Positions 1 to 64,000 of a stretch of DNA of 64,000 bases are shown here, piece by piece. The stretch is from a virus, in IMG/VR virus record IMGVR_UViG_3300028592_000004, positions 1 through 64,000 of that record. One strand, given 5' to 3'. The translations under genes were made by a program, and so were the position numbers. Under the pieces are notes generated by a model, which did not search any database, had not been told where the DNA came from, and worked only from the letters and a program-made list of their open reading frames with translations. The stretch's first letter is position 1. Each line of letters starts with the position of its first letter.

Positions 1-281
1 ACAAGGTTCTCTACGCGGTGATCGTCGCCTGCAACCCACTTCTCCTGAGAGGTAAAACCACTCGTATATAGTGACGCAATTCCGCTGCCAATGAAGGCGT
101 CGCTGCCGAACGCCATGTGCGGCCGGAAGATCATATCGCCCAGCAACAAAACATGCGGCCGTTTGGAGCCCATCAGCAGAGGGGCGCCGTTGGTGGTCTG
201 AAAGACACCAGCCACGTGATTGGGATCACCGGTGTCTTGAACGATGAAGTTCATCGGGATGTGAAACGCCCGATCACCCAT
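1..281 (-). CDS. hypothetical protein, 3' end outside window
   Basis: The first 93 codons are in the window and the frame is open to the left edge. The start ATG overlaps the stop of the upstream membrane-protein gene by 8 bp, which supports it. The N-terminus reads MGDRAFHIPMNFIVQDTGD, followed by a beta-rich, Gly-rich stretch ending near ASLYTSGFTSQEKW. I do not recognise the family. The Gly/Thr/Ser-rich, low-charge composition would suit a virion or fibre protein, but that is only an impression. Confidence 0.6.
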   Translation of the reverse strand, partial: MGDRAFHIPMNFIVQDTGDPNHVAGVFQTTNGAPLLMGSKRPHVLLLGDMIFRPHMAFGSDAFIGSGIASLYTSGFTSQEKWVAGDDHRVENL

Positions 282-651
282 CAGGAGTTTGGCCGGGTTC
301 GTCCCCAGGAGGTTGTCCATCTGGTGGTGCCTTTCTCATGAGTTGCCAGACTCGATAGCGGTAGTAGATCCACTGCGCGGCCATCGTCGTCAGGAGCAGT
401 GCGCGTTCATTGTGCGACATGTCCTTGATGGCGACGCCACCGAGGCGGTTGTTGTGGAAGTACTTGTAGTGCTTGTTGACGAACAAGACTCCGCAGAGCA
501 TGTTCAATGACGACCCGAGCCACATGCCGGCGAGCTCAGCACGTGCACCAAACACGACACTGAGCAGAAACCCGCCCGCGACAGTCACTAGGAACGAGGT
601 ACAGATCGCGTAGAAGAACTCAGCGACGAGGATTCGATGGAGAGGTCGCAC
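274..651 (-). CDS. small two-TM membrane protein
   Basis: 125 aa. A GTG start is preceded by GGAGA about 7 nt upstream. Residues about 8-32 (ILVAEFFYAICTSFLVTV onward) and 40-60 are hydrophobic, giving two probable membrane helices. The C-terminus is Pro/Gly/Asp-rich and hydrophilic. The gene overlaps the upstream one by 64 bp and the downstream one by 8 bp, so it is translationally coupled. No family recognised. Confidence 0.6.
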   Translation of the reverse strand: MRPLHRILVAEFFYAICTSFLVTVAGGFLLSVVFGARAELAGMWLGSSLNMLCGVLFVNKHYKYFHNNRLGGVAIKDMSHNERALLLTTMAAQWIYYRYRVWQLMRKAPPDGQPPGDEPGQTPDG

Positions 652-950
652 TCAATGGTCTCCGATTTTGTAACGACACGGCGAACACGCACTGTGCTCA
701 GGTGCTTGATCGTGTAACCCGCATTGAGCAGGTCAGCGATGCGAGTCTGGTACCAGACCGCGAGCTCCTCTGGCGTATCGCGAACGATGATCCGCTTCCA
801 ACCTTCGGATGTCTTCGTCTCCAGCGCATAATCCAACTGGATCTCAGGCTCATTCGGATCCGGCTCGACCGGACGCTCGATACGATCCAAGGCGGTGTTG
901 TAGTCGGGATCATCCGCACGACGATCCCAGTTGCCAAGTACATCCGGCAT
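588..950 (-). CDS. hypothetical protein
   Basis: 120 aa, starting at an ATG behind GCGGAGA. The middle (ALETKTSEGWKRIIVRDTPE, then a helix ending ADLLNAGYTIKHLSTVRVRR) looks like a compact alpha/beta fold. The last 25 residues are Ser-rich and overlap the next gene, so they may be poorly constrained. Function unknown. Confidence 0.6.
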   Translation of the reverse strand: MPDVLGNWDRRADDPDYNTALDRIERPVEPDPNEPEIQLDYALETKTSEGWKRIIVRDTPEELAVWYQTRIADLLNAGYTIKHLSTVRVRRVVTKSETIECDLSIESSSLSSSTRSVPRS

Positions 951-952
951 AG

Positions 953-1177
953 CTATCTCCGCGGGTAGTGGGGACCGCCGATCACAGGACCCGGGACGCT
1001 GACCTTGACCGGAAAGCCCTCCCAGTCCGCGATCTTCTCGATCTCCGGATTCTTGCGGTCGAGATAGACGAAGAGGGTCGAGACGGCGGCGCCGATCCCA
1101 ACCCTCCCCTCTGATCCGACACGCTCCTGGAGGCGTTCAGCAGCCTCCTGCATCTGCTGTGGGTTGGGCTCGTTCAT
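953..1177 (-). CDS. hypothetical protein
   Basis: 74 aa, starting MNEPNPQQMQEAAERLQERV. The start forms an ATGA overlap with the preceding stop, which chooses it over a longer in-frame extension. An N-terminal amphipathic helix is followed by a short hydrophobic strand (GAAVSTLFVYLD). The end of the gene (HYPRR) reads through a CCCGCGGAGAT stretch that loosely resembles the recurrent 20-bp intergenic element. Function unknown. Confidence 0.55.
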   Translation of the reverse strand: MNEPNPQQMQEAAERLQERVGSEGRVGIGAAVSTLFVYLDRKNPEIEKIADWEGFPVKVSVPGPVIGGPHYPRR

Positions 1178-1665
1178 AGGCCGAGATCTCTCAGCACGAC
1201 AATGCTGGCGTCCACCGCGGCCAGGAATTGCTGGGGATTCGTCGCATCCCACTTGCACTCCGGCAGAGCTCGCGAACCGGGCTTGTACCTCCGCTGCAAA
1301 GACTTCGCCTTCCCGAACGCCTCAAGCGTCAGAAGGCTCGGCATCTGGACCATGTAGCCGAGCAAGCCAGCCAGCGTCCCGAGCCGAATGCAGTCGATGG
1401 CCTGCATGAGGTTTTGCACCTCTTCGGTCAAGAAGTGATAGCCCTCCTGACCCCACGTCACCGGCCGAATTGGCAGCAGCATGGATCCAGCCAGGCAGAC
1501 CATACAGACATCAGGATTGTCTGCATCAAGCCGGATGAAGACGTGCATGTTGATCTCCACATTCGGAGTCGACATCGCAGTGACGAGGTCATTCCGCGCC
1601 ATCTGCAACCAGTCCGCCATCGAGCGTGCCTTCTCGCCGAACTTCTTCTGATGAAAGTCGTGCAT
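1174..1665 (-). CDS. CLAG-motif paralogous family protein (member 1)
   Basis: 163 aa. It belongs to a family repeated at 7047, 8127, 8615, 9181 and 35299. Shared features are an N-terminal helix (MADWLQMARNDL, equal to LSEWLELALEDL in others), a short segment ending in a hydrophobic-Met position (INMHVF), the central motif CMVCLAGSML, and a helix containing LMQAIDCIRLG. The C-terminus ends in a helix (ASIVVLRDLGL) as in its paralogues. A CxxC pair within the motif could bind a metal or form a disulfide. Function unknown. Confidence 0.7.
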   Translation of the reverse strand: MHDFHQKKFGEKARSMADWLQMARNDLVTAMSTPNVEINMHVFIRLDADNPDVCMVCLAGSMLLPIRPVTWGQEGYHFLTEEVQNLMQAIDCIRLGTLAGLLGYMVQMPSLLTLEAFGKAKSLQRRYKPGSRALPECKWDATNPQQFLAAVDASIVVLRDLGL

Positions 1666-2530
1666 CGCGCTCTTGCTTTCCCGGGACAGATCGGCGCCCG
1701 TTCCGGTCCCACACCTTGATCATGGCAATCATGCGCTTGGCAGCGCTGGAGCGATTCTCGGCGGTGATGGGACCGTGAGCCGAGATCGTATCGAGGAGAG
1801 CGTCAGCCAGTGCCTTTTCAAGCGTCGGCCGGTCGCTGCCCATGTTGATCGGCAAGTGGGCCTCGGTATCGAGAGCCTCCTTCCGTTGAGCATTGAGCCT
1901 TGCGGTTTCCTGCCTGTGCTTCTCCAGTGCGATCTCATCACCCTGGAGGCCAGCCAGTGTCTCTCGCAGAACGAGAATCTCGATCTGCCGCGAGGCTTCC
2001 AGCGCGGACCGAAGCCGAACCGCATACTCTTCGAGCGTATGCACGCGGTCGTTGAGGTTCCGGACGATCCGATCGCGCTGAATCCGAATGTCCTCGACAG
2101 GCTCGCCAGCCGGACCCGGAAGATCCTGAGGACCGGCTGCGCCCAGATGACCGGATCGGCCGTCGCAGAAGCCGTCCGGCGCGTGGTGCTGATGGACTGG
2201 CCGAAAGCCGGCCGGCCAACCCGGGCACCGCGGATCCATCGCATACTTGCCACAACCTTTGCAGCGAGGTGCGCGGTGAGGCGGATAAGGCAGCAGTGCC
2301 TTAATCCAGTCGTCAGCGAGCTGGTAGTCGCGAGTGTGCTGGTGCGTGACAGGATGCTCGTAGTCGTCCCACGAGTCGTCACCGCCGCGATACGACTGCG
2401 TGATCAGAGCCCGGCGCAACTGGTCCCAGGGAATTTTGTCGTCAGAGATGGGAACTCCTGCGATGAAGAGCGCACCTCTGACAATGATGAACGTCTCTCT
2501 ATCACGAGAGATGATGATTTCGTCGGACAT
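1589..2530 (-). CDS. hypothetical coiled-coil protein with CxxC
   Basis: 313 aa from MSDEIIISRDRETF, the start chosen because AGGG sits just upstream and the longer in-frame extension crosses a hairpin. Residues about 100-105 hold CKGCGK, a single zinc-knuckle-like pair. Residues about 165-250 are Glu/Arg/Leu-rich heptads (coiled coil). The C-terminal 40 residues are basic, and the last 77 bp overlap the next gene. Function unknown. Confidence 0.6.
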   Translation of the reverse strand: MSDEIIISRDRETFIIVRGALFIAGVPISDDKIPWDQLRRALITQSYRGGDDSWDDYEHPVTHQHTRDYQLADDWIKALLPYPPHRAPRCKGCGKYAMDPRCPGWPAGFRPVHQHHAPDGFCDGRSGHLGAAGPQDLPGPAGEPVEDIRIQRDRIVRNLNDRVHTLEEYAVRLRSALEASRQIEILVLRETLAGLQGDEIALEKHRQETARLNAQRKEALDTEAHLPINMGSDRPTLEKALADALLDTISAHGPITAENRSSAAKRMIAMIKVWDRNGRRSVPGKQERDARLSSEEVRREGTLDGGLVADGAE

Positions 2531-2531
2531 A

Positions 2532-2594
2532 CTACCCTGCAATGAGCCAGCCCAGGCCGAAGCCCAGTACGAGAAGAAAGAGAAGGCAACCCAC
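2532..2594 (-). CDS. possible 20-aa membrane microprotein
   Basis: A GTG-initiated reading frame encodes MGCLLFLLVLGFGLGWLIAG, almost entirely one membrane helix. Its stop lies just before the ATG of the 1589-2530 gene, so it could be a coupling leader. It starts inside the right-hand hairpin arm at 2591-2624, which could gate its translation. No separate ribosome site is visible. Speculative. Confidence 0.25.
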   Translation of the reverse strand: MGCLLFLLVLGFGLGWLIAG

Positions 2595-2624
2595 CGGACC
2601 GTGCCAAAGCGGCCGGTCCGGTGG
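2591..2624 (-). promoter_or_regulatory. GC-rich hairpin in 5' leader
   Basis: CCACCGGACC and GGTCCGGTGG form a perfect 10-bp stem around a 14-nt loop that can pair further (GCC/GGC). No T-run follows on the minus strand. It lies between the recurrent element at 2634 and the gene starting at 2530, so an attenuator or leader structure fits better than a terminator. Confidence 0.5.
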
Positions 2625-2633
2625 ATGCTGCGA

Positions 2634-2653
2634 TTCAATCCGCGGGTTTTGAT
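2634..2653 (-). promoter_or_regulatory. recurrent 20-bp element, copy 1
   Basis: Plus strand reads TTCAATCCGCGGGTTTTGAT: arms TTCAAT/TTTGAT around an 8-bp GC core. It touches the stop of the upstream gene at 2653. The next recognised start is 104 nt downstream, with a hairpin between. Confidence 0.55.
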
Positions 2654-3042
2654 CAGGCCTTGGCAGGATAGTAGCCCTCGGGCGGTGCGTGGGCCTCCCA
2701 GAAGGAGTCCTTCTCACCGTTCCAGTAGTTGGCCTGCTGGAGCATCTGCAAGGAGTGCTCCTGATCGTCCGACAGGAGCAGGAGCATGCCAATCCGGGCG
2801 ACCGAAGTGGTGATCTTCCGGCGACGCTCCGAATCGCTGGAAGCGAAGTTAGCGCCGTCCATGAAGTCAGACAGCGCCATCTCCAGGTCGTCGAGTGCTC
2901 GATCCTTCGCCCAGAGGATCCCGGCTTCCGGCATGGAAACGGTCTTCATTCGATTTCCTTCAATACAGCTGCCAAAGGCCCCGGTCGCTTCAGTCAGGGC
3001 CTGCTCCAGCTTCGTCTTTGCCTCGTCGATCCGGGTCGCCAT
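2653..3042 (-). CDS. hypothetical helical protein
   Basis: 129 aa, mostly alpha-helical: an N-terminal helix (IDEAKTKLEQALTEATGAF), then a long amphipathic region containing LDDLEMALSDFMDGANF. There are no cysteine clusters or membrane segments. It overlaps the upstream protease-like gene by 53 bp and ends at a copy of the recurrent 20-bp element. Function unknown. Confidence 0.6.
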   Translation of the reverse strand: MATRIDEAKTKLEQALTEATGAFGSCIEGNRMKTVSMPEAGILWAKDRALDDLEMALSDFMDGANFASSDSERRRKITTSVARIGMLLLLSDDQEHSLQMLQQANYWNGEKDSFWEAHAPPEGYYPAKA

Positions 3043-3904
3043 AGCGTCGCTTCTTGAGGAGTCGAACGGCCGCTGCCGGGTTCAGCAGCGTGAAGAAGAT
3101 CAGATGAGTCGGCTCTCCGGTGAGAAAGGTCCCATCCGGGTGCGGATCGTGGACATAGTCGAAGCCCATGAGGCCACGACAGCGTCCGACAACCGCGTGC
3201 CGACCAGTCGTGCATTCCCGCGGCGAGTTCCCGATGATGATCACTGGGGCCTGGCGCGGGACAGGGTAGAGGATCGGACGGTCGTCGAGAATCAACTCGA
3301 TGGCCTGGAGTCCGAAGCCAGCCAGCCACTCCTGAAACACGTCCCAGTCCCAGGAGTCGCCGTCGCAGGCGGTCGGAACGTGCTCGACAGGGACGTCCAG
3401 CACGGTCGCGACACAAGCCCGGAAACAGCTCGTCGGGGTCGGCTGCGTCACCCGGATGGCCACAGGCACCAGTGTACGGGCAGTCAGCTGCTCCGTTAGC
3501 ACACTAATGTCATTGCAGGCCGCGTCCCAGCAAGCCTTCATGGCTCGGGCGTCGGCGTGTGCCATCCGAAGCATTTTGCGGGCTGCTACGAGCGCAGGCG
3601 TCGCGTCAGGCGGCTCCGAGGACGTTTCCGCGGCCCGAATCTCTCGGGAACGCCTCAAAACGTCTCGGAGAGCCTCTCCGTGACCCATAAGCCCGCCAAA
3701 AGCCAGCTTCGCATCGGAACTCATCCATGCGAAAGCTGGCTCAGATTCAACTCTACCGATCTGTCCGAAGATCTGGGCGGCAATGCCGGCCAGCAGATCG
3801 AGGAGGAGGTTTTCGGTCGGGATCTCCGCCGCAGACCGCGCGAACGACTCGCGTGCTTCTGCGACAAGCTCGTCATAGGACTTAGAGGGTCCACTCGTCG
3901 ACAT
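2990..3904 (-). CDS. papain-like (C39-like) cysteine peptidase domain protein
   Basis: 304 aa. Residues 1-145 are a helical region of unknown role. Residues about 150-280 resemble the C39-like papain fold common in phages: QPTPTSCFRACVATVLDVP gives the oxyanion Gln154 and nucleophile Cys160, GRHAVVG near residue 233 gives the catalytic His, and YVHDPHP the acidic partner. No signal peptide is seen, so it would act in the host cytoplasm. Substrate unknown; peptidase activity is inferred from motif order. Confidence 0.65.
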   Translation of the reverse strand: MSTSGPSKSYDELVAEARESFARSAAEIPTENLLLDLLAGIAAQIFGQIGRVESEPAFAWMSSDAKLAFGGLMGHGEALRDVLRRSREIRAAETSSEPPDATPALVAARKMLRMAHADARAMKACWDAACNDISVLTEQLTARTLVPVAIRVTQPTPTSCFRACVATVLDVPVEHVPTACDGDSWDWDVFQEWLAGFGLQAIELILDDRPILYPVPRQAPVIIIGNSPRECTTGRHAVVGRCRGLMGFDYVHDPHPDGTFLTGEPTHLIFFTLLNPAAAVRLLKKRRYGDPDRRGKDEAGAGPD

Positions 3905-4155
3905 CAGTTCGTGTCCAATCCGCGGATGCGATCAAACTCTTGCGGTGCGTCCTCAGGAACGGCGTCCGTGAAGGTCACCAGCCCGAGAATGTAGTGGTAG
4001 CCGTGGTAGTACATCGGCTCACAGCGGGTGATCTCGATTTTCTGCGTCTCGGGGCGAGTCAGCGAAACGATGCAGTTCTGAAACTCCACTTCGGCACCCG
4101 CTTTACTGTCCTCAAAGCCGGTGTCGATCTTCTCCAGGCGAAGTTGCGTTTTCAT
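3904..4155 (-). CDS. hypothetical protein
   Basis: 83 aa, beta-rich, with alternating hydrophobic strands (VEFQNCIVSLTRP, KIEITRCEPMYYHGYHYILG). The start forms an ATG behind a 1-bp spacer from the previous stop, and the stop overlaps the next start. A small single-domain fold with no recognised motif. Confidence 0.6.
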   Translation of the reverse strand: MKTQLRLEKIDTGFEDSKAGAEVEFQNCIVSLTRPETQKIEITRCEPMYYHGYHYILGLVTFTDAVPEDAPQEFDRIRGLDTN

Positions 4156-4156
4156 C

Positions 4157-4516
4157 TCAGACCGTCGCGAAGAAGTTGAGGGCCTTCCGAAGCAGCTCCA
4201 TCGTCGTCGGCCGGATGGCGACGCGTTCCGGCATACCGGTCTGTAGATGCCACTTCCGGAACTTCGTGTGCCAGGTGCTGATCAGCTTACGAGCGGCTTC
4301 GCTGAATTGCTTCTGCCACTCACAGCGGACACGACCGTACTTGGTCTTGTCCCACATTTCGACGATGACCGCGTACGGGAAGGTCCTCGCGAACTCATCC
4401 CCGCGGATCGTCATGACGAAAGCGACAGCCTTCGAGCTGTTCATGGACGAGTCGAGATCCTCGAACTCGGTGCGGTGTTCGGGCGGCTCGTACCGCCCTT
4501 GAAGGACTCCGCTCAT
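4157..4516 (-). CDS. hypothetical protein
   Basis: 119 aa. A disordered N-terminus (GRYEPPEHRTEFEDLDSS) is followed by an alpha/beta core with AFVMTIRGDEFARTFPYAV and a basic helix (ARKLISTWHTKFRKWHLQ). ATGA overlap with the upstream zinc-ribbon gene. Function unknown. Confidence 0.6.
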   Translation of the reverse strand: MSGVLQGRYEPPEHRTEFEDLDSSMNSSKAVAFVMTIRGDEFARTFPYAVIVEMWDKTKYGRVRCEWQKQFSEAARKLISTWHTKFRKWHLQTGMPERVAIRPTTMELLRKALNFFATV

Positions 4517-4758
4517 TCGAGCACCTCATGATCCGATAGAGACTCGCCGCAAGCGGAGCAACGAGTGTCTGAATGAAGGCCCTTAGCGATGTTGCCGTCT
4601 GTGTCGACCAACTCGGCGCCGGCGCCGAGCCGAGACGGCGTCACCCAGGGCATGCTGCCCGTCGCAACAAACTCGACATCCACCGAGTTCGGTAACAGAA
4701 GGTTGGCCCCACATTCAGGGCATTCAGTGACCTTGTAACGGTGACGGAAGTCGCTCAC
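4513..4758 (-). CDS. small zinc-ribbon protein
   Basis: 81 aa with two CxxC knuckles, CPECG near residue 13 and CSACG near residue 68, separated by a beta-rich linker. This is the layout of a zinc ribbon. It is one of several small Cys-rich proteins in the window. Nucleic-acid or protein binding is possible; nothing more specific can be said. Confidence 0.65.
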   Translation of the reverse strand: MSDFRHRYKVTECPECGANLLLPNSVDVEFVATGSMPWVTPSRLGAGAELVDTDGNIAKGLHSDTRCSACGESLSDHEVLE

Positions 4759-5171
4759 TCCACTACCTCGTCACCCTGGAAGGCGTGCGGGAATTCGTGG
4801 AAGCCGAGCACCTTCCGCTCGCCGGCCACTCGCTTCTCCAGCCGCCACTGCGCCAGGTTGGCGACATTGGCACTGCGGTGGGCGATGAGCCCGTACCGGC
4901 GGTCCCGGTCCCACACCTCTTTGACGACCTTAGAGATCAGGTGCGGTGGCTTGTCGTACCGCTTCGGACGAAAGACTCCCAGGATCGGGCCATAGACGAC
5001 TGGCAACCAGCCATCCTTCTCGGCCCAATCCCAGAGATCCTTCAGAGCCATGTCCACTTCAAGCTGATCTTGCTCGTGGAAGGCTCGAAGAAGACGTTCA
5101 AGGCAAAGCAATGGATCCAGGTCACGCCTCCTTTCCGTTGATGCCACGCAGGATCTGGAACTGGTCCCCAA
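4755..5171 (-). CDS. LWxxA-LPV paralogous family protein (member 1); start uncertain
   Basis: Up to 138 aa. The core LWDWAEKDGWLPVVYGPILG matches LWDHAELGRALPVLRGAIFG at 24891 and LWEHASEGLALPVLIGPIFG at 25331. Homology begins near LLCLERLLRAFHEQ, so the start must lie upstream of the internal Met at MALKDLW. A TTG at 5171 gives the longest form but has no clear ribosome site. The best Shine-Dalgarno, AAGGAGG near 5130, lies 6 nt before an in-frame CTG at 5120, so a CTG start is worth considering. Function unknown. Confidence 0.55.
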   Translation of the reverse strand: MGTSSRSCVASTERRRDLDPLLCLERLLRAFHEQDQLEVDMALKDLWDWAEKDGWLPVVYGPILGVFRPKRYDKPPHLISKVVKEVWDRDRRYGLIAHRSANVANLAQWRLEKRVAGERKVLGFHEFPHAFQGDEVVE

Positions 5172-5673
5172 TCAGGAACTGCATACCGTCCCGCTTCTCG
5201 TTGAAGATCCGATGTCCGGCACACTGTGGTTCGCGGCAGTACTTCAGCAGCTCCTGTTCGAATGCGGCGGGGATCACGATAAAGTTTGGCCGAGCGCCAA
5301 CGAACTGACCGCGGGAGTGCTGGATTGCCTCGCCGATCGAGTCTCGGGTGTAGATGTTCCGCCACACCTGCAGGTCGATGTGGTCGAGACTGGCCGTCTG
5401 AGCCGACAGCAGATCGAACTTCGCGCCGACCAGAACCTGGAGGCCGTAGATCGACCTTGTGTAGTCCCGATCGGTGGGCAGCGGAACGACGCCTTGCGGA
5501 TTGTCGTTCCAAAGGTACATCGTCTGCCACATGTCGGGCGGGGCGATGAGGTGGGTCACCCGACGCTTCATCGGGCGAAAGAGCCGGTCGAGCTCCTGGA
5601 TCGCCGGGGACAGCTCCTCCGGCGTCTCGGGATACTCACCGTTCAGGAACTTCGGAGCTTCGAAGTGGGTCAT
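5122..5673 (-). CDS. hypothetical protein
   Basis: 183 aa. Long alpha/beta protein with the patches MWQTMYLWNDNPQGVVPL, DYTRSIYGLQVLVG and a C-terminal IGDQFQILRG. One Cys pair (KYCREPQCAGH) is near residue 147. It might be a small structural or adaptor protein by composition, but no family is recognised. Overlaps the upstream gene by 38 bp. Confidence 0.55.
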   Translation of the reverse strand: MTHFEAPKFLNGEYPETPEELSPAIQELDRLFRPMKRRVTHLIAPPDMWQTMYLWNDNPQGVVPLPTDRDYTRSIYGLQVLVGAKFDLLSAQTASLDHIDLQVWRNIYTRDSIGEAIQHSRGQFVGARPNFIVIPAAFEQELLKYCREPQCAGHRIFNEKRDGMQFLIGDQFQILRGINGKEA

Positions 5674-6082
5674 GAGTTGCCTCGGGATGGGCGTCGACCT
5701 TCAGGTAGAAGAAATCGACGTCGTGGAATTCGAGATAGACCCGGGCCTGCTGGAAATCCTGCCCGAGAGCGAAGGCAAGATGCTGGACGGCGGCGCGGAA
5801 GTTATGCCAGGTGTCACCGAGCTTCCAGATCTCTGGATTACGAACACCAGTGATGACGAAGACAGGCTCGCCGTCCTCGGGACAGCCGCGGGCCATCTCG
5901 TAGAGGGCATTTCCAAGCATGACAACACAGCTGACTGCATTGCCCCACTTGTCGCGAATGTGGAGGTTGTGCCTGTCGATCGCGTGCTGAAGGAGCCGAC
6001 GATCATTCATCGGCACTTCGCCCTGAAGCTGTTTGTAACCCGGCTGGATGCCAAGAGTGATGCGGAAGGCTTCAGTCTTCAT
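5636..6082 (-). CDS. hypothetical protein
   Basis: 148 aa. A second in-frame Met (MNDRRLLQHAIDRHNLHIRD) at about residue 25 is an alternative start. The core has WGNAVSCVVMLGNALYEMAR, then EPVFVITGVRNPEIW, suggesting an alpha/beta domain. Function unknown. Confidence 0.55.
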   Translation of the reverse strand: MKTEAFRITLGIQPGYKQLQGEVPMNDRRLLQHAIDRHNLHIRDKWGNAVSCVVMLGNALYEMARGCPEDGEPVFVITGVRNPEIWKLGDTWHNFRAAVQHLAFALGQDFQQARVYLEFHDVDFFYLKVDAHPEATHDPLRSSEVPER

Positions 6083-6530
6083 CTTCAGCTCCGAAGTGGA
6101 GAGCGTCCTTCAAGCGGACTTCCGGGTTGTCCGGAGCCGCAGAGCACTCGTCATTCGCCTGGAACGCCGTCAGGTTCGGCGTCCCACAGTAGACGCACTG
6201 CCCCAGGAAGTCCTGACCCTTCGGGCTCGTGCGTTCGAGAACATGCGTTGCCATGAGGTTCCTCAGGAATGTATCGCCGAGGGGAGCATTCACCGCTGCA
6301 AAACCCAAGCGGCGAGCGAGACACGCGCTGAGCTGGACTGTGTCGTAGAACGGCCTTGTCTTCGACAACTCGATGACGTAGACCGGCCCGCGAATAATCC
6401 CATTCGGTATAGGCCCCGCAAACGGAATAGTGAGCCCTGCGTACGGTGCGAAGTACTGAGTGGCCGGCCGAGCTCCCAAGGCAGCGGCAAAGCCACCCAG
6501 GAGTCGGCCGAAGAAGGTTCTGCGTTTCAC
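6072..6530 (-). CDS. Tat-like signal protein with CxxC
   Basis: 152 aa. The N-terminus MKRRTFFGRLLGGFAAALGA has a twin-arginine pair, an F at the expected position and a short hydrophobic run, so it resembles a Tat signal. The mature part has YCGTPN near residue 112 and an acidic tail (FGAEDED). It overlaps a second Tat-like gene by 4 bp. Export is inferred from the signal only; function unknown. Confidence 0.6.
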   Translation of the reverse strand: MKRRTFFGRLLGGFAAALGARPATQYFAPYAGLTIPFAGPIPNGIIRGPVYVIELSKTRPFYDTVQLSACLARRLGFAAVNAPLGDTFLRNLMATHVLERTSPKGQDFLGQCVYCGTPNLTAFQANDECSAAPDNPEVRLKDALHFGAEDED

Positions 6531-7039
6531 GAGTCGTCCTCGTCTTCGTCGGGCGCAAATTCGATCTCGACGTCGAGATGGTGTTGGAGCTTAGCCAGAT
6601 CCGCATCCGAAACAAACCGAAGCGCGATCTGAAAGGCTTGCTGCAGATCACCGATCTCGTGATCCGGTTCAGACTCCTCGCCGTGCCGCTGAGCACGGTC
6701 GATCATCTGCTGATAGATTTCGTCGCGAGACACTGTTGGCTCCTGCCCCGGGCTGGGCATTTCATAAATCCGCGTCGGCGGAAGGATCTGAAGCTGGCCG
6801 AGAGCCCCAGGATTCCGAAGAAGCCCAGTGATCTTCTCGCAGTCGGCCGGCGACAGCCGATTCATCGTGAGCACCGATTGCCGCTCCATCGAGCTGTAGT
6901 CGGCGAGCCGGAACGGCATGGCTCCGGACATCGGCGGCATGTCATAGAGCGGAGACGGCGCCGAAGCCGCCACTTTACCGAGACCGAGCATCGAGGCGAC
7001 ACCGCCCACAACCCGGCCGAAGAAAGTTCTACGTTCCAT
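6527..7039 (-). CDS. Tat-like signal protein, acidic tail
   Basis: 170 aa. Starts MERRTFFGRVVGGVASMLGL, close in sequence to the next gene downstream (6072), which points to a duplicated signal or gene. The mature part is helical with an Asp/Glu tail (EFAPDEDEDDS). There is no catalytic motif. The paired arrangement suggests related exported or membrane-associated products. Confidence 0.6.
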   Translation of the reverse strand: MERRTFFGRVVGGVASMLGLGKVAASAPSPLYDMPPMSGAMPFRLADYSSMERQSVLTMNRLSPADCEKITGLLRNPGALGQLQILPPTRIYEMPSPGQEPTVSRDEIYQQMIDRAQRHGEESEPDHEIGDLQQAFQIALRFVSDADLAKLQHHLDVEIEFAPDEDEDDS

Positions 7040-7046
7040 GTAGCAC

Positions 7047-7517
7047 CTAGACTCCCTTTGCTTTGAGCAGAGCGAGGACGGCGTCCATTCCAGTCCGCCA
7101 GTCCTCCGGGCTGTCTGTATACCGGGTCACGTGGACGTTTGGAATCTCATTGCGCAACCAGAGCTCCTCGCACCGCGAGCGCGTCGCGGCAGGGATCAGC
7201 AGCGAATGGCGCACATCACACAGAGCGGATTCGATGTCACCACTTCGAAGGTAATCCAGCGCCTGAAGAATTCGTGCGAATTCAGGCGTCATGTGGTGCG
7301 GATAGGTGGTTCGCTCAAGCGGCACTTCGCCGGTCTGAGCCATGACCGCCCCGCCCAAGCAGACCAGACACACACCCTCCGCCGGGTGGTGCCAGCTGCT
7401 CATGTCGATTTCGTAGCGAGGATCCTGCTCGCATTTGCGTAGGTCCTCAAGGGCAAGCTCCAGCCACTCGGACAAAGCCCGGGGCTGGAGCTGATCAACA
7501 GCAGCAAATTCCGACAT
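7047..7517 (-). CDS. CLAG-motif paralogous family protein (member 2)
   Basis: 156 aa. Conserved elements: ALSEWLELALEDLRKCEQDP, YEIDMSSW, CLVCLGGAVM (a Gly replaces the usual Ala of CLAG), and the helix ILQALDYLRSGDIESAL. The C-terminal TGMDAVLALLKAKGV matches the ends of its paralogues. Function unknown. Confidence 0.7.
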   Translation of the reverse strand: MSEFAAVDQLQPRALSEWLELALEDLRKCEQDPRYEIDMSSWHHPAEGVCLVCLGGAVMAQTGEVPLERTTYPHHMTPEFARILQALDYLRSGDIESALCDVRHSLLIPAATRSRCEELWLRNEIPNVHVTRYTDSPEDWRTGMDAVLALLKAKGV

Positions 7518-7525
7518 AGACTCCT

Positions 7526-7768
7526 TCAGCAGGGCTCGCCCCGCGCTGGTGGGACCATTTCAAAGAGCACCTGAACGAGCTGCTGCTCACTCAGGATCTC
7601 CGGATGCTGTCGCGCAGCCGCGATCAATCGCACCACAGCCACCGGGCCGTCCATACCACGAATGCTGTCGGCCAAATCGTAAAGCGACGTCGTGTCTGCG
7701 TTCGGAAAGGAGCGGTAGTTCGAAAACGACTCCTTGGCGTTGAGAATCAGCGTCGAGAGACCGTTCAT
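7526..7768 (-). CDS. hypothetical helical protein
   Basis: 80 aa, helical, with MDGPVAVVRLIAAARQHPEI and QQLVQVLFEMVPP. The start ATG has no purine-rich ribosome site; the recurrent 20-bp element lies 2 nt upstream instead. If that element is a promoter the mRNA would be nearly leaderless. Function unknown. Confidence 0.6.
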   Translation of the reverse strand: MNGLSTLILNAKESFSNYRSFPNADTTSLYDLADSIRGMDGPVAVVRLIAAARQHPEILSEQQLVQVLFEMVPPARGEPC

Positions 7769-7770
7769 TG

Positions 7771-7790
7771 TTCAATACCCGCGGATTGAG
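7771..7790 (-). promoter_or_regulatory. recurrent 20-bp element, copy 2
   Basis: Plus strand TTCAATACCCGCGGATTGAG. Core in the opposite orientation to copies 1, 3, 4 and 5. Lies 2 nt before the ATG at 7768. Confidence 0.6.
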
Positions 7791-7791
7791 T

Positions 7792-8127
7792 TCAGAGCAT
7801 CTTCGCGGCCAAGAGCAGCGTCAGCAGGTGGAACGCATTGTCCACCACGATGCTGCTCCAAGGCCCCATGTTGTCACGGAAGCCGGCCTGGCCGGCATGC
7901 CCCATGTACCAGTGGATAAACTGGCTGCGGTCGATCGCAAAGTGCGTCGCGAACAGCCAGAAAAGCGGCAGCAACGACCAGCAGCCACTGCAGGTCGCCA
8001 CCGCCAGGGTCCAGACAAGGCAATGCACCGCACAGGGCAGTGACGCCTTCTTCTTGTTGAGGGCCATCCAGTGGTTCTGGAGCAGATAGTCCCCAACCAT
8101 GTGGCCGACAATCATCTCGGCAAGCAT
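7792..8127 (-). CDS. DUF3307-like integral membrane protein
   Basis: 111 aa with three to four hydrophobic segments. The opening MLAEMIVGHMVGDYLLQNHW, with its HxxxDYxLQ pattern and a following lysine-rich turn and HCLVWT, then HFAIDRSQF, matches the DUF3307 layout as I recall it. That family is a small polytopic protein of unknown function found in bacteria and some phages. The assignment rests on pattern memory. Confidence 0.55.
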   Translation of the reverse strand: MLAEMIVGHMVGDYLLQNHWMALNKKKASLPCAVHCLVWTLAVATCSGCWSLLPLFWLFATHFAIDRSQFIHWYMGHAGQAGFRDNMGPWSSIVVDNAFHLLTLLLAAKML

Positions 8128-8618
8128 TACAACTCCACCTCTTTCAGTTTGTCGGCGACGGCCTGGATGTAGGCAAAGAACTCAGCGTTCGAATCATTGC
8201 GGCTGTAAACCCACTCGACAGCGTCCGGCAGGCTAACAGGCCAACCAGAAAAACCGAGTGGACTCATCTTTTTGCGATCTGCCTCAGGAATGTAGCCGAC
8301 TGCGTCCTGAGCGTAGATGAGCGAGGTCTGGATGTGGCCACCACGGACAGCGTCGATTGCCTGGAGCAGATTTCGCTCAAACTGCGTGAGGCTGTGGAAC
8401 TCGTCCGCGAACCGGCTTGTCGGGTTGTGCCCGGCACCGGCCAGCACAGAGCCAGCCAGGCAGACGCGGCAGACACCCGGACGGGTGTAGTGCTGTTTGA
8501 GAAAGCAGGTCATATCGACCTCAAAGACTGGGTCCAGTTCGACCCGCTTGAGATCAGCAATAGCGAGTTCAAGCCACGCGGAGAACTTCCGCGGGCTCAT
8601 GTCGTGGGCTGGCGTCAT
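8127..8618 (-). CDS. CLAG-motif paralogous family protein (member 3)
   Basis: 163 aa. Contains MSPRKFSAWLELAIADLKRV, FEVDMTCF, CRVCLAGSVLAGAGHNP and LLQAIDAVRGGHIQTSLIYA. First of three consecutive members (8127-9714), each overlapping the next by 4 bp. The tandem order indicates local gene duplication. Function unknown. Confidence 0.7.
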   Translation of the reverse strand: MTPAHDMSPRKFSAWLELAIADLKRVELDPVFEVDMTCFLKQHYTRPGVCRVCLAGSVLAGAGHNPTSRFADEFHSLTQFERNLLQAIDAVRGGHIQTSLIYAQDAVGYIPEADRKKMSPLGFSGWPVSLPDAVEWVYSRNDSNAEFFAYIQAVADKLKEVEL

Positions 8619-9184
8619 ATCCCAAGCTCTTTCAGCTTAGCGACCACCCGATCCATGCCGTCGTAGAACGGCTGTTGGTCCGAAGCCGATTTCTTGTGCT
8701 CCCAGTAGCCGATTTCCAAAGAGCAGTCGTCGCCGGCAAAGCGAAGCTCAGCAATTCTCGGCCGCACAGCAGCGTCAATGAACCGGTTTTCGCTACCCAG
8801 CTCATCAAGTGCCGCGTCGATGTTGCCGTTCCGTAGCTGGTTGATCGCTTGCAGCAGCTCTTGGCTATCGGCACTGAGGTAGTTGAAGACATCTCGTTCA
8901 AAGGTCGTGGAGACGCCGGCGCCGGCCAGGACAGAGCCAGCCAGGCACATTTGGCATTGCGGAGTCAAATAATCCTCATGGCGGTGATGCGGATTGACTC
9001 TCGACTGCACGTAGAACACACCCATGTTCACTACGAACCCGGGCGTGACGGCGAACCGTCGAAGGTCCGCAACGGCAAGTTCGAGCCACGCGGAGAGGGA
9101 CCGCGGACTCATGTCGTGTACGATCTGCTCCTCTTTGAATTCGAGAAGAGATCCCAGCAGCGTCTTCGTGTCAGGCTCAGTCAC
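8615..9184 (-). CDS. CLAG-motif paralogous family protein (member 4)
   Basis: 189 aa from a GTG in a GTGA overlap with the upstream stop. Longer N-terminal arm than its neighbours (TLLGSLLEFKEEQIVHD before MSPRSLSAWLELAVADL). It carries an insert rich in His before the motif (NPHHRHEDYLTPQCQMC), then CLAGSVLAGAG, which could add metal ligands. Ends in VVAKLKELGI like its relatives. Confidence 0.7.
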   Translation of the reverse strand: MTEPDTKTLLGSLLEFKEEQIVHDMSPRSLSAWLELAVADLRRFAVTPGFVVNMGVFYVQSRVNPHHRHEDYLTPQCQMCLAGSVLAGAGVSTTFERDVFNYLSADSQELLQAINQLRNGNIDAALDELGSENRFIDAAVRPRIAELRFAGDDCSLEIGYWEHKKSASDQQPFYDGMDRVVAKLKELGI

Positions 9185-9714
9185 AGCCCAAGACCTTTCA
9201 GTTCGAGAAGAACAGAGTGGATGTCTTCGAAGAACGGTTCGTTGTCGGGATCGTTCAGCTCCCAACTCGCCATCTCGTCTTCGAAGTTCGGTAGACGAGA
9301 CCCCTCGTCGAGCAGCTCACGGATCCGCTTCCAGTCGCTCTCGACGATGTAGCGGTTCTCGTCCTTGCTAAGCATGAGGTTGTAGAGAGCGCCCGCGATG
9401 CGACCACGTCGCAGCTTATCGATCGCGAACAGGAGGCCAGCGAGGTCCGCGTCGCCGCGGGTGATGTTTTCCATCGTGCCAGCCGGCGTCCAGTGATCCA
9501 ATCCGGCTCCGACGAGAATGGAACCGGCCAAGCACACGTAGCACGTGTCCGTGTGGAGCGTCGCCAGGAAGTAATCCATGTGCGGCGTGTATCTGGGGTC
9601 CTGCATGACCAGCTTCAGGTCCTGCACCGCCAGTTCGAGCCACTCGGAGAGTTTCCGAGGGCTCATGTCGTGCTGTTTAAGTGCGGTTTCCATCGCTACT
9701 TTCTGCGGCGTCAC
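9181..9714 (-). CDS. CLAG-motif paralogous family protein (member 5)
   Basis: 177 aa from a GTG overlapping the previous stop. Contains MSPRKLSEWLELAVQDLK, CYVCLAGSILVGAG and LLFAIDKLRRGRIAGALYNL. Very similar to the next two members, so the duplication may be recent. Function unknown. Confidence 0.7.
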   Translation of the reverse strand: MTPQKVAMETALKQHDMSPRKLSEWLELAVQDLKLVMQDPRYTPHMDYFLATLHTDTCYVCLAGSILVGAGLDHWTPAGTMENITRGDADLAGLLFAIDKLRRGRIAGALYNLMLSKDENRYIVESDWKRIRELLDEGSRLPNFEDEMASWELNDPDNEPFFEDIHSVLLELKGLGL

Positions 9715-10025
9715 AAGATGCCTTTCCGCGCTTTGAGCGCCTTGAGCTCATCCCAAATCAGACCGAGCCGGCCGCGGTACTGCGCTCCGTAGAACGTGAC
9801 CAGGGCATACCCGGGCATCGCTGTCGGCACGCCAAGGATGCCGGGCTCGGTCGTTTCGATGTTGAGGCCGGGCCAGGTCTGAACGACCTCCCGAAGATGA
9901 GGGATGTCCGCGATCTTGACGTTCTGATCGCACACCCACTGTGCGTTCCCGGTCCGCATCTTTGCTTCGTAGGCCAGAAACTTTTCATGCCAGTCATCGA
10001 AGCCCGGCACCTGCAGCTTGAGCAT
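9711..10025 (-). CDS. hypothetical protein
   Basis: 104 aa from MLKLQVPGFDDWHEKFLAYE, one nucleotide after the previous stop. The C-terminal half (GYALVTFYGAQYRGRLGLIW, then a basic helix LKALKARKG) is compact. Function unknown. Confidence 0.6.
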   Translation of the reverse strand: MLKLQVPGFDDWHEKFLAYEAKMRTGNAQWVCDQNVKIADIPHLREVVQTWPGLNIETTEPGILGVPTAMPGYALVTFYGAQYRGRLGLIWDELKALKARKGIL

Positions 10026-10026
10026 G

Positions 10027-10212
10027 TCAGATCCCCGTAATTTCGTCGTCGAACTCGTCAAACGCGTAGAGCAGCTTGATCGCCCAGTACATGGCAAGCA
10101 GCGTCAGTAGCACAACCTGCGAGAGCGGCTTCACGTGAAAGGCAGTCCACATCAGAGCCACGAAGGTGCCGCCCATCATGATGATGTGGACCCACAGCAG
10201 GAAGCGTTTCAT
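10027..10212 (-). CDS. small two-TM membrane protein
   Basis: 61 aa. Two hydrophobic helices (LLWVHIIMMGGTFVALMWTA and VVLLTLLAMYWAIKLLYA) joined by a short basic turn, with an acidic C-tail (DEFDDEITGI). Size and topology would fit a holin-like or accessory membrane protein, but there is no lysis context. Confidence 0.6.
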   Translation of the reverse strand: MKRFLLWVHIIMMGGTFVALMWTAFHVKPLSQVVLLTLLAMYWAIKLLYAFDEFDDEITGI

Positions 10213-10400
10213 CGCAGCCCTTTCCAGCGGTCGCGAGATCGGAGCTTGCGTCGCTCCTTTCGCTGGGTTTTCTTCTTGGCCCTCAGCCTCTGCAGATCCT
10301 CGCCAGTCGGCTTGACGTGGTAGCCGTTGTGGTGGCTACCCCAGGCCGCAACGATCGCCTGCAGGGTGTCGTGAGGCTTAATCTTGATATCCCAGCTCAC
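10209..10400 (-). CDS. small basic protein
   Basis: 63 aa from a GTG behind AAGGAGG with 6-nt spacing. After MSWDIKIKPHDTLQAIVAAW and a His-rich turn the C-terminal half is strongly basic (RLRAKKKTQRKERRKLRSR). Nucleic-acid binding is plausible from charge alone. Confidence 0.6.
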   Translation of the reverse strand: MSWDIKIKPHDTLQAIVAAWGSHHNGYHVKPTGEDLQRLRAKKKTQRKERRKLRSRDRWKGLR

Positions 10401-10674
10401 GAAGCTCCTCCTTGGCCTGCTTGCCAACTCCGATACGGAGGTGGTGCATGAAGACCGGCTGGCCCGGTGCTTCCAGCGGCGAGCGCATCCATGCGCCAGG
10501 CAGAGCCATAGATTTCCCGATCGAGCGACCGATCCGAAGAACAATGGATCGTTCCTCGTAATACGCAGCCGGCAGGTCAGTGTAGGGCGGTGCTGTAAAG
10601 CGATGAGCCTCCAACAGCATATTCTCCAGCGTCGTGACGTGGTCAAACGACGCTGGATTGGTTGCAGGTCTCAA
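10378..10674 (-). CDS. hypothetical protein
   Basis: 98 aa. The middle reads YYEERSIVLRIGRSIGKSM with a hydrophobic PVFMHHLRIG strand. Ends in a helix KQAKEELRELGYQD that overlaps the next gene's ribosome site. Function unknown. Confidence 0.55.
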   Translation of the reverse strand: MRPATNPASFDHVTTLENMLLEAHRFTAPPYTDLPAAYYEERSIVLRIGRSIGKSMALPGAWMRSPLEAPGQPVFMHHLRIGVGKQAKEELRELGYQD

Positions 10675-10976
10675 GGCGTTCCTTTCTCTGGCTCTTCAAC
10701 CAGCGTCACTTCCCAGAAGTAGTAGAGCGCGTCAACCGCCTCACCATCCTTGCCGGCAGAGCGGACACGAACCATCTCCGGATAGACTTCACGCACATAG
10801 CCAGGCAAACCGGCCTTTGGCTGCACCCGCTTGCCCTTCCACTGGGTTTCGAGGTCCTGCATCCGGGCGTTGTAGGCTTCGTTGGCCTCCCGGGTCTGGA
10901 TCACAAGGTGAGCCAGCCCGTACAAAACGGCACCGCCGAAAACGGCGGTCAGGACGCCACTCCAGAACTTGTTCAT
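10671..10976 (-). CDS. single-TM protein
   Basis: 101 aa from MNKFWSGVLTAVFGGAVLYG, an N-terminal membrane anchor of about 20 residues. The following 35 residues are a charged coiled coil (REANEAYNARMQDLETQWKG), then a small beta-rich domain. ATGA overlap with the radical SAM gene. Probably inner-membrane anchored with the C-terminus outside or inside unresolved. Confidence 0.6.
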   Translation of the reverse strand: MNKFWSGVLTAVFGGAVLYGLAHLVIQTREANEAYNARMQDLETQWKGKRVQPKAGLPGYVREVYPEMVRVRSAGKDGEAVDALYYFWEVTLVEEPEKGTP

Positions 10977-11629
10977 TCCCTTGCCTCTCCCGTGTAGGTC
11001 TTGCCACACGCCCGCGACCAGCCGTCCGGAATGTCCGGCTCAAAGACGGTGCCAAACTTAACCTTTCGGCAGCCACAAGCCCAGATCGTCCCCTTCGGAC
11101 TGATCAGCATGTCCTCGCAACAGCACCAGTCGTCGTTTGACTGGATGCCGTTCTTGAGAGCCGAGCCGTGAGGAGTGATGATCGTGTTCGACCGCACACC
11201 CTCGTGGTTCTTCCGGCGTTGCAGGTCGCGAAACGCGACAACGACAGCCTTGTCGATCGGGTCGTGCCACTCGTCTTGCGAGAGCACAGCCTCCAGCTTT
11301 CCTTCAGCGCACAGTCGAGCCAGCCGGAGAGCCGTCTTCGTCTGTGAGCCGTTGGTGATGATCAGCAGCGGGATACCGCTGTTGGAGAGCATCACTTCCT
11401 CACGGCGGTCCCACTCGTGGTACTCCAGCGCCCGCGTGACGAACGGCCAGAATTCCGGATGAAGCGTCGGTTCACCGCCACCGAGGCAGAAGTGATCACC
11501 GCGGTCGTGCGTGAGGCCCAGCGCCCGCAGAAAGACCTCACGTGACATGTCGACACCGATGCCCGGTCTGCAGCTGAAACAGCAGTGGGCACAGGCCATA
11601 TCGCAGCGTGTCGTGATCTGGATGTAGAT
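10973..11629 (-). CDS. radical SAM protein with SPASM/twitch-like Cys cluster; non-standard start
   Basis: About 218 aa. The radical SAM motif CX3CX2C is CDMACAHC. If translation starts at ATC 11629 the cysteines are residues 9, 13 and 16. GGGEPTLHP follows near residue 50. Near residue 180, DWCCCEDM and WACGC give extra cysteines suitable for an auxiliary cluster. The first ATG (11599) lies inside the cysteine motif and would drop the first Cys. An in-frame stop lies upstream, and no ATG/GTG/TTG lies between it and the motif. GGAGGG sits 5 nt before an ATC codon. Substrate unknown; peptide modification is one option for SPASM-like proteins. Confidence 0.75.
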   Translation of the reverse strand: MYIQITTRCDMACAHCCFSCRPGIGVDMSREVFLRALGLTHDRGDHFCLGGGEPTLHPEFWPFVTRALEYHEWDRREEVMLSNSGIPLLIITNGSQTKTALRLARLCAEGKLEAVLSQDEWHDPIDKAVVVAFRDLQRRKNHEGVRSNTIITPHGSALKNGIQSNDDWCCCEDMLISPKGTIWACGCRKVKFGTVFEPDIPDGWSRACGKTYTGEARE

Positions 11630-11631
11630 GA

Positions 11632-11877
11632 CTACCCTCCGGCGTGAGCGAACTCAGGCGCGCTCTCGGCGAAGTCCTCCACAGTGCACAGCTCAACGAG
11701 CGACGTCGGGCTAACCGAGATCAGGTCGCCAGTCGGCGAAGCGCCGTAAACGAGCCGCGGGTTGAGCCCGTGATGCTGCACGGACTTTGCGCTCAGTCGG
11801 AGATGGACCTTGCCACCGCTCCGCTTCCGGAAGTACTGCCCTTCGGCAATGACCTCCGCGTCAACGATCAGTCTCAT
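11632..11877 (-). CDS. hypothetical protein
   Basis: 81 aa, beta-rich (MRLIVDAEVIAEGQYFRKRS, LVYGASPTGDLISVSP) ending in an acidic helix. Its last codons contain the GGAGGG that probably serves the downstream radical SAM gene. This adjacency makes it a candidate partner or substrate-recognition subunit, but there is no sequence support for that. Confidence 0.6.
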   Translation of the reverse strand: MRLIVDAEVIAEGQYFRKRSGGKVHLRLSAKSVQHHGLNPRLVYGASPTGDLISVSPTSLVELCTVEDFAESAPEFAHAGG

Positions 11878-12107
11878 TTCGACTCCAGGATTTGAGGATC
11901 GAACGAGCTCATCTCCCAGTAGGCGAGAGGATCGAGATCGTCCCAGGCTTGATGTGGCAGATCGCTGAACTGAGGCGAGAATCTCGCTCGCCAGGACGCA
12001 GCAAATTGCCGGACATAGATACGTCTGACATTGACGACCCGGATCCGCGGCACAGGTTCGCTCGGATCCTTCCGACCGAGGCAGATGCAGTAATCGACCT
12101 CAGTCAT
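11874..12107 (-). CDS. hypothetical protein
   Basis: 77 aa from MTEVDYCICLGRKDPSEPVP. A basic strand (RIRVVNVRRIYVRQFAASW) is followed by an acidic C-terminus. Overlaps the upstream gene by 8 bp. Function unknown. Confidence 0.6.
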   Translation of the reverse strand: MTEVDYCICLGRKDPSEPVPRIRVVNVRRIYVRQFAASWRARFSPQFSDLPHQAWDDLDPLAYWEMSSFDPQILESK

Positions 12108-12405
12108 CCGCCGGCTCTCCCCCATCCGGATCCGGATTGGGCCTGTTGTGCCGGCTAGTCTGGTCGACCGTGAAGACTCCAGTCGCCGCGAGAACGCCCT
12201 GGATCCAACCCAGCCAACGGAAGGCTTTGTCGATCCGGTTGTCCCGCACAAACCCGATGATCCCGTCGCAGACGTAGATCAGGTGGTTGTGCTGCTGCTC
12301 GTCAGTCCACAGGCTCCAATCCAGTTCGACTGGACCGCGGACCGGCTCGCCCTTGAGCAGCTTTCGGTAGAGCTGCGCCACCTCAATGATCTTTTCGTTC
12401 GTCAC
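12100..12405 (-). CDS. RGPV-W-WT paralogous family protein (member 1)
   Basis: 101 aa. Paralogue of the gene at 30783: both have an N-terminal helix, then GEPVRGPVELDWSLWTDEQQ (against AEPIRGPVEKHWPKWTQDEK), then a His in HLIYVCDGI / HIAYLAERI and a helical tail ending in a TVD/TVEE sequence. The shared Trp/Pro/His pattern is a good family signature. Function unknown. Confidence 0.65.
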   Translation of the reverse strand: MTNEKIIEVAQLYRKLLKGEPVRGPVELDWSLWTDEQQHNHLIYVCDGIIGFVRDNRIDKAFRWLGWIQGVLAATGVFTVDQTSRHNRPNPDPDGGEPADD

Positions 12406-12415
12406 ACTGTGCCTT

Positions 12416-12526
12416 TCAAATGCTCCAGTACTGCGGAGGGTCGTCGTTCCGTCCCCAGAAGAGGATGATCAGAACAACGATCCCAACCGCGACATAGAAA
12501 CGCCAGTCGCTCGCAGCATCTTGCAT
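12416..12526 (-). CDS. 36-aa single-TM microprotein
   Basis: Starts at an ATG behind GGAAGG. The sequence MQDAASDWRFYVAVGIVVLI continues with four hydrophobic residues and a short hydrophilic tail rich in Asp and Pro. One membrane helix. It fills a 136-bp gap between two genes exactly and has a good ribosome site, so it is probably real. Confidence 0.55.
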   Translation of the reverse strand: MQDAASDWRFYVAVGIVVLIILFWGRNDDPPQYWSI

Positions 12527-12541
12527 GGGATCCTTCCCAAG

Positions 12542-12964
12542 TCAGCGGCGTCTGGATCTCACCCGGCGCCGGAGATCCTTCAGCTGTTCAGCCCGGTCAT
12601 GAGCCGTGACCAGGCCTTTCTTCTTCCGCCAATTCTCTACGATCTGGCGAGCTGCATTCCACCATGCGGCCACCTCTTCTTGGCCGTAGATGCCTTTCGT
12701 CTGGCGGTGTGCGACCGGCGAGGGTAGTTCCGCGGCCGTCAACCGGCCCTGGTCTGACCCGTCGATCATGTCTCCGCACTGGATCACCAGCGCGGTGAAA
12801 GCCACCCGGGTTTTGAAGTCCGGGAAAGTCTCCCTCAGGAGATCGGGGAGCGACCTCGCGTTGGGGCGAGGCTCGACGTACGGGCAGAGCTTGGCGCCGG
12901 AGATCTCGGGGATCGGCCAAGCCTCCGCCCAGTTGACAGTCGGATCGAGCCGTGGCTTAGCCAT
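12542..12964 (-). CDS. hypothetical protein, Arg-rich tail
   Basis: 140 aa from MAKPRLDPTVNWAEAWPIPE behind AAGGAG. Central helices (LLRETFPDFKTRVAFTALVI, VAAWWNAARQIVENWRKKKG) and a very basic C-terminus (LRRRVRSRRR). Nucleic-acid contact is possible. Function unknown. Confidence 0.6.
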   Translation of the reverse strand: MAKPRLDPTVNWAEAWPIPEISGAKLCPYVEPRPNARSLPDLLRETFPDFKTRVAFTALVIQCGDMIDGSDQGRLTAAELPSPVAHRQTKGIYGQEEVAAWWNAARQIVENWRKKKGLVTAHDRAEQLKDLRRRVRSRRR

Positions 12965-12978
12965 CAGCAAACTCCTTG

Positions 12979-13347
12979 TCAGGCACTGATCGGCGCTTCG
13001 CAACGAGCGCACTTGGCGTCGCCTGGCACAACTGACGGCGACAGATCCTTGTAGTCGTGGGCGTGGCCAGGACTGAATGGGAGCGTTGCCCCGAAACGGC
13101 AATCCGCGCTGCAGAAGTACCAGACGACGCCGGATGGCTCCGGATCCCGATCACTGTTGGGGTTCTTGAACATCCAGTCCTGCCACGGAACTTCGCCCCG
13201 CGAGGCATGCTGACTCGGGGTGAGCACGCTGCCATTGTCGTCAATGGCGAACGCCTCTTCGAGATCCCACTGAATCGAGTTGTTCGGTGCGTCTCGATAG
13301 CTCCAGAGGCAGATGACTGCCTCGACCGGCCGCTTTTCTTTAGCCAT
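12979..13347 (-). CDS. small zinc-finger-like protein
   Basis: 122 aa from MAKEKRPVEAVICLWSYRD. Beta-rich N-terminal half, then WYFCSADCRFGATLPFSPGH and a terminal CARCEAPISA. Two CxxC-type pairs plus histidines could hold one zinc ion. Overlaps the upstream gene by 8 bp. Function unknown. Confidence 0.6.
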   Translation of the reverse strand: MAKEKRPVEAVICLWSYRDAPNNSIQWDLEEAFAIDDNGSVLTPSQHASRGEVPWQDWMFKNPNSDRDPEPSGVVWYFCSADCRFGATLPFSPGHAHDYKDLSPSVVPGDAKCARCEAPISA

Positions 13348-13567
13348 CAGCTTCCTCTGCCGCAGCATAGATGCTCTCCTCGGGCTGGCGTCGCTCCGCG
13401 AACAGAGCATAGCCGTACCAAGTACCGGACGCGAAACAGAACATGGCGAGCAGACAGATGCCTGAGAACAAACTGATTCCGCAGACGTCCTCCAGATAGA
13501 GCCACGCCCGAATGACGGCCTTCAAGAGTTCGTCATCTGTCGTGATCGTGAACTCTGTGAGCTGCAC
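13340..13567 (-). CDS. single-TM membrane protein
   Basis: 75 aa. A soluble N-terminus (TEFTITTDDELLKAVIRAWL) precedes one hydrophobic segment (ISLFSGICLLAMFCFASGTW), then a charged tail. Its start overlaps the Tat-like gene upstream by 46 bp. Function unknown. Confidence 0.6.
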   Translation of the reverse strand: MQLTEFTITTDDELLKAVIRAWLYLEDVCGISLFSGICLLAMFCFASGTWYGYALFAERRQPEESIYAAAEEADG

Positions 13568-13866
13568 GGACGGTCCTCGCGAACGATGTTGTGGGGATAG
13601 GAGTAGTCGTGGTGCGTCCCGGTGCAGCGACCGGCGTCCACACTGTCAGTGGAACGATCGTAGCGATGGCGCTTATCGCTACAGATCAGCGTTTCGTAGC
13701 CCCTCGTGGTCGTGCGTCCGAGCACAGTGATCCACTTGCCGGCCTGAGTCAGATACTGCTGGCCGACAACGTACTTGAAGGGGCTCGGTGCGGCTGGCAC
13801 AGCTCCGGGAAGAGCCAGCGCCGCCGTAAGCCCGGCAGTCTGTGCCAGAAAGGTTCGTCGCTTCAT
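13522..13866 (-). CDS. Tat-like signal protein
   Basis: 114 aa. Starts MKRRTFLAQTAGLTAALALP, a good twin-arginine signal (RRTFL plus hydrophobic run), with a probable signal-peptidase site at VPAAP. The mature part has a beta-rich GQQYLTQAGKWITVLGRTTT and ends Ser/Arg-rich. Export is inferred from the signal; function unknown. Confidence 0.65.
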   Translation of the reverse strand: MKRRTFLAQTAGLTAALALPGAVPAAPSPFKYVVGQQYLTQAGKWITVLGRTTTRGYETLICSDKRHRYDRSTDSVDAGRCTGTHHDYSYPHNIVREDRPCSSQSSRSRQMTNS

Positions 13867-13878
13867 GGTGCTCCTGTT

Positions 13879-14463
13879 CTACTGGTAGTCGCCAGTGGTT
13901 CTGGGAATGGTCGCCTCGATCTGTCGCTCGCTCGCAAGGGCACGGTCGTGCACTTCTTGAGTGACCTTTTTCTTCCCACGGCAAGTTGGACAAATCGGGT
14001 TGTGCGAATGGACCTCACCCGCTCCGCCACAGGATGGGCAGTCCGCCAACGCCTCGATTTTCTTTGGAACGTAGGCCGGCGGATTGCCGGACAGGCAGCA
14101 GGGCTCGCCGTCCTTATCGAGGTCGATGAAGCCCTTTGAATCGAGCTCCGAGTCCAGCTTGAGCAACGCGTCCCTGGCTGCTTGCTTCTGCTCTTTCGTG
14201 CCAGCAATTGGATCAACGCCGGCGATGAAGTACCGCGTCGGGATGTGCCGCAAGCGGTGCATCTCTTCACGAACGGCCTCTGTGATCGCTGCGACGGCTT
14301 CAGTCTCATTCGCCATCAAGGCGGCGATCAGACTGCCGTTCGGATCCGGCTTCAGTTTCAGAAGCTCCCGACACTCGGTGATGAGCGGGTCGAGCTCTTC
14401 GTCGCTGAGGTCCTCGTCGTACCACTCAACAAGGCGTCGAGCGATCTCTTGAGCTGTCAGCAT
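13879..14463 (-). CDS. DnaJ-type zinc-knuckle protein
   Basis: 194 aa from MLTAQEIARRLVEWYDEDLS. The first 135 residues are helical. CPSCGGAGEV and CPTCRGKKKV near residues 141-165 are a pair of DnaJ-like CxxCxGxG knuckles, flanked by an additional CCLSG. DnaJ zinc domains bind unfolded protein; similar knuckles occur in many phage proteins of unknown role. No J domain (HPD) is present. Confidence 0.65.
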   Translation of the reverse strand: MLTAQEIARRLVEWYDEDLSDEELDPLITECRELLKLKPDPNGSLIAALMANETEAVAAITEAVREEMHRLRHIPTRYFIAGVDPIAGTKEQKQAARDALLKLDSELDSKGFIDLDKDGEPCCLSGNPPAYVPKKIEALADCPSCGGAGEVHSHNPICPTCRGKKKVTQEVHDRALASERQIEATIPRTTGDYQ

Positions 14464-14464
14464 G

Positions 14465-14635
14465 TCAGAGTGCTCCTTTCCGAGTCCAGCCGTAAATGGC
14501 AAGCGCGATCAGCACCATTGCGATCCAGCCTGTCAGCAGACGCGACAGTGGATCCAAGTCGCCCAGACCCACAACCAGGATGAAGCAACCAGCAATGGTG
14601 AGCTGACAGACAGCCAGGAATTGAAGGAAGGTCAT
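14465..14635 (-). CDS. small two-TM membrane protein
   Basis: 56 aa from MTFLQFLAVCQLTIAGCFIL with AGGAG just upstream. A second hydrophobic segment (LTGWIAMVLIALAIYGW) follows a short Asp/Pro loop, and the tail is basic. Stop 2 nt before the next start. Function unknown. Confidence 0.6.
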   Translation of the reverse strand: MTFLQFLAVCQLTIAGCFILVVGLGDLDPLSRLLTGWIAMVLIALAIYGWTRKGAL

Positions 14636-14636
14636 G

Positions 14637-14804
14637 TCAAGGCTCCTTATGCCGGTTCGCCCGCCGCTTGTGGATCTCGGCCAAAGCACGCTCGGCTTGC
14701 GCCCGCTCTTCCGGATCCGGCGATTCGTTGATGATCAGACGCAGGGTCAGGGCATCTGTGTCGTCAAGGGCGTCCTGCAGCCAGGGGTCAAGGTCGTCGC
14801 TCAT
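14637..14804 (-). CDS. 55-aa acidic helical protein
   Basis: MSDDLDPWLQDALDDTDALT followed by RLIINESPDPEERAQAERAL and a basic end (HKRRANRHKEP). It starts inside the 4-bp overlap with the upstream gene and fills the gap exactly. Function unknown. Confidence 0.6.
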   Translation of the reverse strand: MSDDLDPWLQDALDDTDALTLRLIINESPDPEERAQAERALAEIHKRRANRHKEP

Positions 14805-15028
14805 GGCTGCGGGATCAGCTCCTTGAGTTTCGCAAGCATCTCCGGCTTCGACTTTGCCACGAAGAAGCCGTCACGTTCCTGCACGCCCCAGGTGTTCGGA
14901 GTCAACTGGCACATGTCGACCAGGAGAGTCCACGAGATGTCGTAGTACGGGATGGGCACCAGCACCACATGAGTCAGCTGCCCGTCCCGAACGAAGTAGC
15001 TTCCGTCACCAAGGCTGACGTCGCTCAC
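14801..15028 (-). CDS. hypothetical protein
   Basis: 75 aa, beta-rich, with GQLTHVVLVPIPYYDISWTL and a C-terminal helix (KPEMLAKLKELIPQP). ATGA overlaps on both sides. Function unknown. Confidence 0.6.
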   Translation of the reverse strand: MSDVSLGDGSYFVRDGQLTHVVLVPIPYYDISWTLLVDMCQLTPNTWGVQERDGFFVAKSKPEMLAKLKELIPQP

Positions 15029-15387
15029 GGCTTCAGTCGCTCCTTGAAGGCCTCGACCTTCTTGTTGAACGCGGCCTCCTCACGACGAGCCGCGGCGTCA
15101 CTGCTCCCCGTTCCCAGGAAGTCGAGGTAGCCGGCAGCCTCCTCCATGATGGCGAGGAAGTCCGTCAGCAGTGAGTGCTTGAACCAGCTGATGTCACCTG
15201 TGGTGAGCCCGCGGTGGGCATTCCAGCTGGTGACGAGCCGCTCGTAGACCTCTTTGGTGTCGGGGTTCGTGCGCAGCTCACTGTTTGCCCATCCGTTTGC
15301 AACGAGCTGACCCTCGGTCGTCTCAATGCACAGAGGGTTGTTGGGGTCGATCCGTAGTTCGAGGTTGCGGAGGTCCTTGTCTCTCAT
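15025..15387 (-). CDS. WNAxRG-motif family protein (member 1)
   Basis: 120 aa. YERLVTSWNAHRGLTTGDIS matches ERLVACWNACRDISLEDLKA at 27033 and ERLIACWNACRGISTVQLKT at 29055. In phages this motif recurs in small proteins of unknown function. The N-terminal half carries a short basic/acidic strand region, and the C-terminus is helical (NKKVEAFKERLKP). Here Cys residues of the motif are replaced by Ser and His. Confidence 0.6.
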   Translation of the reverse strand: MRDKDLRNLELRIDPNNPLCIETTEGQLVANGWANSELRTNPDTKEVYERLVTSWNAHRGLTTGDISWFKHSLLTDFLAIMEEAAGYLDFLGTGSSDAAARREEAAFNKKVEAFKERLKP

Positions 15388-15869
15388 CCGATCACCACCT
15401 CTTTCGCGTAGAGGGACTGCGCCTGCTCATCGAGTTCTGCGTAGTCGAGTTTGGCATCGTCACAGGCATGCCGGGCTTCGGCAAGAACTGTAAGGATCGC
15501 CAGCTCGGTGGTCTCCACGCCGAGCTGGATGCGGAGTTGTGCGAAGAGCTTCCGCGCCCGCAGCGTGTGCGGATCGACAGGCTCCTCCAGCGCCTCGGCA
15601 GGGAACTTCAGCTTGTGGCGGGTACACAAGGCCTTGATCGGAGTGATCGCAGCCTTGAGCTTCGCCTCTGTCGCTGTCGTCGGCTCCTGAATCAGAGCCA
15701 CGAGCTTCTGGACAGCCTTCTGTGGCGCCTTCCAGTAGGCCCAGCCGTCTGAGTTGGCGTCGACAAGGTCTTGAAACTCGGACAGCAGGCGGGTTGCGCG
15801 ACCGAGGACGGGATGCGACTTGTGTCGATCCGCAGCCTCGCTCACTTCCCAGGTGTTCATGAAAATCAC
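15384..15869 (-). CDS. hypothetical helical protein
   Basis: 161 aa, almost all alpha-helical: LGRATRLLSEFQDLVDANSD, AVQKLVALIQEPTTATEAKL, LFAQLRIQLGVETTELAILT. An alternative start (MNTWEVSE) lies 3 codons in. No motif recognised. Confidence 0.6.
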   Translation of the reverse strand: MIFMNTWEVSEAADRHKSHPVLGRATRLLSEFQDLVDANSDGWAYWKAPQKAVQKLVALIQEPTTATEAKLKAAITPIKALCTRHKLKFPAEALEEPVDPHTLRARKLFAQLRIQLGVETTELAILTVLAEARHACDDAKLDYAELDEQAQSLYAKEVVIG

Positions 15870-16033
15870 GGCTTCTGTCCTTTCTTCTCGCGGACGATGG
15901 AGGCGTCGATCTCTCGAACGCCTGCCTTCGCTGTTTGCCAGACCTTGTGGTCGACAGTGACACCGACGACCCCTTCAAGAATCCAGGCCAGCGTCGTCCA
16001 CTGCCTCGGCGTCAGATCAAGCGTTCGCTTCAT
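15866..16033 (-). CDS. 55-aa hypothetical protein
   Basis: MKRTLDLTPRQWTTLAWILE is an amphipathic helix with a Thr/Trp pattern, followed by VVGVTVDHKVWQTAKAGVRE and a basic tail. Overlaps the upstream gene by 17 bp. Function unknown. Confidence 0.55.
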   Translation of the reverse strand: MKRTLDLTPRQWTTLAWILEGVVGVTVDHKVWQTAKAGVREIDASIVREKKGQKP

Positions 16034-16505
16034 CGGGTTTCGGCTCCGCAAACTTGTCTTCCGGCTTGCGCTCAGACTTCGCCTCAATGAAGGAGCTCGG
16101 CTTGCGCGACTGCGTGGCGATGTACGCCTCGGAGTAGATGGTGAAGTCGCCGTAGTAGACCCCGTCGTAGTAGACGAGGTCTTCGACGACCCACAGCATG
16201 TCTTCGTCACCGTTCGCCTTCATCAGGCGAATGGTCGACATGTACGTCTGGTGGACGCAGGTGTAGGGACCGAACAGCGGACCGTTGACGCCCCAGTCAT
16301 CAAGCTCCTCATCCTTCGGACTGCGGCCGTGGAAGAGCTCGATATAGACCCCGCGGCCAGGCTGCTGGATCTCCGGGCTGACCTGGCTGATCGCTTGAAC
16401 CTGGAACCAGCTGCGAAACCATCGCATGAACCACTGCATCAACTCGGATCCCTCGGGAACGGAATAGCGCTTGGGCGGGCGCATTTTGGCGTACATCTCG
16501 GTCAT
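16017..16505 (-). CDS. hypothetical protein
   Basis: 162 aa from MTEMYAKMRPPKRYSVPEGS. Aromatic-rich N-terminal helix (LMQWFMRWFRSWFQVQ) and a beta-rich middle with VYYGDFTIYSEAYIA. Lys/Glu/Pro-rich tail. ATGA overlap with the upstream gene. Function unknown. Confidence 0.6.
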   Translation of the reverse strand: MTEMYAKMRPPKRYSVPEGSELMQWFMRWFRSWFQVQAISQVSPEIQQPGRGVYIELFHGRSPKDEELDDWGVNGPLFGPYTCVHQTYMSTIRLMKANGDEDMLWVVEDLVYYDGVYYGDFTIYSEAYIATQSRKPSSFIEAKSERKPEDKFAEPKPDEANA

Positions 16506-16975
16506 AGCTCCTCCACCCACAATGGATCCAGGCGGGCTTCCTGCTGCTCGCTCGGCGGGGAGATTGGCAGCCAGAACCACGTGTACCACATCTCGACCAG
16601 CCCGCTCGCCAGCGGATGCAGGACGAGCTTTGGATAGGAGGCCAGGACCGAGTGCTTCGGTTGCAGCTCGAAGACCTCCATGTACCGCCCGAAGGAGGTC
16701 TGCGCGAAGTTCCGGAAGGCCGGCAGAGTCGGTTCCATCACAGCGTGCGTCGACTGCCGCTTCAGTTGGCCGTGCGGAGCGAGAACAGCCAGGAAGCAGT
16801 CTTGCACGACCTGAACGTACTCGCTCATCATCACATCGCTGCGATGGCCGAGCAGGACTGCCAGCAGCGAGCTCTCAAGGGCTTTCTTCTTCCCCGGAGT
16901 CTCCAGGGACCGCACCACCCGAGAGAACTCCATCTCCAGCATCAGCTTCAGGTCGGGAAATTCCACGGTTGGCAT
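16502..16975 (-). CDS. hypothetical protein
   Basis: 157 aa. Helical N-terminus (LKLMLEMEFSRVVRSLETPG), then KKKALESSLLAVLLGHRSDV, and an aromatic C-terminal region (VEMWYTWFWLPISPP). Overlaps the upstream gene by 101 bp, one of the longest overlaps here. Function unknown. Confidence 0.55.
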   Translation of the reverse strand: MPTVEFPDLKLMLEMEFSRVVRSLETPGKKKALESSLLAVLLGHRSDVMMSEYVQVVQDCFLAVLAPHGQLKRQSTHAVMEPTLPAFRNFAQTSFGRYMEVFELQPKHSVLASYPKLVLHPLASGLVEMWYTWFWLPISPPSEQQEARLDPLWVEEL

Positions 16976-17687
16976 CAGGGGCCTCAGGCGCGGGGTCTTC
17001 GGGGACGTGGATCCGATCGCCGGTATCGAGCCACACCCGCTGGGAATAGCTCAGATCCTCATACGGACGGTTCTTCAGCTTCTGCCGCTCGACCTCGATC
17101 ATCTCGGGCGTAACGGGCGAGCGCAGGAAGGGCGGCATCTCTCCGTGGTAGGCGAGATACGCGTCGAGCGACGACCAGTGGAGGCCGTGCTCGGTCATCT
17201 CCCCGGCGAGCATCGTGCGAACTGCTTCGGTGACGGCCTGGACCAGCGTCAAGCTACCGACCGCACGGTGGTAGTGGATGTAGTTGCTGGGATGCAGCCG
17301 ATAGAACACGTAGGCGATGGCGGTTTCCTGGGGCGAATCCCAGGGGACGACCCTCGTCACGTAGAGGCCGGCAGCGACCTTACGGAACTGGACCGGCGCC
17401 ACGTCGTACGGGCTCTTCGCCGTCAGCCTGCGCAGCGCGGGATGCAGCGGGTTCGTTGCTGTGAAGTGGTGGACAGCCAGAGCCTTGGTCGACTGCAGCA
17501 CAGCCGCAACAGTCGACGGGTCCAGTTCGGCCTGGTCCATGTCCAGAACCTGATTGGCTTCGTCTCTGTTTTCCTCCTTGCGCTGGAAGCCGTCCATCGT
17601 AATGGCGGAGTCGAAGATGACCTGGATCTCCGCCGGCGTTATGCCGTACGTGCGGAGTTCCTCAGCGGCAGCTTCACGAATCGTCAT
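16875..17687 (-). CDS. hypothetical protein
   Basis: 270 aa. An N-terminal helical part (IREAAAEELRTYGITPAEIQ), a central alpha/beta region with FRKVAAGLYVTRVVPWDSPQ, and a low-complexity acidic C-terminus (PEADAGDGVLSGGAVPGDSG). One of the larger unknowns in the accessory block. Confidence 0.6.
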   Translation of the reverse strand: MTIREAAAEELRTYGITPAEIQVIFDSAITMDGFQRKEENRDEANQVLDMDQAELDPSTVAAVLQSTKALAVHHFTATNPLHPALRRLTAKSPYDVAPVQFRKVAAGLYVTRVVPWDSPQETAIAYVFYRLHPSNYIHYHRAVGSLTLVQAVTEAVRTMLAGEMTEHGLHWSSLDAYLAYHGEMPPFLRSPVTPEMIEVERQKLKNRPYEDLSYSQRVWLDTGDRIHVPEDPAPEAPDANRGISRPEADAGDGVLSGGAVPGDSGEEESP

Positions 17688-18103
17688 GGTTTCTCTTTCT
17701 TGAGGAGGGCCTCGGCAACGTCCAAGGCCTCTCGGGCAATCTCGCGGGGCTCTTTGTGGTTTCCCCTAACGGCGTGGTAGGCGATCACCGCCAGGAAGGC
17801 GATCACGCGGACGCCCAGAACGACGGGCAGAATCGGCGTTTCGGTCAGAGGCGATTTCATGGGTGTTCCTTGGAGAATGTGTGTGCGGAGCAGATAGCCG
17901 ACAGCCTTGTGGCCGGGATCCGCCCGCCGGGATGCTTCGCTCTCCCACAGGAATCGCCGAGAGCGGCCGAGGCCAGACTGCATCCAGTGGGAACCAAGAA
18001 CGCAGTTCGGGTAGGTCTTCCGTGCCGCGGCGACCGCCGACCTCTCGTTAGGAAACTGCTGCGTCTCGGGCTCGGTCTTGTACAGGCAGAGGGTGTACCT
18101 CAT
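17684..18103 (-). CDS. hypothetical protein with internal TM segment
   Basis: 139 aa from an ATG just after GAGGAG. Residues 1-75 form a soluble domain (MRYTLCLYKTEPETQQF onward). Residues about 90-112 (ILPVVLGVRVIAFLAVIAYH) are one membrane helix, and the tail is an amphipathic helix. An internal ATG at 17860 (MKSPLTETP) with its own weak ribosome site could give a separate 58-aa membrane protein. Confidence 0.55.
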   Translation of the reverse strand: MRYTLCLYKTEPETQQFPNERSAVAAARKTYPNCVLGSHWMQSGLGRSRRFLWESEASRRADPGHKAVGYLLRTHILQGTPMKSPLTETPILPVVLGVRVIAFLAVIAYHAVRGNHKEPREIAREALDVAEALLKKEKP

Positions 18104-18110
18104 CAACTCC

Positions 18111-18500
18111 TCACAGAATCTGGCGGAGGTTGGCTTCGAAGTCCTCGCCTGCGATCTGGATGATGTCCAGGTTGGTGATCTGGTAGTGGAAATTCCACTT
18201 CCCAGAGAACCCGTTCAGGCGAGCCCCGGGATCCTTCGGGTAGTGCGGCAGAAGCCGCTTGGCTTTCTCGACATCATCGAACCGACAGGCGATCCAGTTC
18301 CCGTAGACGTGAACCTTCAGCTCGCCGGCCTGGGTGTCGATGGTGTATTGCGTGGGATCCTCGGTGAGTGCCGGCTCGGCGCCGTGCTTCTGAAGGATCC
18401 CACAGATGGTGCGGATGAAGGTCTGCTCGCGCTTGACCTCAACCTGAGACTTGCCGTGGCGTTTGGTTCTCATAGGCAATCCTATCGGCTGGGTGGTCAT
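18111..18500 (-). CDS. phage conserved hypothetical protein (SGKWNFH motif)
   Basis: 129 aa from MTTQPIGLPMRTKRHGKSQV behind GGGAG. GELKVHVYGNWIACRFDDVE, then LNGFSGKWNFHYQI, is a pattern I recall from many small phage proteins of unknown function. Basic N-terminus. Whether the first or second Met (18473) is used is undecided. Confidence 0.6.
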   Translation of the reverse strand: MTTQPIGLPMRTKRHGKSQVEVKREQTFIRTICGILQKHGAEPALTEDPTQYTIDTQAGELKVHVYGNWIACRFDDVEKAKRLLPHYPKDPGARLNGFSGKWNFHYQITNLDIIQIAGEDFEANLRQIL

Positions 18501-18507
18501 GGTCTCC

Positions 18508-18789
18508 CTAAGCGAAGTTGACGCGATCAAGGGCCGCACGGCTGTAGATGCACGTGACAACCCAACACTGTCGGGCTGGACAGAAGCCGAGCGACCCCAG
18601 CAGATGCGTGCCGGTGACGCTCTTCTGACTCGGATCCACGATGGCGTTGACAGTCTCGCCGAGCAGACCTTTGAAGGTGACCTGCGTTCCGGCTGGCGGC
18701 GGATTAGCACCGTCCACAAACAGCTCGTCGTGTGGACCGCGGAGCTCTACGCCAACGACCTCGACAGGCATCTGAAAAGTCATGCTCAT
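18508..18789 (-). CDS. hypothetical beta-rich protein
   Basis: 93 aa, rich in strands: VEVVGVELRGPHDELFVDG, PPPAGTQVTFKGLLGETVNA. Two cysteines in CPARQC near residue 70. ATGA overlap with the nucleotidyltransferase-like gene upstream. Function unknown. Confidence 0.6.
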   Translation of the reverse strand: MSMTFQMPVEVVGVELRGPHDELFVDGANPPPAGTQVTFKGLLGETVNAIVDPSQKSVTGTHLLGSLGFCPARQCWVVTCIYSRAALDRVNFA

Positions 18790-19205
18790 CTCGCGTGTCG
18801 AAGTTCTACGACGCCGAGAGCTTCCCTCGGCTCCTGGAAGACGCGATTTGCGTCGGTCGACTGCTGGATCTGGAAGTCGATCGGCAGGCCGGTCATCTTG
18901 TGACCCAGCTCACTGAAGGCCATGTTGAACGCCGCTAGCTTACCGTTCAGGCCTTGGTGACGCACGTCACCGAACAGGGCCTGGTATTCGTTGTCGGGCA
19001 GCATCAGCCGCACGTCAACATCTCGCCAGTCCCGAGTGTGGAGCGCGGAGCCAACCAGGTACGGCGGATGCCCGAAGGCGTGCCACACCTGGTGACCGAA
19101 CTCCTGCAGATAGCGATAGGCCGGCATCCCAACGCGGGACGGGCCGTGCCGCTCAGGCTTGGGCGGGTGGATCCGGCTGAGCGCTCTCAGGTTTCCGAAC
19201 AGCAT
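18786..19205 (-). CDS. MNT-type nucleotidyltransferase-fold protein
   Basis: 139 aa from an ATG 6 nt after GGAGG. YLVGSALHTRDWRDVDVRLM holds the GS...DxD signature of the pol-beta-type nucleotidyltransferase fold, and LPIDFQIQ supplies the third Asp on a later strand. Minimal size suggests a stand-alone catalytic domain transferring a nucleotide to a protein or small molecule. No HEPN partner is seen nearby. A second protein of this fold is at 39695. Confidence 0.65.
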   Translation of the reverse strand: MLFGNLRALSRIHPPKPERHGPSRVGMPAYRYLQEFGHQVWHAFGHPPYLVGSALHTRDWRDVDVRLMLPDNEYQALFGDVRHQGLNGKLAAFNMAFSELGHKMTGLPIDFQIQQSTDANRVFQEPREALGVVELRHAR

Positions 19206-19545
19206 TATCATCCTCCCATCCATCACGTTGCCGCAGGTACTCGTCGGGAACGGCCGCGAACAAGACCTCAGGTGCGTTGAACTCGACCTCGTCTTCCCAC
19301 GTGCCATCGTAGTCAGAGCGGACGCTCTTGAGCGTGCCTACTGTCAGCACCTGGTAGTTGCCTTCGGCCGGCAGCTTGAACAGATCGCGTAGCTCAGCAT
19401 CATCGTAGGTGAGCTCGATGACCTCCTTGGCCCACGTCGCCAGAGGGATCACTGAGCCACTGGTTGGAACGAGCTCGTGTGCCCAGGTCTCAACCTCGAT
19501 CCCGTCCTCGCCGAGAAGCCACAGGCGTACGAAGAATGTCCTCAC
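19153..19545 (-). CDS. hypothetical protein
   Basis: 130 aa. N-terminal strands (MRTFFVRLWLLGEDGIEVET) and WAKEVIELTYDDAELRDLFK. Pro/Ala/Asp tail overlaps the next gene by 53 bp. Function unknown. Confidence 0.6.
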   Translation of the reverse strand: MRTFFVRLWLLGEDGIEVETWAHELVPTSGSVIPLATWAKEVIELTYDDAELRDLFKLPAEGNYQVLTVGTLKSVRSDYDGTWEDEVEFNAPEVLFAAVPDEYLRQRDGWEDDNAVRKPESAQPDPPAQA

Positions 19546-20057
19546 CCGGACGCTCCTCCCGAGATGATGGGCTTCGTCTCGACGTACTCCTCGATCTGCA
19601 CGTGATCGTAGTAGGAGTCGTCATTCGAGTTGAAGATCCACCACTGGTTCTCCTTCTGGAGACGGGCGATCGGTTGGAACGTACCGCCGCCGGATCGCAT
19701 GCCCGGCAGATCATTGTTCGCGAAGCGGACCGTTGAGAATGGCCCCTCGACACGTCGGTCCTTGACGTCGACCTTGTCCCAGAAAGCGACCTGGAATCGC
19801 GTGGACCTCTCCTGCGGCGATGCGAACGCCGGCGAGGTCAGCTGGTTCACGAGGTGCTCGGCGTGCTGGGCGAGCCAACCGTTGCACAGTCGGTGAAGCG
19901 CGTTCGGAGTTTCCAGCAGCACGGCCTCCATCACTCCGGGTGTGACGTGGTCCCGCATCAGGTGGTAGATGAACGCGACCAGCGGCGGGTACTCCACCTC
20001 CAGCCCGCCAGAGGCAGCCACCAGCTTTTCACGGGAATCAGTTCTCGTCAGCGTCAT
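19542..20057 (-). CDS. hypothetical protein
   Basis: 171 aa from MTLTRTDSREKLVAASGGLE. Helical first half (PLVAFIYHLMRDHVTPGVME), beta-rich second half (VRFANNDLPGMRSGGGTFQP). Overlaps the acidic-tailed gene upstream by 20 bp. Function unknown. Confidence 0.55.
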   Translation of the reverse strand: MTLTRTDSREKLVAASGGLEVEYPPLVAFIYHLMRDHVTPGVMEAVLLETPNALHRLCNGWLAQHAEHLVNQLTSPAFASPQERSTRFQVAFWDKVDVKDRRVEGPFSTVRFANNDLPGMRSGGGTFQPIARLQKENQWWIFNSNDDSYYDHVQIEEYVETKPIISGGASG

Positions 20058-20337
20058 CGTCTTCCTCGGTTTCGTCGAGTTCTTCCAGGTCCGCTTCCAG
20101 CTCTTGCAACTCCTCCCCGATCTCTTCGGCGTAGTTCTCCTCGACTGAGAACAGCAGCGTATGGATCGAAAACTCACCGTTACGATGAGCGAGGTGGCAC
20201 AAGTCGACCATCAGATCCGTGATGGCACTCATGGGATCCGCGGTCAGCACTGAGGGGTGATCCCCGCAGGCTTTCACGAATGTTTCGAGCGCTTCCTGCG
20301 CCCAGTCAGCCCGTTGGTCGTTCGTGGGCGTTGTCAT
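20038..20337 (-). CDS. acidic-tailed helical protein
   Basis: 99 aa. Residues 1-65 are helical; the last 30 are almost all Glu/Asp/Leu (EEIGEELQELEADLEELDET then DDDADEN). Such tails can mimic DNA or mask a binding surface, but no specific role is supported. Confidence 0.6.
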   Translation of the reverse strand: MTTPTNDQRADWAQEALETFVKACGDHPSVLTADPMSAITDLMVDLCHLAHRNGEFSIHTLLFSVEENYAEEIGEELQELEADLEELDETEEDDDADEN

Positions 20338-20780
20338 GATGGCTTCTCGGGAGCAGGAATCGGTTCAAGCCGAGTCCGCTCGATGAACTTTTTCGCGGCG
20401 GACGCCAACGCGTTCCACTGCTCAGTGCTGACCTGGACTTTCGTCCAACCGTCTGCCCCGGGGTGACTCATACTTTCAGCCAGAACTCCAGCCACCCGCC
20501 GCACGATCTGGATCGCCTGGTGGGCATCGGAAAGATCGTCATACTGCGGTCGGAACTGCTGTACGGCGAGATCGTCTTCCCACCGGTCGTCGAACATCTG
20601 CATGATGTCGTACTGCACGGTCCCCATCCGTTCGAACAGTTCTCGCAGGTGGAATGCGAGTCTGGCACGCTCTGAAGCGTAGGTCGTAGGTGGGGACAGT
20701 TCTTTGACGACCTCTCTGATCAGGTCGGCGCCGGCGCAGGCCTCCGCTACCCGAGCCAGCAATTTAGTTGCCAGGGCCAC
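20334..20780 (-). CDS. hypothetical helical protein
   Basis: 148 aa, all-helical by appearance: ATKLLARVAEACAGADLIRE, ARLAFHLRELFERMGTVQYD, AHQAIQIVRRVAGVLAESM. Immediately upstream on the map of the acidic-tailed gene, and 15 nt after the PII-like gene in transcription order. Function unknown. Confidence 0.6.
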   Translation of the reverse strand: MALATKLLARVAEACAGADLIREVVKELSPPTTYASERARLAFHLRELFERMGTVQYDIMQMFDDRWEDDLAVQQFRPQYDDLSDAHQAIQIVRRVAGVLAESMSHPGADGWTKVQVSTEQWNALASAAKKFIERTRLEPIPAPEKPS

Positions 20781-20795
20781 GTGGCCCTCCTTTCA

Positions 20796-21119
20796 TTAGG
20801 GTCGGACTGCCGTCTCTCCTGTTTCGCCGGTCCGGATACGGATCGCCTCTTCCAGGTTGCTCACCCAGATGAGTCCGTCTCCAGTCTTACCGGTCCTGGC
20901 CTTTGCGATCGCTGCGACGGCCGCGTCGACCTCGCTGTCCAGGACCACGATGTCGAGCTTCAGCTTCGGCAGGAAGTCGGCGCAAAAGTCCTTCGGGTTT
21001 TGCTTCCGACCGATTCCACGAGCCTCGGTCACCGTCATCGCGTGGATGCCGGCTTCGAGAAGTGCTTGCTGGACATCCGACAGCTTGTAGTGGCGGATGA
21101 CCGCTTCGATCTTCTTCAC
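20796..21119 (-). CDS. PII-like signalling protein with shortened T-loop
   Basis: 107 aa, against about 112 in GlnB/GlnK. MKKIEAVIRHYKLSDVQQAL, GMTVTE-like HAMTVTEARGIGR, DFLPKLKLDIVVLDSEVDAA, TGKTGDGLIWV and EEAIRIRTGETGE align along the whole PII family. Between GIGR and DFLPK only NPKDFCA-like residues remain, so the T-loop is about six residues short and the uridylylated Tyr51 is absent. The B-loop Lys90 of E. coli GlnB is Leu83 here; the arginines of RIR remain. PII proteins are trimeric sensors of ATP/ADP and 2-oxoglutarate that control nitrogen metabolism. A T-loop variant could bind nucleotide but not canonical targets, or compete in mixed trimers with host PII. No amtB or glnA is nearby. 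Confidence 0.85.
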   Translation of the reverse strand: MKKIEAVIRHYKLSDVQQALLEAGIHAMTVTEARGIGRKQNPKDFCADFLPKLKLDIVVLDSEVDAAVAAIAKARTGKTGDGLIWVSNLEEAIRIRTGETGETAVRP

Positions 21120-21130
21120 GTCGATTCTCC

Positions 21131-21601
21131 TCAGACGACCTTGTGCTGGCGGTACACGACCGCCATGTCGACATGGCGGTCAGACTCTGGAAGCCGATAT
21201 CTGCAGGTCTTCGGTTCCGCGGTGAGGTCATAACCTTCTGAGGTTCCGTGGCGAAGCAACCACTTAATCCGGGCAACGGCCGCGTTCCGATTTGCACAGC
21301 CGGCCTGCATCAGGAACAGAAAGGACGCGAGCTGCCCGTTCAATCCAAGATGCGCGGCCGCTGCATCAAACACTCCACGTTGGCGGGCGTGGATGTCGTC
21401 ACCGTGCAGATCAAACAAAATGCACGCGTGCCCAGCAACACACGCAGTTGTCCCGCAGTTGTAGACTGCACCCTTCGTGCCTTTCTTCGCCTGGAACTTC
21501 CGCTCGGCTATCGAGCGCCCGAAGTAGATCTTGTAGTTGAACTTCTCGGGCGGAGATTCCAGCAGGTACTTCATCAACCTTCGCAAACGACCCTTTCGCA
21601 T
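21131..21601 (-). CDS. CGTTACVAG-motif protein, distant CLAG relative
   Basis: 156 aa. A basic N-terminal helix, then YNCGTTACVAGHACILF near residue 50, followed by a helical LGLNGQLASFLFLMQAGCAN. The CGTTACxAG motif recurs in small phage and bacterial proteins of unknown function that I recall. It probably corresponds to the CxVCLAG motif of the six paralogues elsewhere in this window. Located directly upstream of the PII-like gene. Confidence 0.6.
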   Translation of the reverse strand: MRKGRLRRLMKYLLESPPEKFNYKIYFGRSIAERKFQAKKGTKGAVYNCGTTACVAGHACILFDLHGDDIHARQRGVFDAAAAHLGLNGQLASFLFLMQAGCANRNAAVARIKWLLRHGTSEGYDLTAEPKTCRYRLPESDRHVDMAVVYRQHKVV

Positions 21602-21603
21602 GA

Positions 21604-21954
21604 TTACTCCTCAGATCGGGTTAGAAGGGATTTGTGGAAGCGAACTTCCTCGTCGGGCAGTGCATCGGGAACGAGATACCCGTGCTCCCAGACCTTTTTG
21701 CCGTGGCTGTCTGCGAACATGACGCCGAAGCAACCTGGCCGGTTGAGTCGATGTCCGGTCAGCGGATTCCAGCCGATGATGATGTAGTCTCGGTATGCGG
21801 AATTGGCGTACGGGGTCCGCGTGTAGGTGAACAGCTCCCCGTTCCGCATCTGCATCAGGATCGGAATTCGCTGGTGTGCGACCATCCGTGTGACCGTGAA
21901 ACTCCTCGCGGAGATCCTCGGGAGCTTGGATAGGGGCGTTGAGTCGTCAGCCAC
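21604..21954 (-). CDS. hypothetical protein
   Basis: 116 aa from a GTG 6 nt after GGAGG, overlapping the previous stop. Beta-rich core (MRNGELFTYTRTPYANSAYR, DYIIIGWNPLTGHRLN). A shorter form from MVAHQRIPI is possible. Function unknown. Confidence 0.55.
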   Translation of the reverse strand: MADDSTPLSKLPRISARSFTVTRMVAHQRIPILMQMRNGELFTYTRTPYANSAYRDYIIIGWNPLTGHRLNRPGCFGVMFADSHGKKVWEHGYLVPDALPDEEVRFHKSLLTRSEE

Positions 21955-22138
21955 TCTTGTCCTCCACGACGAGGGTCTCGTTGCCTTTCGGCTCGCCCTC
22001 ATCGACCCAGCCGATGCCGACCCAACGGAGGCGTTTGCCTCCGGCGACAACTACCTGCGGCAGGTCCTTGCTGTTGGTGAACTCCAGCCGTTTGAGGCGG
22101 GAGTATTCGATGGTCTTCCGTGGCTTCTTTTTAGCCAT
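21947..22138 (-). CDS. small basic beta-rich protein
   Basis: 63 aa. Starts MAKKKPRKTIEYSRLKRLEF, then LPQVVVAGGKRLRWVGIGWV. Basic and probably a single small beta domain. ATGA-type overlap with the ParB-like gene. Function unknown. Confidence 0.6.
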   Translation of the reverse strand: MAKKKPRKTIEYSRLKRLEFTNSKDLPQVVVAGGKRLRWVGIGWVDEGEPKGNETLVVEDKSG

Positions 22139-22520
22139 CACAATCTCCCGGGTTGAACTGGTTGAGCGGGATCATCGGATAGTGCGTGACCCCGAGAGCC
22201 TTCAGAGCGTAGAGGCGATGGTAGCCGTCTCGCAGCAGGCCACGCAGGCAGTCGATGATCAGCGGCGGGAACTGGCAGCCACGAGCCATCGCAACCACGT
22301 ACTCCGCAGCTTTCTTGTAGTCCTCACTGGACCAGCAGGCGCCGCTGCTGCGGTCGTCGTTGCACAGATCGTCCCACTCGTCCCAGTGGTCTGAGATGGG
22401 GCGGAGCCACACCTGAATGACCTGGTCAGGCCGAAATCCTCGTCTGACCAGGTCGGTGAGCAGCACCTGCATGTCAGCCGGCAGGCTGTCGAAGCGAATC
22501 CGGAATGGCGGACCGCCCAC
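22131..22520 (-). CDS. ParB/sulfiredoxin-like domain protein
   Basis: 129 aa from a GTG 2 nt after the upstream stop. The C-terminal half contains LLRDGYHRLYALKALGVTHY then PMIPLNQ, the (D/R)GxHRxxAlkalG signature of the ParB N-terminal/sulfiredoxin-like fold, which binds or hydrolyses CTP/ATP or DNA in various relatives. No HTH follows, so it is not a partition ParB. Confidence 0.65.
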   Translation of the reverse strand: MGGPPFRIRFDSLPADMQVLLTDLVRRGFRPDQVIQVWLRPISDHWDEWDDLCNDDRSSGACWSSEDYKKAAEYVVAMARGCQFPPLIIDCLRGLLRDGYHRLYALKALGVTHYPMIPLNQFNPGDCDG

Positions 22521-22521
22521 G

Positions 22522-23172
22522 TCAGTTCTGCGGCGTGAACGAGTCGGGATCGGCATCGAACGCCTTCTTGTCCACGATGTCGCCGTGTGGTGTTCGAACG
22601 AGGTTCATGGCAGCCAACTCGGCATCTGAGAGGTGAGGCGCCTGGGCTGGAACGATGTCCTCCGGCCGAGCCGGCATCTGGGGATTGTCCGGCAGCCCCA
22701 CCGCCCGTAGCTGATCGTTGGACGGGTCCACGTAGTCGCGATAGTACCACGTGAAGGTGAGGCGGATTGCTCCAGCCTCCTGTCGCTCTGCCTCGATCGT
22801 AGGCATGGTCAAGAATCGCTGACCGTCCGAGATCAGGTTCTCGCGGATGAAGTCGCCGACCGCCGTCTCCATCGCCAGTTCGACCGAGTTGGAAAGAAGC
22901 ACTGCGGTGTAGAAGGCCACCCGCTTCTTGATGTTTCCTGGGGCGCTGCTGGTCGCCATGACGATCGGCATGACGCTGTGGACCCTCGGGTACGGCGCAC
23001 CGTTGACGTACTTGGTGACGAACCAGAAGTGCTCGACGGGCTGCTTGGTCCCGACTGGCTCCAGCATGAGCTTTCCAAGCTGCTCCATCAGGAGCTTCAT
23101 GGCGAACTGCAGCAGGATGATACCGCCCATTCTCGACTGGGCCTCGTCGATTCCGAATCTCGTAGTGGTCAT
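22522..23172 (-). CDS. hypothetical protein
   Basis: 216 aa from MTTTRFGIDEAQSRMGGIIL. N-terminal amphipathic helices (LQFAMKLLMEQLGKLMLEPV), a beta-rich middle (SVMPIVMATSSAPGNIKKRV) and an acidic C-terminus. No ribosome site is seen; the recurrent 20-bp element ends 4 nt upstream of the ATG. Function unknown. Confidence 0.6.
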   Translation of the reverse strand: MTTTRFGIDEAQSRMGGIILLQFAMKLLMEQLGKLMLEPVGTKQPVEHFWFVTKYVNGAPYPRVHSVMPIVMATSSAPGNIKKRVAFYTAVLLSNSVELAMETAVGDFIRENLISDGQRFLTMPTIEAERQEAGAIRLTFTWYYRDYVDPSNDQLRAVGLPDNPQMPARPEDIVPAQAPHLSDAELAAMNLVRTPHGDIVDKKAFDADPDSFTPQN

Positions 23173-23176
23173 TGTG

Positions 23177-23196
23177 TTCAATGCGCGGGTATTGGA
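23177..23196 (-). promoter_or_regulatory. recurrent 20-bp element, copy 3
   Basis: Plus strand TTCAATGCGCGGGTATTGGA. Followed on the plus strand by three GGAATT-like repeats up to 23220, filling the short gap before the next gene's stop. Confidence 0.6.
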
Positions 23197-23220
23197 ATTG
23201 GGGATCGGGAATTGGGAATT

Positions 23221-23691
23221 TCAGCCAGTGTGGTCCGGATGCGGGTAGGCCGCGATCGACTCCAGCTGCTGCGGCGTCGGCACAGGGCGGAATCGCCAGC
23301 CCCACGAGAAGCCCAGATCCATCGTTTCTGGGCTGGCCCGGGTCACGCGGATCCGCGGCAGGCAGGCCAGACCCACAAGGCCGCTCTTCTCGCCAGGGTC
23401 GCCGGCCAGTGTGAAGCGCTTGTAGATCTCACGCAGGGCGAGGTAAGTCTGATCCGGCTGACCGACAGCGGCCGACTGCGAGAGGTAGCCGTGCTGCAGA
23501 TCACTGGGTTCCCCGGTAATCGCCAGCACCTGCGGAGTGACCAGGTAGATGCGTGGGCAAGGCTCAATCGAGCTCGCCAGCAGGAAGTACAGCGCCGTCA
23601 GATCCTTGGATTGATCCAGGTCGACGCCGGCTGCGTTGCGATGGAGGCGAACAGCCTCCTTGTGGAGCATTTCGTACTGCTCATCCGTCAC
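23221..23691 (-). CDS. hypothetical protein
   Basis: 156 aa from a GTG with GAGGAG 6-8 nt upstream. N-terminal helices (VTDEQYEMLHKEAVRLHRNA), a middle with RIYLVTPQVLAITGEPSDLQ, and a C-terminal RIRVTRASPETMDLGFSWGW. A degenerate copy of the recurrent element (CCAATACCCGAGGAG on the minus strand) overlaps the ribosome site. Function unknown. Confidence 0.6.
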   Translation of the reverse strand: MTDEQYEMLHKEAVRLHRNAAGVDLDQSKDLTALYFLLASSIEPCPRIYLVTPQVLAITGEPSDLQHGYLSQSAAVGQPDQTYLALREIYKRFTLAGDPGEKSGLVGLACLPRIRVTRASPETMDLGFSWGWRFRPVPTPQQLESIAAYPHPDHTG

Positions 23692-23697
23692 GGGATT

Positions 23698-23717
23698 CTC
23701 CTCGGGTATTGGAGTTG
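23698..23717 (-). promoter_or_regulatory. degenerate recurrent element
   Basis: Minus strand CAACTCCAATACCCGAGGAG keeps the CCAATACCCG half of the 20-bp element but replaces the second arm by a Shine-Dalgarno. Lies just upstream of the GTG at 23691. Confidence 0.35.
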
Positions 23718-23728
23718 GTAAGTCGGAT

Positions 23729-23908
23729 CTACCAGTTTCCACCGGCAGTGCTGGCGTCGCCGAAGGAGCAGGGACCGCACATGCCCGTTGCAGGAAGCGT
23801 CGGCACACTTCCACAGACACTGCACGGTTTTGACCAGTCTGGCTTCGTCATCTCGGGCGAGAGGACTTCCGGCTCTGGCTCGTCATTAGCATTTTCAGTA
23901 TCAGACAC
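23729..23908 (-). CDS. 59-aa zinc-knuckle microprotein
   Basis: GTG start 3 nt after the previous stop. An acidic N-terminus (MSDTENANDEPEPEVLSPEM) leads to PCSVCGSVPTLPATGMCGPC, two CxxC pairs forming a probable zinc ribbon, and a Gly/Ser tail. It fits the gap exactly. Function unknown. Confidence 0.6.
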   Translation of the reverse strand: MSDTENANDEPEPEVLSPEMTKPDWSKPCSVCGSVPTLPATGMCGPCSFGDASTAGGNW

Positions 23909-23911
23909 TAC

Positions 23912-24700
23912 TCAGACCTCAGCTTCGAGAAACAGGGCGACGGCTGCCTCCTGCGCAGGCGTGATGCGCGGCACAAACCGACAGCACCAGCACATCGAAA
24001 ACTCGACTTCCAACTCATTGAACCGATTGGCCCACAGATGCGGCGTAGTCGTGAGGCTGACGAGGTCGCCATCGCCTGGATTCGTAAAAGTGAGGTAGCG
24101 AGCGTAGAGCTGGTCTACCGTCGATACGAATCGAGCAGCACTTCCGGCATCGAGCCCAATCGTAAACAGGAGCTGACCGAACTTGATGTCGGCGGGCGGG
24201 CCAAACATGGCGATAACTTCGGCACCAGCCAGTACGGTGTTCGGCTGCTCCGCCGCGCCGTGAAAGTAGAAGTACGCAGTTTGAACCCGCCGCTTTTCGC
24301 CGATCGGGAACGCCTTGACCTTGCCAAGGAGTTCCTCGGCGTCTGCGAGCGGCGTGAAAGTCGTATGACGGGATGCGTTTGACACGCCAAACTTGTCCTT
24401 TCTGTTGAGATCTCGGAGGAAGGCCTGAACGTGGTAGGCCCCGCTCTGAGCGCTAGCCGCAAAGGCATCGACCGGTAGACCGTAGATGTGCTGCCGCAGC
24501 CGCACAGCAACGAGACCCCGGCACTTTTCGATGAAGCTCTTCTGCAATGGGCCTTCGCTGTGCTGTCCGGCGCGGGCCAAAACGTCCTCCGCCAGGCCGG
24601 CGTCGAACATGGGGAGATCGCCTGCCATCTTACGGAGTTCGTAGTGCGGGCAGTTGCTGAAGATGTTTGGCAGCTTCGGTATGTCAGTTGGTCTTTTCAC
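23912..24700 (-). CDS. hypothetical protein with Cys-rich tail
   Basis: 262 aa. Contains FSNCPHYELRKMAGDLPMFD, a central TAYFYFHGAAEQPNTVLAGA and FGQLLFTIGLDAGSAARFVS, and near the end FSMCWCCRFVPRITPAQEAA. Mixed alpha/beta, no signal peptide. No family recognised. Confidence 0.6.
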   Translation of the reverse strand: MKRPTDIPKLPNIFSNCPHYELRKMAGDLPMFDAGLAEDVLARAGQHSEGPLQKSFIEKCRGLVAVRLRQHIYGLPVDAFAASAQSGAYHVQAFLRDLNRKDKFGVSNASRHTTFTPLADAEELLGKVKAFPIGEKRRVQTAYFYFHGAAEQPNTVLAGAEVIAMFGPPADIKFGQLLFTIGLDAGSAARFVSTVDQLYARYLTFTNPGDGDLVSLTTTPHLWANRFNELEVEFSMCWCCRFVPRITPAQEAAVALFLEAEV

Positions 24701-24709
24701 AGCGTCTTT

Positions 24710-24877
24710 TCAACTCCAGATACCGATGGCAAAGAGAGCGAAGAAGAACAGCAGCACCCACTCGTACCAGCTCCAGCCCCACCGCTCCCGGTCGCAGTGC
24801 AGGCAGACGTAGCGAAGCGGAACGGGAAAGCGAGCCGGGCAGTGCGGGTTGTTTCGGTTGCAGCGTTTGCAGTGCAT
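24710..24877 (-). CDS. 55-aa zinc-knuckle membrane protein
   Basis: MHCKRCNRNNPHCPARFPVP and CLHCDRERW give a four-cysteine zinc knuckle; the C-terminal WYEWVLLFFFALFAIGIWS is one membrane helix. The start is placed at the Met just before the first CxxC, with AGGAAA upstream. Likely a membrane-tethered zinc ribbon. Confidence 0.6.
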   Translation of the reverse strand: MHCKRCNRNNPHCPARFPVPLRYVCLHCDRERWGWSWYEWVLLFFFALFAIGIWS

Positions 24878-24890
24878 CAGGTTTCCTGGG

Positions 24891-25334
24891 TCAGTAGTCG
24901 CCGGCAACACGGTACGGGAAGACGTGCGACTTGACCGTCTTCAAGACATTCGGCTGCATCTCGATCCACTCGATGTGCCAGCGCCGCTCGGGCGCCGCAT
25001 CTGGATCGTCGGTGTGCTCCTCGAATTCCACGATCCGGATCGACTGAGTGGAGTTAGTGACCGATTTGATCACCTGCCGTCTGAGGTACGGATACGGCTC
25101 CTCGCCGGTGTCGCGCTGTGTTGTTCCGAAGATCGCACCGCGCAGAACCGGCAGAGCCCGTCCTAATTCCGCGTGATCCCACAGAGCTTTCAACGCTTTG
25201 TCGATATCCGCCGTCCCTCGACGCGACTGGCGAACTCCGACAGCCGCGACCAGCCAAGCCACAATCTCCAGACCCTTGGCCGCTTCTTCCATCCGTTGTC
25301 TATGCGCCGGGTTCGTTTCTTCGGTTGCGCTCAT
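24891..25334 (-). CDS. LWxxA-LPV paralogous family protein (member 2)
   Basis: 147 aa. IDKALKALWDHAELGRALPV then LRGAIFGTT, a beta-rich second half with QVIKSVTNSTQSIRIVEFEE, and a terminal VKSHVFPYRVAGDY. The neighbouring gene at 25331 matches at the same places (VVNSTKTLRMRQVE, VSAYAFPYKRL), so the two are a tandem duplicate. Function unknown. Confidence 0.65.
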   Translation of the reverse strand: MSATEETNPAHRQRMEEAAKGLEIVAWLVAAVGVRQSRRGTADIDKALKALWDHAELGRALPVLRGAIFGTTQRDTGEEPYPYLRRQVIKSVTNSTQSIRIVEFEEHTDDPDAAPERRWHIEWIEMQPNVLKTVKSHVFPYRVAGDY

Positions 25335-25843
25335 GATCCGGTGACTTCCTTTCTGAGACGCTTGTAAGGGAATGCGTAGGCGGACACGACACGCAGATCC
25401 TCGTCGCGATCGACCACGCTCTCAATCCGCCATTCTTTGTGCTTGAAGACCTGGCCCAGAATCACCGTCTCGACCTGCCGCATGCGAAGGGTCTTGGTCG
25501 AGTTCACCACGGAGGTATTGTCCGCGTACCAGAGGATCGGAGACTCCGTTTGGCCGGCCAGCAGGAGTTCTGGAATCTCGTAAACCCCGAAGATCGGCCC
25601 TATGAGCACAGGGAGTGCCAGCCCCTCAGAGGCGTGTTCCCAGAGCCGGTTCAGCCATTTGTCCACATCCGCATCCGCCCACGAGCTATTCAGCTGCTTG
25701 ACAAACAGGCCACCCAGCAAAGCTCTGACGTATCCCAGCGCAAGGCGGGCGTCCTCTGTTTCTTTGCTCGTCTGCTCGCTGGGCGCCGGTTTCCGCGGCT
25801 CCCGATCAAACGCGGAACCGGCACTTCCTGGTCCGTCACCCAT
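25331..25843 (-). CDS. LWxxA-LPV paralogous family protein (member 3)
   Basis: 170 aa. VDKWLNRLWEHASEGLALPV then LIGPIFGVY, followed by the shared beta-rich half. Its ATG follows a degenerate copy of the recurrent element that itself follows a terminator, so this gene must begin a new transcript or rely on read-through. Function unknown. Confidence 0.65.
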   Translation of the reverse strand: MGDGPGSAGSAFDREPRKPAPSEQTSKETEDARLALGYVRALLGGLFVKQLNSSWADADVDKWLNRLWEHASEGLALPVLIGPIFGVYEIPELLLAGQTESPILWYADNTSVVNSTKTLRMRQVETVILGQVFKHKEWRIESVVDRDEDLRVVSAYAFPYKRLRKEVTGS

Positions 25844-25849
25844 GTTCGT

Positions 25850-25869
25850 TGTCCTCGTGTATTGGAATC
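25850..25869 (-). promoter_or_regulatory. degenerate recurrent element after terminator
   Basis: Minus strand GATTCCAATACACGAGGACA matches the left half of the 20-bp element. It lies between the intrinsic terminator at 25885-25930 and the ATG at 25843. Transcription of this gene would have to start here, which is the best positional hint that the element is a promoter. Confidence 0.4.
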
Positions 25870-25882
25870 AGCCCTGGCCCGG

Positions 25883-25926
25883 AAAAGGTGAATGAGTGTC
25901 GGGGTTGCCTGACTCATTCACCCTCC
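25883..25926 (-). terminator. intrinsic terminator
   Basis: GGTGAATGAGT and ACTCATTCACC form a perfect 11-bp stem, extended by CAGG/CCGA pairing, with TTTTCC directly after the 3' arm on the minus strand. It ends the transcript from the gene at 25988. Confidence 0.75.
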
Positions 25927-25987
25927 CCGCGCCATTTTGCATCACTCTCCCACGCTCCGCCCAGAGGGGCGCAATCGCACGGGATGG

Positions 25988-26188
25988 TCAAATTCGGCGT
26001 TTCACACTACGCCAGCGAACAAGGGCCGCATCGTGCTCCCGTGACCAGAAGTAGGCAATAATCCACGCCAGCATCAGAAACCGTGTTTTGCACGTCTTCT
26101 GTGGATACGGGCAGATATCGCCGTACCACGTGTGTTTGCTCACCTCGTAGTACACATTCACTCCTTCCTGCGTTGTCTTCAGACGCAT
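25988..26188 (-). CDS. small protein with hydrophobic segment
   Basis: 66 aa. Basic N-terminus, VNVYYEVSKHTWYGDICPYP, then RFLMLAWIIAYFW, a short membrane-like helix, and a basic tail. The ATG overlaps the end of a 35-aa frame upstream. Last gene before a strong terminator. Function unknown. Confidence 0.55.
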   Translation of the reverse strand: MRLKTTQEGVNVYYEVSKHTWYGDICPYPQKTCKTRFLMLAWIIAYFWSREHDAALVRWRSVKRRI

Positions 26189-26286
26189 CCCTGGTTTCGC
26201 ATTTCTCTCTCAGGAGTTCTTTCGCCCGTAATCCGCCTGATCTCTCGTTGTTGGCGGGCTTCACGTTCCAATTCTCCCCACGTCAC
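26179..26286 (-). CDS. 35-aa charged microprotein
   Basis: GTG start 9 nt after GGAGG. The sequence MTWGELEREARQQREIRRIT then GERTPEREMRNQGCV is a highly charged helix. It overlaps the next ATG, suggesting coupling. It occupies an otherwise empty 110-bp gap. Function unknown. Confidence 0.45.
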   Translation of the reverse strand: MTWGELEREARQQREIRRITGERTPEREMRNQGCV

Positions 26287-26302
26287 TTCGCATCACCTCC
26301 TC

Positions 26303-26956
26303 TCACGGCCCCAGCAATCTCTCCAGGGCTTGTAGATCCGCAATCGCGTTCTGGCATTCCGTATCGTTCGAGTCTTCCTCCATGACCGCGTACTGCTCTG
26401 TTTCCAGCGCAGCAATCTCATCCTTGATCGTGTTCACTGCAGCATTCTTCTGCGCAATGAGGGCGTCAATGCGTGTCAGCTTCTCTTTTCGCACTTGGGC
26501 TCGGCTCGCAATCGTCTCCAATCGGGCGAGTTTCTCCGACAGGGACAGCTTTGGTGGCTCAGGCTCTGGGGTAGCTGCCTCCAGCGTCTCTGGTTCCTCG
26601 TTCGGTGGCAGAAGTTTGTCGTCGTACCGCTCGAAGTGCATGTGGATGTCTCGGGCGTCCCATTCCTTGAAGTCCCCGATGATCAGGGCTTCATAGATTC
26701 CGCCGTTGTCCATTCCATCCGGCCTGAGCAGGACAATGATGGCGTTTCGTTGGTACGGGCGCAGCCTCACTTCCCCTGGTGGGAGGCCCGACTTCACTCG
26801 CCGCGAGATCCGCACCGAATAAGAGCCTGGCGGAGCATCCCGCTCCTGGAGAAAGTCCAGAACCTGCTCCCGGTAGGGATTCCAGTTCTTCAGAATGAGG
26901 TTCCCGGTCTCGAACTTAGAGATCCGGTGCTGGCTTTGGGCCTTGGTGACGTTCAT
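26303..26956 (-). CDS. hypothetical coiled-coil protein
   Basis: 217 aa from MNVTKAQSQHRISKFETGNL behind GGGAGG. Beta-rich N-terminal domain (PGSYSVRISRRVKSGLPPGE, NAIIVLLRPDGM), then a long coiled coil from about residue 130 (LSEKLARLETIASRAQVRKE, NAAVNTIKDEIAALETEQYA). Could be an oligomeric structural or adaptor protein; not recognised. Confidence 0.6.
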   Translation of the reverse strand: MNVTKAQSQHRISKFETGNLILKNWNPYREQVLDFLQERDAPPGSYSVRISRRVKSGLPPGEVRLRPYQRNAIIVLLRPDGMDNGGIYEALIIGDFKEWDARDIHMHFERYDDKLLPPNEEPETLEAATPEPEPPKLSLSEKLARLETIASRAQVRKEKLTRIDALIAQKNAAVNTIKDEIAALETEQYAVMEEDSNDTECQNAIADLQALERLLGP

Positions 26957-26989
26957 AGAGCCTCCCGTGGGTAGAAGTGAGCATCCAAG

Positions 26990-27015
26990 GCCGGAGCTCT
27001 CTGGCAGGCTCCGGC
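26990..27015 (-). terminator. hairpin, possible weak terminator
   Basis: GCCGGAGC and GCTCCGGC form an 8-bp stem in the 76-bp gap between genes. No real T-run follows (CTTGGATG), so termination would be weak or factor-dependent. Confidence 0.35.
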
Positions 27016-27032
27016 GCGGGGCGCCCACTCCC

Positions 27033-27500
27033 TTACAGAAGGGCAGAAATGCTGCAGCTCTTCAGCCCAGTCGTGAGATCGGTCAGCTGCAGCCCCTTTG
27101 TGAGCGCTTTCGCCACGTCCTCGTATTCGTCGCGAGCGAAATCCTCGCCGAGACCAGGTCGGCCCGGCCTGCTCAGATGCGTCTCGAACACATTGTCGAA
27201 CAAGCGGATCCTGAACTCGTGTCCGTTGACCGGGTTGTAGATCCTCCTGTCCGTCAGGCGTTCAATCGTTGCTTCGACGCTGTCGGTCTCCAGGTCGCGG
27301 CGTGAAACCACACCCGCCTTGAGATCCTCCAACGAGATGTCTCTGCAGGCATTCCAGCACGCCACGAGGCGCTCAGCGTCCTGCGGATCCGACGCTGTGA
27401 AGATGACAGTCCCAGAGAAGTTCGCCGGGACCGCGTTCGTGTAGTCCTGGTCCTTCTGGAGTTTGGGATACACCATCAGGACCGTAATGGGGTCAGTCAT
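27033..27500 (-). CDS. WNAxRG-motif family protein (member 2)
   Basis: 155 aa. Starts MTDPITVLMVYPKLQKDQDY. The family motif is ERLVACWNACRDISLEDLKA near residue 44, following FTASDPQDA. The C-terminal half is mixed (HEFRIRLFDNVFETHLSRPG). In phages I recall this motif near the N-terminus of short unknown proteins. Function unknown. Confidence 0.6.
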   Translation of the reverse strand: MTDPITVLMVYPKLQKDQDYTNAVPANFSGTVIFTASDPQDAERLVACWNACRDISLEDLKAGVVSRRDLETDSVEATIERLTDRRIYNPVNGHEFRIRLFDNVFETHLSRPGRPGLGEDFARDEYEDVAKALTKGLQLTDLTTGLKSCSISALL

Positions 27501-27702
27501 CGGAACTCCCAGGGTTGATTTCGTGAGCCTGGTCCTCCGGATCGAGCTTCCTACTCATCACGCCCATGACGGTCGTGTACTCCTCATCCTTGGTGTCGCC
27601 GGCCAGGGCCTTCTGGATTGCCGCCTCAAGTGAGTCGGCTTCCACGGTGTAGTCGCACCCGTGCATCTCAGTTGTGATGACGGGAACACGATAGAGCGGC
27701 AA
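27493..27702 (-). CDS. 69-aa hypothetical protein
   Basis: TTG start 5 nt after AAGGAG: MPLYRVPVITTEMHGCDYTV, then EADSLEAAIQKALAGDTKDE. A strand-helix unit with an acidic tail. Without the TTG start the first strand would be lost. Overlaps the next gene by 8 bp. Function unknown. Confidence 0.5.
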   Translation of the reverse strand: MPLYRVPVITTEMHGCDYTVEADSLEAAIQKALAGDTKDEEYTTVMGVMSRKLDPEDQAHEINPGSSDD

Positions 27703-27713
27703 AGCGGCTCCTT

Positions 27714-27956
27714 TCAGGCTGGTGGAAGAAGTTCCTCGGGCTGGTAGCCATACTTGTTGAGAACGGCAGCCATATCGGCTGCCGTAAGAGACTGAGTCAC
27801 CATCCCATCGGACAGCGAGATCGACACATAGCGTTTCGACGGCGTTTCCAGACACTCCGTGCCTGCCACGTAGCCGATCAGCCAGCGTTCTTTCGTATCT
27901 GGCTTTCCATAGCGGCGCCCAGGCTTGATGTCGTCGGCTTGCCATTCAACTTTCAT
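27714..27956 (-). CDS. hypothetical protein
   Basis: 80 aa. MKVEWQADDIKPGRRYGKPD, ERWLIGYVAGTECLETPSKR, then a strand-helix end with MAAVLNKYGYQPEELLPPA. Compact beta-rich fold. Overlaps the upstream gene by 11 bp. Function unknown. Confidence 0.6.
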   Translation of the reverse strand: MKVEWQADDIKPGRRYGKPDTKERWLIGYVAGTECLETPSKRYVSISLSDGMVTQSLTAADMAAVLNKYGYQPEELLPPA

Positions 27957-28170
27957 TGGGCATCATCCATTCTGGGAAGGTGATGTTGATCCGGACGGGC
28001 ATCCAGTCCCCGTTCGGGTCGCTCGTCACCTCTACGTTGATCTCTGGCGGGCCGTACACCTCCTCAGCGACAGCCTTGAACGCCTGCAGGAACTTCGCGT
28101 GGGTCTCTGGTGTCAGAGGCTTGCCAATGAAGCCCTGGAGGCGTTCGCGTAGCTGGTCCTTGTAGCTCAC
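27946..28170 (-). CDS. hypothetical protein
   Basis: 74 aa. Helical N-terminus (MSYKDQLRERLQGFIGKPLT, HAKFLQAFKAVAEEV), then a beta hairpin (INVEVTSDPNGDWMPVRINI). ATGA overlap with the Tat-like gene upstream. Function unknown. Confidence 0.6.
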   Translation of the reverse strand: MSYKDQLRERLQGFIGKPLTPETHAKFLQAFKAVAEEVYGPPEINVEVTSDPNGDWMPVRINITFPEWMMPNES

Positions 28171-28625
28171 GGGAGCTCGTCCGCGTAGACAGACTCGTAG
28201 TGCAAGCCGAGAGCATGTAGCTCACCGCCCAGAACCGAGCACCACATGTGGAAGAGATACTCCAGGGACAACGCGTTGTATCTCCGCAACAGTTCTCTAC
28301 AGGTTTCGGGATCGGGTTCCTGAAACCAGAGGCAGTGAGGCGCAATACGATCGCCAGAATGCAGAGCCAACGTGAGAGTCGGCCAGTTGCGCTGTGGGAA
28401 CGTAATGCGGATCCCTCGCAGGGCGTACTTCTGGCCAGTGAGGAACTCGTGAGCGGCGGTGATATCGACCAGACGCGGCATGTACTTCTGGCAGATGTAG
28501 TGCAGCTCCCTGAATACCTCGGCATGGCTGCGTCCGTAGACAGGTGCAGCCGCCGGCACCCTGCTGACGACAAAGGTCGACAGGGCCGTGGCAGCCATAG
28601 TTCGTAGAGCGTCGCGTCTGTTCAT
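28167..28625 (-). CDS. Tat-like signal protein
   Basis: 152 aa from MNRRDALRTMAATALSTFVV, a twin-arginine N-terminus with a hydrophobic run and an AAAP cleavage-like site. The mature part includes RELHYICQKYMPRLVDITAA and SLEYLFHMWCSVLGGELHAL. Export predicted from the signal only; the second residue after RR is D, not the usual F/L. Function unknown. Confidence 0.6.
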   Translation of the reverse strand: MNRRDALRTMAATALSTFVVSRVPAAAPVYGRSHAEVFRELHYICQKYMPRLVDITAAHEFLTGQKYALRGIRITFPQRNWPTLTLALHSGDRIAPHCLWFQEPDPETCRELLRRYNALSLEYLFHMWCSVLGGELHALGLHYESVYADELP

Positions 28626-28858
28626 GGCGTTTCGTTCTCGTGGGCGCTGACATCGAAATCTTCCAGATTCCGTATCGGCACAGTTTCGTGAAACCAATCC
28701 AGAGCATCATCCTCTGTTTCGTCGCGGCCGGCGGGGACCTCGTAGTCCCGATAGGACAGCTTTCCGTCGAGGCCGGCTGGCAGGTCCACACGATCGTCAG
28801 CGTCGAGCTTTTGCGTCGGCACCAGCTGCGTGCATCGCACAATGTAACCGAGGCTCAT
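28622..28858 (-). CDS. hypothetical acidic protein
   Basis: 78 aa. MSLGYIVRCTQLVPTQKLDA, then Asp/Glu-rich sequence (YEVPAGRDETEDDALDWFHE) to the end. ATGA overlaps at both ends. Function unknown. Confidence 0.6.
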   Translation of the reverse strand: MSLGYIVRCTQLVPTQKLDADDRVDLPAGLDGKLSYRDYEVPAGRDETEDDALDWFHETVPIRNLEDFDVSAHENETP

Positions 28859-29064
28859 GGCGACTTCCTCCGATACAGGTCAGTCAGCTGCAGGCGGCGA
28901 TTCTTCCACCAGCCCTGCATATCGTAGTTCCTCTGTCGCTGGTGGAACTCCTCGTGCTGCATTACCGCTAGGGCTGCAGTCGCAAGGGCGTCTCGGGAGA
29001 GACGAAAGTCCTCGGGGAAGAGGTGTGTCAGAACCATGCTTTGAAAGGGGTGGGTCAGAACCAT
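28855..29064 (-). CDS. hypothetical protein with duplicated start
   Basis: Up to 69 aa. A 27-bp tandem duplication gives two in-frame starts, MVLTHPFQS and MVLTHLFPED. Either ATG (29064 or 29037) can begin the gene; the second gives 60 aa. The rest is a single helical/basic unit (EEFHQRQRNYDMQGWWKNRR). Function unknown. Confidence 0.55.
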   Translation of the reverse strand: MVLTHPFQSMVLTHLFPEDFRLSRDALATAALAVMQHEEFHQRQRNYDMQGWWKNRRLQLTDLYRRKSP

Positions 29065-29077
29065 GCTTTGAAAGGGG
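29027..29077 (-). repeat. 27-bp tandem duplication at a stop/start junction
   Basis: Two 24-bp identical blocks (29027-29050 and 29054-29077), unit 27 bp, carry the end of the 29055 gene and the start of the 28855 gene. Only one base (t/g) differs in the flanking linker, so the duplication is recent or maintained. Confidence 0.85.
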
Positions 29078-29426
29078 CCAGGATGCGACGTAGAGACTTG
29101 GTAGCGCTGTACTCCTCGCCAGTCTCATCGTTCCTGTCCTCGCCAGTATCCTGCAAATCCAGCAGCTGAGCACGGGCCGCGTTGACCACCTTCTTGAGTG
29201 CACCAGTCTTGAGCTGGACTGTCGAAATCCCGCGGCAGGCGTTCCAGCAAGCAATCAAGCGTTCGGTTGTGATCTGCTCAGTGGCGTCGCTGAATTCCGT
29301 ACCTGAGCATTTGGCGATGATCGAGTTTGTTGCGTCTCGCCAGATCGTCGCCTTTGGGCCACTCGACAGCTTTTCGAGTGAAAGATCAATCGGTCCAGAT
29401 GACGTTTTCTTCTTCGCCACACTCAC
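29055..29426 (-). CDS. WNAxRG-motif family protein (member 3)
   Basis: 123 aa. Basic start (MSVAKKKTSSGPIDLSLEKL), the motif ERLIACWNACRGISTVQLKT near residue 55, then a helix and an acidic stretch. Closest to the member at 27033, with which it shares the Cys spacing. Its last codons lie in the tandem duplication. Function unknown. Confidence 0.6.
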   Translation of the reverse strand: MSVAKKKTSSGPIDLSLEKLSSGPKATIWRDATNSIIAKCSGTEFSDATEQITTERLIACWNACRGISTVQLKTGALKKVVNAARAQLLDLQDTGEDRNDETGEEYSATKSLRRILAPFKAWF

Positions 29427-29959
29427 CTCCGCTCTTTGAATTCCTTGTGGGCCTTAGCGGTCGCCTCGATCAGCGAGGCCCGCTTTCCTACAGCGTCAGC
29501 CCGCTCCAAGTAGGCCTCACACTGGATCTTGGTCTCGGAGTGATCATCCCCAGGCTTCGTCAGGCCGAGTTTCTCTGCCATCCTGTGGCGGGTCACCCAA
29601 GGCAACTCGAAGAGCTGGAACACAAACGTCCGCAACTCTTCTACGGTGAACTCCTTCTCCGGCGGCTTGCCGAAGGTTTCGGTCAGAAGGGCCTCAGCCG
29701 CCTCCACCTCTTCCTTCGTCACCTTCCCTGGATGAACAGGACAGCCATAGACGTAGATGAACTCGCCAGGCCGCTCGCGATAGCCGCGGCCGTAGCAGTT
29801 GTCGATCGCAGGGCACTGGCAGCCAGCCGCGATCGCTTCTTTGGTCCCAGGGTTGGGCGCCAGCTGCTCCTGGTATTTATCGCCGCAGAGGCAGTCGTCT
29901 CCAGGAGCGTAGGGAGCGTCCTGAGTCGAGCCACAGCTGGGGCATTTGAGAAACGTCAT
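29423..29959 (-). CDS. Cys-rich zinc-ribbon protein
   Basis: 178 aa. CPSCGSTQDAPYAPGDDCLC, then AGCQCPAIDNCYGRGY and YGCPVHPG, giving about eight Cys plus His in the first 75 residues, enough for two zinc sites. The remainder is helical (VEAAEALLTETFGKPPEKEF). Could bind nucleic acid or a host protein; unknown. Confidence 0.65.
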   Translation of the reverse strand: MTFLKCPSCGSTQDAPYAPGDDCLCGDKYQEQLAPNPGTKEAIAAGCQCPAIDNCYGRGYRERPGEFIYVYGCPVHPGKVTKEEVEAAEALLTETFGKPPEKEFTVEELRTFVFQLFELPWVTRHRMAEKLGLTKPGDDHSETKIQCEAYLERADAVGKRASLIEATAKAHKEFKERR

Positions 29960-30357
29960 CAGGGATCCTGTCTGAGCAGCCCGTTCTCACGAGCCTTTTC
30001 CTCGTAGATTGCGTGCAGCTGATCGAGCATTTGTTTTGAGTCTGCACGGACCGGGCCTCGACGTATGCGCTCGGCCCGAAGAGCAAACAGATTCTGGTCG
30101 TAGACGACCTCTCGTCGGCGAGCTTCGACATAGTCTGGGCTGTTAGCGTGGCTGCCCACTGTGCCGAGCATGATCGTACGAATCCGGCTTGTTTTCACCA
30201 GGTCGTCGAAGATGTAGATGAGACGCTGCAGTTGTGCGTCCGACAGCTCAGCAAGCCGATAGGGCCTGATGTCTTTCTCGACAGCACCGGCAACAGGGAT
30301 GCTCGGCAGCACGAGGGCTGCCAGCGTGGTCTTGAGAAACTCTCTGCGGTCCATCAT
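29959..30357 (-). CDS. Tat-like signal protein
   Basis: 132 aa. MDRREFLKTTLAALVLPSIP matches the RRxFLK consensus best of the five Tat-like proteins here, with a cleavage-like VAGAV. The mature part is helical and basic (RREVVYDQNLFALRAERIRR). ATGA overlap with the upstream gene. Function unknown. Confidence 0.65.
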   Translation of the reverse strand: MMDRREFLKTTLAALVLPSIPVAGAVEKDIRPYRLAELSDAQLQRLIYIFDDLVKTSRIRTIMLGTVGSHANSPDYVEARRREVVYDQNLFALRAERIRRGPVRADSKQMLDQLHAIYEEKARENGLLRQDP

Positions 30358-30773
30358 CCCTCCGCCCAGGAGAACCACTCTGCGCCAGCAGCAATCAATG
30401 CAAGGCGAACGGCTACCGACGCTGACACCATGTTGATGTATCCGATCCCGATGAACCATTCCTCGGGAGCTACTTGGCAACGCCCTACGCGGGCGTCTTC
30501 TGAGCCACTGTAGAGAAGACCGAGTTCCGGTTCGAGATCGGCTCGAATGTTGAGCTTGGCCAGGATCTCTTGCTTGAGGGTCAGCTTCTCCGCAGCAAAC
30601 CACTCAGGCTCGTAGTCGTCCTCTTCGTCGTCGAGTTCCTCATCATCGAACTCTTCGTCGTCCGCGCCTTCCGCTTCCTGCAGACGCTTAGCTTCCAGGA
30701 GATGTATGCGAGTGTAGAACTCCTGCGGCACCTGGACGCCGAAGAGAGCATGGACAAAGACGTCCGCGGACAT
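30354..30773 (-). CDS. hypothetical protein with acidic block
   Basis: 139 aa. An internal run of Asp/Glu (EEFDDEELDDEEDDYEPEW) near residue 40 separates two structured parts; the C-terminus is hydrophobic (VSASVAVRLALIAAGAEWFS). The ATG has GGAC upstream and the recurrent element ends 8 nt upstream. Function unknown. Confidence 0.6.
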   Translation of the reverse strand: MSADVFVHALFGVQVPQEFYTRIHLLEAKRLQEAEGADDEEFDDEELDDEEDDYEPEWFAAEKLTLKQEILAKLNIRADLEPELGLLYSGSEDARVGRCQVAPEEWFIGIGYINMVSASVAVRLALIAAGAEWFSWAEG

Positions 30774-30781
30774 GCTGTCCT

Positions 30782-30801
30782 TTCAATGCGCGGGTATTGA
30801 A
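30782..30801 (-). promoter_or_regulatory. recurrent 20-bp element, copy 4
   Basis: Plus strand TTCAATGCGCGGGTATTGAA, arms perfectly palindromic. Contains the stop codon of the upstream gene and lies 8 nt before the ATG at 30773. Confidence 0.65.
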
Positions 30802-31109
30802 TCCGGCTCAGGGCCGGAGGGAGGCGGCGAGATGTGAGCCTGAGCTTCCTCGACCGTGATATGGCCAAGGACGATCAGGTAGTTCTGCAGACTCGCCAGG
30901 GTGGCACACATTCCAGCGTACCGGTCCTGCCTGCCGTACAGACTGATCCGCTCCGCCAGATAGGCTATGTGGTCGTACTTCTCATCCTGAGTCCACTTAG
31001 GCCAGTGCTTCTCGACAGGGCCGCGGATGGGCTCTGCGTGCGGAAAGAACCCGGCCCTGTAGGTTCTGACCAAGGCTTCCACGAAGTCCACGTTGAGGAC
31101 GACCATCAC
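30783..31109 (-). CDS. RGPV-W-WT paralogous family protein (member 2)
   Basis: 108 aa. FVEALVRTYRAGFFPHAEPI, RGPVEKHWPKWTQDEKYDHI, AYLAERISLYGRQD. Partner of the gene at 12100 (about 18 kb away), so the pair is dispersed rather than tandem. Ends in a Pro-rich tail whose stop is within the recurrent element. Function unknown. Confidence 0.65.
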   Translation of the reverse strand: MMVVLNVDFVEALVRTYRAGFFPHAEPIRGPVEKHWPKWTQDEKYDHIAYLAERISLYGRQDRYAGMCATLASLQNYLIVLGHITVEEAQAHISPPPSGPEPDSIPAH

Positions 31110-31711
31110 AGTTCCTTGAGGGGAATTTCACCCAGTCGCGGCCATTGCTCATCGAGCCACGCGTTCAGCTCGACAAGATTGGCCATCGTCTGAATGTCAG
31201 CTTTGATACTCGGGCTGCTGATGTCACAGCGATACTTGCCGTCGTCGTCAACGTAGGCGAGCAAAGCCGCATCAGCGCCGACGACAAGAATGCCATGCCC
31301 GAAGGCCATAGCTTCTTCAAGGCTCTCGCGATCAAACAAACGAACCACTCCCTTGCTGGCAGCAGACACATTCGGGAGGCCAGACATGGGGATCATGTCC
31401 CATGCTTTGGGGGAGAACTCACCCGGCACTGCTGCCGCGTTTACAACCTCACGAGGATCAGCTCCTCCGAGGTGCTTACTGTCAAAAGCAAGGCTGACCG
31501 CGATCTGCTGCTGCGGATTGAGATGAGCCACGACAACAAGCGGGTATCCAGCATCGTCGATGAGCTCCTGCAAAGCGCCTTGTACGATCTCAGGAAGTAG
31601 CTCAACATCAATGCCTCGCTTATAGAATTCACGCTTGGCGATGTTGATGACCTGGCTGCAAGCCTGTTGAATCTCGGCGAGCACTTCGGCGTTGATCCGG
31701 GGATGCGTCAT
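31106..31711 (-). CDS. hypothetical protein
   Basis: 201 aa from MTHPRINAEVLAEIQQACSQ. Mixed alpha/beta: PLVVVAHLNPQQQIAVSLAF, VVRLFDRESLEEAMAFGHGI, LVVGADAALLAYVDDDGKYR. It is the first gene after a 440-bp stretch without a clear gene, so a promoter may lie between 31711 and 32150. Function unknown. Confidence 0.6.
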   Translation of the reverse strand: MTHPRINAEVLAEIQQACSQVINIAKREFYKRGIDVELLPEIVQGALQELIDDAGYPLVVVAHLNPQQQIAVSLAFDSKHLGGADPREVVNAAAVPGEFSPKAWDMIPMSGLPNVSAASKGVVRLFDRESLEEAMAFGHGILVVGADAALLAYVDDDGKYRCDISSPSIKADIQTMANLVELNAWLDEQWPRLGEIPLKEL

Positions 31712-32150
31712 ACCAGCATCTCTTTCTCTTTGCGGCACATTGTATAGCCGGTTCGGGTACGGCTTTGTCCAACTCCTGGGCGGCGAATGTTTCCACTATG
31801 GCCGGCACCCGCCTTCGGTTGACGACGTAGGTGATACTGGGGCTGTGGGCACGTTGCCCGGAATCCCAAATGCTTTCGCAGCGTTCCGCGAGTGTACCGA
31901 GGCGGCTAGCGCTCTCGGCCTGGTTCGCGCTTGGCCCTAGCCGTGGGCCTGTTCGCAGAGGTTGATGATCAGGGCCTCTGCTGACTGTTGTTTCTGAGAA
32001 TATGGCTTGGCAGCCTCAACTCGGTATGTCGAGCAATGCACTACCGGCAAATCTGGTCGGTTGGACCCGGCTGGTTACCACTCGTTACTGGCTCCCTGTT
32101 CGTTACGGCTGTCGGCTTTCCCGGCAAACTTCCATGAGGAAGCGGCTCAC
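31712..32150. other. 440-bp stretch without a convincing gene
   Basis: The longest non-coding stretch in the window. It holds a short minus-strand frame (31937-32050), a 5-bp hairpin GGCCC/GGGCC at 31933-31949 and a 7-bp hairpin GCAGAGG/CCTCTGC at 31955-31981. Plus-strand frames exist but lack ribosome sites. No tRNA cloverleaf was found. A promoter, a structured RNA or a decayed gene are all possible. Confidence 0.5.
31937..32050 (-). pseudogene. possible short gene or gene remnant
   Basis: A 37-codon frame starting at TTG or the GTG three codons later: MPVVHCSTYRVEAAKPYSQK, then QQSAEALIINLCEQAHG. The residue pattern looks protein-like, but an in-frame stop lies just upstream and there is no ribosome site. 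It could be the 3' end of a decayed gene. Confidence 0.25.
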
Positions 32151-32378
32151 CTACTGAATGACGAAGACCTCAACCAGGGCTTCGCCCTCTTCGAAATCTT
32201 CAGGCTTGAGATCCTCCGGATCTGGTGCCTGACCAAGGCTGCCATCTGGCAGCTCCAAAGCTGTCGCTGATGACATGTCGTAGACCGGTCTATACGCGTG
32301 GTCGTCCGCGGGCACGACCAGCCTTACGCTGTCTGGGAGACTCGCCGTGGCTCTTCGCCAGTCGCCGAGCGTCTTCAT
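32151..32378 (-). CDS. hypothetical protein
   Basis: 75 aa from MKTLGDWRRATASLPDSVRL behind AGGAGG. A small beta unit (SVRLVVPADDHAYRPVYDM), then a Pro/Asp/Glu tail (GQAPDPEDLKPEDFEEGEAL). Overlaps the upstream gene by 89 bp. Function unknown. Confidence 0.55.
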   Translation of the reverse strand: MKTLGDWRRATASLPDSVRLVVPADDHAYRPVYDMSSATALELPDGSLGQAPDPEDLKPEDFEEGEALVEVFVIQ

Positions 32379-32688
32379 CTGCTGCCTCCTGTTCCTGGTA
32401 CGCTTTGAGAATCTCCGTGGCGTCTCCGGTGATCTCGATGAGCACGAGTTGCTTCCGCTCGTCCATGCCAACAATGCGGTACTCCAGCTCCATCAGATAG
32501 GAAGCGCCGTAGCTGCAGTACTCATCGGCCAGGGCCTCACCCGAGATCTCTTGACTCATGAGATGCTCGAACGAGACCTGGACGACGAAGCTGATTTGCG
32601 TCTTCTCTGTTGAGCCCTTGGGCGCAAACAGAAGCCGACGAAAGGTCTTCTCGGTGAGAGAATTTCTCAGCGGTCTGACGGTGGGCAA
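32290..32688 (-). CDS. hypothetical protein
   Basis: 132 aa. Beta-rich core (TQISFVVQVSFEHLMSQEIS, YLMELEYRIVGMDERKQLVL), ending in a Lys/Arg-rich helix (ARRLAKSHGESPRQRKAGRA). The basic tail overlaps the next gene. Function unknown. Confidence 0.6.
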   Translation of the reverse strand: MPTVRPLRNSLTEKTFRRLLFAPKGSTEKTQISFVVQVSFEHLMSQEISGEALADEYCSYGASYLMELEYRIVGMDERKQLVLIEITGDATEILKAYQEQEAADEDARRLAKSHGESPRQRKAGRARGRPRV

Positions 32689-32696
32689 GATCCCTC

Positions 32697-33272
32697 CTAG
32701 ACAACAAGGCCATCAGTTTCAGGCAGCATCCATCCCCGAGGTTCAGCCAGGATCTGATCCATGTCCCAGACCTCTTCAATGCCTGCCTGATGCCGCTTCA
32801 GCAAGCGGTCGTAGAGCAGAAGATACACTGCCGCGGCCAGGTTCGTACAGTGCCGCGTGGGGATCACGACAAAGCGGTGACAGTGCCTAGTTTCGACCTT
32901 GTCGAGGCTTCCATCCTCCGGGCCGAACACGTAGACCGGATTCTCCGGATGCTCGAACGAGGTCAGCAGCTCGCTGCCCTGTCTGAGCTCCACAGCGACC
33001 GGTGTGGCCCCTGGAAACTGCTCGAAGGGATAATCGTGTTGCCGAAGCTCCACGCTCTTGTAGCCCTTCATACGCTCTTCTCGCGGCAGCCGCTGGCCCT
33101 TGGCGGGGTCCAGGCTGACACGGTCCCCAGTGAACCAAACCTGGTTCACACCAAAGCAGGCTGCAGCACGCACCGCAGCCCCGACGTTGTGGGCGTACTT
33201 GGGCCGGCACAAGACGATTGCCGGCGCCGTTCCTTGGGGCTTCATCCCCTTGCCATATTGAGCTGTCTGCAT
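32697..33272 (-). CDS. SpoU/TrmH-type RNA methyltransferase
   Basis: 191 aa, the size of a catalytic SPOUT domain alone. Motif 1 KYAHNVGAAVRAAACFGVNQ, motif 2 VYVFGPEDGSL, motif 3 CTNLAAAVYLLLYDR: the knotted SAM-binding core of SpoU/TrmH 2'-O-ribose methyltransferases. It methylates tRNA or rRNA in this family; target here unknown. A second start at MKPQGTAPAIV is possible, since GGGG precedes it directly. Confidence 0.8.
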   Translation of the reverse strand: MQTAQYGKGMKPQGTAPAIVLCRPKYAHNVGAAVRAAACFGVNQVWFTGDRVSLDPAKGQRLPREERMKGYKSVELRQHDYPFEQFPGATPVAVELRQGSELLTSFEHPENPVYVFGPEDGSLDKVETRHCHRFVVIPTRHCTNLAAAVYLLLYDRLLKRHQAGIEEVWDMDQILAEPRGWMLPETDGLVV

Positions 33273-33280
33273 GTGTACGA

Positions 33281-33303
33281 GGGCCGCGGGAGATCCCGCG
33301 GCC
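33281..33303 (-). promoter_or_regulatory. hairpin between genes
   Basis: GGCCGCGGG and CCCGCGGCC form a 9-bp stem with an AGAT loop in the 51-bp gap upstream of the methyltransferase gene. No T-run on the minus strand, so a leader structure or rho-type site rather than a classic terminator. Confidence 0.4.
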
Positions 33304-33323
33304 AGGTTCCTTTCTTGTAGCTA

Positions 33324-33827
33324 TCAGGACTTCGATTCGAGCGGCGCCGGGTACTCGATCAGATGGCCCGTGACGAGCCAGATCCACTTCCCCGCCGTCG
33401 CCATTGGCTCACAGGAATCCACCGACATCAGCATCCGCGCGATCAGCGGCGCCATGTCCTTAGCAGACTCCCAGTGGTAGACAGGAATGTTCTCACGAGT
33501 TGAAGCTCGGTACTGGACACGGAGTCTAACCGTGGCCTCCCCGCCCTTGAACTCGACGAACTTGAATCGGCTGAAGCCGAACTCTTCGAGCAGGAGGATC
33601 TTCTCACCCGACTTATAGAGTGGCTTCGCCGAGTGGTAAACGTTTTGAGTATGGTTCCCTCCCCACCAAGTCCAGTTTGGCTCACCACGATGAGGCGGAT
33701 CCACACTCCGGTGCTTAGGGTCTGGCGTCGGCTGCGGGTCCATCGGGATGGACTGGGACAGGATCGCTCCTACCCCAGTCGTCCACAGCCGCTTTGCGGT
33801 GTCGAGATCGACGGCGAGTGTCTTCAC
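33324..33827 (-). CDS. hypothetical protein, possible ASCH-like
   Basis: 167 aa. LWTTGVGAILSQS, then YKSGEKILLLEEFGFSRFKF and a late DMAPLIARMLMSVDS follow the order (small start motif, 'G-D/E-x-L' strand, later 'P-x-x-A-R' motif) seen in phage ASCH-type proteins, but the sequence match is weak. ASCH domains bind RNA or nucleosides. Low confidence on family. Confidence 0.4.
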   Translation of the reverse strand: MKTLAVDLDTAKRLWTTGVGAILSQSIPMDPQPTPDPKHRSVDPPHRGEPNWTWWGGNHTQNVYHSAKPLYKSGEKILLLEEFGFSRFKFVEFKGGEATVRLRVQYRASTRENIPVYHWESAKDMAPLIARMLMSVDSCEPMATAGKWIWLVTGHLIEYPAPLESKS

Positions 33828-34105
33828 TCGGCGGGCTCCGCTTTGTCGACTTCGTCGCGGTTCTTGAGCATGGCGTCAAAGAAGACGTTCTGCATCATGA
33901 ACCGAGTTCGACTATGCACCTCGGCAAACCGACTGGCGATATCGGACCGGATCCAGGCAGCCTTTGTCGCCTCGTCCAGGGCCGGTTGCAGCCCGTCGAA
34001 GATGGACATCACGTGCATCGTAGCGGTGAAGTCGACCGGCTCAAGTTGCTCCACTGTTGGAGGGTTGGCCAGCATGTACTCCAGGCTCTGTAGCCCCTTC
34101 TCCAC
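33824..34105 (-). CDS. hypothetical helical protein; start uncertain
   Basis: 93 aa from a GTG (VEKGLQSLEYMLANPP). The frame stays protein-like upstream to ILFNGKTLSQETVPELL, near an AAGGAG at about 34170, but no ATG/GTG/TTG lies there. Either the real start is a rare codon (ATT or CTG) or the gene begins at this GTG. Helical, ends DEVDKAEPAE. Function unknown. Confidence 0.5.
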   Translation of the reverse strand: MEKGLQSLEYMLANPPTVEQLEPVDFTATMHVMSIFDGLQPALDEATKAAWIRSDIASRFAEVHSRTRFMMQNVFFDAMLKNRDEVDKAEPAE

Positions 34106-34580
34106 CAGGGTCAGCAGCTCCGGAACCGTCTCCTGGCTCAGGGTCTTGCCGTTGAACAGAATCGGTCTCAGTCTCCTTCTGGGCCGGAATCCCGGCGGTG
34201 TTGATCATCACGTACGGCATCCCTCCAGGAAGAAGGGGCCAGGTCTCACGCTCAGACATGAACGCGGCGTAGCCGAGGGCCATGCCCAAGCACAGCAGCC
34301 CTTCGGCCTGGATGTGGAACCCCGTCCACATGACTCCATCCTTGCGAGTGACGAGGTTGAGGAAGCTCCATCCTTCCTTGAATTGATCCGGGAGCTGGTC
34401 GAGCATCGCGATCACGTTTTTGCGTTGCTCCTCCAGCCTCTCGGGATGAAACGCGAGCCTGTGAACTGGCCCGATGACAACCTTGGCCCACTCCGGAGCC
34501 GTGACACCGTCGATCAAGTCCTTCCTATCAAGCAGGCACGCCAATGCGACTGCGTCAACGTTCTCCCCTGTGAGCTCCAT
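34041..34580 (-). CDS. hypothetical protein
   Basis: 179 aa from MELTGENVDAVALACLLDRK. Helical middle (LEEQRKNVIAMLDQLPDQFK) and a beta stretch with GFHIQAEGLLCLGMALGYAA. The last 40 residues are Gly/Pro/Asp-rich and overlap the next gene, so they may be non-functional read-through. Function unknown. Confidence 0.55.
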   Translation of the reverse strand: MELTGENVDAVALACLLDRKDLIDGVTAPEWAKVVIGPVHRLAFHPERLEEQRKNVIAMLDQLPDQFKEGWSFLNLVTRKDGVMWTGFHIQAEGLLCLGMALGYAAFMSERETWPLLPGGMPYVMINTAGIPAQKETETDSVQRQDPEPGDGSGAADPGGEGATEPGVHAGQPSNSGAT

Positions 34581-34581
34581 G

Positions 34582-34926
34582 TCACCTGTCCTTTGCTTGG
34601 TTGTAGGCCGCGGCAAACTCCGCCAAGGAGTACGGCGTGGCCCGCTTTCCTTCCTCGATTGCGTCGGCGATCTGCTTTCTAACCGTCTTGCGGTCAGTCG
34701 CTTCCAGATCCTTGACGACCTGGTCCAGATCGTTACCGACAATGCCTCCACTCTCATGCTCGACAATCAGTGTTCGGTCAACGCCCGGCAGATTGACGAC
34801 ATGAAGCTGGACTCCGTGCTTGTACTTCTTCGGGCGTCCGAGACTGACCTCGATCGAAATCGGGGTATGCGGACTGCCGAACAGGAACGGCCGATATGCG
34901 GCGGTGTAGATCTTACGTTTGGCCAC
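34582..34926 (-). CDS. hypothetical protein
   Basis: 114 aa. Starts MAKRKIYTAAYRPFLFGSPH, then beta strands (YKHGVQLHVVNLPGVDRTLI) and a C-terminal helix (KTVRKQIADAIEEGKRATPY). Overlaps the upstream gene by 14 bp. Function unknown. Confidence 0.6.
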   Translation of the reverse strand: MAKRKIYTAAYRPFLFGSPHTPISIEVSLGRPKKYKHGVQLHVVNLPGVDRTLIVEHESGGIVGNDLDQVVKDLEATDRKTVRKQIADAIEEGKRATPYSLAEFAAAYNQAKDR

Positions 34927-35299
34927 GGCGCTTTCCTTTCTTGCGAGCTTTCACGCGCTCCTGGATGTGGGCTTCGATGAACTCTTCACGGCTCGCGTAG
35001 ACGGGCGCGTTCATGTCCATCGCTTCGTAGTCCCACCCAGTTCGAGCGAAGATACGGGCCATCTGGCCCAGGTTCTCCTCCTTGAGCTGGAGGATCAGAT
35101 GACCAGCACAATGCTGCGCGGTCGGCGGCGGGGCAAAGACTTTCGGCACGTCGCCTTCATCGTTGTCCACGGTCTTGTGACACGGGAACACCCCATCCAT
35201 GTGAGCCACGATCTCCCGCGCTCGGCCCAGTGTCAGGAAGACGGGAATGTCGCTCCTGAACGGGCACTGCGAGCACGGACTCTTCAGATCGGTGCGCAT
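34913..35299 (-). CDS. DUF6283-like Cys/His protein
   Basis: 128 aa. PCSQCPFRSDIP near the N-terminus, then GVFPCHKTVDN and AQHCAGHLILQ. This CxxCPxR...CHxT...CAG pattern is shared with small phage proteins of the DUF6283 type as I recall it, probably a zinc-binding fold of unknown role. Basic helical tail (QERVKARKKGKRRGQ). Confidence 0.65.
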   Translation of the reverse strand: MRTDLKSPCSQCPFRSDIPVFLTLGRAREIVAHMDGVFPCHKTVDNDEGDVPKVFAPPPTAQHCAGHLILQLKEENLGQMARIFARTGWDYEAMDMNAPVYASREEFIEAHIQERVKARKKGKRRGQT

Positions 35300-35820
35300 C
35301 AGAGACCCACGATCTTCAAGATCTCGATCGTCCGGTTGATCTGCGTGTAGAAAGTCGTATCACCCTTCGCCCACTGCCACTGACGTGCAGGATAAACAGG
35401 CAGCGGTCGGGGTTGACCGAGGATCTCCGCCAAAGACAAACCTTCGCCAAATCTCCTGACGACTGTCCTCACCCGATTACGAGTTTCGCGATCGAGTAGC
35501 TCCGGAATGTTGTCTGCGCAGGCGATCGCGTGTCGCAAATCACCGCCGCGAAGCGAGTCGACCATATCGAGAAGCCATCTCTCAGAAGGCAGCGTCGAAG
35601 ACCAGGCGTTGAAGTCGATAGGTAGTGACGCGGGATCACATCGCCTGTAGAGCATTGCTCCCGCCAAGCAGACATGGCACTTTCCATCGCTGCCGCTTGA
35701 GAGGAAGGTTCGCATGTTGACAACGACATCGGGCAGATCCTCGATCCGCTGCAAGTCGTCCCGAGCTGCTTCAAGCCAGCCCGACATTGATCTCTGCTCG
35801 TTCGCAAACTTCGGTTTCAT
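35299..35820 (-). CDS. CLAG-motif paralogous family protein (member 6)
   Basis: 173 aa from MKPKFANEQRSMSGWLEAAR behind GGAGAG. Motif CHVCLAGAML near residue 55, then LLDMVDSLRGGDLRHAIACA. A dispersed paralogue, 26 kb from the tandem group. The recurrent 20-bp element ends 10 nt upstream of its start. Function unknown. Confidence 0.7.
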   Translation of the reverse strand: MKPKFANEQRSMSGWLEAARDDLQRIEDLPDVVVNMRTFLSSGSDGKCHVCLAGAMLYRRCDPASLPIDFNAWSSTLPSERWLLDMVDSLRGGDLRHAIACADNIPELLDRETRNRVRTVVRRFGEGLSLAEILGQPRPLPVYPARQWQWAKGDTTFYTQINRTIEILKIVGL

Positions 35821-35830
35821 GTTCTCTCCA

Positions 35831-35850
35831 TTCAATCCGCGGGTATTGAA
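35831..35850 (-). promoter_or_regulatory. recurrent 20-bp element, copy 5
   Basis: Plus strand TTCAATCCGCGGGTATTGAA, palindromic arms. Lies 10 nt before the ATG at 35820, with the ribosome site between. Confidence 0.65.
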
Positions 35851-35861
35851 ACGCCCGCAGA

Positions 35862-36110
35862 TCAGTCACCCAGTTTCTGCTGCCAATCGTCGTCAACGTC
35901 TGGCGGTTCGGCCTCTACATTTCGACGGGCCGCGTCAAGCATGTCGATAGCAACAGAGTCCGGTGCGTTCGTCGACAGATAGCTGAAGCCGGATTCCGTA
36001 TGCAGCACGATCGTCATCAACAGAACGCTCGGATGTTTTCGGGTAAGCGCGTCGGTCAGCTCACGCGCGACGTTCTGAAGTTCTTCCCTTATAGCCTCTT
36101 CGTCTGCCAT
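35862..36110 (-). CDS. hypothetical helical protein
   Basis: 82 aa from MADEEAIREELQNVARELTD, the Met chosen because it follows the terminator region directly. Helical, with SVLLMTIVLHTESGFSYLST. There is only about 10 nt between the terminator and the ATG, so its expression must rely on read-through. Function unknown. Confidence 0.55.
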   Translation of the reverse strand: MADEEAIREELQNVARELTDALTRKHPSVLLMTIVLHTESGFSYLSTNAPDSVAIDMLDAARRNVEAEPPDVDDDWQQKLGD

Positions 36111-36116
36111 GAGTTT

Positions 36117-36152
36117 CCCCAAAAGCACCGGCCCAGTTTCCCGGGCCGGTGC
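36117..36152 (-). terminator. intrinsic terminator
   Basis: GCACCGGCCC and GGGCCGGTGC form a perfect 10-bp stem with an 8-nt loop, followed by TTTTGGGG on the minus strand. Lies between the genes at 36190 and 35862. Confidence 0.75.
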
Positions 36153-36189
36153 GAACTCATCTAGTTAAGGTCTTACGACCTACTCAGAA

Positions 36190-36378
36190 CTAACGGTCGC
36201 TGTCGGCATCGCCGGCCGCGGGCGGATCGGACTGCTCGGCGCCGGCCTCGGTGGGCTCGCCCGGCGTCGGTTCATCGGCGCTGGCCTCTTCAACGGGCAG
36301 TTTGCTCTCGTCAGCAACGGCCACGCCGCCCTCATCCCGACGACCCCGATACCCGTGACGCGGTTCATTTCCACACAT
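36190..36378 (-). CDS. small acidic protein with CxN/His start
   Basis: 62 aa from MCGNEPRHGYRGRRDEGGVA behind GAGGAG. The rest is a low-complexity Glu/Pro/Ala/Thr tail (ADEPTPGEPTEAGAEQSDPP). Similar Pro/Ala/Glu tails are found at 41105, 42742, 54591 and 63798. Disordered, probably a linker or scaffold-like protein. Confidence 0.5.
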   Translation of the reverse strand: MCGNEPRHGYRGRRDEGGVAVADESKLPVEEASADEPTPGEPTEAGAEQSDPPAAGDADSDR

Positions 36379-36454
36379 GGCGAACTCCTCAGAAACGTTT
36401 TGGCTCCTCTCGAAATGAGAGGTCGGCCCAGCAGAGCACCGGAACATCCGGTGC

Positions 36455-36844
36455 TCACTCGTCATTGAGACAGTGGCACATGCGTCCAGCAGGAGTTTCA
36501 TCTCCGCAATGAACGCAGAAGTCATGCCTGAGCTGTCCCATCACCTCTTCCCGCTGGAGAGCAGGGAGTGATCGCAAATGAGCGAAGAACTGCGCGGGGA
36601 CGCCCGCGGACAGCTCTTCAAAGGTCGGCATCTTCGGTCCAATGGCTGACGGGGCCATGTGGAAGAGCCATTTCTCGCCGGTCCAGAAATTGAAGAAGTC
36701 GACGGTGATCCAGGCCAGGTGGTCCTGCTGCCAGATCTTGCAGGTATACCACCCCGGTTCTGTTGGGTCCTGGATGTCACCGCTTCCAAGCTCCGGATCC
36801 TTAGTCGGAATCTTCGGGTCGCTCTGCGCTTTTGACCGCGGCAT
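36455..36844 (-). CDS. hypothetical protein with Cys/His cluster
   Basis: 129 aa from MPRSKAQSDPKIPTKDPELG behind AGGAAG. A beta-rich middle with WQQDHLAWITVDFFNFWTGE, and a C-terminal cluster CVHCGDETPAGRMCHCLNDE (CxxC + CxC), likely zinc. Overlaps the upstream gene by 44 bp. Function unknown. Confidence 0.6.
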   Translation of the reverse strand: MPRSKAQSDPKIPTKDPELGSGDIQDPTEPGWYTCKIWQQDHLAWITVDFFNFWTGEKWLFHMAPSAIGPKMPTFEELSAGVPAQFFAHLRSLPALQREEVMGQLRHDFCVHCGDETPAGRMCHCLNDE

Positions 36845-37001
36845 CAACTTCCTTCCTGGCCTGTTCGGCACGGTTGTAGGTGTTCGAGAGCTGCTTGACG
36901 CCTTCGGCGATGGCAGGATGGCCGAGCACACGCAGATTGGCCTCAACATCTGCGAAGCCCTCCACCGTCTCCGAGGCTGTTTGTTTACGCGGTTTGGTCA
37001 T
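36801..37001 (-). CDS. hypothetical helical protein
   Basis: 66 aa. MTKPRKQTASETVEGFADVE, then a helix NTYNRAEQARKEVDAAVKSA. Upstream is a 139-bp gap (37002-37140) with no clear gene; the plus-strand sequence there is GC-rich with short inverted repeats. Function unknown. Confidence 0.55.
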   Translation of the reverse strand: MTKPRKQTASETVEGFADVEANLRVLGHPAIAEGVKQLSNTYNRAEQARKEVDAAVKSAERPEDSD

Positions 37002-37140
37002 GGCTCTTTCGAGGCAAGAGAACGGAGGGCCTAGCGGCCAACTCACCACACGGCAGGTGACGCCTCTGGACGGCCAAGTGTGGGGTAGGGCTGGCCGCAC
37101 CGTCCCTGGATGGGGAATGTGCCGCGGTGCCCTGCTCGGC
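37002..37140. other. 139-bp GC-rich gap
   Basis: Between the genes at 36801 and 37141. The minus strand is GC-rich with several short complementary runs (GGCC, CCGCGG, CCAGGG). No ORF with a ribosome site. May carry a leader or small structured RNA; nothing specific seen. Confidence 0.4.
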
Positions 37141-37365
37141 CTATACGGTGACCGGAACCGTTCGCGCGATCCTTCGACCCTCGCGATCGATCCGGTAGTT
37201 CTTGACATGGCAAGCCGCACAGAGGTGCAGCTTGGCCTTTCGATAAATGTCCCACTTCGAGCGCCTAGCCTCCTGTACAGCTGTACTGAAGTTGCGCGCT
37301 TCGAAGCTACGAACGGCTCCGCAAATGGTGCAGACGAGCTTCAAAACGGTCGTTTGGCGGTCCAA
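37141..37365 (-). CDS. small zinc-ribbon protein
   Basis: 74 aa from a TTG behind AGGAGG. CTICGAVRSFEARNF and CAACHVKNYRIDREG form a two-knuckle zinc ribbon. It lies after a 117-bp intergenic region with an inverted repeat. Nucleic-acid binding or transcription-related role is possible; unknown. Confidence 0.6.
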   Translation of the reverse strand: MDRQTTVLKLVCTICGAVRSFEARNFSTAVQEARRSKWDIYRKAKLHLCAACHVKNYRIDREGRRIARTVPVTV

Positions 37366-37482
37366 AGTGGCCTCCTAGGGCGTTGAGAAAGTTGCCCACG
37401 TGGTCTCCAAAATCCGGTTTCATTTGTCAACAAGACCGGTTTTGGGCGATTTTCCTGGAACTATTTCGATTTTCTGTCCGAG
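37366..37482 (-). promoter_or_regulatory. intergenic region with inverted repeat
   Basis: AT-rich gap after the nucleotide cassette. Contains an interrupted inverted repeat: CCAAAATCCGGT at 37408-37419 and ACCGGTTTTGG at 37434-37444, separated by about 14 bp, which could be a terminator-like structure or an operator. TTGACA occurs inside the loop on the minus strand, but no good -10 hexamer follows at 17 nt. Confidence 0.4.
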
Positions 37483-38301
37483 TTACGGTCGACTGAGACG
37501 CGCAATCACAGGCACCTTCCAGAGCCACGGAGAGGGATGCTGGAAGGTGTCGGTCGTCGCGACCGTGTCGTACATACTCAGCGCGTCGAGGCCTTTGGAG
37601 AAGATTCCGTGGGCCACAAACAGGGCTGTTGATCTGGCGCCGGCGAGCCGCGGATGAAGCATCTTGAAGGTTGCTCCACCATCGCAGATGTCGTCCACAA
37701 CGAGGACGTGCAGACCAGTGGCATCAACAGGCTTGTCGTCAACGCCGCGGATCTCCTTGTAGACGAGAGATCCGGTCGACGGATCTCGCGACTTCTCGCC
37801 GTACCAGACGTGAAAAGAGGGAACACGAACCGCCGCTTCCTGCTGACTGCGAAGGAAGGCTCCCTTATCCGGCAACAGGATGACCGTATCTTCGCTTGGC
37901 CAGCCCAGGCGCTGCAGGAGAGTGTCGACCTCGGGCCACATCGAAACGTTCTCAAGATTGTCGATCTCAGCGAACGCTGCCGCACTGTGGGCCTCGTAGG
38001 TACGCACGCGGGAGTAACCGAGCTCGTTGATCAGCCGGCCGAACACGCGTAGCGAGAACGGCGACAGCTTCTCAGGGTCAGTCACACGATCCTGCCGGCC
38101 GTACGGTAGATAAGGGAGAACGAGAGTCCTCGGCTGCATACCGTTCCGCTTGAGGACGTCTGTCGCAAGGAGCAGATTCATCAGCGCGGAACTGGATCGA
38201 ATGTCGGCCAGGAGAAACCCGTCGTTCTCCATGCCGGCTTGCAGCACAACATGCTGCTCCCCGGCGGAGAAGGTCAGCGTCTTAAAACTGGACAGAAGCA
38301 T
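37483..38301 (-). CDS. PRPP synthetase family pyrophosphokinase
   Basis: 272 aa, shorter than cellular Prs (about 310). LPYLPYGRQDR near residue 62, the EAHS region (DLHA in Prs) and VLVVDDICDGGATF near residue 200, the PRPP loop, assign the family, which transfers pyrophosphate from ATP to ribose 5-phosphate. It overlaps the upstream NAMPT gene by 20 bp. In phage NAD+ rebuilding pathways a Prs relative acts with a NAMPT relative; an ADP-ribose-using variant would need biochemical proof. Confidence 0.8.
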   Translation of the reverse strand: MLLSSFKTLTFSAGEQHVVLQAGMENDGFLLADIRSSSALMNLLLATDVLKRNGMQPRTLVLPYLPYGRQDRVTDPEKLSPFSLRVFGRLINELGYSRVRTYEAHSAAAFAEIDNLENVSMWPEVDTLLQRLGWPSEDTVILLPDKGAFLRSQQEAAVRVPSFHVWYGEKSRDPSTGSLVYKEIRGVDDKPVDATGLHVLVVDDICDGGATFKMLHPRLAGARSTALFVAHGIFSKGLDALSMYDTVATTDTFQHPSPWLWKVPVIARLSRP

Positions 38302-39685
38302 GGAAGTTCCTTCGCACTTCGTCGAACGTGTAGCGCCGCAGGATCTGCCCGTTTCGGAAAACAGGCATGAGTTCGCTGGGCGCGTCGGGCGGTGCCGAGT
38401 CGTAGGTGACCCCGGCGCGGAGAGCGACCCGGCCAACATGGCTCTTCTTGCCAGAGTCGGTGATCGGGTCCTTGAAGATGTTGACGTTGCGACCGTTCCG
38501 CGTGATCTGCGTGGCCTTGATCGCCATCCCCAGAGTGTCCCGCGTGCCGGCCCGGAGCAGACCACCAGCTCCGATGACGATATTCGATCCGTCGTACCCA
38601 GAGCCGACAGAGCGAATCAGCGTCTCCTCGTACCGCTGATGGTACATCCCGTCCCCGTAGATCAGCCCGATCTTCGGATTCAAGATACGGTACGGACTGT
38701 CGGCCAGCCGCTCGCTGCCGAACAACTCGTCCAACAGGACCAGCACACCCTTGGCCTCCGGCGTACCTGGCTCAGCCTTGGCATCACCGCAGATGATGTC
38801 CGGCGGGTAACCGCTATCGGGACGGATGATGACCCGACCGTTACGGGCAAGGATCTTGTCCTTCAGCCGCGGCAGAATGTTCGTACAGACGTGCCAGATC
38901 GAGTAGGTGTCCGAGACGATGGAAACGTAGCCGTCCGGATACAACTCCAGCATCCGCTCGAACGCCTCGAACTCGAACTCGCGACCGTAGGAGCACATGA
39001 CAGAGTGCTCGGAGGCGGGCACAGACATCATGCACGGCGATTCCGTTGGGAGGCTGTAGTACTCCTCAATGAACGGCTCGGCCACGATCGTGTCGCTGCC
39101 GCGGAACACGATGAGATGCGCTGCGCCGGAGATTGCCGCTGACTCCTCAGACGTGTCGCTCCGGTAGCCGAAGTCGTGCACGTTGAATTCCAGAGGCTGT
39201 CGCGAGTAGCGACGAGCGATTCGGTAATACTCCAGACTGTTTGTCGCGACGGTGCAGGGATACCACACCTTCAGCAGCAACGATTCCAGAAAGCCCGGCG
39301 CCCACGGGAAGTCGTCGTGCGTCGACTCCAGCGTGAGCAGGGCATTCTTCACCGGCAGGACGGTGCCCTCAGGCACGGCGCTGATCTCGACAGGCCACTG
39401 ACCGAGGTCAGCGATGCCGTGGAGCTTCTCCTTGATGTCGTCGCTCGGCTCGGACCCGAGGATCCGCCGACGCCGCTTGAGGAAGTCCTCGACGTTGGCC
39501 GTCGTGATGGGCTGAGTCAAGTACTCCATCAGGTAGTACTGCAAGCCGAAGAACAGGAGCTCCTCGAAGTACTTGTCGCTTCGGGCGTTCAGATACGAAA
39601 TCACCCGGGTGGTCCCGGGTGCGTACTGTTCCATGTGGCCCATCTTGTAGACGTCAGTCCGCAGAAGCGGGTGAACTAGCTTCAT
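38282..39685 (-). CDS. nicotinamide phosphoribosyltransferase (NAMPT/Namat-type)
   Basis: 467 aa, near the family's usual 480-490. TDVYKMGHMEQYAPGTTRVI, VHDFGYRSDTSEESAAISGA, VSDTYSIWHVC, IRPDSGYPPD and NIVIGAGGLLRAGTRDTLG follow the NAMPT core in order, including the RPDSG loop. The enzyme joins nicotinamide to PRPP to give NMN, or to ADP-ribose pyrophosphate to give NAD+ in the phage Namat variant. Overlap with the Prs homologue downstream points to one pathway. Which variant this is cannot be told from the sequence. Confidence 0.85.
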   Translation of the reverse strand: MKLVHPLLRTDVYKMGHMEQYAPGTTRVISYLNARSDKYFEELLFFGLQYYLMEYLTQPITTANVEDFLKRRRRILGSEPSDDIKEKLHGIADLGQWPVEISAVPEGTVLPVKNALLTLESTHDDFPWAPGFLESLLLKVWYPCTVATNSLEYYRIARRYSRQPLEFNVHDFGYRSDTSEESAAISGAAHLIVFRGSDTIVAEPFIEEYYSLPTESPCMMSVPASEHSVMCSYGREFEFEAFERMLELYPDGYVSIVSDTYSIWHVCTNILPRLKDKILARNGRVIIRPDSGYPPDIICGDAKAEPGTPEAKGVLVLLDELFGSERLADSPYRILNPKIGLIYGDGMYHQRYEETLIRSVGSGYDGSNIVIGAGGLLRAGTRDTLGMAIKATQITRNGRNVNIFKDPITDSGKKSHVGRVALRAGVTYDSAPPDAPSELMPVFRNGQILRRYTFDEVRRNFHASVQF

Positions 39686-39694
39686 GACTCGCTT

Positions 39695-40087
39695 TCATTC
39701 GATGTCGATGCCTCGCACGTTTGTTGGCGAGGCTGGTGGAGGAGGTGATTCAGGCGACAACATAGCCTGACGCTGCAGAAAGTCGAGCAAGGCGACAGCC
39801 TGAGAACGTGTCACAGGTTTCATCGCCGTCAGCTGCTCAGTGCCGCGAACCCAGACCTCGAACTTCACGGGGTCTGTTTCGATGATGAGGTTGAGTCGGC
39901 CGAAGCGGAGTGAAAAGCCAGAAGCCGACTGCGAATGCTTCGGTCCTGGATCCTGGTCAGCGAAGACAGCCAACGCATTCGCCTGCGGACCAGTCATCAG
40001 CAGAACAAGATCGACATCGGAGTTGGGCTTTGGCGATCCGTAGACGCGACTCCCTGTCAGGATAGCGTTCGGCCGCAGGTCAGGCAC
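39695..40087 (-). CDS. MNT-type nucleotidyltransferase-fold protein
   Basis: 130 aa from a GTG overlapping the upstream stop. AILTGSRVYGSPKPNSDVDL then VLL: GSRxxGxxxxxSDxDL is the minimal nucleotidyltransferase signature (MNT/Cca-type), with LIIETDPVKFEVW as the third-strand region. C-terminal Pro-rich tail. It sits inside the NDK-NAMPT-Prs run, which suggests nucleotide use, but the transferred group and acceptor are unknown. Confidence 0.7.
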   Translation of the reverse strand: MPDLRPNAILTGSRVYGSPKPNSDVDLVLLMTGPQANALAVFADQDPGPKHSQSASGFSLRFGRLNLIIETDPVKFEVWVRGTEQLTAMKPVTRSQAVALLDFLQRQAMLSPESPPPPASPTNVRGIDIE

Positions 40088-40496
40088 CGGTCTTGAACCG
40101 CCCCGGCCAGAAGATCTCAAGCTCGCGAGCCGCCGCTTCGGGGCTATCGCTCGTGTGGGACACCGAGAACGGCAACCTCCGCATGAAGTCCCCGCGGATG
40201 GTGCCCGGCTCCGGGTCCACAGTAGAACCCTGCATTGCTCGGGCTTTCTCGATCGCGTTCTCTCCGGAGATGACCACTGCGATCATCTCCAAGTCCGCGG
40301 TGACGTCGATCAACCGCTCGAAGAAGTCCTTTGACTTATGCTCTTCGTACAGCTTCTCGATCTTGCCGTAGTTCGGCGTAATCATCTCCACATGGAGAAT
40401 ATCGAACCGACGCTCAAGCCGGGCCAAGATCGTCCCTGCCAGCTCTCGCTTCAGGGCGTGGTTCTTGATGAGAAAGAGGGTGACTTGCTGCGACAT
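40080..40496 (-). CDS. ndk: nucleoside diphosphate kinase
   Basis: 138 aa, typical NDK length. VTLFLIKNHALKRELAGTIL (Lys11 of the ATP site), LYEEHKSKDFFERLIDVT, AVVISGENAIEKARAMQGST, PGTIRGDFMRRLPFSVSHTS with the phospho-histidine His114. The canonical NxxHGSDS is SVSHTSDS here: His and SDS remain, Asn and Gly do not. NDK balances NTP pools by phosphate transfer from ATP. Rare in phages. Confidence 0.8.
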   Translation of the reverse strand: MSQQVTLFLIKNHALKRELAGTILARLERRFDILHVEMITPNYGKIEKLYEEHKSKDFFERLIDVTADLEMIAVVISGENAIEKARAMQGSTVDPEPGTIRGDFMRRLPFSVSHTSDSPEAAARELEIFWPGRFKTGA

Positions 40497-40771
40497 TTGG
40501 AAACCGTGCTCCTCGGTGAGAGGTCTGCGGACAGACCCAGGGCGGAAAGAACGACGCCAAGAAGTCGACGCTGAGCCAGGCGTCGATATCGACCGTAAAT
40601 CGCAACCCAGTTGATAGGCCCGTGGGTGCGGCCGGCGGCGTCTGACAGAAACGACGGAAGATCACGCCAGGTGACTGGCATGGTGACGTAGTAGTGGAGA
40701 GCGAGGGCCACGCACTTCGAGCTCACGACGGGCTTGCGCCCGCAAGTGATCTCGCCTTTCGCCTCAGCCAA
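40451..40771 (-). CDS. hypothetical protein
   Basis: 106 aa from a TTG overlapping the upstream stop (no good ribosome site). Helical: VVSSKCVALALHYYVTMPVT, INWVAIYGRYRRLAQRRLLG. C-terminal Ser/Arg-rich stretch overlaps the NDK start by 46 bp. Start and coding status are uncertain. Function unknown. Confidence 0.4.
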   Translation of the reverse strand: MAEAKGEITCGRKPVVSSKCVALALHYYVTMPVTWRDLPSFLSDAAGRTHGPINWVAIYGRYRRLAQRRLLGVVLSALGLSADLSPRSTVSKCRSKSPSFSSRTTP

Positions 40772-41105
40772 AGCAGTCGCCGCGAGGGCGAGCTGCCTTC
40801 GGTTCGGCGGGACCCATGCTGAGGAATTGCTCGAACCAGTGCCAGCACGACAGATCAATTTCCGACTTGTGCTGCTCGATCGACCTGCGGACATACTGGA
40901 AGTTCCCGACGTACTTTTGGTGGCCAATGCCGAACCCGTACACGCCGAGATTGAGCGATTGTGAGCCCAGGTCGTCGTCCGTCAGGCGAAGCACAGCCTG
41001 CGTGAGAACGACCTGGCGACCGTCCGACATCGTGCGGACGAAAGAAGGCTCCTCGAACATGTCGACGATTTCGACCTGTCGGGGAGGATCGTAAAGATTC
41101 AGCAT
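40764..41105 (-). CDS. hypothetical protein
   Basis: 113 aa from MLNLYDPPRQVEIVDMFEEP (TGATG coupling with the previous stop). Beta-rich, with VVLTQAVLRLTDDDLGSQSL and LGVYGFGIGHQKYVGNFQYV. Function unknown. Confidence 0.6.
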   Translation of the reverse strand: MLNLYDPPRQVEIVDMFEEPSFVRTMSDGRQVVLTQAVLRLTDDDLGSQSLNLGVYGFGIGHQKYVGNFQYVRRSIEQHKSEIDLSCWHWFEQFLSMGPAEPKAARPRGDCFG

Positions 41106-41332
41106 CAACGCATCCAGTGGGACTTGGTCATATCCCAGCCCCCTGTCGGCACCGGTGCGATCGTCGCCTGAGGCGCCTGTGCGTTGACCCCGGGAGGAGC
41201 CATCGGCGACATCGGCTTCTGCGGCATGGCAAGGGGCTTGGGCAGAGCGCTGGGTGGCTGCGGAAGCGGAGGCTTGCCGAGACCCATGCCCATCTTCTCC
41301 AGTGCCTTCATGGCAATTTTGACGCGGTCCAT
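41105..41332 (-). CDS. Pro-rich low-complexity protein
   Basis: 75 aa. A short N-terminal helix (MDRVKIAMKALEKMGMGLGK), then a repetitive Pro/Met/Ala stretch (LPKPLAMPQKPMSPMAPPGV) and a terminal GGWDMTKSHWMR. Disordered linker or tail-like protein; function unknown. Confidence 0.55.
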   Translation of the reverse strand: MDRVKIAMKALEKMGMGLGKPPLPQPPSALPKPLAMPQKPMSPMAPPGVNAQAPQATIAPVPTGGWDMTKSHWMR

Positions 41333-41362
41333 CGCTTAGGTCTCAATCGAGGTCAAGGTGCC

Positions 41363-41686
41363 TCAGTGTGTGATCTGGATCGCCCGGAAGTCCGCGCTGG
41401 TTGAGCGTGCGGGCGGGTTCCCCGCCAGTTCGCCCGTCACCGGAATCACGTCGCGATCCTGCATCTGCAGCTCTTCCTCCGGCTTCTGGATCAGGACCTG
41501 ACGGCCGTCCTGGAGCAGGAGGGAGTTGTACCCCGCATGATACCCGTTCCCGGTCACGGGATTTCGCGCGAGCCGCTCGTTCGAGAAGTTCACGAACTCT
41601 CGCAGCGCGGAGGAGACCGCTTCGGGTAGTGATCGGCCGGCCGAAAACTCGTCCAGCGCATGCTCGTAGATCGTCTTCACATCCAT
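41363..41686 (-). CDS. hypothetical protein
   Basis: 107 aa. Helical first half (MDVKTIYEHALDEFSAGRSL, SSALREFVNFSNERLARN), beta second half (YNSLLLQDGRQVLIQKPEEE). 31-bp gap to the previous gene's stop. Function unknown. Confidence 0.6.
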   Translation of the reverse strand: MDVKTIYEHALDEFSAGRSLPEAVSSALREFVNFSNERLARNPVTGNGYHAGYNSLLLQDGRQVLIQKPEEELQMQDRDVIPVTGELAGNPPARSTSADFRAIQITH

Positions 41687-41692
41687 CGGTGT

Positions 41693-42100
41693 TCATTCCG
41701 TGTCTATGTATCGGGCTTCAGATGGAGTCTGTTGAACGGCCTCATGATACGTGACCGTCAACTCTTCCGACAACGGAATTGCCTGGTCGTACCTCTCGGC
41801 CAGGCGGAACGTCCAGTCCAACTGGGCAAAGCGATTGACCCGTTCCGTGATCAGCAGCCGGCAGCGAACCGGACTCGACAGCAGAACGGAGAGTTCACCG
41901 TCTTTGGCCGAACAGGTGTTGACGGTGCCTTCCAGATCGTGAATCGAACACCGGACATCAAAGAGGCGATCCAAAGCGAACTGGATCATCAACAACAGCT
42001 GTGAGCTGGCGATGTCGTGGGTGTTGATGTCCCACAGCGACTGCCGGATGGCTTCAATCGTCCAGGCGCACTTACGACTCAGTCCCGGGAAGAGGCTCAT
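41693..42100 (-). CDS. hypothetical helical protein
   Basis: 135 aa. MSLFPGLSRKCAWTIEAIRQ, QLLLMIQFALDRLFDVRCSI, and VRCRLLITERVNRFAQLDWT. ATGA overlap with the gene at 42097. Function unknown. Confidence 0.6.
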   Translation of the reverse strand: MSLFPGLSRKCAWTIEAIRQSLWDINTHDIASSQLLLMIQFALDRLFDVRCSIHDLEGTVNTCSAKDGELSVLLSSPVRCRLLITERVNRFAQLDWTFRLAERYDQAIPLSEELTVTYHEAVQQTPSEARYIDTE

Positions 42101-42723
42101 TTGCGGCGAGGGGTCCGGGCCAGATCAAGCGGGCGTCCTGCCTCCTCGAACAGCCGGTCAATCTCTTTCACTTCACTGCGAAAGAATGGACTTTGACACA
42201 GGGGATCCTCAAACGCAGCCAGAAGATCCCGACAGTCTTCCACCCACACTCGCACAGCTTCGCCGTGGTCTTTGTAGGTGAACGGTGTGAATCCGATCGT
42301 GAGATCGGCCGCGGCGCGGAGCTCAGCCAGCTTGGCGAGTTTCTCAGGCTCCTCGGCAGTGACGATGGCGGAGCGGAGAGCTTGATGGCGCCTGGCGGTG
42401 CCGATGCGAGGATCAGGCGAAAGCATGCAGACGGCCCGAGCGATCGAAAGCTCGCTCATGTCGCAGACCTCTTCGAAGGTCATGCCGTAGTGCTGAACAC
42501 AGTAGATCATGCGGGAGGCACAGCGAATGACCGCGACGTAGATCTGGATGTCATCCAGGGTCGGGTCGGCCCACTCGCGGGCATAGCGATCGGCGATGTC
42601 TCCGATCGCTTCTGGGTCCGCAATGGTCGGATCCTTTCGGCGAGCAAGCAAGTAGACATGCTGCCGATTGACCTGATCCATGAGCGCGTCCAAGTCAATG
42701 GACGGAGAGAACTGCAGTGACAT
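42097..42723 (-). CDS. hypothetical helical protein
   Basis: 208 aa, largely helical: IDLDALMDQVNRQHVYLLAR, DIQIYVAVIRCASRMIYCVQ, IVTAEEPEKLAKLAELRAAA. Ends in a basic RPLDLARTPRRK. Function unknown. Confidence 0.6.
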   Translation of the reverse strand: MSLQFSPSIDLDALMDQVNRQHVYLLARRKDPTIADPEAIGDIADRYAREWADPTLDDIQIYVAVIRCASRMIYCVQHYGMTFEEVCDMSELSIARAVCMLSPDPRIGTARRHQALRSAIVTAEEPEKLAKLAELRAAADLTIGFTPFTYKDHGEAVRVWVEDCRDLLAAFEDPLCQSPFFRSEVKEIDRLFEEAGRPLDLARTPRRK

Positions 42724-42741
42724 CCCTGCCTCGCGTGAGGA

Positions 42742-43104
42742 CTACTTACCCGAGTTGCCGGAGAACCGGCCACCCTTCTGATCCTTGTCCTTCTTGTCCT
42801 CTCGCGACTGCTGGCCCTTACCGCCCTTCTGGGCCTGGGCAGTCGCCTTCGGGGGCTCCGCGGCCTTCTCAGCCGGAGCGCTGGCAACCACCTGAGGAGC
42901 CGGCGTGCTGGTCACCGGCGGGTCGACAACCGCTGGCACCGGAGCAGGGGACGCAGCGACCGGTGCAACGACCGTTTCGGCAGTTGCTGCAGGTTTGGAA
43001 GTGACAGGCTCGGGAGCGGGCTGGGTTGTTGCCGACCGCGGCCGAGCCCGATCCACCAGTTTGCCCTGTTGCCGAAGACGTTCGCGGTAGTCGATCTGAC
43101 TCAT
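42742..43104 (-). CDS. Ala/Pro/Val-rich disordered protein
   Basis: 120 aa. After MSQIDYRERLRQQGKLVDRA the sequence is a low-complexity Pro/Ala/Val run (AASPAPVPAVVDPPVTSTPA) and a Gly/Lys-rich end (GKGQQSREDKKDKDQKGGRF). Probably an unstructured linker, scaffold or internal virion protein. Adjacent to the three-part glycosyltransferase gene. Confidence 0.55.
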   Translation of the reverse strand: MSQIDYRERLRQQGKLVDRARPRSATTQPAPEPVTSKPAATAETVVAPVAASPAPVPAVVDPPVTSTPAPQVVASAPAEKAAEPPKATAQAQKGGKGQQSREDKKDKDQKGGRFSGNSGK

Positions 43105-43116
43105 TCTCGGAATCCA

Positions 43117-45333
43117 TTACGAGTTAAGTCCGTAGTGCCAGCGGATTTCTTTCTGCCAATCTGAGCCGTACTTCGCACGGAAGACGTCTCTGGCAGCCGC
43201 GGCATCACAAATCTGGTGATGAGCGATCTGGTCGCCCCTTTGACCGTCCAAGTATACCCGACGCGAGCGATAATGGAACACGAAGCACCGGTCTGTCAAT
43301 AGAACCCGGAATCCGTCATCCCGAGCCCGCTTCTGAAGTTCGTGGCCTGCGCCAAATCCACTCAGTGGAAAGTCCTCGTCCAGGAGGCCCACGCGATCAA
43401 ACACAGACCGGGAAACCATCATGGCCTCAGTCGAAACGACGGGGCATTCTTCAGTCGTCACGCCAGCTTCGTAGTGGTGGATATCACCGAAATGTCCACG
43501 GTTCTGCAACTCCTGAGCGTTCGACACAGCGGCGATGATTCCATCCGCAGGCTGCGGGTGGTCATGAGCGACGACAGCCATCTCGTGAAAGAAGCCTGCG
43601 CTCAGAGCCACGTCATTGTGCAGCAGCAGAAAACGGTCGTATGCCGGATTCGGCATAACCGATTCCAGAGCCATGTTGACTGCCTTCGACCAGCCGATGT
43701 TCTTGCCCGGCACCAGTACAGTCTCGTCAGCAACAGCGTGGTAGTCCCCACTGTTGTCGACCACCACGACCGGTAACCCGGCGTCCCGCGCCTTATGCAC
43801 GAGCCCGGTCGTCATGTCGTGATACTTGAAGGTGACGATGATCACGACAATTCGGCCTGCTGTCTTCTCCGCTGGGTCGAGCCACTGGTCGTCCAGCCGT
43901 TTGAGCATTCGCCTCAGCGACTGACGACGGACATTGAGGCGGTGCCCCATGTCCCGCTCAACCTGATGATTGTCGAGAGCGACGTGGTTGCAGTGGCCGA
44001 CCACAACCGTCTTTGCATGCTTGGAGAGTACGCGAAGCTCGCGGCCCCGGACGTGCCCCAGCCGGTACATGAGCTCGTACTTGTCGTTGTTGCCAAAGCT
44101 GATGTCCTCCCGGAATTGCTCCTTCGTCAACCCGCGGAAAGCAAGCATGCACTCCGTGGCCGGCGACAGCACGTGACCTGACTGCGATGTGCGCTGACAA
44201 GGGATCGAGTAGTAGCGGCGGCTCTGATGCTGCTCACAACCCTGCCGGAACGCCTCCCACTGCCGATCGGTGAAGAACGTGTCACCATCGAAGACGACTG
44301 TCACCTGAGCCACGAGCGAGCCGTACCAGATCCCGAGGTTGCGAGCCCGGTTGATCTGGATGGCCCGCACGACCTTCTGTGCGGTCGACTTGGCCTTGCG
44401 GTAGGCGTGAGGAGAGAACGGCAGTTCCATCCAATGCCGCTGGTACTTCTCCAGCAGCTCGATGTACTTTGCGCGAAGCTCCTCGTTGTGGAGCGAGTTC
44501 ACGATGTAGATCTCGTGACAGTCCTCTTGAGCCGGCATCTGGAGAATGTGCTCCAGCGTGGCTAGCCGTGAGCCCGCGTTGTCCCGCGGCGGCAGCTCGT
44601 TGCCGACGATCCGCACGACGCAGAACGAGAACTTACGGAGCACCTCTTTGCCAGGCAGCTCCACCTTGTGATTTCGGGATCCACGGCGCCGAATCGTGAC
44701 GAACTGATTCGGCGGTCCGTGGTGGATGAACCCGGGTCCCAGAACGTGGCCCTTCACCTTGTGCTTCCACAAGACATAGGGCAGGCTGATCTGGTCCCGG
44801 TAGGAACCACGGGCGATCTCTTTCCACCAGGAGGCCAAGATCGGAGCCGCGGCGCGATCGGCGATCAGAACGCCTGTCTCGAAGTGGTCTCCCTTGTCAG
44901 GGAACCCTTCCTTGCGATACCGGCGGAGTTGGCGGTTCTGAATACCGCTCTTGTCCCACCCGTCACGGTTGATGCAGTCGACCTCCTGGGCCACAGAGTG
45001 AACCAGGGGCCGGCGGAAGGCCGCAATCGGCCCGTGGAGCTTCATGTCCCGAAAGACCGCCAGATCCATCTTGGCGATCAGGTTCGAGTCCATCCAGACG
45101 ACGCGTTTCGCCCTCGGGAAGAGCCTCAGGATGTGGGTCTTGTGCCACCGGGCGGTCCGGCGGGACGGCAGCGCCACGTCGATCGTAGGGACCGCAATCC
45201 AGCCTTTCCGTCCCATTCGCTCACGAACCGTAGGATCGGAGCAGAAAGCAATGCACGGGTATTGAACAGACGGCACCCGTGGAATGACATCGGTCGCCCC
45301 GATCATCGCCGTGACAAAGACCAAGTCGTCCAT
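43117..45333 (-). CDS. three-module glycosyltransferase-like protein
   Basis: 738 aa. Module 1 (about 1-215): VFVTAMIGATD, RVVWMDSNLIAKMDL resemble the DUF616/TOD1-like glycosyltransferase fold. Module 2 (about 225-440): CVVRIVGNELPPRDN, QINRARNLGIWYGSLVAQVT, VVFDGDTFFTDRQW carry a DGD metal-type motif and look like a second GT-A fold. Module 3 (about 480-738): VVIIVTFKYHDM, PVVVVDNSGDYHAV, GWSKAVNMALE, FLLLHNDVALSAGF are classic GT2 (DxD replaced by HND). All three may act in one chain, adding sugars in series. Membrane segments are absent. Confidence 0.75.
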   Translation of the reverse strand: MDDLVFVTAMIGATDVIPRVPSVQYPCIAFCSDPTVRERMGRKGWIAVPTIDVALPSRRTARWHKTHILRLFPRAKRVVWMDSNLIAKMDLAVFRDMKLHGPIAAFRRPLVHSVAQEVDCINRDGWDKSGIQNRQLRRYRKEGFPDKGDHFETGVLIADRAAAPILASWWKEIARGSYRDQISLPYVLWKHKVKGHVLGPGFIHHGPPNQFVTIRRRGSRNHKVELPGKEVLRKFSFCVVRIVGNELPPRDNAGSRLATLEHILQMPAQEDCHEIYIVNSLHNEELRAKYIELLEKYQRHWMELPFSPHAYRKAKSTAQKVVRAIQINRARNLGIWYGSLVAQVTVVFDGDTFFTDRQWEAFRQGCEQHQSRRYYSIPCQRTSQSGHVLSPATECMLAFRGLTKEQFREDISFGNNDKYELMYRLGHVRGRELRVLSKHAKTVVVGHCNHVALDNHQVERDMGHRLNVRRQSLRRMLKRLDDQWLDPAEKTAGRIVVIIVTFKYHDMTTGLVHKARDAGLPVVVVDNSGDYHAVADETVLVPGKNIGWSKAVNMALESVMPNPAYDRFLLLHNDVALSAGFFHEMAVVAHDHPQPADGIIAAVSNAQELQNRGHFGDIHHYEAGVTTEECPVVSTEAMMVSRSVFDRVGLLDEDFPLSGFGAGHELQKRARDDGFRVLLTDRCFVFHYRSRRVYLDGQRGDQIAHHQICDAAAARDVFRAKYGSDWQKEIRWHYGLNS

Positions 45334-45336
45334 GAC

Positions 45337-46140
45337 TTACCAAGTTGTACGCGTCCTGGGAACGTTGCCACCGATCGCGGTCGGGGTCTCCGTGAACTCC
45401 GCAACATACGCTGGCCGGAGCAGGGATTCCAGACCGAGAAGAATCGCAGCCTGGATGATGTTGGGTGCCCAGGTCGCTCTACGCCAGGAAACATGCCCAG
45501 GCGTGAACATGTAGTAGAGGGTGGCACGCTGCTGCGTCGTCTTCAGCGGCCTGGCGCCGTGAATCATCGTCTCAGTGAAAGCGATGATGTCGCCCTGTTC
45601 CAGCCGCGGAGCAACGAGAGCACCGTCAGCCACGGGATAGCCATCCTCAAAGACATGCTTTCGGACAGCACCACCCTGCATAGCGAAGGCACTCTTGTGA
45701 GAGCCCGGAAGGAGCACCAGGCCACCCTCGTCACCACCTTGTGCGTGAAGTGGGATCCCGACAGAGACCTGCGTACAGAAGGGCGATCCGTTCTGGTTGA
45801 AGAACAGATGGGTTCCTTGGGCGGCGCCTGGACCGCCATGAAGATTGCTGACTTCGACCCCGTTGCTGTCTGGCTGCAGTCGAATGAAAGCGTGGTCCAA
45901 GCGAAATCCGCTGCCCAGGACCTTTTCAAGCAACTTCATCAAGTTGATGCTCTTCAGCAAGCGAAGCCCGCCGTACGGAGTGACGTCAAGGAAGGGCACC
46001 TTGACCGACTTGGCTTCCTTGATTCGGGCCTCAAGACCCACCCGAACCTCCTCAACCCAGTCCGCCGGCAGCAACTTGCTAAAGTGGACAAAGCCGAGGG
46101 AGTCGAACAGATACTCTTCACGACTCGGAACATAGCTCAT
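45337..46140 (-). CDS. PhyH-type Fe(II)/2-oxoglutarate enzyme (1)
   Basis: 267 aa. SNLHGGPGAAQGTHLFFNQN gives the first metal ligand His; DEGGLVLLPGSHKSAFAMQ, EQGDIIAFTETMIHGARPLK gives the distal His and TTQQRATLYYMFTPGHVSWR the 2OG-binding Arg. The position two after the first His is Gly rather than the Asp of most PhyH enzymes. Family members hydroxylate small molecules or modify glycans; target unknown. Overlaps the second PhyH gene by 4 bp. Confidence 0.75.
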   Translation of the reverse strand: MSYVPSREEYLFDSLGFVHFSKLLPADWVEEVRVGLEARIKEAKSVKVPFLDVTPYGGLRLLKSINLMKLLEKVLGSGFRLDHAFIRLQPDSNGVEVSNLHGGPGAAQGTHLFFNQNGSPFCTQVSVGIPLHAQGGDEGGLVLLPGSHKSAFAMQGGAVRKHVFEDGYPVADGALVAPRLEQGDIIAFTETMIHGARPLKTTQQRATLYYMFTPGHVSWRRATWAPNIIQAAILLGLESLLRPAYVAEFTETPTAIGGNVPRTRTTW

Positions 46141-46913
46141 GTGGGAGGCCTTCTTTCATTGCCGATCGGCATCGGCTTTCCGGGGGAATCATCGAACCGA
46201 CCAGACCACGGCAGAGCAATGAGGCGTCTCTCCTCATCGTTCCTCGGATAAGATCCGTATCGATTCTGTTGTTGGATCGGATCGCGCCAGGCAATGAAGC
46301 CGGGAGCGAACTTGTAGTACAAGACACGGCGCTCTGAGGCGCCAATTTTCAACCCGCGATCGCCATGCACCAGGCTCTCGCTGAAGACAACAACGTCGCC
46401 CTCAAACAGATCCGGCGTATAGGTCGCTTCGGCCATAGTGTCGAACACCTCGGCCATCAGCTTGTGGCCGTCTGCGTCGTACCGCGACTTGTGAGAGCCC
46501 GGGATGAAGCAAAACCCGCCATCGTCTTTGAGCTGACCCCGGAGTGTGACACCGATCGTCAACTGGCTGTAGAGCACGCGCTCGCCGACGCCGGTGATGA
46601 AACAGGTGCTCTGGGAGGAGAGCGGGCCGCCGTGGAGATTCGGCTTTGAGGAGTTGCTGGAGAGCCCGACTGCGTGATCCAGCCGATAGCGATCGCCGCA
46701 CAGCGTGCGACAGATGTCACGAATCGCTGGCAGCGCCATGATGTCCCAGAACACAGCCCCAAGATCCAGGATCGGGAACCGGTGCGGGAGAGTTTCACCG
46801 AAGCGGGACACGATAGCGGCATTGGCCTTCTGCGTCAGGTCGGCCGAGATCGCATTTCGAACAACGGTGCAGCCAACCGAGTCGAGGATGTAGTTTTGAG
46901 CTTTTGTCAGCAC
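46137..46913 (-). CDS. PhyH-type Fe(II)/2-oxoglutarate enzyme (2)
   Basis: 258 aa from a GTG that overlaps the upstream stop, preceded by AAGGGA. LHGGPLSSQSTCFITGVGER, DDGGFCFIPGSHKSRYDADG, EGDVVVFSESLVHGDRGLKI, SERRVLYYKFAPGFIAWRD match the other PhyH protein point for point, including HxG in place of HxD. The two are paralogues. Together with the glycosyltransferases they form a sugar or small-molecule modification cluster. Confidence 0.75.
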   Translation of the reverse strand: MLTKAQNYILDSVGCTVVRNAISADLTQKANAAIVSRFGETLPHRFPILDLGAVFWDIMALPAIRDICRTLCGDRYRLDHAVGLSSNSSKPNLHGGPLSSQSTCFITGVGERVLYSQLTIGVTLRGQLKDDGGFCFIPGSHKSRYDADGHKLMAEVFDTMAEATYTPDLFEGDVVVFSESLVHGDRGLKIGASERRVLYYKFAPGFIAWRDPIQQQNRYGSYPRNDEERRLIALPWSGRFDDSPGKPMPIGNERRPPT

Positions 46914-47974
46914 AGGGGTTCCCTTTCGGAAAGCAGATCGAGCCAGCGCTTCTTGAAAAGCTGTTCGGATTTGACGGCCGTCGCGCCACACCCATTCTGC
47001 AGGTGATTCAAGACGCGCACGTTGTTGGAAAGGAGCATGACCGAATCGGCAACAAGTTGCGGGTCCACCTTCACAGTCGGAATGTGGCCGCAGTTATCTT
47101 TGAGGCGACCCTCAAACAGGATCCCGTCTTCACCATCGGTTAGCAGCTGATTGATCGGCGGGTTGTTCGGCGCTACAACGGGCGTACCGCTTCGTACCGA
47201 GAGGTACGGCATGAGACCAAAGATCTCTTGAGCCACCGGGAACACCGTCACGTCGTGAGCAGCCAGGGCCAGCAGCTGATCCGTATACGAAGCAAACCGG
47301 ACCAGATCCAGTCGGCCGCGGACCTGACGCGACATCCGCTTGAGCAGGACATCCGCCCCGGAGGACAAACGACCGTGCAAGATCGTCAGGCCCACTCGTG
47401 GATTCTCCAGAAGCGAATTGCAGACGTCGAAGAACGACTGGTCGACGAACTCAGTCTGAGAGTACGTCAGAGGGATCAGCACCCGAAACAGGGACAGATC
47501 CTTCTTGGGCAGCTTTCGCTGTTGTGGCCGCGGTGGAGCCCAAGGGACATGGAAGGGGCTGCCGTAGTCATAGCGGCGTCGCAGGACCATCTTCGCTGCA
47601 GCGTTCGGCGCGACAACGAAGTCGAACTTCTTCAGCAGATCCTTCCAGTTCCCAGCGTCCTCATGCCACTGATAAACGAAGATCGTCCGAATCTTCTGCC
47701 GCTTAACCCACTCAACTTGAGCGATGGCGTGGGTGGGATCGTCATCTGGCAAGTTGGCCCAGATAACGACTTCCTGCTTGCGAGCCCACTCAGCAAAGCG
47801 AAGGCGTTTGTGATTGAAAACACTCTTGTCCCACTCCGGTCGCACGACAGGGATTTGTCGCAGCGACGTATGGAACGTGACAGTCATGCCGCGCTGATAG
47901 AGGAAGTCGGCAAGCGCGAGCACGGCCAGAGTTGAGTCCTGACGCTGGTAACGCAAGCAGATTCCAACATTCAC
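46907..47974 (-). CDS. GT-B (GT4-like) glycosyltransferase
   Basis: 355 aa from a GTG 6 nt after GGAGG. N-terminal Rossmann half (VNVGICLRYQRQDSTLAVLA, VVIWANLPDDDPTHAIAQVE), then a C-terminal half with HGRLSSGADVLLKRMSRQVR, AHDVTVFPVAQEIFGLMPYL, SGTPVVAPNNPPINQLLTDG. The ExxG...P loop and second Rossmann fit GT4-like enzymes that transfer from nucleotide-sugars. Acceptor unknown. Confidence 0.75.
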   Translation of the reverse strand: MNVGICLRYQRQDSTLAVLALADFLYQRGMTVTFHTSLRQIPVVRPEWDKSVFNHKRLRFAEWARKQEVVIWANLPDDDPTHAIAQVEWVKRQKIRTIFVYQWHEDAGNWKDLLKKFDFVVAPNAAAKMVLRRRYDYGSPFHVPWAPPRPQQRKLPKKDLSLFRVLIPLTYSQTEFVDQSFFDVCNSLLENPRVGLTILHGRLSSGADVLLKRMSRQVRGRLDLVRFASYTDQLLALAAHDVTVFPVAQEIFGLMPYLSVRSGTPVVAPNNPPINQLLTDGEDGILFEGRLKDNCGHIPTVKVDPQLVADSVMLLSNNVRVLNHLQNGCGATAVKSEQLFKKRWLDLLSEREPLC

Positions 47975-48750
47975 TTTCCGCCTCCGAGAACGGTCAGACA
48001 CTTTGAGCGGTGCATGATTCGAACCGGACCATCGCCAAAGTGGAAGAACCGACTCTCGGCCTCAATCTTAGGGAGCATCTCGCGAATTGAGGAGCGGCTA
48101 GGCGCCTTTGTTCGCACGTTGGCCCATAGTCGGTCGTGATCCCAGGTGTTTTGACCGTGACAAACACGCATGTACAGCCAGGGTTTTCCCTTAACCCAGG
48201 AGAGGCTGTCAAGGTCGATCCCGTCGCGAATGACGGAATCCTCGCCAATCCGTTGCTCGGGATAGAGGAGCGGAAGGGGGACCCGGTGGATGATCGTGCC
48301 CGGAATGAACTTCTTCCGGTAGTCGCGAACGATCACCGAATCCCAGGAAACAACATGCAGCTCGCGATCCGCAGGAAACCAGTAAAGCTGAGACGTCAGG
48401 AACGAGGCGGTGATCGACGGCCCATGCGTCGCCAGCTGCGTGAACAACCGGTTCGGATGCGACTGGTCATCATCGTCCCACTGGACTGCGAGCGGCGTCT
48501 GGACGGCGTTGACGGCGATCTGCCTCAGGAAGCCCAACGTTTGCTTCTCCGAGTGGATGATTCTCACCTTCAACCCGTAGCCGTCGCAGAGCTTCAGCAG
48601 CAGATCCTGGTCACGAGGCGTGAAGTCGTCTTCGACAACGATGAGCTGACTAACGCGATGAGTCTGGCGACTCAAGCTGGCCAAGCTCCATTGAACCATC
48701 GGCAGGCGGGAAGCCTGCGTGACCATGAGCGCGGTGATTGCTTGCGACAT
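47971..48750 (-). CDS. GT2-type glycosyltransferase
   Basis: 259 aa from MSQAITALMVTQASRLPMVQ. ITALMVTQASRLPMVQWSLA begins beta-1, SQLIVVEDDFTPRDQDLLLK, then AVNAVQTPLAVQWDDDDQSH carries a DxD-type metal site. GEDSVIRDGIDLDSL is a catalytic-loop candidate. Retaining/inverting state and sugar unknown. Starts 100 bp inside the upstream gene; a Met 4 codons earlier (48762) is also possible. Confidence 0.7.
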   Translation of the reverse strand: MSQAITALMVTQASRLPMVQWSLASLSRQTHRVSQLIVVEDDFTPRDQDLLLKLCDGYGLKVRIIHSEKQTLGFLRQIAVNAVQTPLAVQWDDDDQSHPNRLFTQLATHGPSITASFLTSQLYWFPADRELHVVSWDSVIVRDYRKKFIPGTIIHRVPLPLLYPEQRIGEDSVIRDGIDLDSLSWVKGKPWLYMRVCHGQNTWDHDRLWANVRTKAPSRSSIREMLPKIEAESRFFHFGDGPVRIMHRSKCLTVLGGGK

Positions 48751-49441
48751 CTCGACCCTCATCGAATAGGAGACCTCGACGGCCCCATTGAATGCTAGGG
48801 ATCTTGTGTCGTCCGAGGGTGCTCCACTCATTTCCAGTGTGATCCACAAGGCTGGGAACGTGGACCAGGATAGGAAGTCGAAGCTCGACACGGAACACGT
48901 TCCCGACGAGAACGTCCACCTTGCGGTGGCTGTCGTGCTTCTGGAAGCGAGGGTGAGCCAGCAGGGCGTTGGCGGATTCTCGCGGCATGCAGATGGCCAG
49001 GGCGCCCACGAACGCGTTGTCGTGGAACGTCGCTTCCTGCCAATGATCAGGCTCACGAACCTTTTCCCGCTGGTAATGCGGGACCATCTTCGGGCTCGTG
49101 TAAGGCGACAGGAAGCCCACGGTCGGATGCGGAGAGAACGCATCCTTGAGGATGTCCGCCGCTCCGGGACGCCAGACATGGTCGTCCTGAAGCATCAGGA
49201 TCCAGCTGGCATTCGTATGCGTCAGAAGATGGTGCACACCGCGCTTCCAGTTCGGAAAGCACCCGAGCGGATGATCCGAAGGAAGCCATTCGCAGCTGTC
49301 CACGAGCTGAGGCCGCTCCATCGGTTCAGCGAAGACGTGGATCGTCTCGCTGAAGCCGGCCTCACGGATACTGCGAAGCGTCTTGAGAAGGAGAGACCGC
49401 GGACGAAACGCGGTCTGGATTCCAATCGCGAGCGACTGCAT
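48650..49441 (-). CDS. GT-A glycosyltransferase-like protein
   Basis: 263 aa. MQSLAIGIQTAFRPRSLLLK, NASWILMLQDDHVWRPGAAD with QDDH as a probable metal-binding motif, HDNAFVGALAICMPRESANA and WSTLGRHKIPSIQWGRRG. Fits a small GT-A fold. The last 40 residues are Arg/Gly-rich and overlap the next gene by about 100 bp. First gene of the glycan island. Confidence 0.6.
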   Translation of the reverse strand: MQSLAIGIQTAFRPRSLLLKTLRSIREAGFSETIHVFAEPMERPQLVDSCEWLPSDHPLGCFPNWKRGVHHLLTHTNASWILMLQDDHVWRPGAADILKDAFSPHPTVGFLSPYTSPKMVPHYQREKVREPDHWQEATFHDNAFVGALAICMPRESANALLAHPRFQKHDSHRKVDVLVGNVFRVELRLPILVHVPSLVDHTGNEWSTLGRHKIPSIQWGRRGLLFDEGRDVASNHRAHGHAGFPPADGSMELGQLESPDSSR

Positions 49442-49445
49442 GGTC

Positions 49446-51434
49446 CTACTTCACCAGGTTGAATACCCGGCACGCAAAGGCTCCTGGCATGATCTTCGGC
49501 TTGGGCTTCGGCAGCGCCGCTGCCTTCTGACCGCCTCCGAACTGCTGAGACAGGATCTGAGCGCCACCGGCTGTCTGGGCATCGTTTCGATACTGCTCCA
49601 CTTTCGATTTGACAATGCTGTGGAGGGCTTCATTTTCCTTCTTGAGCTGCATCATCTCGGAGCGCCGCTGCGTCTCCTCCATGCCCAGCAGCTCCTGAGC
49701 AATCTGATCGGCCTGGGCCATGAGGTCCTGCGGCGTATCGGCACTGGTCTGACCGCCCGCTCCTCCACCCATACCGCCACCCATGCCACCCATCATGCCA
49801 GCTGCAGCCTGAGCGTTCGGGTCTCCCTGACCGCCGGCCGCGGCATTCGGATCCCCGGGCGGAGGCTGTTGCCCAGCCATCGCGCCGAGCTGCTGCTGAT
49901 CGGCCTGACCCTGCATGTCTTCCTGGAACTGCTTCTGCAGCTGCATGACGTACCGCTGCTCTTCCAGAAGCCGCTTCTGCTCTTCGCGGAAGTCGACACC
50001 CATCGCGGCCAGCCCGGTCTCCTGGCTGATCTGCTGCCCCATCATGAGCTGCAGTTTCGCCATCTGCTGATTGAGATCGTCCGCCATCGTGATCGGCTTG
50101 AGGCGGGCCGACACCGGCTCCCACGAGAAGTACTGGGCGACGGACTTGATGAGCCACCGCAGGAATCCGTTGAGATTGTGCGTGAGCGGCGTCCAGAGGC
50201 TCTCGAACAGCCGCAGGGCTGCCGGAGCTGCCTGGGCCGTGAGGGTGCCCTTGTAGAGCTCTTGAGGCACACCCACGTCGTTCAGCAGCGTGTTCTGGCC
50301 GAACTCCATGAGCTGGTACGGAGCCATCTGCGCAGCTTCGCCACCAAGAGCCTGGTACTGCACGGCCTGGGGCAAGACGTTCCACGCCGCGGGATCCCGG
50401 CGCCGGCGCCGCAGCATCGCATTGACGTGCGACACGAACTGACCCATGTTCGTTCCGACGAGCGGATCCGACGCAGCCTCGTTGGCACCGCCGCGGGGCA
50501 TGGGCGTGATGACGCGGAAGGGGATGACGTAATCGAGCGCGATCGCTTCGTTGAAGCGATGCAGGACCTGGACGTACCACGCCTGGCGGAAGTTCGTGAT
50601 GGCCCGCGGGATCCCCCAGCTGCGGTTGCGAAGCCCGGACAGGGCCGCATCCTTCATGTGGAAGACAATCTCGGGATCGAACAGCAGGTCGTGGTTCTTC
50701 TTGACGGCCTGAATGATCTCCCAGTCGGCTCGCTCCAACACGAACAGGTCGTCGCCGCGGGTGATCTGCTGGCGATAGTCGTGGGGGATCTTCCAGCGGT
50801 ACTGGCAGTCTCCCGACTTCGGATCTTCCTTGATCTCGATCTCGTGCGGGCTCCACCGCTTGATCTTGACCTCGCCCTCTTCCCCGGACCTGCGGTCGAT
50901 GTGGTTCCACTCGCCGTCGTAGCCGCACTTGGGGCACTTGGCATGGAAGTTGAAGTCCTTCCAGCGGAAGTTGTACTTGTCGTTGTTGTAGATCTCGCGC
51001 AGAGGTGCTTCGTGGCCGCAGCCTCGACCCTCCGGCCCGTGACCTTTGCAGGAGAGCGAGCGACGGAACGGAACCAGCAAGGACAGGAACGCGTTCCCGT
51101 AGCACAGATAGTCGCTCGCAACCTCCCGGCAGAGGTTGTAGATGTTCAGGCGATCTTCGAGGAACTCCTTGAACTTCTCTTTTTCCTCATCACTGGCCTC
51201 GGTGTCCGTGAACTCCACGGTCGTGATGAAGTACGCAATGACACGTTCCATCGCTTGGCGATAGGTGCCATTGGCCATCCAGATGTACTCGGCCCAGCGC
51301 AGCGCATCCTGCATCGAGTCCGGCATAGCCGTGCTGGCCATGTCGCAGAACGGATCCGGAAACAGCTCGCCGCTACGGAGCGAACTGTAGTAGGAGCCGC
51401 TGCCAGCTCGATTGGAGAGGAGTCCCTGCGCCAT
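49446..51434 (-). CDS. portal protein-like
   Basis: 662 aa, in the size range of large-phage portals. An N-terminal helical/stem region (LRWAEYIWMANGTYRQAMER), then near residues 130-185 a four-Cys/His insert (SLSCKGHGPEGRGCGH ... HAKCPKCGYDGEW), a portal-like wing/clip region (PRAITNFRQAWYVQVLHRFN, NVLPQAVQYQALGGEAAQM, YKGTLTAQAAPAALRLFES) and a long C-terminal tail rich in Gly/Met/Gln (GGMGGGMGGGAGG) with coiled coil. Zinc-type insertion is unusual. Call rests on size, domain order and the adjacent large structural-looking genes. Confidence 0.65.
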   Translation of the reverse strand: MAQGLLSNRAGSGSYYSSLRSGELFPDPFCDMASTAMPDSMQDALRWAEYIWMANGTYRQAMERVIAYFITTVEFTDTEASDEEKEKFKEFLEDRLNIYNLCREVASDYLCYGNAFLSLLVPFRRSLSCKGHGPEGRGCGHEAPLREIYNNDKYNFRWKDFNFHAKCPKCGYDGEWNHIDRRSGEEGEVKIKRWSPHEIEIKEDPKSGDCQYRWKIPHDYRQQITRGDDLFVLERADWEIIQAVKKNHDLLFDPEIVFHMKDAALSGLRNRSWGIPRAITNFRQAWYVQVLHRFNEAIALDYVIPFRVITPMPRGGANEAASDPLVGTNMGQFVSHVNAMLRRRRRDPAAWNVLPQAVQYQALGGEAAQMAPYQLMEFGQNTLLNDVGVPQELYKGTLTAQAAPAALRLFESLWTPLTHNLNGFLRWLIKSVAQYFSWEPVSARLKPITMADDLNQQMAKLQLMMGQQISQETGLAAMGVDFREEQKRLLEEQRYVMQLQKQFQEDMQGQADQQQLGAMAGQQPPPGDPNAAAGGQGDPNAQAAAGMMGGMGGGMGGGAGGQTSADTPQDLMAQADQIAQELLGMEETQRRSEMMQLKKENEALHSIVKSKVEQYRNDAQTAGGAQILSQQFGGGQKAAALPKPKPKIMPGAFACRVFNLVK

Positions 51435-51457
51435 CGTCGATCCTTCGACTTCGCGGA

Positions 51458-51477
51458 TTCAATGCCCGCGGATTGAA
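51458..51477 (-). promoter_or_regulatory. recurrent 20-bp element, copy 6
   Basis: Plus strand TTCAATGCCCGCGGATTGAA with palindromic arms. Starts immediately after the stop of the 54-aa gene and lies 23 nt before the portal-like ATG. Confidence 0.65.
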
Positions 51478-51642
51478 CTACGAACGCCGAATCCGGTCCT
51501 TGGCTCGTTCGAGCAGGTCCCGGCGATACTCAGCCTGGTTGTCCTCTGCGGACTTGGACCGTGGCTGCGGCGTCGGGCGTGTCTCAGTCGGACGGTCGTC
51601 AAGGTCGGGCGTGTGTGCTCCGATATCAGCGCGTTTGATCAT
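51478..51642 (-). CDS. 54-aa hypothetical protein
   Basis: MIKRADIGAHTPDLDDRPTE then TRPTPQPRSKSAEDNQAEYR and RDLLERAKDRIRRS: a disordered N-terminus and a basic helix. AGGAGAG lies upstream. Fits between the recurrent element and the gene at 51626. May be an accessory to the portal-like gene. Confidence 0.55.
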   Translation of the reverse strand: MIKRADIGAHTPDLDDRPTETRPTPQPRSKSAEDNQAEYRRDLLERAKDRIRRS

Positions 51643-52627
51643 CCTGATCTCTCCTGACGTCGAACACCATCAACACGCAGTAGTGCGTATCGCCGTCTTG
51701 GAAGTCCATGCCGACCGACCGGCAGAGGTACGAGCAACGGTGGCTTGCGACGTAAACTCCAATGTTATCGTCGGATGCAGGAGGGAAGTAGCGGTAGCCC
51801 TTGTAGGATCGCTGGAAGGCCAGGATCAGGAAGCCCGTGGTCTCCGTCTTGAGCGACAGGACAACCCGGTGGTAGTAGCTCTCGTGATGCCCGGAACCGT
51901 CGATCTCAAACTCAACCTGCTCTTCGGGTTCTGCAGCGTGAGAGCGAGGTGCTGCAGGCGCGGGCGAAGGTGCAGCGCCGAAGTTCTCACCCGAGAACTG
52001 CTGGATGATCTGCCGGGACGGAGCTGCTGCCGATGCCTGGGCTCGATTCGCATTCGACCGGAACGCACCCACGACTCCGGCCTGTGGTGCGGGGGCCGGA
52101 GCGGCCGGCGGGGCCTGTGCCGTCTTGACGTCGTCCGGCAGGATGAGGGACTTACGCGTCGGACCTGCCGTCTCGTCGGCGAGACCGGCGACGAACATGC
52201 TGAGAAGCCGGCGGCGACCGACCTCGTCATCGGTGATCTCGATGCCCTGGCTCTGAAGTCTGGCCTTGAGGTTCGCCAGGGCCTGCTGCATTGCCTCGCC
52301 GGTGAGGTTGCACTGATTCATGACGTGCGAGGAGAAGCCGTCCTCGTCCGGATCGACCACAACCGGGATCTTCCGATAGTCGGTCTGGCCGTTCAGAGCC
52401 CTCGGAACGCCGTTCTCAGTCGCCCGGGAGAGCATCACAGCTCCGCCACCTGCGGAGAAGCGCGGGGCGTTGACGGCAACACCGTCCGAACTCGGCGAAC
52501 TCATCCCCAGGGCTGCGCCGCTGTGGTAGTTGCTCGGATCAGGCGTGTGGGCCACCCAGCCCAGCGAACCGGTCTGCGTCGGCGGGGCCTCGTTGAAGAA
52601 CGGGTTGAGAAGAATGTGTCCGGCCAT
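51626..52627 (-). CDS. large hypothetical protein upstream of portal-like gene
   Basis: 333 aa from MAGHILLNPFFNEAPPTQTG. Disordered N-terminus, a central helical part (QCNLTGEAMQQALANLKARL, RLLSMFVAGLADETAGPTRK), an Ala/Pro-rich linker, and a C-terminal beta-rich domain (YYHRVVLSLKTETTGFLILA, SDDNIGVYVASHRCSYLC). Position before the portal suggests a structural or packaging role; not recognised. Confidence 0.5.
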   Translation of the reverse strand: MAGHILLNPFFNEAPPTQTGSLGWVAHTPDPSNYHSGAALGMSSPSSDGVAVNAPRFSAGGGAVMLSRATENGVPRALNGQTDYRKIPVVVDPDEDGFSSHVMNQCNLTGEAMQQALANLKARLQSQGIEITDDEVGRRRLLSMFVAGLADETAGPTRKSLILPDDVKTAQAPPAAPAPAPQAGVVGAFRSNANRAQASAAAPSRQIIQQFSGENFGAAPSPAPAAPRSHAAEPEEQVEFEIDGSGHHESYYHRVVLSLKTETTGFLILAFQRSYKGYRYFPPASDDNIGVYVASHRCSYLCRSVGMDFQDGDTHYCVLMVFDVRRDQDDQTR

Positions 52628-52653
52628 GTGAATCCTTTCCTTGGGACGCCGGC

Positions 52654-52682
52654 ATCATAGCCAGAGGCAATAGCTAAAGAAA
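52654..52682 (-). promoter_or_regulatory. possible host-type promoter
   Basis: Minus strand has TATGAT at 52659-52654 with a weak -35 (TTTCTT) 17 nt upstream. It lies between the terminator at 52680 and the ATG at 52627, where a new transcript would be expected. Weak match. Confidence 0.3.
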
Positions 52683-52725
52683 AGCACGGATTGCCCGGTC
52701 CCGGTCGGGACCGGGCATCTGTGCT
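52681..52725 (-). terminator. strong intrinsic terminator
   Basis: A 20-bp stem with one mismatch: AGCACGGAT-TGCCCGGTCCC / GGGACCGGGCA-ATCTGTGCT around GGTC, followed on the minus strand by TTTTCTTT. The strongest terminator in the window. It closes the DNA-metabolism block before the 51626 gene. Confidence 0.85.
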
Positions 52726-53093
52726 CATCGGTCAGTGGGAAAATCAAAATCTAACGATCGTGGCAAGTGGTTTCGAACGACTTCGCGCGGTGCGAGATAG
52801 TACATCTTGGGGACGTAGTCTTCTCTCGCTACCAGTGTTTCAAGCCCCTGGACCGTATGGGCAATGACGAGTCGAAGTGTTGGCTTCGACTCACCTGCCT
52901 GTGCGGGTGCGTCACCGTAGAAGTGACACATCGCCAAGACGACTACTGCGGCGTTCGCATCCAGAGGAGCGAGCGGCATTGTCGTCGGTCGGGACCTTGC
53001 GTTGTCGTCGATCCATTGCCACGGATCATCAGATTCGATTTCCCAAAGACCATCAGGAAGAGGCTTCGGCAGATCCCTCGGACGGGTGATCAC
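52725..53093 (-). CDS. hypothetical protein
   Basis: 122 aa. MITRPRDLPKPLPDGLWEIE, a beta-rich core (VVVLAMCHFYGDAPAQAGES, RLVIAHTVQGLETLV) and an acidic end. Overlaps the upstream gene by 41 bp. The stop lies at the base of the strong terminator. Function unknown. Confidence 0.6.
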   Translation of the reverse strand: MITRPRDLPKPLPDGLWEIESDDPWQWIDDNARSRPTTMPLAPLDANAAVVVLAMCHFYGDAPAQAGESKPTLRLVIAHTVQGLETLVAREDYVPKMYYLAPREVVRNHLPRSLDFDFPTDR

Positions 53094-54504
53094 TGCTATC
53101 TGCCTCCACTGTTACTGAGGAGTGACCCATCAAAACGGGCATCATCTCCGGAGACTTCGGTTGGGTGTGGGCCGGCTCTTCAGGCATTTCTGCCTGCAGG
53201 ACCTGCGTCTCTTCCGGGGCCTCATTCTCAGGACCCTGGTTCTTGTTGCGGCGCTTCTTGTTCCGCTTCTTGCCAATCGGCTTGGACGCCGGCGGAGGCG
53301 CCGGCACGGGCTTCGGAATGGTGATCGGCATCCGGGCGCTTCTGTCCCTCCACAAGGCTTTCGGCACCGGGTCGAACTTACCACTCAGGGAGTAGAGATC
53401 CAAGTCCAGGCCCCTTCCCTTGAAGGTCAGGGCTTCGAGACTCGGATATCCGATCTCCAGCACGTCGATACGTCCTTGCTTCATGTTGACAATCGGCTCA
53501 AACGGATCGGTAATCGCGGCGACCACGTCGGCTTCCGCGAGACCGATAGCCGAACTCCCCAGGCGACTGCGAACCTCGTCAATCAGACCTCGCAGCTCGG
53601 GTTCAGCGAGTTGCTCGATCTGAGTCCGATACGCCTCGACATTGCCAGGGGAAAGAGACTTCGGCCAGATGCCGATGTCCTGCACCGCGCCGATCGTCGG
53701 GTTGTTGACCACCAGACCCCGGAGTTTCTCCGTGTCGACGATCACCCGATCCGGCTTCACATCCCGTCTGCCGATCAGATACGCCTGCGGGAGAAACGAC
53801 TCCGAGAAGCCTTCCGGCGACCAGGTGTTTCCGACCCAACAGGCTGCGAGGATATCGGCAATCACCGCATCACCGTAGCGAGCCTTCGCCGCCGCCCAAT
53901 CGGGCGCAACAGGCCAGTGCTCAATCTCCGGCGCTCCGCCAACCGTGACCAGACCACGAACGTACTTCAACCCGTCCTGTTCCAGTGCCGGCGTCACCTG
54001 GTAGCTCGGGAGAGCCCCATCGGCGAAACCGAACCAGACGTCAGGCATCCGCGGAGACAACACGGGATTCTGCGCCCCGTGGTGAACCGCCTCGATCGAA
54101 TCGAAGCAATTCACAACCAGCGTGGACATCGCCAGGCTGCGCTCGGGGTTGAATCGCCGGTTGTCCCACTTCATTTGAGCGGGCAGGAGCAGTTCGAACT
54201 CAGCGTGAGGATCCGGCTTGGCGACGACGATGTTGTCGGCGTTCAGCACCAGATTGAACACGGTGAGGGGTGCAGACTTCCAGGGACGACCCCCGCGAGG
54301 CTGCACGAACTGACGACGAAACACAACAGCCTGCAGAGATTGCAGGGGAATGAAGTCCGGTAGGATTCCTCCACCGGCTCCGTCAGGACGGTCCGACCTC
54401 CAAGTGAGGACGGCGAAACGGGAAAGATCTTCATGATCTCGGTTGGCCGTTTCACCCAACGCAAAAAGCCTGTCGTGAACAGGCGGGCCTTGCATCGCGT
54501 TCAT
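53053..54504 (-). CDS. large hypothetical protein
   Basis: 483 aa from MNAMQGPPVHDRLFALGETA behind GAGGAG. Residues 1-330 look folded (LTVFNLVLNADNIVVAKPDP, ADWAAAKARYGDAVIADILA, WSPEGFSESFLPQAYLI). A long linker with a basic patch (KPIGKKRNKKRRNKNQG) near residue 400 leads to an acidic tail. Position beside large structural genes suggests a virion or packaging part, unproven. Confidence 0.5.
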   Translation of the reverse strand: MNAMQGPPVHDRLFALGETANRDHEDLSRFAVLTWRSDRPDGAGGGILPDFIPLQSLQAVVFRRQFVQPRGGRPWKSAPLTVFNLVLNADNIVVAKPDPHAEFELLLPAQMKWDNRRFNPERSLAMSTLVVNCFDSIEAVHHGAQNPVLSPRMPDVWFGFADGALPSYQVTPALEQDGLKYVRGLVTVGGAPEIEHWPVAPDWAAAKARYGDAVIADILAACWVGNTWSPEGFSESFLPQAYLIGRRDVKPDRVIVDTEKLRGLVVNNPTIGAVQDIGIWPKSLSPGNVEAYRTQIEQLAEPELRGLIDEVRSRLGSSAIGLAEADVVAAITDPFEPIVNMKQGRIDVLEIGYPSLEALTFKGRGLDLDLYSLSGKFDPVPKALWRDRSARMPITIPKPVPAPPPASKPIGKKRNKKRRNKNQGPENEAPEETQVLQAEMPEEPAHTQPKSPEMMPVLMGHSSVTVEADSSDHPSEGSAEASS

Positions 54505-54590
54505 TTGCACACTCCTCGCACTGCCCTCCGCCTCGACAACGTGTCATGGCTAGAAAGCATCAAGGATAATGACGCGTATCCGCACGCAAT

Positions 54591-55070
54591 TTAGGACTTC
54601 GCAGTGCCCATGAAACCCGTCTCGTCGAGCGATTCATCGTCGCCAACGTCGAACAGGGCGTGGCGTCCGCCAGGAGTCACAAGGAACCGCGGCGGCTTGG
54701 AGATGCCCAGCCTCTGACCGGAGAACGCGAACACCTGGCAGTCCTTACCGTGGAAGGGCCGCAGGAGTTTGGCGAGCTCTTCGGCTGTCGCCGCGGAGAT
54801 GCACTGCGCGGAACCGGAATCCGGAACGAGAACGGCGTAGTGCGCGACCGGCGGAAGCGCCGCCTGAGCGATCGCAATGTCGATGGAATCCCGCAGGAGC
54901 TTCAGTGCGTCGACGGCCGGCAGTACTGGCGTCGGATCCGGCACGGGAGGCCCGGACTCAACCTGTTCTGGCTCGGGCGTAACTGCGGCCTCAATCAAGG
55001 CCGTGACCGGAGCCTCCGGTGCCTGCGGTGCTTCGGGTTCACTCTTCGACTTACGCGGCGTCTTGCTCAC
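54591..55070 (-). CDS. hypothetical protein, Pro/Glu-rich N-terminus
   Basis: 159 aa. N-terminal 60 residues are a Pro/Glu/Ala run (SEPEAPQAPEAPVTALIEAA, PVPDPTPVLPAV), then a folded part with ALPPVAHYAVLVPDSGSAQC, LAKLLRPFHGKDCQVFAFSG. An 86-bp gap separates it from the previous gene; a TTGCGT near 54587 on the minus strand is a weak -35 only. Function unknown. Confidence 0.55.
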   Translation of the reverse strand: MSKTPRKSKSEPEAPQAPEAPVTALIEAAVTPEPEQVESGPPVPDPTPVLPAVDALKLLRDSIDIAIAQAALPPVAHYAVLVPDSGSAQCISAATAEELAKLLRPFHGKDCQVFAFSGQRLGISKPPRFLVTPGGRHALFDVGDDESLDETGFMGTAKS

Positions 55071-55711
55071 TTGAGATTCACTCCTGACATCGTGCCGGAT
55101 AGGACCTTCTCTGCCAGCTCCACAGTCTCGGGACGGACGGGCAGCGGCATCAGCTTAACCGCTACACCCTGTCCCACGTTTACGTCAGAGAAAGAGCGAT
55201 GGCAGTCCGTTGCGTCCACACCATACGCGACAACGTCGATCGTCGGCAACGGGGAAGGAACGACACCAGGCTTCAGCATGATGACCGGATCGAACACCTT
55301 CACCTGCTGAGCGAAGGTCCGCATGAACCGCTTACGGACTCGGTCGACACCGGCGACCTGGGCCAACGCGTGGCTGATCGTTGAGAAGTGCTTGTGCGGT
55401 GTGGCCAGGAGTCGACGGTTCCAGACCGCGAACTCCGAGCTGTGTTTGTTCGGGACGTAGATGTTCGAGAAGAGCATCACTGGGTAGTCGAGGACGGCCA
55501 CGACAACTTCCAGAGAGCTCTCATTGATGATGTCCTGAAGGGGATCGGTGTCGAACCCACCCCAGGTGAAAAGAGCCCCATGCGTGAAGAACGCGTAGTC
55601 GACAGCGAGATCAGACAAGGACACCGCCGTGGAATGGCGTAGGGGCGCGAGATCCTCGGGATCGTTGTCGCGATCGATCTGACTGACGCCTTCACGCATG
55701 GGGGTGGACAT
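55067..55711 (-). CDS. hypothetical protein
   Basis: 214 aa. Mixed fold: TAVSLSDLAVDYAFFTHGAL, SLEVVVAVLDYPVMLFSNIY, then a helical stretch with FMRTFAQQVKVFDPVIMLKP and a beta end (PLPTIDVVAYGVDATD). GTGA-type overlap. Part of a run of medium-size unknown genes (54591-57305). Function unknown. Confidence 0.6.
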   Translation of the reverse strand: MSTPMREGVSQIDRDNDPEDLAPLRHSTAVSLSDLAVDYAFFTHGALFTWGGFDTDPLQDIINESSLEVVVAVLDYPVMLFSNIYVPNKHSSEFAVWNRRLLATPHKHFSTISHALAQVAGVDRVRKRFMRTFAQQVKVFDPVIMLKPGVVPSPLPTIDVVAYGVDATDCHRSFSDVNVGQGVAVKLMPLPVRPETVELAEKVLSGTMSGVNLK

Positions 55712-55713
55712 AA

Positions 55714-56316
55714 CTAGCTCCCGAGCAGACCACTCAGCTTCGCAAGGGCCATCGCCTGTTTGGCTGCCCGTTCGGCGAGGTCTTCGACCTCAGAGTAGGT
55801 GATCTTGAGATCACCGAGAAGGTTCTCGCGAGGGACGAAATCCTCTTCGCCCGAACGAATGATCGCCTTGTACGGATCGACCAGGCCGCAGTCGATTTCA
55901 CCCCAGTGGCGAACGGGGTGAACCCAGAACCGTTCGGGAGGGAGCGTGGCGCGTTCCGTCAGCAAGCTGTGGAGCGCTGCGATCCGGAACAGGGCGTTGA
56001 CCTCGAAGCCGAGGATCCGCTGCGTCTCTTGGACGACCATCTTGTGGCCGAAGTCCGCCAGCTTGACCCCAGCATCGTCACCGGCAGCCCGGGCGACCAG
56101 CTCGCCAGTCGGGCCAACGGCACACCAGCTGTCGATCTTGCTCTTGCCGGGCATCGTAAAGGTCTCGACGTACTTCTTCTGCAGCCATTCGCCCTGCTTG
56201 GGAGCGCTGTACGTCGACGGCGGGGCAGGCATAAACGTGTCTTCGAGCGCCTTGAGCGGAATCGAGACAAACCCAAAGGCAATCGCCGATGGGAGGGGAC
56301 GGGTTGACTTGCTCAC
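55714..56316 (-). CDS. hypothetical protein
   Basis: 200 aa from a GTG overlapping the upstream stop (MSKSTRPLPSAIAFGFVSIP). Contains QKKYVETFTMPGKSKIDSWC, ADFGHKMVVQETQRILGFEV, FWVHPVRHWGEIDCGLVDPY. Ends in a long amphipathic helix (VEDLAERAAKQAMALAKLSG). Function unknown. Confidence 0.55.
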   Translation of the reverse strand: MSKSTRPLPSAIAFGFVSIPLKALEDTFMPAPPSTYSAPKQGEWLQKKYVETFTMPGKSKIDSWCAVGPTGELVARAAGDDAGVKLADFGHKMVVQETQRILGFEVNALFRIAALHSLLTERATLPPERFWVHPVRHWGEIDCGLVDPYKAIIRSGEEDFVPRENLLGDLKITYSEVEDLAERAAKQAMALAKLSGLLGS

Positions 56317-57305
56317 AGAATGAGTCCTGAGGAAACGCCGACCAGACCGGCGGGCACCTGCACCGTAATGTCCCCCATCATCCCCAGGTGGACATCGGCA
56401 ATGCCGTCTCTGATCGAACCAATGGAAAGAACACGGAGATCGGCATGCTGCCGAACTTCCGCTTCCCCGGGGATCTCCCAGGGAACACCAGCCAGTCGTC
56501 CGCCGGGGATCCCAGCGAAGACGGCACAACCATACTTCTTCGAGGCTCGCGAGAGGCGCTTCATCGCCTCCGGAATGCTCTTGTTGAAGAGCGTCAGATC
56601 TTCCAGCACGATCAGGTCAATCTTGCCCTTGAGGTAGATCGAAGCCGTGTCGAGCAGTTCATTGAGTTTGTTCGCTCCAGCGTTCTTCCACAGCTTCTCG
56701 GCATAGGAGGCCAGGAAAGGACTGTCGGTCAGCTCGGAAGCGGAGGTGAAGGCCACGACACGTTGCCGGTCATAGCCCTTCGTATCCGGAGGCATCAGCA
56801 GAGCCCCCTCCATTGCCTTTCGGCAGATGAAGGTCAGCACATCCGGATGGCCAGCCAGGACAGTCGGTCGCTTCCGATCCACAATCATGAAGCCGACGTT
56901 GATGTCCTTGCTGAGACGATACGTTTCGAGGTCGCCGTGCTTGGCGCGGATCGCGTCCTCCTCAGCAGCCCTCTTCTCCTCCATCCGCTTGGTCAGGTAG
57001 GGGAGAACGCTACCACGGAGCGTCGTGAGCATGTCGTCCATCTCGAATGGCTGGGCGCCAGCATTGAGGGCAGACTGCATCAGAATAAAGGCGTACTTCT
57101 CGACCGCAGCCGGCGAGAACTTATCGACAGGAATCGTTCCTGGCTGCTGAAGGAGCTCAACCACTAGGTCCCGAGCAACGGCGTAAACCTGCTCGGCCAT
57201 GACGGCGATCTGGAAAGCAACATTGAGCTTCGGGTTGCCCTTGATCAGGGCCACCAGCTCACGTCCGCCTTCCAGCAGTTCGTCCTTGGAGTACTTCTCT
57301 GCCAT
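56313..57305 (-). CDS. hypothetical protein, possible P-loop-less RecA-like fold
   Basis: 330 aa from the ATG that directly follows a recurrent element (no ribosome site). IDLIVLEDLTLFNKSIPEAM resembles a Walker-B strand, and YGCAVFAGIPGGRLAGVPW a following loop, as in RecA/KaiC-like folds, but the place for a Walker A (VLAGHPDVLTFICRKAM) has no GKT. Helical N-terminal 130 residues. A structural or regulatory derivative is possible; assignment weak. Confidence 0.4.
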   Translation of the reverse strand: MAEKYSKDELLEGGRELVALIKGNPKLNVAFQIAVMAEQVYAVARDLVVELLQQPGTIPVDKFSPAAVEKYAFILMQSALNAGAQPFEMDDMLTTLRGSVLPYLTKRMEEKRAAEEDAIRAKHGDLETYRLSKDINVGFMIVDRKRPTVLAGHPDVLTFICRKAMEGALLMPPDTKGYDRQRVVAFTSASELTDSPFLASYAEKLWKNAGANKLNELLDTASIYLKGKIDLIVLEDLTLFNKSIPEAMKRLSRASKKYGCAVFAGIPGGRLAGVPWEIPGEAEVRQHADLRVLSIGSIRDGIADVHLGMMGDITVQVPAGLVGVSSGLIL

Positions 57306-57325
57306 TTCAATTCCCGCGTTTTGAT
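57306..57325 (-). promoter_or_regulatory. recurrent 20-bp element, copy 7
   Basis: Plus strand TTCAATTCCCGCGTTTTGAT, arms imperfect. It overlaps the end of the methyltransferase gene and touches the ATG at 57305 with no spacer. Confidence 0.55.
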
Positions 57326-58164
57326 TTCTTCTTGGGAGGTTTTGGAGCTGGATCGATGTGCGGCGGGTCGAGCAGGCTGGCTGGCTTCACCATCGCCACC
57401 CGCGCATTCGCCGCCTTCCCATACTCCTTGGACAGCTCGAAGCCCAGGCCAAGACGACCCAGCTTCTTCGCGACGGCGATTGTTGTACCCGATCCGGAGA
57501 ACGGATCCATCACCAGATCGCCAACATTCGAGCACAGGCGGATGATCCGCCCCAGGATCTGCTCCGGCATCTGCGTCTTCACGAGCTTCTGACGGCCCTT
57601 GAAGGTGCCGCAGATCCGCGGGCAGTGCCAAACATCACCGGTCTCTTCGTAGACGAACGGGATGTCCTGGGGACGCATGATCCAGGTGTTGTCGGGAAGC
57701 CGACCATCCGGGTTCTGGCGCTGATCGTTGTAGACCAGCTGCCGAGCGCTCGGCAGACGGACCTGATCAGCGTTGAACGTGAAATTGCTCTTCTGCTTGG
57801 TGTAGTACAGCAGGTGGGTGTGGGACCGCGTGAAGTTGTTCGCACAGTTCACGCCGAACGTGTAGTGCCAGATAACGTGAGAACGTTTCCGGAACCCCTC
57901 GTTCTTGCAGACGATGTCCAGCTCCGAGACGTACTCGTCGCCGATGGCCAGCCAGAAGCTCCCGCTGGCTTTCAGAACACGCTCAACGCCAGCGATCCAC
58001 TGCTTCGACCACGTCAGGTAGTCCTGCACGGTCCGCTTGTCGTCGTAGACGTCGTAGTCAAAGCCAATGTTGAATGGCGGATCTGCGAAGACCAAGTCGA
58101 CGGATCGCTCCTCAACTTTGGCCATTCCCTTGATGCAGTCCCCCGGGCGGATCTCATGATCCAT
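57307..58164 (-). CDS. beta-class DNA methyltransferase
   Basis: 285 aa. DPPFNIGFDYDVYDD at residues 28-42 is motif IV, and FSGSGTTIAVAKKLGRLGLG near 220 is the SAM-binding motif I. This order (IV before I) is the beta class, which methylates N6-adenine or N4-cytosine. Between them a substrate region with YYTKQKSNFTFNADQVRLPS. C-terminal Pro/Lys tail. Role: self-protection or regulation; target site not readable here. Confidence 0.8.
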   Translation of the reverse strand: MDHEIRPGDCIKGMAKVEERSVDLVFADPPFNIGFDYDVYDDKRTVQDYLTWSKQWIAGVERVLKASGSFWLAIGDEYVSELDIVCKNEGFRKRSHVIWHYTFGVNCANNFTRSHTHLLYYTKQKSNFTFNADQVRLPSARQLVYNDQRQNPDGRLPDNTWIMRPQDIPFVYEETGDVWHCPRICGTFKGRQKLVKTQMPEQILGRIIRLCSNVGDLVMDPFSGSGTTIAVAKKLGRLGLGFELSKEYGKAANARVAMVKPASLLDPPHIDPAPKPPKKKSKRGN

Positions 58165-58892
58165 TACTCGTCATCCTCACTTTCCAGTGGCACCAATTTG
58201 CGTGTCTTCTTGCCTTTGTGTTCGATCCGTATCGGTTCAACAACGTCGACGTGCTCCACAGGCTTGAGTCCGGGGCGAATCTCTTCGACACCGACTGTCA
58301 GCGCCCAGAAGGCATCACAGGCATTGTCGAGCCCCGGCTCAGTGACGTCGAAGTTCAGCCCAAGCCGCTCGCCAGCGGCCTTGATGACGGCCTCCTTGTT
58401 TGCATTCCCCTTGCCTGTCGCACGGAGCTTGATCGTCTTGATCGGCACCGAGGCCTGGGCCACGCCGTGCTCTTCGCACCAGGCAGTAGCCGTCCCCATC
58501 ATGGCGCCGAAGAACTCTGTCGACGTGGCCGATCGCGCGAGCACCGCGGCGACACCCAACCGCATCATCTCTGAGGGCGGCGTGAAGCGGACATGCTCGA
58601 AGAACACGAGCTCCGGGCTGACCATCGACAGAAAGTAGCGCAACCGGAGGAACCGGATGGCGCCACTGTCGAACTGGCCAGCCGAGCAGTCCCATAGTCC
58701 GAGGTGCGTCTCGTGCTTGCTCGGATCGTAGAGCTCTCCCGGAGGGATCCAGGCGTAGGCATATCCAGTTGTCGTACCTAGGTCGGCCCCGAGGCACAGG
58801 ATCTTCTTGCCGGACGGTTTCGTTTTAGCGACGACGAGTTTGAACTCGGCGGGGTCCTTGTGCTTTTGGACGGCACGTTCCTTCTTCGCCAA
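58164..58892 (-). CDS. RuvC-like Holliday junction resolvase
   Basis: 242 aa. LCLGADLGTTTGYAYAWIPP (catalytic Asp37), LVFFEHVRF (Glu), a later helix AVIKAAGERLG and PGLDNACDAFWALTVGVEEI (two Asp) follow the RuvC order. Phage members cut branched DNA before packaging. C-terminal basic/acidic tail. Overlaps the exonuclease upstream by 68 bp. Confidence 0.8.
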   Translation of the reverse strand: MAKKERAVQKHKDPAEFKLVVAKTKPSGKKILCLGADLGTTTGYAYAWIPPGELYDPSKHETHLGLWDCSAGQFDSGAIRFLRLRYFLSMVSPELVFFEHVRFTPPSEMMRLGVAAVLARSATSTEFFGAMMGTATAWCEEHGVAQASVPIKTIKLRATGKGNANKEAVIKAAGERLGLNFDVTEPGLDNACDAFWALTVGVEEIRPGLKPVEHVDVVEPIRIEHKGKKTRKLVPLESEDDE

Positions 58893-59616
58893 GACAACGT
58901 CTCCTCATGGCCTCGACCAATCGAGTGTTGAGCTCGCAGTCGAAAGGCGCTCGGTGAACATGGCGCTGCTCGCTTGCAGCCAAGGGCAGCTTGTACTCCT
59001 CAACGCAGTTACTGAGGCTCCACTTTGCTTTGCATTGCCAGGCGTTCAGCCTCTCGTACCACTTGTCGAGCGGGAATCCATCCTCAGGAATGGATCGCTC
59101 CAGGCGGATGGCCTTCTCGAACATGCCGGTATCGAAGACGTCCTGCGCCTTGAACCGGAAGCCCTTCATCAGCCGGCGGAAGAAGTGCCGCTCCATGACC
59201 CTCGCGTCGGAACACCAGAAGTTATGGCCAACGATCCGCAAGCCTTCCTGCTGAGCCTGCAGACAGATCTCGTGGAGTTTGCGGAGCGCATCCACAACAT
59301 CCACGCCGTCTTTCTGCATTTCGCGATAGGAGATGAACTCCGTTTGGAAGCCCTTCTTCTGCAGAGCTGTTTCCGTCTCTTCCAGAGTCTGACGCAGCCA
59401 CTCCTGATCGATACCCAGCTCGGGATTCGTCCAGTCGAGAACAATGCCGTTCTTGTCCAGAATCTTCCCGTTACGAACGTAGCACCAGCCGGCCTCGATC
59501 AAGAGGGTGCGATTGTCCTTTGCGTCCTTGCCAGCAGTCTCCACGTCAATGACGAGGTACTCATCCGGGATGCCTCCCAGATACTGCAAGGCCCGCTTCA
59601 GCCACGAGGCATCCAT
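58825..59616 (-). CDS. DEDDh-type exonuclease
   Basis: 263 aa. YLVIDVETAGKDAKDNRTLL (Asp24, Glu26), IVGHNFWCSDARVMERHF and VHRAPFDCELNTRLV with the His of the DEDDh site: a DnaQ-like 3'-5' exonuclease. The family proofreads or degrades DNA or RNA. C-terminal 25 residues are basic (GEEGTCRPKAQGPRRVQTRR) and overlap the RuvC-like gene. No polymerase seen in the window. Confidence 0.8.
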   Translation of the reverse strand: MDASWLKRALQYLGGIPDEYLVIDVETAGKDAKDNRTLLIEAGWCYVRNGKILDKNGIVLDWTNPELGIDQEWLRQTLEETETALQKKGFQTEFISYREMQKDGVDVVDALRKLHEICLQAQQEGLRIVGHNFWCSDARVMERHFFRRLMKGFRFKAQDVFDTGMFEKAIRLERSIPEDGFPLDKWYERLNAWQCKAKWSLSNCVEEYKLPLAASEQRHVHRAPFDCELNTRLVEAMRRRCLGEEGTCRPKAQGPRRVQTRRR

Positions 59617-60095
59617 GCGGTCAGCCGATTGAGGACTCTCTTCCAGAACGGAAGGGGTTGCTGAGCGAAGACCGTCTCCGCGGCGCTCACCAGACCAGCC
59701 AGGTCTACGATCGCCGGCACCTTGCCGTCGAACGTGACATCGCGAATCGACATGAACCAGGCACCGGTCACCATCTGGCCAATCTTGGCCGACAGGATCA
59801 GCTGCAGCCGCGGATCGAGCAGGAAGAAGCCAGCCGTCTCCAGTGCCTCACGAGGCGATTTGACAGCGGAGTTCGGGAACTCCTGCATGGCCCGCGAGAA
59901 CACCGCGCAGGCGGCTCCCAGCTGCTGGTGGGTGATTCCCTCCTTCGCCATGAAGTCGTCGATCCAGGGCTCACGAGAGGAGCTCAGGCCCATTACCGCT
60001 GCCCTCACCAGCGGCGGAACCGCGTAGGCAAGATCTCGCTGAGGCGAGTAGGGGATGGCATTCTCTGCGCCCTTAGGCGCGAACTGAAGCGTCAC
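59598..60095 (-). CDS. hypothetical protein
   Basis: 165 aa. MTLQFAPKGAENAIPYSPQR, a helical middle (PPLVRAAVMGLSSSREPWID, AACAVFSRAMQEFPNSAVKS) and a final helix LPFWKRVLNRLTAWM. Located between the exonuclease and the MazG-like gene, so a DNA-metabolism context. Function unknown. Confidence 0.55.
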   Translation of the reverse strand: MTLQFAPKGAENAIPYSPQRDLAYAVPPLVRAAVMGLSSSREPWIDDFMAKEGITHQQLGAACAVFSRAMQEFPNSAVKSPREALETAGFFLLDPRLQLILSAKIGQMVTGAWFMSIRDVTFDGKVPAIVDLAGLVSAAETVFAQQPLPFWKRVLNRLTAWMPRG

Positions 60096-60879
60096 GGTAG
60101 AGTACCTCGATCTTCGGGGTGGCGCCGGTGCGCGGACCAGGCGTGAGCTTCACGACTGTCTCACGCCCGTCAGCCGCGGTGAGAACATACAGCCCGACCG
60201 GCACGGATGCAAGAACCTTGCAGATAGGCGACTCGCTCTCGATGGCCTCCGTCAGGGTCAGGAAGCTGACGAAAACTGGATCCACTGCGCTACCAGGATG
60301 CGGAACTTCCACAACAGCACCCGTCCAACCGAGCTTGATCCGCTCCTGAACTTCCGGCGGGTGATGCGCGATCAGGGCATTCAGCACGCGACCCTGATCA
60401 GCCGGGACATGGTCCTTGGGCTTGATCCGCTTTCCATCTTCAGGACGGATGGTGGACCGACCGACCTTCATGAGGTTGTTCTGATCGACTTCTTCGAGGA
60501 CCGGGATGTCGGGGACGCCCATGCAGCACAGGCCTCCCTCGTTGACCACGGAGATATCGCTATGGGCGTCGACGGCTTCTTTGACGTTCGGGACGGCCGT
60601 CTGGATGCACATCAACGCCGCCGACTCCGGGTCCGTGATGTCCAGCGTCAGACCCTGCAGCGCCTTGTGGTCCCGGATGTCGATCACGATCTTCATGCCG
60701 TAGCCATCCTTGGCCAGCTCACGCCATTCTTCGAAGATCAGATTTAGCCGCAGCCGCATCTCTTCGGTTGTGGGAGCCGCGGGGATGACACGGACGTTCT
60801 GACCCCAGCCGACCATCAAATCCCACACACGTCGGAAGTGTGCGGTGGCCCGGCTGAAGAGGATTCCAAGTTCGAGCAT
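60073..60879 (-). CDS. MazG-like (PRA-PH-like) nucleotide pyrophosphohydrolase
   Basis: 268 aa. LRLNLIFEEWRELAKDGYGM is the EExxE-type metal-binding helix; after an insert, VLEEVDQNNLMKVGRSTIRP with DGKRIKPKDHVPAD matches the EVxxxNxxK...GK...P signature of phage PRA-PH/MazG-like enzymes. The insert (residues about 70-115) includes a mixed alpha/beta unit. It would hydrolyse NTPs or related nucleotides to monophosphates. C-terminal 70 residues are an added beta-rich domain. Confidence 0.75.
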   Translation of the reverse strand: MLELGILFSRATAHFRRVWDLMVGWGQNVRVIPAAPTTEEMRLRLNLIFEEWRELAKDGYGMKIVIDIRDHKALQGLTLDITDPESAALMCIQTAVPNVKEAVDAHSDISVVNEGGLCCMGVPDIPVLEEVDQNNLMKVGRSTIRPEDGKRIKPKDHVPADQGRVLNALIAHHPPEVQERIKLGWTGAVVEVPHPGSAVDPVFVSFLTLTEAIESESPICKVLASVPVGLYVLTAADGRETVVKLTPGPRTGATPKIEVLYRDASVRA

Positions 60880-60888
60880 ACGAACCTT

Positions 60889-61842
60889 TCACTGAGAGGA
60901 GCACTGAATGCAGACACCCGATTCGGCGTCCGCGGGATCAAAGACCGACATCTTTTCGCAGCGGAAGCACTTCCGCTTGATGAAGGTCTTGGGGTGTGTC
61001 GCAACCGGACATTTGTCGTATCCGATCGCACAATGGTGGCACGGGTGATGAAACCCCTTCGGACATTTGAACCCCTGCCGCTTACGTTTCGCCAGCAGCT
61101 TGTGGTTAAACCCCTTGAAGGAAGCCGTTACCCGCAAGTGGAAGAAGGTCAGCCGATCTGCGCAGTGCTCCGTGGAGAAGAACACATAGAGCCGCATCAG
61201 CGTGAGTTGACGCACGTCCGCAAACCGTACTGCCTTCTTGCCTTTGTTGTAGGGCGAGGAGAAGCCTAGTGCCTGCGCGTAGAACTTGCACTGCTTGCGA
61301 GTCCAGAACTTGTCGAACATCTGGCCGGCCGGAGCACCAGCCAGGACGCAGAACGTGACCCAAGCCCCGGGCTCTCCCTTCCGATTGGTCGCCTTCCGCA
61401 CATTCGTGATCTGGACCGGGCACCACTCGTCAGAGCGTTGCTTCCGCCAGGCTCGCACAGGACGGCCCTTCTTGAGCAGCCGCAGGTTCCCAGCCAGGGT
61501 CCAGCTGTAGTCCCTGAGAAACGCATCCGTCAGGGTGACCCCAACGAGCGAACGCAGAGTCTCGAACCAGACACTGGCCGGTACGTCCTTGATCAGCTTG
61601 TCGAGCCGCTGGCCGAGAGCCGGAATGTCCTCGATCCCGAACTCAAACTCCTCGAAGCCGTGGAAGGCCTCGTGGTAGATCAAACGACGCAGTTCGAAGA
61701 CCCGCTTCAGCGACGTCGAGTAGAACTCAACGCTTGGAGCTCTTCTTCGTTGCTTTTGGTCGGCCCGCTGCCTTTCCGCCTCTTGCTGTTCGCGCCGGAC
61801 GAGTCGCTCGTCCTTCCTCCCACCGGAACTCGACATTGCCAT
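60889..61842 (-). CDS. Cys-rich zinc-binding protein
   Basis: 317 aa. A basic N-terminal helix (DERLVRREQQEAERQRADQK), a folded middle, and a C-terminal 70 residues with about ten Cys/His: FKCPKGFHHPCHHCAIGYDK, then RKCFRCEKMS and GVCIQCSSQ, enough for two zinc sites. Zinc-ribbon clusters of this type often bind nucleic acid. Overlaps the upstream gene by 116 bp. Function unknown. Confidence 0.65.
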   Translation of the reverse strand: MAMSSSGGRKDERLVRREQQEAERQRADQKQRRRAPSVEFYSTSLKRVFELRRLIYHEAFHGFEEFEFGIEDIPALGQRLDKLIKDVPASVWFETLRSLVGVTLTDAFLRDYSWTLAGNLRLLKKGRPVRAWRKQRSDEWCPVQITNVRKATNRKGEPGAWVTFCVLAGAPAGQMFDKFWTRKQCKFYAQALGFSSPYNKGKKAVRFADVRQLTLMRLYVFFSTEHCADRLTFFHLRVTASFKGFNHKLLAKRKRQGFKCPKGFHHPCHHCAIGYDKCPVATHPKTFIKRKCFRCEKMSVFDPADAESGVCIQCSSQ

Positions 61843-61909
61843 CTCGCTTGCAGACGTACTCGCCGGGCGGAATCTCCCTGTTGCACCGGTTGCAGATTTT
61901 AACCTTCAT
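61727..61909 (-). CDS. small zinc-finger-like protein with basic tail
   Basis: 60 aa. CNRCNREIPPGEYVCKRD gives a CxxC...C knuckle, followed by an Arg/Lys/Gly/Ala tail (TRPARTARGGKAAGRPKATK). Likely nucleic-acid binding by charge. It overlaps the Cys-rich gene downstream. Confidence 0.6.
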   Translation of the reverse strand: MKVKICNRCNREIPPGEYVCKRDGNVEFRWEEGRATRPARTARGGKAAGRPKATKKSSKR

Positions 61910-62348
61910 CGAGCAATCCTGCCTGGAGGGCTGCCTGCGCCTCCGCTGCGGTCATCCAGATCGTCTCCACGCCTGGCTTGACCATGACAACGTCCTCGTC
62001 CTTGCGGCCGAAGATCGCGAACTCCAGACGCGGATCAACAGCGATCAGTTCGCCATCGACTGGAATCGCTGCACCAGACTTCGGCGCGCCGTACAGAGAC
62101 TTGACCATGCGAGCCAGGAAGATCGGCGTCATGCCGAAGTTGATCGCCGTTGCGATTGCATTCGCCGCGGCCTGAACCAGCTGCAGGTCAGCTTCATCGT
62201 CATTTGGCCCGTAGGTGGCAACGACAGCTTCCCTGCCGACTTCACCCTTCTCGTTCGTGTGGACCAGAAGTAGCGTCCGGTAGCCTTCGGCCTCCGGTCG
62301 AATCAGGCTCGACCACCCCACCAGGTGCAGATTGGGCTGCTGCCGCAT
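61899..62348 (-). CDS. hypothetical protein
   Basis: 149 aa from MRQQPNLHLVGWSSLIRPEA. Beta-rich with YRTLLLVHTNEKGEVGREAV, helical IATAINFGMTPIFLARMVKS, and a C-terminal YGAPKSGAAIPVDGELIAVD. Overlaps the next gene by 107 bp. Function unknown. Confidence 0.5.
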   Translation of the reverse strand: MRQQPNLHLVGWSSLIRPEAEGYRTLLLVHTNEKGEVGREAVVATYGPNDDEADLQLVQAAANAIATAINFGMTPIFLARMVKSLYGAPKSGAAIPVDGELIAVDPRLEFAIFGRKDEDVVMVKPGVETIWMTAAEAQAALQAGLLDEG

Positions 62349-62646
62349 CGATCGCTTCCTTAAAGGCCTGACGCATGTCTGCTGCGGTAGACTCAACGAG
62401 TTCGATTGCCGCGTCGACATCCGCCAAGCATTTCTCTTGAATTCTCACGACGAGATCCTGAGTGGCCGCGTCACTCAGATTTGTAATGCGAATCGAAGTG
62501 CCGCCAACGTCGATATCGGCGTACCGACCACTCGCCAGCTTCTTGAGCAAGTCCGGCAAGCGCATGCCGGTTGTGATCGCGACCTCCAGGCGCCGTGCGG
62601 CAGAACACACGCTCTCCTGATGGACTTTGATGGATCGAATGTTCAT
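62242..62646 (-). CDS. hypothetical protein
   Basis: 134 aa. MNIRSIKVHQESVCSAARRL, KKLASGRYADIDVGGTSIRI (a small beta unit), a long helix (VVRIQEKCLADVDAAIELVE) and a disordered tail overlapping the next gene. Function unknown. Confidence 0.55.
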   Translation of the reverse strand: MNIRSIKVHQESVCSAARRLEVAITTGMRLPDLLKKLASGRYADIDVGGTSIRITNLSDAATQDLVVRIQEKCLADVDAAIELVESTAADMRQAFKEAIDAAAAQSAPGGVVEPDSTGGRRLPDATSGPHEREG

Positions 62647-63023
62647 TTCTTAAACGCGAACCCCAGGTAGAACCGGAAACGACCATCGCTGGTCTCTTCG
62701 ATGTCTCCAGAAAGGAAGATGTGGATGTGGTTCGGCTGAACACCAGCCGCCGCAACTTCGAAGGCGAGCTGCAGCGCCAAGGAAGCCGCGTACGCGATCG
62801 CGTGCGTCGGCTTGTTCACCGACAGGTACTCGAACATCTGTGCAACCGCCATCGCTTCCGTGCGACAGTGGGTGATCGACGTCTGGGCATCAGCTTTGAT
62901 CGGCGAAGCGGCGATATACCACGTGTCACCGGGTTTCTTTCGAATGAACCCAGCAGGTGTCTCGCGACGACCAATGGTCGCCACAATGTCCTCAAGCGGA
63001 ATCTCAGAGTGTGTGACTCTCAT
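62643..63023 (-). CDS. hypothetical protein
   Basis: 126 aa from MRVTHSEIPLEDIVATIGRR. DTWYIAASPIKADAQTSITH, then a helix AMAVAQMFEYLSVNKPTHA and a beta-rich end (RFRFYLGFAFKK). Overlaps the glycosyltransferase upstream by 20 bp. Function unknown. Confidence 0.55.
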   Translation of the reverse strand: MRVTHSEIPLEDIVATIGRRETPAGFIRKKPGDTWYIAASPIKADAQTSITHCRTEAMAVAQMFEYLSVNKPTHAIAYAASLALQLAFEVAAAGVQPNHIHIFLSGDIEETSDGRFRFYLGFAFKK

Positions 63024-63798
63024 GGTCTCGGAACGGGATGATGGAAGTGACAGGCTGCGGATCGACATGATCCGGGTAAAGACCCAGCGGCCTCTGACTG
63101 GTGCCGCGGCGACTGGCCGAGCTCTCCTTCTCAGGAGCCTCCAATGATGCGTTAAAACCAACGAGGTCGCGATTGATGCCGATCACCGCCGCACAGAGCT
63201 CTCCAACGGCGATGGAAAAAGCAATGTCGCCACCGCAGTGATCCAACTCCTTCCAGGGAAAGCCGAGCCGACGAACGATGTCCATTCGAGCGGCCCAGAA
63301 GGCACCTGGCATGAATCGAATCTTCGGACGTGCCAGGTCTCGACCGTTGTACCACGGCTGGGCGCGAATCCACGCAATCTGCTCTGGACGCAGCTGACGA
63401 TACAGGTACTCCCGACCAAGCAAGCCCACGTGCTCCATCTTGAACAGCGAGTTCAGATGTCGGATCAGAGGTCCAGCCTGGCGAACGAACGAGTCGTCAT
63501 CTGCCCAGATTACGAAGGGTGTGTCGATCGGATGATCGCCGTCAAACATGTACCGCATCAGTGGGTACTTGTGAGCATTTCGTCCGGAGTCGTAGATCTC
63601 TTCCGGCGTGAGTTGCTCAGCTCGGATCAACCCAGACAGGTAAGATCGTGTCGCGCCGCACGCTTCGTTGAGCCCGATACGCAGCTGAGCCCCGAGGAGT
63701 CGCAGCTTCAACAAAGAAGAAACGCACCGTACTGCATAGAGGGTGTTGTCCCCGTACAGTACGGTGCATGCAGTGTAGGCCTGGGCGTTGGGCTCCAT
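63004..63798 (-). CDS. GT-A glycosyltransferase-like protein
   Basis: 264 aa. AYTACTVLYGDNTLYAVRCV, a central TPFVIWADDDSFVRQ with the DDD metal motif (residues about 100-102), then GREYLYRQLRPEQIAWIRAQ and RFMPGAFWAARMDIVRR. The order fits GT-A enzymes acting on a surface or small-molecule acceptor. It stands apart from the island at 43117-49441. C-terminal 50 residues are disordered. Confidence 0.6.
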   Translation of the reverse strand: MEPNAQAYTACTVLYGDNTLYAVRCVSSLLKLRLLGAQLRIGLNEACGATRSYLSGLIRAEQLTPEEIYDSGRNAHKYPLMRYMFDGDHPIDTPFVIWADDDSFVRQAGPLIRHLNSLFKMEHVGLLGREYLYRQLRPEQIAWIRAQPWYNGRDLARPKIRFMPGAFWAARMDIVRRLGFPWKELDHCGGDIAFSIAVGELCAAVIGINRDLVGFNASLEAPEKESSASRRGTSQRPLGLYPDHVDPQPVTSIIPFRDHESHTL

Positions 63799-64000
63799 TA
63801 CCGACGCCGCGCCACTTCCCGACGACCGGCCTTGGTCGCCTTTGCCGGCGCTTCGGCCTTCTCGCCTTCTTCGGCTTCCGCGGCGGGAGCCTCCGCCGGC
63901 TGCTCTTCGGCCTTCTCGTCGACGATCTTGCGACCGGCGTTGATCGCGTCAACGACACGCTCGCGGTCCGCGTCGATCTGCTCGGCCATCTTGTCGAGGT
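63798..64000 (-). CDS. acidic/basic low-complexity protein, 5' end uncertain
   Basis: At least 63 aa from MAEQIDADRERVVDAINAGR; the frame is open to the right edge (LDK before the Met), so the gene may be longer and partial. The rest is a Glu/Ala-rich run (EEQPAEAPAAEAEEGEKAEA) and a basic end (TKAGRREVARRR). Disordered, not recognised. Confidence 0.4.
   Translation of the reverse strand, partial: LDKMAEQIDADRERVVDAINAGRKIVDEKAEEQPAEAPAAEAEEGEKAEAPAKATKAGRREVARRR

Follow-up and report, generated by a model that had tools for sequence, protein, structure and literature searches.

A phage gene for a radical SAM enzyme that is probably translated from an AUC codon

A radical SAM gene encoded on a metagenomic virus contig (IMG/VR record IMGVR_UViG_3300028592_000004, 229,210 bases) appears to be a real gene that, judging from the sequence and its comparison with homologs, is probably translated from an AUC codon at position 11629 of the window, that is, the 64,000-nucleotide stretch of this record analyzed here. 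The initial annotation of the locus had named this ATC as the probable initiator, a proposal that the relatives of the gene support: in 38 of 39 other family members, ATG or GTG occupies the homologous codon or the one preceding it. Because the start codons of the relatives align at this position, the start is placed by homology and not by the Shine-Dalgarno (SD) sequence alone. The features of the locus are as follows.

11632..11877, minus strand: upstream gene, 81 amino acids, without a family match; its stop codon TAG (11634-11632) ends 2 nt before the ATC, and the SD sequence lies in its last codons
11654..11656, minus strand: in-frame TGA that closes the radical SAM frame upstream of the ATC (sequence, translation)
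11636..11640, minus strand: SD sequence GGAGG, 6 nt before the ATC
11627..11629, minus strand: proposed start codon ATC, homologous to the ATG or GTG of family members and to the ATT of one of them (L001)
10973..11629, minus strand: radical SAM gene, 218 amino acids, from the proposed start ATC 11629-11627 to TGA 10975-10973 (translation, Pfam, family alignments, structural model)
11597..11599, minus strand: first in-frame ATG, without an SD sequence, between the first and second cluster cysteines (Cys9 and Cys13; sequence)
11580..11605, minus strand: CX3CX2C cluster motif CDMACAHC (Cys9, Cys13 and Cys16; translation, alignment)
11067..11125, minus strand: C-terminal CxC-x13-CxC (Cys169, Cys171, Cys185 and Cys187; alignment, model and structure comparison), putative cluster ligands
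10671..10976, minus strand: next downstream gene, whose ATG overlaps the radical SAM TGA (ATGA)

The radical SAM frame is complete, with 218 residues encoded from 11629 to 10973 on the minus strand, and its product matches the Pfam Radical_SAM family (PF04055) with E = 1.2e-10 and 42.2 bits, compared with a curated cut-off of 29.5; by our own arithmetic, an open run of 218 codons at 60% GC would occur by chance with a probability of about 1e-3. On the minus strand, the junction with the upstream gene reads GCC TGA GTT CGC TCA CGC CGG AGG GTA GTC ATC TAC ATC CAG ATC ACG ACA CGC TGC GAT ATG. Sequence and translation confirm the earlier observation that the gene lacks a standard start codon: between the TGA at 11656-11654 and the first cluster cysteine there is no in-frame ATG, GTG or TTG, and the first in-frame ATG, at 11599, does fall between Cys9 and Cys13, where it would be unusable as the start of a working enzyme because the first cysteine would be lost. 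The GGAGGG located by the same annotation 5 nt before the ATC is likewise correctly placed, and no ATG, GTG or TTG lies within range of its GGAGG in any frame. Among the 1247 ATC triplets on the coding strand, 25 (2.0%) are preceded, with a spacing of 4-9 nt, by an SD match that is 5 nt or longer, and the RNA structure at the initiation site is not unusually open (z = +1.0).

All 92 genes predicted in the window by our own scan lie on the minus strand. The ATG of the 81-residue upstream gene overlaps the TGA of the gene preceding it (ATGA), and the same overlap joins the radical SAM gene to the gene downstream, so that the latter junction is indicative of a tight operon and of a genuine TGA stop. 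The gene finder, which is our own code, is crude, has a small training set and shortens the radical SAM start; it was used for stops and candidate starts only.

Scanning IMG/VR with a profile and with a DNA pattern enlarged the family set to 39 other phage genes, a few of which are near-duplicates or contig-end fragments. These genes share the N-terminus M-Y-[IL]-Q-[IL]-[ST]-T, and none carries an N-terminal extension. At the homologous position, the start codon is ATG in 35, GTG in 3 and ATT in 1, the window gene having ATC; save for three ATG members that start one codon earlier (M-x-Y), the ATG or GTG directly precedes the invariant Tyr2. The window protein fits the pattern of this phage MY[IL]QITT radical SAM family, Y-[IL]-[QR]-x-[ST]-x..C..MxCxHC followed by a C-terminal CxC-x(n)-CxC, and retains all 21 invariant family residues, Met1 not being one of them. 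The radical SAM proteins of Vibrio phages V-YDF132, vB_VpS_PG28, VH2_2019 and vB_VibS_KarBoss belong to the same family (36-41% identity) and have the same N-terminus, but differ in starting with ATG and, in some cases, in a longer acidic C-terminus; four Vibrio phage genes align from residue 1 of the query, and all four are annotated from the ATG at that codon. A DNA scan for further ATH-start members, with the pattern [ATH]-Y-I-Q-I-T-T-x-C, yielded chance matches only. Outside the phage set, the Deferribacter desulfuricans megaplasmid pDF308 carries at 4001-4816 a radical SAM gene that is 34.5% identical and annotated from the same start position. In three Vibrio phages, the radical SAM gene is closely preceded by speE (polyamine aminopropyltransferase); apart from such related Vibrio phages, no gene family recurs beside this gene across the phages compared.

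The single ATT member, L001 (contig 3300020045_002087), has this codon at the position homologous to the window ATC, preceded by AAGGAG at a distance of 7 nt, and its upstream gene, in an overlapping frame, stops 1 nt before the ATT. In a maximum-likelihood tree of 35 members, L001 and the window gene group as sisters, with support values of 94/88 when residue 1 is included. This pairing persists in the best tree without residue 1 and in 921 of the 1000 corresponding bootstrap trees (92%), but the SH-aLRT value falls to 57, and the long branch of L001 likewise speaks against the relationship. A random pair among the 35 members forms a cherry in about 1% of cases (7 of 595 pairs). L001 is probably the closest relative of the window gene, and the ATY start may have been inherited from their common ancestor, for which the evidence is moderate. 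In L001, however, in-frame ATGs occur within the preceding gene, 51-63 nt (17-21 codons) upstream of the ATT, which is therefore the favored start but not a forced one.

The sister relationship bears directly on the unlikely case that the ATC is a base error in the metagenome assembly and that the true codon is ATG, in an otherwise ordinary gene. A single G-to-C difference would account for everything, all relatives but one have ATG or GTG, and the record is a metagenomic contig for whose window a near-identical second record was sought and not found. However, the remainder of the radical SAM frame is clean, and errors do not predict that the sole other ATH member should be the sister of the window gene; the near-cognate ATT in that sister makes a sequencing error less likely. 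A recent mutational loss of the start, leaving the gene silent or dying, is distinctly improbable: AUC is indeed a poor initiator in E. coli (see below), but the full-length frame, the invariant family residues and the SD sequence have all been kept, and a sister with ATT exists.

Initiation at another in-frame codon close to the SD sequence, namely GTC 11632, GTA 11635 or ATC 11623, is very improbable. The spacing to the SD sequence would be 3, 0 and 12 nt, respectively, GTC and GTA are poorer near-cognates, and ATC 11629 is directly equivalent to Met1 of the family; the GTA or GTC start entertained in the initial annotation would moreover add residues that are absent from the directly aligned relatives. 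A second alternative raised there, frameshifting out of the upstream gene, would take the form of a -1 slip that yields a fusion protein. In its favor, the upstream gene overlaps the radical SAM frame and ends at TAG 11634-11632, but we give it hardly any credence: the junction GCC GGA GGG TAG has no X XXY YYZ slippery heptamer, the fusion would add an 80-residue extension of a kind that no family member has, and the gene upstream in the window shows no similarity visible by eye to its counterpart in L001. Opal readthrough, with a start at GTG 11686, in frame beyond the TGA at 11656, and decoding of that TGA by a 75-nt phage tRNA with the anticodon UCA encoded in the record, is extremely improbable because TGA, the commonest stop codon of the window, ends 66 of its 92 predicted genes, including the radical SAM gene itself in the ATGA overlap, and because GTG 11686 lacks an SD sequence and the resulting extension has no counterpart in the family.

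Initiation at ATC 11629 also agrees with the predicted structure. The AlphaFold model of the protein has a pLDDT of 89.7, and its first strand (residues 2-4) begins at residue 2 with a pLDDT of 97; the barrel thus begins right after the proposed start, so that no upstream sequence is needed. With ATC as residue 1, the motif cysteines are numbered 9, 13 and 16, as in the initial annotation, and a GGE-type SAM-binding motif, GGGEPT, is present and invariant in 35 members. The additional cysteines that had been pointed out in DWCCCEDM and ACGC include four that are invariant or nearly so in the family, Cys169 and Cys171 being the outer two of WCCCEDM and Cys185 and Cys187 lying in ACGC; together with Cys208, these are the only conserved C-terminal cysteines in the family alignment. 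Their arrangement suggests that the C-terminal cysteines are likely ligands of one auxiliary cluster. The window protein does not follow the seven-cysteine SPASM motif (CX9-15GX4C-CX2CX5CX3C-C), so that of the earlier label "SPASM/twitch-like" the twitch-like part is supported by the fold and a canonical SPASM domain is not.

In twitch (shortened SPASM) enzymes, the core is followed by a short beta-hairpin/helix element that carries a single auxiliary cluster. The fold of the modeled protein matches BtrN, SpeY and EpeE. The peptide epimerase EpeE/YydG (PDB 8AI1-8AI6, TIGR04078) is the best PDB profile match (E = 1e-16, residues 3-172) and is similar in its CNxSCxHCCFS motif; in structure comparison with the model, it reaches Z scores of 13.5-13.7 over 196-197 residues, tied with SkfB and anSME. 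The top Z score belongs to SkfB (13.8), the range for SkfB, EpeE and anSME together being 12.6-13.8, and the top Foldseek match is BtrN (E = 1.3e-6). As in the window protein, a core barrel is combined with a cysteine-rich C-terminal part in the SPASM/twitch enzymes SkfB, anSME and BtrN, although the identity is 14-20% and the cysteine pattern of the window protein is unlike the seven-cysteine SPASM motif. The differences from EpeE/YydG are also substantial: the window protein is about 100 residues shorter and scores far below the TIGR04078 equivalog cut-off (22.2 vs 300 bits), and it reaches none of the NCBIfam equivalog cut-offs. No YydF-like precursor, export gene or conserved neighbor was found beside the radical SAM gene when neighbors were compared across phages. 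The confident model is that of a compact radical SAM enzyme close to EpeE and SkfB, whose C-terminal part is probably of the twitch type; a protein or peptide substrate is our best guess from the kinship of the folds, and a tentative one.

Initiation at AUC is already known, though rare, and the window case belongs to known near-cognate initiation. Measured in one context, initiation at AUC, AUU, AUA and CUG amounts to 0.1-0.3% of the AUG level in E. coli and to 5-20% in clostridia (PMC9680021), and in Staphylococcus aureus conserved AUU and AUA starts with an extended SD sequence reach about 10-30% of AUG (PMC13009471). Non-canonical starts are disfavored by initiation factor IF3, an excess of which reduces both initiation at such codons and re-initiation, the latter to a smaller extent where an SD sequence is present (PMC2268962). 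Like the window ATC, the AUU of E. coli infC and pcnB, the AUA of S. aureus infC and ccpN and the AUU of S. aureus cvfC1 are third-position variants of AUG (PMC13009471, PMC2268962), and these genes share with the window gene a strong, well-spaced SD sequence and an expectation of low initiation. They are, however, cellular and mostly regulatory genes, whereas the window gene encodes a phage enzyme and has AUC; near-cognate use has been measured for infC, pcnB, cvfC1 and ccpN, and for the window gene we infer it.

The GGAGG and the ribosome that finishes the 81-residue upstream gene would jointly set fMet-tRNA(CAU) on the AUC, where the initiator tRNA would pair with positions 1 and 2 and tolerate a mismatch at the third. 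The product would begin fMet-Tyr-Ile-Gln and be made at a fraction of the AUG rate. Given the published near-cognate rates and IF3 effects, low expression coupled to that of the upstream gene would be the likely outcome, by the same logic as for the AUU of infC and pcnB. A further-reaching speculation, which we regard as rather doubtful, is that in the lineage of the window gene (ATC) and L001 (ATT) the ATY start was both inherited and selected. An SD sequence within the end of the upstream gene, together with a stop codon 1-2 nt ahead of the start, would enable terminating ribosomes to re-initiate where free 30S-IF3 complexes refuse, and enzyme output would be tied to upstream translation and to the level of IF3 during infection.

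A scan of the roughly 92 predicted genes of the window for further near-cognate starts brought up none that is convincing. The weaker candidate is at 33824-34162 (minus strand), where a protein-like reading (ILFNGKTLSQETVPELL...) reaches ATT 34162 with AAGGAG 10 nt upstream; it was rejected as a second near-cognate start, standard alternatives being available at GTG 34105 and at an ATG near 34077 and no relatives having been found. A search for a phage-encoded IF3 found none, and no phage initiator tRNA with another anticodon is present among the tRNAs of the loci examined. Elsewhere in the record, outside the window, the 75-nt tRNA-like gene with the anticodon UCA (G000:C1:227546-227619) is opal-suppressor-like; ARAGORN calls it tRNA-SeC, for which it is too short. 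Seven tRNA genes (Gln, Glu, Ser, Leu, Tyr, Trp and Phe) are clustered at G000:C1:196000-197470. Within the window, and also on the minus strand, three tandem paralogous genes at 8127-9714 share the start MSPR(K/S)(F/L)S(A/E)WLELA and a CxxCLAGS motif, and a nicotinamide/nicotinate phosphoribosyltransferase of NAD+ salvage is encoded at 38285-39685 (NAPRTase, 1e-28; NAMPT_N, 4.5e-14).

Standard gene callers take only ATG, GTG and TTG as starts, and genes of this kind are therefore truncated, with loss of the first cluster cysteine, or missed; a homologous start position allows near-cognate starts to be detected from sequence alone. If the proposed start is correct, the radical SAM gene would exemplify the use of AUC as the start codon of a phage enzyme, a trait that may have been inherited over a deep divergence, and termination-coupled initiation at near-cognate codons could be tested on it.

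Follow-up and report, generated by a model that had tools for sequence, protein, structure and literature searches.

What use might a phage have for a PII protein whose target-contacting arm is cut short? PII proteins are among the most widespread signaling proteins, with the T-loop as the usual target contact and Tyr51 as the site of uridylylation or adenylylation, and to date viral PIIs with near-intact T-loops have mostly been interpreted as ammonium-uptake boosters. Here, we report a phage PII with a strongly shortened T-loop and tentatively propose that it may interfere with host PII.

Phage record and PII gene

The window (64,000 nucleotides) is the first 64 kb of the 229-kb IMG/VR record IMGVR_UViG_3300028592_000004, which is a jumbo tailed phage. 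The record carries baseplate J, tail fiber, and terminase-like ATPase genes, and its predicted genes lie nearly all on one strand, with the PII gene (the only PII match in the whole 229 kb) inside that one-strand array; the tailed-phage gene content and the array confirm the phage context assumed in a first-pass annotation made from the sequence alone. The features of the locus are as follows.

20796-21119, minus strand: PII (GlnB/GlnK-like) gene, 107 aa, GTG start (Pfam, PDB, AF2/Foldseek)
21127-21132, minus strand: Shine-Dalgarno site GAGGAG, 7 nt before the GTG start (sequence)
21131-21601, minus strand: upstream co-directional ORF, 156 aa, weak match to phrog_889
20334-20780, minus strand: downstream co-directional ORF, 148 aa, no family match
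20979-21005, minus strand: shortened T-loop segment KQNPKDFCA, standing for the 15-residue canonical QRGHKEMYRGAEYTV (alignments)
20871-20894, minus strand: B-loop TGKTGDGL (canonical TGxIGDGK, K90 replaced by L), with a one-residue deletion just upstream

The Shine-Dalgarno site shares nucleotides with the upstream gene's stop codon, and the downstream gene begins 15 nt past the PII stop codon; the PII frame is intact, its coding score is phage-like, and operon spacing is tight. A Pfam search of the adjoining ORFs gave no match, hence neither amtB nor a CzcABC/CusABC pump was recognized beside the gene. Likewise, no clue to a target was found in the neighborhood, through either family matches or the related phage records described below, in agreement with the earlier remark that the context names none.

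Several other genes of the record were recorded. A 1362-aa ORF (L002:7058-11146, minus strand) combines a uracil-DNA glycosylase domain, a 3'-5' exonuclease, and a family-A DNA polymerase, with an additional weak intein match under the cut-off. RNA polymerase beta (Rpb2 domain 6) and beta' (Rpb1 domain 2) parts are joined in a 1486-aa ORF (L007:4518-8978, minus strand), and an additional beta' part occupies a separate ORF (L007:1567-3483, minus strand). The record also encodes a caspase-family (Peptidase_C14) protein (L008:802-1605, minus strand) and, between approximately 109 and 229 kb, has matches to TROVE and Ro60 vWA domains, a sulfotransferase, a CAP-family protein, and PAS domains. In the window, genes for a nicotinamide phosphoribosyltransferase-like protein (38282-39685, minus strand) and a nucleoside diphosphate kinase (40080-40496, minus strand) lie near each other. 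Four similar small proteins (1174-1665, 7047-7517, 8127-8618, and 9181-9714, minus strand; 29-31% identity to the first), most with a C-x-V-C-L-A-G-like motif, may form a phage paralogue family.

Protein identity and shortened T-loop

The 107-aa product is a PII-superfamily protein from end to end and has the PII (ferredoxin-like) fold. Residues 1-99 matched Pfam P-II (PF00543; E=3e-24, 85.8 bits, cut-off 25), a PDB sequence search returned PII proteins at E=3e-26 across residues 1-105, and phrog_28307, a PHROG phage-protein family to which no function is assigned, matched over the whole length (E=6e-22). With the AlphaFold (AF2) monomer model (pLDDT 90.3) as the Foldseek query against the PDB, the top 50 matches were all PII (E ~1e-13; TM 0.80-0.90 by query length). 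The first-pass annotation had called the protein GlnB/GlnK-like from first to last residue and proposed the AlphaFold comparison; sequence and fold matches, including those to solved PII structures, uphold the call. An unrelated ferredoxin-like family was considered and is excluded by both. The NCBIfam equivalog score (96 bits) was below the cut-off of 202, as were those of planctomycete PIIs with full T-loops.

The phage PII lacks the canonical GlnB/GlnK features of a full T-loop with YRGA turn and Gly48, Tyr51, and a Gln39-Lys58 pair. Between R38 and D54 it has 9 residues, as opposed to 15 in most PIIs, which matches the initial estimate of a loop about six residues short. In the alignment, GRQRGHKEMYRGAEYTVDF of the closest relatives corresponds to GRKQNPK------DFCADF, and residues 44-49, the hairpin tip, are absent; the deletion covers most of the 46-YRGA-49 turn, in which Gly48 is apparently strictly conserved (PMC7919409). 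The first reading had also listed Tyr51 as lacking and Lys90 as Leu. The tyrosine is indeed gone, although the change is better put as Y51F beside the deletion of 44-49; K90L was verified by alignment with 91 cellular PIIs, 89 of which have K90. Newly found here were Q39K, G41N, G27A, F92W, and a further deletion of one residue immediately before the B-loop. With K58 retained and Q39 replaced by K, the Gln39-Lys58 pair, which is tied to nucleotide-dependent T-loop changes (PMC7919409), is broken; R101, R103, G87, and G89, which contact phosphates (PMC7919409), are retained beside the altered position 90.

Residue loss is selective. Among 46 positions at least 95% conserved in the 91 cellular PIIs, the phage PII keeps 31/34 outside the T-loop and 3/12 inside it (residues 38-55; Fisher p=3.5e-5), a contrast that may be partly sampling, because the relatives were collected via short peptide matches to the query and the sample leans to similar cores.

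The other reading frames restored no hidden T-loop, and the short loop is therefore not a simple frameshift artifact. An assembly or sequencing artifact more generally, or host DNA within the contig, is extremely improbable: the gene comes from a single metagenomic record, but its deletions keep the frame (lengths divisible by three) and have substitutions to either side, no other frame yields a T-loop, the gene stands within the one-strand phage array, and its sequence was in no cellular genome found.

Distribution among viral and cellular PIIs

T-loops of 14-15 residues were present in 174 of the 177 PIIs collected, and those of the collected viral PIIs were all in this range, bar one spurious fusion-like match. 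A profile-guided viral scan yielded 46 PII loci, some of them from a marine clade whose loop has 14 residues, and none of the 46 shared the six-residue deletion, so the search of phage genomes that had been suggested for the same deletion came back empty. A single-sequence scan of viral contigs with the phage PII gave no relatives, all phage-collection matches were below 50% identity, and only one record carries the short-loop PII. A scan with the DNA polymerase found no related phages; RNA polymerase linked eight phage records (53-55% identity), all possibly fragments, in which PII was found in 0/8 and homologs of the two PII-flanking genes in none.

PII/GlnK has already been described as an auxiliary metabolic gene of viruses, with the proposal that the viral GlnK may compete at AmtB with the PII of the host (PMC8115048). 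The earlier impression that PII proteins in phages are unusual was thus only partly right, given that description and the 46 viral loci found here, and the novelty therefore lies in the T-loop variant, not in the presence of PII. The described genes (GOV PII-1 to PII-3 and PII-4 from the ETSP oxygen minimum zone; PMC8115048) are tailed-phage PIIs, as here; the ETSP viral glnK is followed by amtB (PMC8115048), whereas the present gene has no recognized adjoining amtB and a 9-residue loop.

Three other viral matches were set apart. A match to Acinetobacter phage MD-2021a was rejected as kin: it is a glnK-amtB pair and is probably host DNA, because its surroundings look chromosomal. The marine viral clade (L111-L139) has FFSYWD for the usual MTVTEV, GxGNEK for GFGRQK, and a T-loop one residue shorter, and diverges in the effector cleft. 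A 34-kb viral contig (L097:6001-6336, plus strand) carries a planctomycete-type PII with a full T-loop, possibly as a phage gene or as host DNA.

Origin

The closest relatives of the phage PII were planctomycete PIIs with full T-loops (61-63% identity; 65-67% outside the T-loop), and identity to any cellular PII found was 63% at most. Like planctomycete GlnB/GlnK-type PIIs (e.g., L011:5001-5336), it has the IRHYKL N-terminus and the B- and C-loop frames, and it retains the planctomycete DFLPK signature; unlike them (112 aa, a 15-residue T-loop, Q39, G41, Y51, and K90), it differs in length, in loop, and at all four residues. In one close planctomycete genome, the relative (L011) shares its locus with two further PII genes, an Amt transporter, a regulator of the sigma-54 type, and a glnD-like gene (names from reading translations). 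The full tree placed the phage PII within the planctomycete PII clade (support 92/94), on a long branch and from few columns; without the T-loop columns, branching was not resolved. A scan of 294 Planctomycetota genomes gave a match in 175, with none above the best at 61% identity, and among the matches listed, only a protein in genome G243 was short-looped. A DUF1559 protein of the record (L009:12964-14205, minus strand) has an N-terminal methylation motif/prepilin-type N-terminus and belongs to a family characteristic of planctomycetes, a hint of a planctomycete host. Such a host is likely on account of the closest PII relatives, the full-tree clade, and the DUF1559 protein.

Could the gene be recently acquired cargo, decaying or neutral, whose T-loop was lost through relaxed selection? 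Its confinement to one record, its absence from the eight related records, the long branch, and the alteration of several normally invariant residues would suit such a gene, but the intact frame, the Shine-Dalgarno site, the close operon spacing, and a coding score like that of phage genes do not, and retention of 31/34 invariant positions outside the T-loop is not expected from random decay. We regard decay as improbable.

PII-NG, an offshoot of PII, is encoded alongside CzcABC-type metal pumps, and a different role has been proposed for it (PMC7726332). The short-loop protein of genome G243 (L184:6709-7032, minus strand) is PII-NG-like, and a CzcA/CusA-like RND pump gene (L184:7036-10245, minus strand) directly adjoins its gene; in a PDB comparison its best matches were ordinary PIIs, none labeled PII-NG. 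It has the same total length as the phage PII, an equally short loop (8-9 versus 15 residues), and no Tyr51. However, it shares only 46% identity outside the loop, has another loop sequence, keeps K90, and is encoded beside a pump. That the phage PII belongs or is related to this cellular subgroup, instead of being an edited GlnB/GlnK, is very unlikely. The common loop-length class favors such kinship, as does the tree without T-loop columns, where grouping with PII-NG was not rejected (AU p=0.19); against it stand the identity outside the T-loop (46% versus 65-67% to planctomycete GlnB/GlnK), the IRHYKL and DFLPK signatures, the dissimilar loop sequence, the full-tree position in the planctomycete clade, and the absence of an efflux-pump family from the first 25 families in each listing of the record.

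PII-NG, with its proposed different role, is nonetheless a precedent (PMC7726332) for another possibility, in which the phage protein would be an independent homotrimeric sensor of adenine nucleotides or another ligand, rewired through its short loop to a target of the phage or the host and without a role in host nitrogen control. The retained phosphate-contacting residues would serve such a sensor; G27A, Q39K, G41N, K90L, and F92W, changed together at otherwise invariant positions of the cleft or T-loop base, look like altered ligand specificity; and the planctomycete PII-NG-like protein has the same length and an equally short loop. The gene, however, has no recognizable partner, and its neighbors lack counterparts in related phages. 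We consider a rewired sensor possible, if unlikely.

Proposed role in infection

The reading that we prefer, tentatively, is that a host-derived PII, neither uridylylated nor plugging Amt, may interfere with host PII, perhaps by forming mixed trimers. A GlnB/GlnK-type gene would have been captured by the jumbo phage, most likely from a planctomycete host, and then edited, the core being kept and the T-loop tip (44-49), Tyr51, and parts of the cleft (Q39, G41, and K90) being lost or replaced. The product probably folds and trimerizes, by itself or mixed with host PII; uridylylation by GlnD and insertion of a T-loop in the channel of Amt are predicted to be impossible for it, and it probably lacks normal 2-oxoglutarate reading. 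Mixed or competing trimers would blunt host PII output, with interference the most likely effect, and ammonium import and nitrogen assimilation would stay running during infection.

Retention of the core with loss of the contact and modification site makes simple decay less likely, as it does a normal PII that responds to AmtB and GlnD. The loss of Y51, Q39, K90, and the T-loop tip from a protein that keeps its core fits a loss of normal output, and a PII without its contact arm may jam host nitrogen signaling rather than mimic it. Heterotrimers of Escherichia coli GlnB and GlnK (van Heeswijk 2000 and Forchhammer 1999, as cited in PMC5448240) offer, by analogy, a precedent for mixed phage-host trimers. 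Against interference, divergence may be too great, and mixed trimers perhaps impossible, because no cellular PII found exceeds 63% identity to the phage protein; in addition, the variant occurs in one phage only, and the T-loop-free tree did not settle its branching (AU p=0.19 for the PII-NG grouping). Both roles suggested in the first-pass annotation, a dominant-negative subunit and an independent nucleotide sensor, are compatible with these results; we moderately favor interference over a rewired sensor. That the protein is a virus-encoded dominant-negative PII, with its output arm cut off and mixed trimers disabling host nitrogen and energy signaling, seems rather unlikely; if true, it would represent a new mode of viral interference, one aimed at a central metabolic sensor. 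A PII with a conserved core but stripped of its contact and modification site would imply that disabling PII signaling is also open to phages, and the short-loop phage PII provides a natural test of how an armless PII trimer behaves.
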